From the NCBI GenBank assembly GCA_013042765.1, contig JABDPP010000191.1:1-7387 (forward strand): 7,387 bases of DNA, read 5' to 3'. The notes under the pieces were generated by a model. It was given only the letters and a program-made list of their open reading frames with translations, was not told the origin of the DNA and did not search any database. This stretch comes from Litoreibacter sp. (GTDB taxonomy: Bacteria > Pseudomonadota > Alphaproteobacteria > Rhodobacterales > Rhodobacteraceae). Shown piece by piece: positions 1-7,387 of the stretch (positions are counted from its first letter, which is position 1; every line of letters starts with the position of its first letter). The translations under genes and the position numbers were made by a program.

Positions 1-236
1 GCCAGGGCCAGCGCGGTATGTCCCAGCCGCGCGAGACCCGGAACATGGTGATTGACGCGCAGGCTGTCGCCGCCTTTACGAGCGGGGAACGCGTGTTCCA
101 TCAGAAGTTTGGCTACGGGACGATCGAGGCGATCGAGGGCGACAAACTCGATATCGCTTTCGATAAGGCCGGCACGAAGAAGGTTGTGGCGAAGTTCATT
201 GTTGCCGCCGACAGCGCCGGTGACGTGCCCTTCTAG
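1..236 (+). CDS. uvrD: ATP-dependent DNA helicase UvrD/PcrA, C-terminal end (5' part outside window)
   Basis: The reading frame is open from the window edge (first full codon at 3) and ends with TAG at 234-236, so only about 77 C-terminal residues are visible. The end GERVFHQKFGYGTIEAIEGDK followed by LDIAFDKAGTKKVVAKF is the compact C-terminal Tudor-like domain typical of UvrD/PcrA/Rep-type superfamily 1A helicases. In PcrA this domain contacts RNA polymerase; the helicase motor domains lie upstream of the window. UvrD acts in nucleotide excision and mismatch repair by unwinding DNA 3' to 5'. A Met codon at 18 is not a true start, because the frame runs on upstream and a 72-residue protein would lack any helicase motif. 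The gene converges on the LysE-family gene and their stops overlap in one CTAG. UvrD and PcrA cannot be told apart from this fragment. Confidence 0.82.
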   Translation, partial: QGQRGMSQPRETRNMVIDAQAVAAFTSGERVFHQKFGYGTIEAIEGDKLDIAFDKAGTKKVVAKFIVAADSAGDVPF

Positions 237-832
237 CCGAGCGGCCCGATCACCGGATATAGCGACAGCATCAGCAGCGCCGCCATTGAGAAGTTGAAGG
301 CTCTCAACCGTCCCGGGCTTGTCAGGAAGCGCCGCATTTGCTGGCCAAGCACGGTCCAGCTGCTGACTGACGGGATATTGATCACGACGAAAATTCCGGC
401 GACGAGCAGGATGCTCGCGACAGACTGATCTGCCGCATAGACCGTGATTGCGGTCAGGGCCATCGTCCAGGCCTTTGGATTGACCCATTGGAAGGCTGCT
501 GCCTGCAGGAAGGTCATCGGCGTGCCGGAGGTGCCCCGATTTTCCGGTGCAGCGGCATTGGCGATCTTCCAGGCCAGCCATGTGAGGTAAATGACGCTGA
601 CGACTTTCAGGACCGTGTGTGCGATCGGGTAGGCCTCGAAAACCTGGGCCAGACCGAGCCCGACCAAGACAATCATGAAGCCGAAACCCAGCCCGATCCC
701 CATCATGTGCGGGATTGATCGGCGAAATCCGAAATTGGCTCCCGAAGCCATGACCATGAGGTTGTTGGGCCCCGGCGTGATCGAGGAGACGAAGGCAAAC
801 ATGCACAGAGCGATTATCAGATCGTAGGACAT
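233..832 (-). CDS. LysE/RhtB-family translocator (amino-acid or small-metabolite exporter)
   Basis: This is a complete 199-residue protein, close to the roughly 200-210 residues usual for the family. It is an inner-membrane protein with about six hydrophobic segments: roughly 4-26, 42-65, 73-92, 112-132, 136-158 and 178-197. The family signature TPGPNNLMV falls at residues 19-27, at the end of the first segment. FQWVNPKAW at 114-122, before the fourth segment, is the second conserved motif. Members export lysine, arginine, threonine, homoserine lactone or related compounds by proton antiport; the substrate cannot be read from sequence. The ATG at 830-832 is the only well-placed start, but no strong Shine-Dalgarno precedes it, so initiation may be weak. 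It lies downstream of the sRNA operon on the same strand but is separated from it by an intrinsic terminator and probably has its own promoter. A regulator gene, often adjacent in this family, is not visible. Confidence 0.9.
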   Translation of the reverse strand: MSYDLIIALCMFAFVSSITPGPNNLMVMASGANFGFRRSIPHMMGIGLGFGFMIVLVGLGLAQVFEAYPIAHTVLKVVSVIYLTWLAWKIANAAAPENRGTSGTPMTFLQAAAFQWVNPKAWTMALTAITVYAADQSVASILLVAGIFVVINIPSVSSWTVLGQQMRRFLTSPGRLRAFNFSMAALLMLSLYPVIGPLG

Positions 833-871
833 GCATCAGGCTCGGTTTGGGGTGGCGGTTGAGCGTGCAAG

Positions 872-902
872 ATTATCCGGATGGGCGCGCATATCCAGTC
901 AA
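872..902 (-). promoter_or_regulatory. Candidate sigma70-type promoter for the LysE-family gene
   Basis: On the minus strand, TTGACT (897-902) is followed 19 bp later by GATAAT (872-877). Both match the housekeeping consensus at 5 of 6 positions. The 19-bp spacing is longer than the optimal 17, which lowers confidence. Transcription would start near 865 and give a leader of about 30 nt before the ATG at 832. The site lies between the terminator of the upstream sRNA operon and the exporter gene, where an independent promoter is expected. Confidence 0.45.
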
Positions 903-930
903 TTGAGCGCTGCGCTGAAAAACCGTTGCC

Positions 931-971
931 CAAAAAAAGAAACGACAACGTCGGGAGGAGACGTTGTCGTT
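931..971 (-). terminator. Intrinsic terminator of the DUF1127/Cuckoo-RNA operon (hairpin D)
   Basis: A perfect 12-bp inverted repeat, AACGACAACGTC (941-952) and GACGTTGTCGTT (960-971), encloses a 7-nt loop (953-959). Read on the minus strand, the stem-loop is followed by TCTTTTTTT (932-940), a classic rho-independent terminator. The loop, with its flanking base, reads CUCCUCCC on the minus strand, so the terminator hairpin is also the last of four CCUCCUCCC-type hairpins. The plus strand also carries a T run (971-978), so it could work in both directions, but no plus-strand gene reads into it. Confidence 0.93.
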
Positions 972-1009
972 CTTTTTTGCCGGGTTCCTTTGGGAGGAAA
1001 GGAGGCCCG
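931..1009 (-). ncRNA. Cuckoo/CcsR-type small RNA, distal unit (hairpins C and D)
   Basis: This is the second half of a tandem hairpin array downstream of the DUF1127 gene. Hairpin C: CGGG (981-984) pairs with CCCG (1006-1009) and CCTTT (987-991) pairs with AAAGG (998-1002) across a small internal loop. Its 6-nt loop (992-997) reads CCUCCC on the minus strand. Hairpin D is the terminator stem with loop UCCUCCC. RNAs with two stem-loops that expose a CCUCCUCCC anti-Shine-Dalgarno-like motif are the CcsR or Cuckoo RNA family, described from Rhodobacter sphaeroides as stress-induced regulators processed from a DUF1127 (CcaF1) mRNA. Hairpin C is the most diverged member. Grouping C with D is inferred from spacing: 9 nt between C and D, 18 nt between B and C. 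Mature ends are not visible in sequence. Confidence 0.78.
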
Positions 1010-1027
1010 CGCCTTCATTTGCAGCAA

Positions 1028-1098
1028 CGATATCCAGGGAGGAGGAGAATACCGTTACCTATCAACGTGGTGAACCAAGGGAGGAGGAGGTTCCCACG
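1028..1098 (-). ncRNA. Cuckoo/CcsR-type small RNA, proximal unit (hairpins A and B)
   Basis: Two hairpins follow the DUF1127 stop codon by 7 nt on the minus strand. Hairpin A: CGTGG (1066-1070) pairs with CCACG (1094-1098) and GAACC (1072-1076) pairs with GGTTC (1089-1093), with one bulged base at 1071. Its 12-nt loop (1077-1088) reads UCCUCCUCCCUU on the minus strand. Hairpin B: 1028-1035 pairs with 1047-1054 over 8 bp, including two G-U pairs. Its 11-nt loop (1036-1046) reads UCCUCCUCCCU. Both loops hold the full CCUCCUCCC motif. In R. sphaeroides such RNAs are co-transcribed with the upstream DUF1127 gene, released by RNase cleavage, and affect C1 metabolism and stress responses. Compensating G-U pairs and a bulge in otherwise unrelated stems suggest selection for the fold. 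The motif and the hairpins are seen; family assignment and processing are inferred. Confidence 0.85.
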
Positions 1099-1105
1099 CG
1101 AATTC

Positions 1106-1306
1106 CTATTTTCCGTACGCAGCCTCGTAGGCGATGCCGCGCAAGAGCGTTTTGTTCAGACCAAGATCATTCAGCTCGCTTGCCGAAAGACCTCTGAGCT
1201 CAGCCAGCGTCCGGCTATACACCCTGTATTGGGCAAAGCGGAGCTTCAGCGCAGCGATCGAATGGGCAACACCATGCGAAAGGGTGAAATCGGAAACGAA
1301 AGTCAT
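1106..1306 (-). CDS. Small DUF1127 protein, CcaF1-like
   Basis: This complete 66-residue basic protein has a DUF1127 (YjiS-type) domain in its C-terminal half: RFAQYRVYSRTLAELRGLSA, then SELNDLGLNKTLLRGIAYEAAYGK, about residues 23-66. Small DUF1127 proteins are common in alphaproteobacteria. The R. sphaeroides member CcaF1 binds RNA and influences sRNA maturation and RNA turnover. The link to CcaF1 here rests on the domain plus the CCUCCUCCC hairpins that follow the stop codon directly. The ATG at 1304-1306 is preceded by AAAGGA (1318-1323) at an 11-nt spacing, a slightly long but usable ribosome-binding site. The first 20 residues (MTFVSDFTLSHGVAHSIAAL) are less conserved in the family and contain no signal peptide I would trust. 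The gene and the hairpins should form one transcript from a promoter near 1355-1383 to the terminator at 931-971. Strict orthology to CcaF1 is not proven, because genomes carry several DUF1127 paralogues. Confidence 0.9.
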   Translation of the reverse strand: MTFVSDFTLSHGVAHSIAALKLRFAQYRVYSRTLAELRGLSASELNDLGLNKTLLRGIAYEAAYGK

Positions 1307-1354
1307 TTTGCTGCCTGTCCTTTGATTGAAGCGTTACGCCTCGGTGTTGTGAGT

Positions 1355-1383
1355 AATATCGGGCAAATGCTGCAGTGCGACAA
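1355..1383 (-). promoter_or_regulatory. Candidate (RpoH-like or sigma70) promoter of the DUF1127/Cuckoo operon
   Basis: On the minus strand, TTGTCG (1378-1383) lies 17 bp before GATATT (1355-1360). Together with the bases before it, the -10 region reads CCCGATATT, which resembles the C-rich -10 element of heat-shock sigma factors (CCCCATnTA). Transcription would begin near 1348, about 42 nt before the ATG. RpoHI/RpoHII control is known for the related R. sphaeroides operon. Here it is an inference from a weak match, and plain sigma70 use is possible. Half of a 12-bp inverted repeat lies in the spacer. Confidence 0.45.
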
Positions 1384-1418
1384 TAGACAGACTTACAATG
1401 CCGCTATGCAGCATTTGC
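1363..1418. repeat. 12-bp perfect inverted repeat in the DUF1127 upstream region
   Basis: GCAAATGCTGCA (1363-1374) and its exact reverse complement TGCAGCATTTGC (1407-1418) are separated by 32 bp. Their centres are 44 bp apart, about four helical turns, so both would lie on the same DNA face. One copy lies in the spacer of the candidate DUF1127 promoter and the other about 60 bp upstream of its predicted start. This is the layout of a paired operator bound by a looping or cooperative regulator. The distal half is itself part of a 5-5-5 palindrome (ATGCA/TGCAT, 1406-1420). The binding protein is unknown. Confidence 0.55.
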
Positions 1419-1701
1419 ATGTCTAGCCTCGGGTCAAGATAAGGGCCCGATCCGGACCTATCGAATCAGTTTCCCTGCAGGTTCTCGTGATTCTGATCCC
1501 TTTTTCCGGCTCCAATCAGGGATCAATAGGGTAAATCGAAATTTTCTGCGGGAATTTATGGGAACATAGTTCATTGCCAAAGAACACAAGATATTGTGCT
1601 CCATTCGTAATGTATAACAACTGGTGGCATTCATTTATGATCAGAGGTTTAGATCTGTTGCACATTTCTCTAAAAATCCAGTAGTTACCCATAAAGTGGT
1701 A
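1419..1701. other. Intergenic stretch without a credible gene, AT-rich from about 1531
   Basis: No protein gene is supported here. The left part (1419-1530) holds two interleaved short inverted repeats: GAATCA/TGATTC (1463-1468, 1488-1493) and TGATCCC/GGGATCA (1494-1500, 1519-1525). Either could be a weak hairpin or a protein site. From about 1531 to 1740 the sequence falls to roughly 35-38% GC by hand count, far below the flanking genes. That fits a promoter-upstream region or a nucleoid-protein target more than coding DNA. A minus-strand frame of 100 codons crosses it but lacks a ribosome-binding site and any familiar motif. Confidence 0.6.
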
Positions 1702-1720
1702 TTGATTTCCATAGTAACCC
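1682..1720 (+). repeat. Pair of near-identical 9-bp direct repeats around the dcw leader promoter
   Basis: TAGTTACCC (1682-1690) and TAGTAACCC (1712-1720) match at 8 of 9 positions and are exactly 30 bp apart. The first lies just upstream of the candidate -35 element and the second inside the promoter spacer. The phasing, close to three helical turns, suggests a regulator site. The pair does not match the MraZ operator of enterobacteria (three TGGGN repeats at 10-bp steps) or a full CtrA box. It could be chance in an AT-rich region. Confidence 0.35.
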
Positions 1721-1729
1721 GTGTAGAGT
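1702..1729 (+). promoter_or_regulatory. Candidate promoter for the dcw leader and UpsM-like RNA
   Basis: TTGATT (1702-1707) and TAGAGT (1724-1729) are separated by 16 bp, each matching the sigma70 consensus at 4 of 6 positions. It is the best plus-strand pair I found between 1600 and 1860. Its predicted start near 1736 is about 260 nt before the mraZ GTG, so the leader would be long. That agrees with the extended dcw leader known in R. sphaeroides. Other starts, including more distant ones, remain possible. Confidence 0.4.
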
Positions 1730-1735
1730 GATTTG

Positions 1736-1940
1736 CAGATGAGGACGGGCTCACAAAACGGGGCACTTAAAGAACCCCACTGGCGACCAAAAGGTTTCAT
1801 ACAGGCACCCGATTTCATCTAACGACGGTCGATCCTGCGCGAGCAGACATCCCCCCAGGTGGCGCGGATTGACCACTCCCTTAGGGGAAAAAGAGCGGCG
1901 GATTGGGCAGTGGCAGCAGCTCAATCCGCCGTTTCATTTT
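1736..1940 (+). ncRNA. upsM: UpsM-like leader RNA upstream of mraZ
   Basis: In R. sphaeroides the dcw cluster has an unusually long 5' leader, from which premature termination releases an abundant sRNA of about 200 nt, UpsM (upstream sRNA of mraZ). Here a plus-strand promoter candidate (start near 1736) and a strong intrinsic terminator (1896-1940) enclose about 205 nt in the same place, with no credible open frame. Local folds include CTGC-GCGA-GCAG, a GNRA-type tetraloop hairpin (1835-1846), GGGG/CCCC flanking an A/U-rich loop (about 1761-1779), and GGTGG/CCACT (about 1859-1877). The 3' terminator would give the Hfq-friendly U-rich tail typical of sRNAs. The position and terminator are seen; the identity with UpsM rests on synteny and size, since I could not align the sequences. 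The 5' end is uncertain. Confidence 0.6.
1896..1940 (+). terminator. Intrinsic terminator (attenuator) in the mraZ leader
   Basis: CGGCGGATTG (1896-1905) pairs perfectly with CAATCCGCCG (1922-1931). The stem extends inward by G-U, G-C and C-G pairs to 13 bp, leaving a 10-nt loop (1909-1918). A T-rich tract, TTTCATTTT (1932-1940), follows directly. No gene on this strand ends upstream, so the terminator acts on a transcript starting in the mraZ leader. It probably releases a short RNA and lets part of the polymerases continue into the dcw genes. The interrupted T tract (one C, one A) fits incomplete termination. Confidence 0.82.
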
Positions 1941-1959
1941 CGGGCAGGCGAGCTGCCCG
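1941..1959 (+). promoter_or_regulatory. Leader hairpin directly after the attenuator
   Basis: CGGGCAG (1941-1947) and CTGCCCG (1953-1959) form a perfect 7-bp stem with a GCGAG loop, starting at the base after the T tract. In read-through or processed transcripts it would cap the 5' region of the mraZ message. Its right arm (CTGCCC, 1953-1958) is also complementary to GGGCAG at 1905-1910 in the attenuator hairpin, and GAGCTG (1950-1955) to CAGCTC (1917-1922). Alternative folds are therefore possible, though the 13-bp attenuator stem should win. Confidence 0.5.
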
Positions 1960-1982
1960 AGGCGGCAGAAGGGTCACGAAAC

Positions 1983-1988
1983 GAGGGA
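1983..1988 (+). promoter_or_regulatory. Shine-Dalgarno that fixes the mraZ start
   Basis: GAGGGA lies 6 nt before GTG at 1995-1997, ideal spacing. It supports this GTG over an in-frame TTG at 1869, which lies upstream of the terminator and would put the stem and its T tract inside the coding sequence. Confidence 0.75.
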
Positions 1989-1994
1989 CACGAA

Positions 1995-2504
1995 GTGGCG
2001 CAAAGGTTCAGAGGCGAAAGCGTCCACAAGGTGGATAGCAAGGGCAGGGTGTCGATCCCGGCTCTGTTTCGTCGTGTTCTGGAGGCTGGTGATCCCGACT
2101 GGACCGATGGCCTGACGCCCAATCTCGTGATTGTGTACGGCGGTGCGTCTCAGAAATACCTCGAAGCCTATACCCAAAAGGCAATTCAGGAAGTGGACGA
2201 GCAGATTGCGCGGCTCCCCCGCGGCTCGAAGGAGCGCCGGGTTATGGAGCATATTTTCAACAGCCAATCTTTGCCAACTCAGACGGATGATACGGGACGG
2301 CTGGTGCTGCCGCAGAAGCTGCGCGACAAGGTTGGCATAACCAACGAAGCCTATTTCAAGGCAACGGGTGACACGTTCCAGATCTGGTCGACGGACGCGC
2401 ATGACGCGCGCAATGAGGATATCGAAAGTTGGCTCTCCGAGAAGGGGGAGGATTTCGATCCGCTCACGCTGTTGGAGATGGCAATGCCATCACAAGAGGG
2501 CTAG
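1995..2504 (+). CDS. mraZ: Transcriptional regulator MraZ
   Basis: MraZ is the DNA-binding protein at the head of the dcw cluster; in E. coli it represses its own operon by binding repeated TGGG-type boxes. The 169-residue product has two SpoVT-AbrB-type half-domains. The first is RFRGESVHKVDSKGRVSIPA (residues 4-23, with the DxxGR motif at 14-18). The second is around residues 96-131, with D98/D99-T-G-R102 followed by LVLPQKLRDKVGI. The start is GTG at 1995, chosen because the conserved N-terminus (M/V-A-Q-RFRGES) begins there and a Shine-Dalgarno lies 6 nt upstream. A longer frame from TTG at 1869 adds 42 residues foreign to the family. The C-terminal tail is acidic. The stop is 3 nt before rsmH. 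No clear set of three TGGGN operator repeats was found upstream, so autoregulation cannot be read from sequence. Confidence 0.95.
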   Translation: MAQRFRGESVHKVDSKGRVSIPALFRRVLEAGDPDWTDGLTPNLVIVYGGASQKYLEAYTQKAIQEVDEQIARLPRGSKERRVMEHIFNSQSLPTQTDDTGRLVLPQKLRDKVGITNEAYFKATGDTFQIWSTDAHDARNEDIESWLSEKGEDFDPLTLLEMAMPSQEG

Positions 2505-2507
2505 CCG

Positions 2508-3518
2508 ATGTCTGCAGCTGCGTGTGACCGGACTGAAGGGGCACCGCATCTGCCGGTCCTGATCGACGCCATTCTGGAAAATGTAGACTGTAGTGGGGTC
2601 TGGCTTGACGGAACATTCGGGGCTGGCGGATACAGCCGCGCCTTTCTGGAAGCCGGCGCCGATCGGGTGATCGGGGTCGACCGAGACCCGATGGTCTTCG
2701 AGATGGCGCAGGACTGGGCGGTTGGCTATGGCGACCGGTTGACACTGATCGAAGGCGAGTTTGCTGACCTTGATGAACTGGCGCAGGATTTCTTGCCTCT
2801 GGACGGCGTTGTGCTGGACCTCGGGGTGTCCTCGATGCAGCTTGATCAGGCTGAGCGAGGCTTTTCCTTCCTGCGCGATGGCCCGCTGGATATGCGCATG
2901 GCACAGAAGGGGCCGTCAGCCGCGGATGTCGTCAATCAGGCGGACGAAGCGTTGCTGGCCGATATCCTCTTTCAATATGGTGAAGAACGAGCGTCGCGCC
3001 GGATCGCCCGGGCCATCATGGCGGCGCGCCCGCTGGAGACCACAGGCCAGCTGGCCGAGGTGATCGAGGCCTGTCTGCCGCGCTCCAAGCCCGGGCAAAG
3101 TCATCCCGCAACACGCAGCTTCCAGGCGATCAGGATTGCCGTGAACGATGAGTTTGGACAACTTATCAGTGGGTTAGAGGCTGCAGAGCGCGCTTTGAAG
3201 CCGGGTGGATATCTGGCCGTCGTGACCTTTCATTCGCTGGAAGACCGCGTGGTCAAGAAGTTTCTCCAGGCGCGGGCAGGGCGCGCCGGTGGTGGCAGCC
3301 GCTATGCGCCGGTGCAGGACACCGTTGCGCCAACCTTTGAATTGAGAACCCGCAAAGCGATCGTCGCTGACAAGGATGAGCTGTCGCGCAATCCGCGCTC
3401 CAGATCCGCCAAACTGCGCGTTGCATTGCGCACCGATGCGCCAGCATGGCCTGCGGAGCGCAGCGGGCTCGGACTACCAAAACTGACGGAAAAAATGATC
3501 GGGAAGGACCTGCTATGA
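2508..3518 (+). CDS. rsmH: 16S rRNA (cytosine(1402)-N(4))-methyltransferase RsmH (MraW)
   Basis: RsmH uses S-adenosylmethionine to methylate N4 of C1402 in the 16S rRNA decoding centre. The 336-residue protein is full length for the family. Visible signatures are PHLPVL at 13-18, the AdoMet-binding [14 protein letters not shown] (34-47) with GVDRDP at 56-61, [10 protein letters not shown] (104-113), [15 protein letters not shown] (117-131), [15 protein letters not shown] (199-213), and [18 protein letters not shown] (230-247) followed by [16 protein letters not shown] at 294-304 is the usual basic C-terminal motif. The ATG at 2508 is 3 nt after the mraZ stop, with AGAGGG (2495-2500) inside the mraZ tail as ribosome-binding site at 7-nt spacing. 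Its stop overlaps the ftsL start (ATGA), which suggests translational coupling. Nothing appears missing or broken. Confidence 0.97.
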
Positions 3519-3904
3519 TGCGTGGACTGCTATACGCGACTTCGGCCCTGATTGTGATGGGGCTGGCCTACTGGGCCTATTATGAGAACTACAAGACACA
3601 GGATGCCTTGCGCGACGCGGCGCGTCTGCAGCGTGAGATCGGAGAGGCCCGCGAAACATTGAGTGTGCTTGAGGCGGAATGGGCCTACCTCAACCGCCCG
3701 GAAAGGCTGCGTGATCTTGCGGACCTGAATTTTGAAACTCTGCAATTGCTGCCGATCTCCGCCCATCACTTCGGAGAGGTCGAATTTGTCGCCTATCCAA
3801 AGGTCGCACCGGACCAGTCTGAAGATCTGATAGGCGAGTTGCTTCTCAGTCAGATCATCGAGCAGGCCGATGTCGCGCGCCAGGCCGCGGAGGCGCGCCC
3901 GTGA
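3515..3904 (+). CDS. ftsL: Cell division protein FtsL
   Basis: FtsL is a bitopic divisome protein that joins FtsB and FtsQ and activates the FtsW-FtsI synthase at the septum. The 129-residue product has the expected build: a very short cytoplasmic N-terminus, one transmembrane helix at about 4-23 ([19 protein letters not shown]), then a periplasmic coiled coil (about 27-56, running through [19 protein letters not shown]). [10 protein letters not shown] segment at 62-70 is typical of alphaproteobacterial FtsL. FtsL is poorly conserved, so position between rsmH and ftsI is part of the evidence. Two adjacent in-frame ATG codons (3515 and 3518) can both serve. Both overlap the rsmH stop, and the site GGAAGGA (3502-3508) is 6 or 9 nt away. 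The longer form is given. The last three bases, plus one before, overlap the GTG start of ftsI. Confidence 0.93.
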
Positions 3905-5682
3905 TCCGGAAACCGCTGCGCCCGCTCGCCCGCATATTGCAGGCCCGTTCAAACGGGGAGAACCCCGATACGATAGAACGTGAGAACATCCAGATCCGGC
4001 ACGAAGAAATGCGCGACCGGATGCGTCACCGGGCGCAGAGTCGTCTCCTCTTTCTGGGCTTACTGTTCATCGTCGGGTTTTCGCTGGTTGGCGTTCGAAT
4101 GACCGTTCTGGCCTCGACAGAGGTGGTTGAACCGCGCAGCGCGGCCTCGGGTACTCGGATCGCGGCGCAACGCGCCAATATCATCGACCGCAACGGCAAG
4201 GTTTTGGCCACCAACCTGATCACCAATTCGCTCTATGCCCAGCCGCATCTGATGATTGATCCCGAACGGGCAGCCACTGAGCTTGCAGCGCTGTTTCCGG
4301 ACCTCGATGTGGAAAGCCTGAAGAAGGATTTCACCAGCAAGCGTAAGTTCTTGTGGATCAAGAAAAAACTTAGTCCGGAACAACAGCAGGCCGTGCATGA
4401 TATTGGCGAGCCGGGTCTGCTCTTTGGCCCCCGCGAGATGCGACTTTATCCCAATGGCAGGCTGGCGGCGCATATTCTCGGTGGTGCCAGTTTCGGGCGT
4501 GAAGGCGTGCACTCGGCAGAGGTCGTGGGCACGGCCGGTATCGAGAAGTCCTTCGACGATTACCTGCGCGACCCGGCCATGGAAGGTGCGCCGCTGCAAC
4601 TGAGCATCGACATGACGATCCAGTCAGTGGCCCGCCGCGTGCTTCACGGCGGCATGCGATTGATGAATGCCAAGGGCGCGACGGCGGTTTTGATGGAAGT
4701 GGATACGGGAGAGATCATCACCATGCTGTCGCTGCCCGATTTCGACCCGAACACGCGGCCCGCGCTGGTGACCGCGGGCGATCCCTCCGACAGCCCGCTC
4801 TTCAACAGGGCGGTTCAGGGCGTTTATGAACTCGGATCGACGTTCAAGATTTTTGCCGCGGCGCAGGCCCTTGAGTTGGGTCTGGTTAATCCTTCAACCA
4901 TGCTCGACACGAAAGGCCCCATGCGGTGGGGCAAATTCAGGATCCGCGACTTCCATGACTACGGGCCAAAGCTCAGCGTGACGGACGTCATCGTCCAGTC
5001 ATCGAATATCGGAACCGCGCGCATGGCGATGAGCATCGGGGCCCCGCGCCAGCAGGACTTCCTCAAATCCCTTGGTTTCTTCGACCCGACGCCGGTCGAA
5101 CTGGTGGAAGCACCCGGCGCAAAACCGCTTTTGCCACCGAAGTGGTCTGAAATCTCGACAATGACAATCAGTTACGGTCATGGAATGGCTGCGAGCCCGC
5201 TGCATCTTGCGGCCGGCTATGCGTCGATGGTCAATGGCGGCACAGGTGTCACGCCAACTCTGCTGAAGTCCACGACATCGCGGGTTGGTCCCCGCGTGAT
5301 CTCCGAGCGCACCTCGGCGCAGGTCCGGACGCTCCTGCGTGATGTGGTGGCGCGCGGGACCGCGAGTTTTGCGGCCGTTGATGGCTACGCCGTGGGTGGA
5401 AAAACCGGCACGGCCGACAAGCCCAAGCCCAGTGGCGGTTATTACGACGACAAGGTCATTGCGACCTTCGCGTCCGCATTCCCGATCAATGATCCCAAGT
5501 ATGTTCTGGTGGTTACGCTGGACGAACCGGTGGAAACCTCGGGACGCGAGGCGCGACGTACAGCCGGCTGGACCGCCGTTCCCGTGGCGGCCGAAATGAT
5601 CCGCCGCATGGCGCCGCTTCTAGGCGTCAGGCCAGAGATTGAACACGCTGCGGGAACTGGGGTAACACGGACCAAGTTCTGA
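3901..5682 (+). CDS. ftsI: Septal peptidoglycan D,D-transpeptidase FtsI (PBP3)
   Basis: FtsI is the class B penicillin-binding protein that cross-links septal peptidoglycan, with FtsW as glycosyltransferase partner. The 593-residue product has a cytoplasmic N-terminus of about 47 residues and a transmembrane helix at about 48-70 (RLLFLGLLFIVGFSLVGVRM). A pedestal/dimerisation domain begins near RANIIDRNGKVLATN (91-105). The transpeptidase domain starts at about 233. The catalytic motifs are intact: STFK at 313-316 (S313 nucleophile, K316), SSN at 367-369, and KTG at 501-503 (in GGKTGTADKP). It starts with GTG at 3901, overlapping the ftsL stop as GTGA, and no other nearby codon suits the N-terminus; this implies translational coupling. 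Length is ordinary and no PASTA domain is present, as usual in proteobacteria. The 3' end is followed by a 37-nt gap before murE. Confidence 0.97.
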   Translation: MIRKPLRPLARILQARSNGENPDTIERENIQIRHEEMRDRMRHRAQSRLLFLGLLFIVGFSLVGVRMTVLASTEVVEPRSAASGTRIAAQRANIIDRNGKVLATNLITNSLYAQPHLMIDPERAATELAALFPDLDVESLKKDFTSKRKFLWIKKKLSPEQQQAVHDIGEPGLLFGPREMRLYPNGRLAAHILGGASFGREGVHSAEVVGTAGIEKSFDDYLRDPAMEGAPLQLSIDMTIQSVARRVLHGGMRLMNAKGATAVLMEVDTGEIITMLSLPDFDPNTRPALVTAGDPSDSPLFNRAVQGVYELGSTFKIFAAAQALELGLVNPSTMLDTKGPMRWGKFRIRDFHDYGPKLSVTDVIVQSSNIGTARMAMSIGAPRQQDFLKSLGFFDPTPVELVEAPGAKPLLPPKWSEISTMTISYGHGMAASPLHLAAGYASMVNGGTGVTPTLLKSTTSRVGPRVISERTSAQVRTLLRDVVARGTASFAAVDGYAVGGKTGTADKPKPSGGYYDDKVIATFASAFPINDPKYVLVVTLDEPVETSGREARRTAGWTAVPVAAEMIRRMAPLLGVRPEIEHAAGTGVTRTKF

Positions 5683-5719
5683 ATCCCTGCTATCGAGGCG
5701 GGGAAGAGCAGGGGGCAAC

Positions 5720-7225
5720 ATGGGATCCGGAAATGGCGCCAAAATTGGGAAAACGGCGAGCCTGAACGCGCTCGGTCTGACGGCGCGCGACGGTCGCGAG
5801 GCAGAGGTCACGGGGCTGAGCGTGGACAGCCGCACGGTCAAGCCCGGTTTTCTGTTCGCCGCCTTGCCCGGAACCAGTTTTCACGGCGCTGAATTCATCA
5901 AATATGCGTTGCGAATGGATGCCGGCGCCATTCTCACAGATCCACGCGGCGCAAGTCTTGCCGAGGATGATCTGGAGAGTGCTAACGTTGCCGTCGTGGT
6001 CACCGAAGACCCGCGGCAGGCTCTGGCTTATGCCAGCGCGCTCTGGTTCGGCGCACAACCCGGAACCATGGCGGCCGTAACCGGAACCAATGGCAAAACC
6101 TCCGTGGCGAATTTCACGCGCCAAATCTGGGTCGAGCTTGGCCTGCAAGCCGCCAACCTTGGGACAACCGGAGTTGAAGGCGCTTACAGCGCACCGATGA
6201 GCCATACGACGCCGGAGCCCATCACGCTGCATCGGCTCCTGTCGGAGATGGCCGCAGCGGGTGTGACCCATGCGGCAATGGAAGCCTCTTCCCACGGTCT
6301 GGAGCAGCGCCGTCTCGATGGCGTGCACCTGATGGCGGCCGCATTCACGAATTTCACGCAGGATCACCTCGACTATCACGACAGTTTTGAGGCGTATTTC
6401 AACGCCAAGACGGGGTTGTTCTCGCGGGTGTTGGCCCCGGATGGGGTGGCTGTGATCAACATGGATGATCCCCGAGGTCGGGATATGGAAGCGATTGCGC
6501 GCCGCCGCGGGCATCGCCTGCTTCGGATAGGACAGGCCGAGGGTGTGGAACTGCAACTGCTCAACCAGCGGTTCGATTCCACGGGTCAGGAGTTGCGGTT
6601 TGCTTACGAGGGGCAGGTTCATCAGTTGCGCCTTGATCTGATCGGGGGCTTTCAGGCCTCCAACGTTCTTGTAGCGGCCGGCCTGGCGATCGGGACGGGT
6701 TCAAAACCTTCTGAGGTGTTCGAAACTCTTCCAATGCTGCGCACTGTTCGCGGTCGCATGCAGAAAGCGGCTGAGCGCGAGAACGGTGCGGCGATTTTCG
6801 TCGATTATGCGCATACGCCCGCCGCGCTTGAAACCGCGCTCAAGGCGATCCGGCCCCATGTGATGGGGCGGTTGATCGTAATTTTCGGGGCAGGCGGGGA
6901 TCGCGATCAGGGCAAACGCCCTTTGATGGGAGCAGCCGCCCGCGATTTCGCCGATCTGGCCTTTGTCACGGACGACAATCCGCGTAGCGAGGATCCCGCG
7001 GCGATCCGCGAGATGATCATGCAGGCCATTCCGGGCGCGACCGAAGTGCCGGACCGGGCAGAGGCGATCCTGCGCGGCGTCGATGCGCTCGGGCCGGGGG
7101 ATACGCTGCTGATTGCCGGCAAGGGCCATGAGACCGGGCAGATCGTTGGTGATGACGTGCTGCCCTTCGACGACGTGGAACAGGCCAGCGTCGCGGTGGC
7201 CGCGTTGGAAGGTCGCCTGTCATGA
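5720..7225 (+). CDS. murE: UDP-N-acetylmuramoyl-L-alanyl-D-glutamate--2,6-diaminopimelate ligase MurE
   Basis: MurE is the cytoplasmic ATP-dependent ligase that adds the third stem-peptide residue to UDP-MurNAc-L-Ala-D-Glu. The 501-residue protein shows the Mur ligase order. The N-terminal UDP-binding domain carries LSVDSRTVKPGFLFAALPG at 33-51. The central ATPase domain has the P-loop TGTNGKTS at 121-128, TTPEP at 163-167 and EASSHGL at 188-194. The lysine in YFNAKTGLF (K230) is in the position of the carbamylated lysine. The C-terminal domain begins at about 340, with DYAHTP at 362-367. DNPR at 419-422 is the motif that marks specificity for meso-diaminopimelate rather than L-lysine. Unlike its neighbours it does not overlap the preceding gene: it follows ftsI by 37 nt and has its own G-rich site AGGGGG (5710-5715), 4 nt before ATG. 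The first ten residues look like a non-conserved extension, but no better start is seen. The stop overlaps murF (ATGA). Confidence 0.97.
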   Translation: MGSGNGAKIGKTASLNALGLTARDGREAEVTGLSVDSRTVKPGFLFAALPGTSFHGAEFIKYALRMDAGAILTDPRGASLAEDDLESANVAVVVTEDPRQALAYASALWFGAQPGTMAAVTGTNGKTSVANFTRQIWVELGLQAANLGTTGVEGAYSAPMSHTTPEPITLHRLLSEMAAAGVTHAAMEASSHGLEQRRLDGVHLMAAAFTNFTQDHLDYHDSFEAYFNAKTGLFSRVLAPDGVAVINMDDPRGRDMEAIARRRGHRLLRIGQAEGVELQLLNQRFDSTGQELRFAYEGQVHQLRLDLIGGFQASNVLVAAGLAIGTGSKPSEVFETLPMLRTVRGRMQKAAERENGAAIFVDYAHTPAALETALKAIRPHVMGRLIVIFGAGGDRDQGKRPLMGAAARDFADLAFVTDDNPRSEDPAAIREMIMQAIPGATEVPDRAEAILRGVDALGPGDTLLIAGKGHETGQIVGDDVLPFDDVEQASVAVAALEGRLS

Positions 7226-7387
7226 GCTTGTGGACCTCCGAGGAAGCCGCTCTGGCAACGGGCGGGAAATCCACCTGCGACTGGGTGGCGACGGGTGTTT
7301 CGATCGACAGCCGAACCTTGTCGCCCGGCGATCTCTTTGTCGCGCTCGCCGATGTTCGGGACGGCCATGATTTCGTCGCCGTGGCGC
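7222..7387 (+). CDS. murF: UDP-N-acetylmuramoyl-tripeptide--D-alanyl-D-alanine ligase MurF, N-terminal part (3' end outside window)
   Basis: The ATG at 7222-7224 overlaps the murE stop (ATGA), with GGAAGG (7207-7212) 9 nt upstream. The 55 visible residues begin MSLWTSEEAALATGGKSTCD and continue through ATGVSIDSRTLSPGDLFVAL and RDGHDFVA. This matches the N-terminal UDP-MurNAc-tripeptide-binding domain of MurF, whose SIDSR-x3-PGDLFVAL element is characteristic. MurF adds D-Ala-D-Ala to complete the pentapeptide precursor in the cytoplasm. The ATPase domain with its P-loop lies beyond the window. The order murE-murF inside dcw supports the assignment and excludes MurC or MurD. Confidence 0.92.
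   Translation, partial: MSLWTSEEAALATGGKSTCDWVATGVSIDSRTLSPGDLFVALADVRDGHDFVAVA

Follow-up and report, generated by a model that had tools for sequence, protein, structure and literature searches.

The minus strand of the DNA analysed here probably carries a CcaF1-CcsR operon that yields two small RNAs (sRNAs) of two hairpins each, predicted to silence Shine-Dalgarno (SD) sequences, from a predicted RpoH promoter that is likely shut by PhaR when storage polymer is lacking. The window, by which we mean the whole stretch of 7.4 kb, comes from a bacterium related to Litoreibacter (Rhodobacter group), whose assembly is 80% complete and totals 2.6 Mb on 449 contigs; in our genome set, the window genome and G171 fall into one genus. 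The plus strand of the window holds a uvrD/pcrA-like tail and, after a gap, mraZ and the genes of the division/cell-wall cluster, and the minus strand holds a gene for a LysE-type translocator, a hairpin array and a gene for a DUF1127 protein. Among relatives, a divergently oriented mraZ is visible at 52 of 81 loci.

The DUF1127 gene (1106-1306, minus strand) encodes a CcaF1-like small protein of 66 amino acids. The initial annotation had recognized it as a 66-codon gene, and a match to Pfam PF06568 (32.6 bits, cut-off 23.3) confirms the assignment. Matches to the protein were found in 158 of 198 genomes of the family and in all 21 genomes of the same genus, the window genome included. The gene stops at 1106 and the first hairpin begins at 1103 on the same strand, a layout of the kind found in the ccaF1-CcsR1-4 operon of R. 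sphaeroides (CIN1). Plus-strand open reading frames of the sort that gene callers might report here (831-1073, 881-1426 and 964-1197) do overlap the array region.

Four hairpins had been proposed behind the gene, and all four were recovered at the proposed positions when the segment 1103-937 of the minus strand was folded. The fold of these 167 nt has -65.4 kcal/mol, whereas 200 dinucleotide shuffles average -42.0 kcal/mol and none of them folded as well (z -5.89). With the stems of all four extended, hairpins 1 (1061-1103, loop UCCUCCUCCCUU) and 2 (1023-1059, loop UCCUCCUCCCU) are the first and second members of CcsR-like unit 1 and carry the complete CCUCCUCCC in their loops. Hairpin 3 (979-1012), the first of unit 2, has a bulged stem and a loop of just CCUCCC, the preceding UCCUUU being paired; it is the weakest of the four, was detected at the lowest detector threshold only and was missed by a hairpin detector based on local folding. 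Hairpin 4 (936-976, loop UCCUCCC), the second of unit 2, has 13 pairs and is followed by a T tract, so that it is an anti-SD hairpin and an intrinsic terminator at once, matching the Rho-independent terminator of CIN1. The earlier description of the loops as CCUCCUCCC or a close variant is thus correct, with the complete motif in two of the four (hairpins 1 and 2). Compared directly, the four stems are unrelated in sequence, as had been stated, and the array has the CCUCCUCCC-type loops on free stems that characterize CIN1, loops 3 and 4 being incomplete versions. The motif CCTCCTCC occurs three times in the window, two copies overlapping and all inside the array, a number matched by 2 of 200 shuffles. 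One arm and the loop of hairpin 3 (987-1006, minus strand) read CCUCCUUUCC, which we take to resemble the 3' tail of 16S rRNA.

Arrays of this kind recur behind the DUF1127 gene throughout the family. We fetched 139 of the 158 matching genomes, 138 with a BLAST hit to the window protein and one without, and at least two anti-SD hairpins lie 3' of the gene in 126 of the 138 scored (threshold 15, at which the window itself counts three hairpins, hairpin 3 being weak). At the same threshold, in 81 loci, the density of motif hairpins is 11.5 per kb over the 500 nt that directly follow the gene, compared with 0.084 per kb in the remaining sequence, both strands counted. Across the 126 array loci, 747 copies of CCTCCTCC are located up to 600 nt 3' of the gene, and 703 of them are part of a hairpin loop, compared with 9 of 29 elsewhere. 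Within the same genus, 20 of 21 further loci have 2-8 hairpins, and the sole locus without any corresponds to the weaker of two DUF1127 hits in G210 (threshold 12 for both). In 524 hairpins of 78 arrays, pre-selected for having a stem, the two arms of a hairpin pair at 7.45 of 8 positions, compared with 4.24 of 8 when arms are swapped within the array. The three positions directly preceding the CCTCCC anchor (itself at 2.0 bits by construction) are conserved at 1.3-1.8 bits, and stem positions mostly lie near or under 0.4 bits. Loops that varied as freely as stems among relatives would have spoken against selected structure; the relatives that we checked do not show this. At least four T follow the last hairpin in 56 of the 78 arrays. 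With the last hairpin serving as terminator, the hairpins might be thought merely to stabilize the 3' UTR and terminator of the DUF1127 mRNA, a reading that we consider highly improbable, given that a terminator has no need of four hairpins whose loops are conserved while their stems vary freely, and that the homologous arrays of R. sphaeroides are reported to be processed to sRNAs (PMC8625941, PMC10253847).

The spacing of the hairpins points to pairs. An even number of hairpins is found in 61 of 78 arrays, and in the even-numbered arrays the median gap is 5 nt within pairs (194 gaps) and 30 nt between pairs (133 gaps). The gaps in the window, 1, 19 and 9 nt, fit two units, hairpins 1 and 2 and hairpins 3 and 4. 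We rejected the equation of the four hairpins with CcsR1-4, because one CcsR RNA has two hairpins, RS0680a (CcsR1) being described with two stem-loops (PMC3927594); the window array therefore corresponds to two CcsR-like units. Array size ranges between genomes from 2 to 24 hairpins, the latter number in L360. In G051 (L033 and L096), a motif spacing of 114-116 nt is repeated four times over, which suggests recent tandem duplication of units. A second array was not found in the places examined in the window genome (80% complete), where a search with the RF02344 profile gave two weak extra hits and 30 of 45 places with CTCCTCCC were read. Besides the window, this genome showed solo hairpins only, among them hairpins with UCCUCCUCCCC- and GUCCUCCCA-type loops on the minus strands of contigs 83 (L221, from 441) and 194 (L234, from 2316). 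Genome-wide, CTCCTCCC shows no enrichment (45 occurrences versus 63 for the reversed pattern).

The covariance search that the initial annotation had suggested did not assign the array to a curated family. The best Rfam hit, RF02344 (ar14), reached 41.9 bits (E 2.8e-5), below the curated 58.8, and RF02791 (CcsR1) 18.1 bits, below the curated gathering score of 65.3. Of 394 genomes of the family, 291 match CcsR1 at E 1e-5 and only 17 pass the cut-off, which is therefore narrow; the window genome is not among the 291, and the same search at E 1e-5 also misses the array of G003. Rfam was accordingly set aside as a membership test that is too narrow, the CcsR1 cut-off being missed by the window and by 377 of the 394 genomes. 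Since both scores are below their cut-offs, we label the locus a CcaF1-CcsR type operon and not a member of an Rfam family: the window array is outside both families as curated, and membership, as judged from sequence, is by the gene pair, the layout and the loop-constrained hairpins. The assignment to the CcaF1/CcsR ("CIN1") type that had been made at the outset is supported by the DUF1127 gene, the array with anti-SD loops, the terminator, the RpoH-like elements and the family-wide layout. The operon adds a new member to a class that had been described before, and the two-hairpin unit and the loop conservation were likewise already known. Like ccaF1-CcsR1-4 of R. sphaeroides, it comprises a DUF1127 gene, hairpins with anti-SD loops behind it and a closing terminator, with a candidate RpoH-type promoter, but it has two two-hairpin units, not four or more, and loops 3 and 4 are incomplete. 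It also resembles Sinorhizobium ar14/NfeR1 (RF02344), which has consecutive CCUCCUCCC-loop hairpins on unrelated stems; NfeR1, however, is reported to have its own promoter and three hairpins (PMC10746234), whereas the four hairpins of the window lie 3' of a DUF1127 gene.

Alignment of 21 upstream regions from the same genus revealed a strongly conserved block, roughly 50-115 nt 5' of the start codon in the window, which holds two dyads. Both are of the PhaR type: operator 1 (AAATGCTGCATAGCGGCATTG, 1396-1416, minus strand), within the block conserved family-wide, scores 20.3 bits with a matrix built from PhaR/phaP sites only, and operator 2 (TATTGTCGCACTGCAGCATTT, 1365-1385, minus strand) scores 19.6 bits. 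Their centres are 31 bp apart, and no other place in the 7.4-kb window exceeds 12 bits. R. sphaeroides PhaR is reported to bind CTGCNNNGCAG (PMC12542648), from which the two dyads depart at one and two of the eight defined bases, respectively. Operator 2 overlaps the -35 element of a candidate RpoH-type promoter (1355-1383, minus strand), composed of TTG (1383-1381) and CCCGATATT with TAT (1358-1356) and delineated from the family alignment, with a putative start site; the ATTG and CCYATNTT blocks are conserved in that alignment, and the RpoHI/RpoHII consensus is given as TTG at -35 and TAT at -12 (PMC10673084).

A first scan with the consensus, allowing up to two mismatches, hit 51 of 81 loci, compared with 2 hits in 596 kb of background. 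Because circularity was to be avoided, the matrix was trained on PhaR loci alone, from 60 tandem sites in 25 of 34 such loci (30 best PhaR hits and 4 picked for showing sites), none of them at ccaF1. With it, 112 of the 126 array loci score 12 bits or more somewhere in the 330 nt upstream, compared with 5 such sites in 376 kb of background. Thirty column-permuted matrices found sites in 0-4 of the 126 loci, ten rounds of shuffled upstream regions gave 0-2 loci and the divergent mraZ upstream regions 0 of 64. In a named set of 80 loci, with genomes partly shared with the main set, 75 have the array, 73 the site and 68 both; the site is also present in 16 of the 17 loci passing the Rfam CcsR1 cut-off. 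The window promoter differs from those of most genera in that both of its dyads fit the PhaR matrix, whereas elsewhere only the distal one does: the proximal position reads ATTGTGCANNYGCAGCAT in most other genera, rarely reaching 10 bits, and may there be mainly promoter. Just 4 of the 126 loci have two sites of at least 10 bits that are 25-35 nt apart.

PhaR-type sites also occur apart from arrays. Four DUF1127 genes (L107, L325, L339 and L346) with 0, 0, 0 and 2 downstream hairpins have upstream sites of 23-26 bits, and further DUF1127 paralogs may likewise belong to the PhaR regulon. At the two other DUF1127 genes of the window genome, the top PhaR-type scores are just 3.9 and 6.7 bits, and CTCCTCC is absent from one locus and from up to 1.4 kb downstream in the other. 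In two genomes of the same genus, a PhaR-type site lies just 5' of a gene for a ParA/MipZ-like ATPase (contig 194 of the window genome, L254:1501-1517; L247:1500-1516).

The window genome encodes PhaR. Contig 310 carries, in this order, the end of phaC (TIGR01838, 437 bits; the gene is truncated where the contig stops), two dyads in tandem at a distance of 28 bp, an open reading frame of 178 amino acids and phaR (TIGR01848, 156.7 bits). The open reading frame at the phaP position has no Pfam or NCBIfam hit and in its longest version overlaps the second dyad. In L. roseus the arrangement is alike, with phaC, the dyads in tandem, a protein scoring 24.8 with Phasin_2 (cut-off 24.9) and phaR. The operators of the window resemble those of PhaR-repressed phaP promoters, with paired CTGC-N3-GCAG-type sites 31 bp apart, compared with 28 bp at the phaP of the same genome; at phaP1 and phaP2 of S. 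meliloti, two copies of the site are reported to flank the -35 element (PMC12542648). Unlike phaP promoters, however, the window promoter precedes genes for sRNAs and a protein of the RNA-binding type instead of a phasin gene, and the centre of its distal site differs. Throughout the family this centre is a near-fixed AT[A/G], which is disfavoured by the phaP-site matrix, and conservation extends past the dyad into a flanking ATGCA. The distal dyad may therefore represent a distinct class of PhaR site or be read by another protein. That the same operon is under a different regulator of CTGC-N3-GCAG-like sites, with PhaR uninvolved, would account for the centre and the flank of operator 1, but we regard it as rather unlikely, since the matrix trained on PhaR loci only finds the site across the array loci with controls near zero, and the promoters of the window and its genus have two dyads at about the spacing seen at phaP.

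Genomes that lack PhaR bear on the same question from both sides. Of 198 genomes, 7 lack PhaR, and arrays with two or more hairpins are present in four of the 7. Two of these four, G003 and G150 (100% complete; PhaR and class I PhaC absent), keep the array, yet their upstream scores are 2.1 and 1.8 bits and no PhaR-type site above 7.8 and 5.8 bits, respectively, occurs within 1.6 kb upstream, which argues against a regulator other than PhaR; remnants of the conserved block persist in both, which favours such a regulator. Favouring it as well, the PhaR-negative metagenome-assembled genomes G098 and G166 (84% and 71% complete) retain the site. Upstream scores are below 12 bits in 12 PhaR-positive array genomes. 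The resulting test of site loss (Fisher p 0.012), with two informative genomes only, the PhaR-positive side unfiltered for completeness and the two incomplete PhaR-negative assemblies excluded, is small and points in the direction of a PhaR link. G120, with a divergent PhaR, has no site scoring over 4.7 bits in the 1.6 kb upstream; it was excluded from the count, its matched DUF1127 gene (L081) being located 3' of a separate anti-SD hairpin pair, with two array pieces flanking the gene. The Rfam CcsR1 match is found in 1 of 8 PhaR-negative and 261 of 338 PhaR-positive near-complete genomes (Fisher p 0.0003, tallied by eye), a co-occurrence to which we give no weight because the PhaR-negative genomes are mostly small and the CcsR1 search misses some arrays.

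Under control by PhaR, the reading that we prefer, the operon could work as follows. The RpoH-type stress promoter would drive the DUF1127 gene and the array as one transcript, by analogy with transcription by RpoHI/RpoHII in R. sphaeroides, and PhaR is predicted from the operators to shut this promoter while storage polymer is absent. PhaR is reported to repress phasin expression and to be released by PHA granules (PMC3079617); at the ccaF1 operon, polyhydroxybutyrate (PHB) granules would similarly titrate PhaR away and leave the operon open to RpoH. RNase E, together with CcaF1, would then cleave the transcript to give two sRNAs of about 80 nt, each with two hairpins, by analogy with the processing described for the ccaF1-CcsR precursor of R. 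sphaeroides (PMC10253847, PMC8625941). Expression of ccaF1 is reported to be very low in the stationary phase of wild-type R. sphaeroides (PMC11354728), which counts against the proposed sign, since this alone gives no hint that storage opens the operon.

The C-rich loops would pair with SD sequences and silence mRNAs by covering their ribosome-binding sites, an action that we extrapolate from R. sphaeroides and Sinorhizobium. An array that is mainly a decoy for a protein (CcaF1, Hfq or another), or a broad titrator of SD sequences, would fit the wide range of array sizes and the scan of the window genome for strong SD complements, which found no enrichment (6 sites versus 5 for the reversed pattern). 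We nevertheless deem such a role improbable in view of NfeR1, which with three such loops silences ntrB through its aSD seeds in reporter tests (PMC10746234), and of CcsR1-4, which are reported to target flhR mRNA (PMC8307010).

Extended to the family, the data incline us, with moderate confidence, to regard the CcsR array as a branch of the PhaR regulon in which PHB status would, together with RpoH, set the output of a general SD silencer. MmgR of S. meliloti is a different sRNA from the CcsR-type array and, to our knowledge, has no DUF1127 partner. It embodies the same idea of a PhaR-controlled sRNA, its repression by PhaR (AniA) having been reported (PMC12542648). A literature search, with the original CcaF1, CcsR and cuckoo papers outside its scope, found no prior link between PhaR and CcaF1, nor between DUF1127 and polyhydroxybutyrate; in the portion of PMC11354728 examined, the mentions of DUF1127 and polyhydroxybutyrate are unrelated and PhaR is absent. 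If PhaR does read the operator, carbon storage would be joined to stress sRNAs, two fields not linked in the literature searched, and the amount of SD silencer would be set by carbon-storage status along with the RpoH stress sigma factors. It would also suggest why the supply of acetyl-CoA is where these sRNAs act, since pyruvate dehydrogenase and C1 metabolism are reported to be affected by the CcsR RNAs of R. sphaeroides (PMC8307010, PMC8625941).

Elsewhere in the window, an inverted repeat with 13 bp arms, one mismatch and a T-rich tail lies 5' of mraZ (1896-1931, plus strand), at a position matching that of a terminator reported for UpsM, from the dcw leader of Rhodobacteraceae (PMC5089854).
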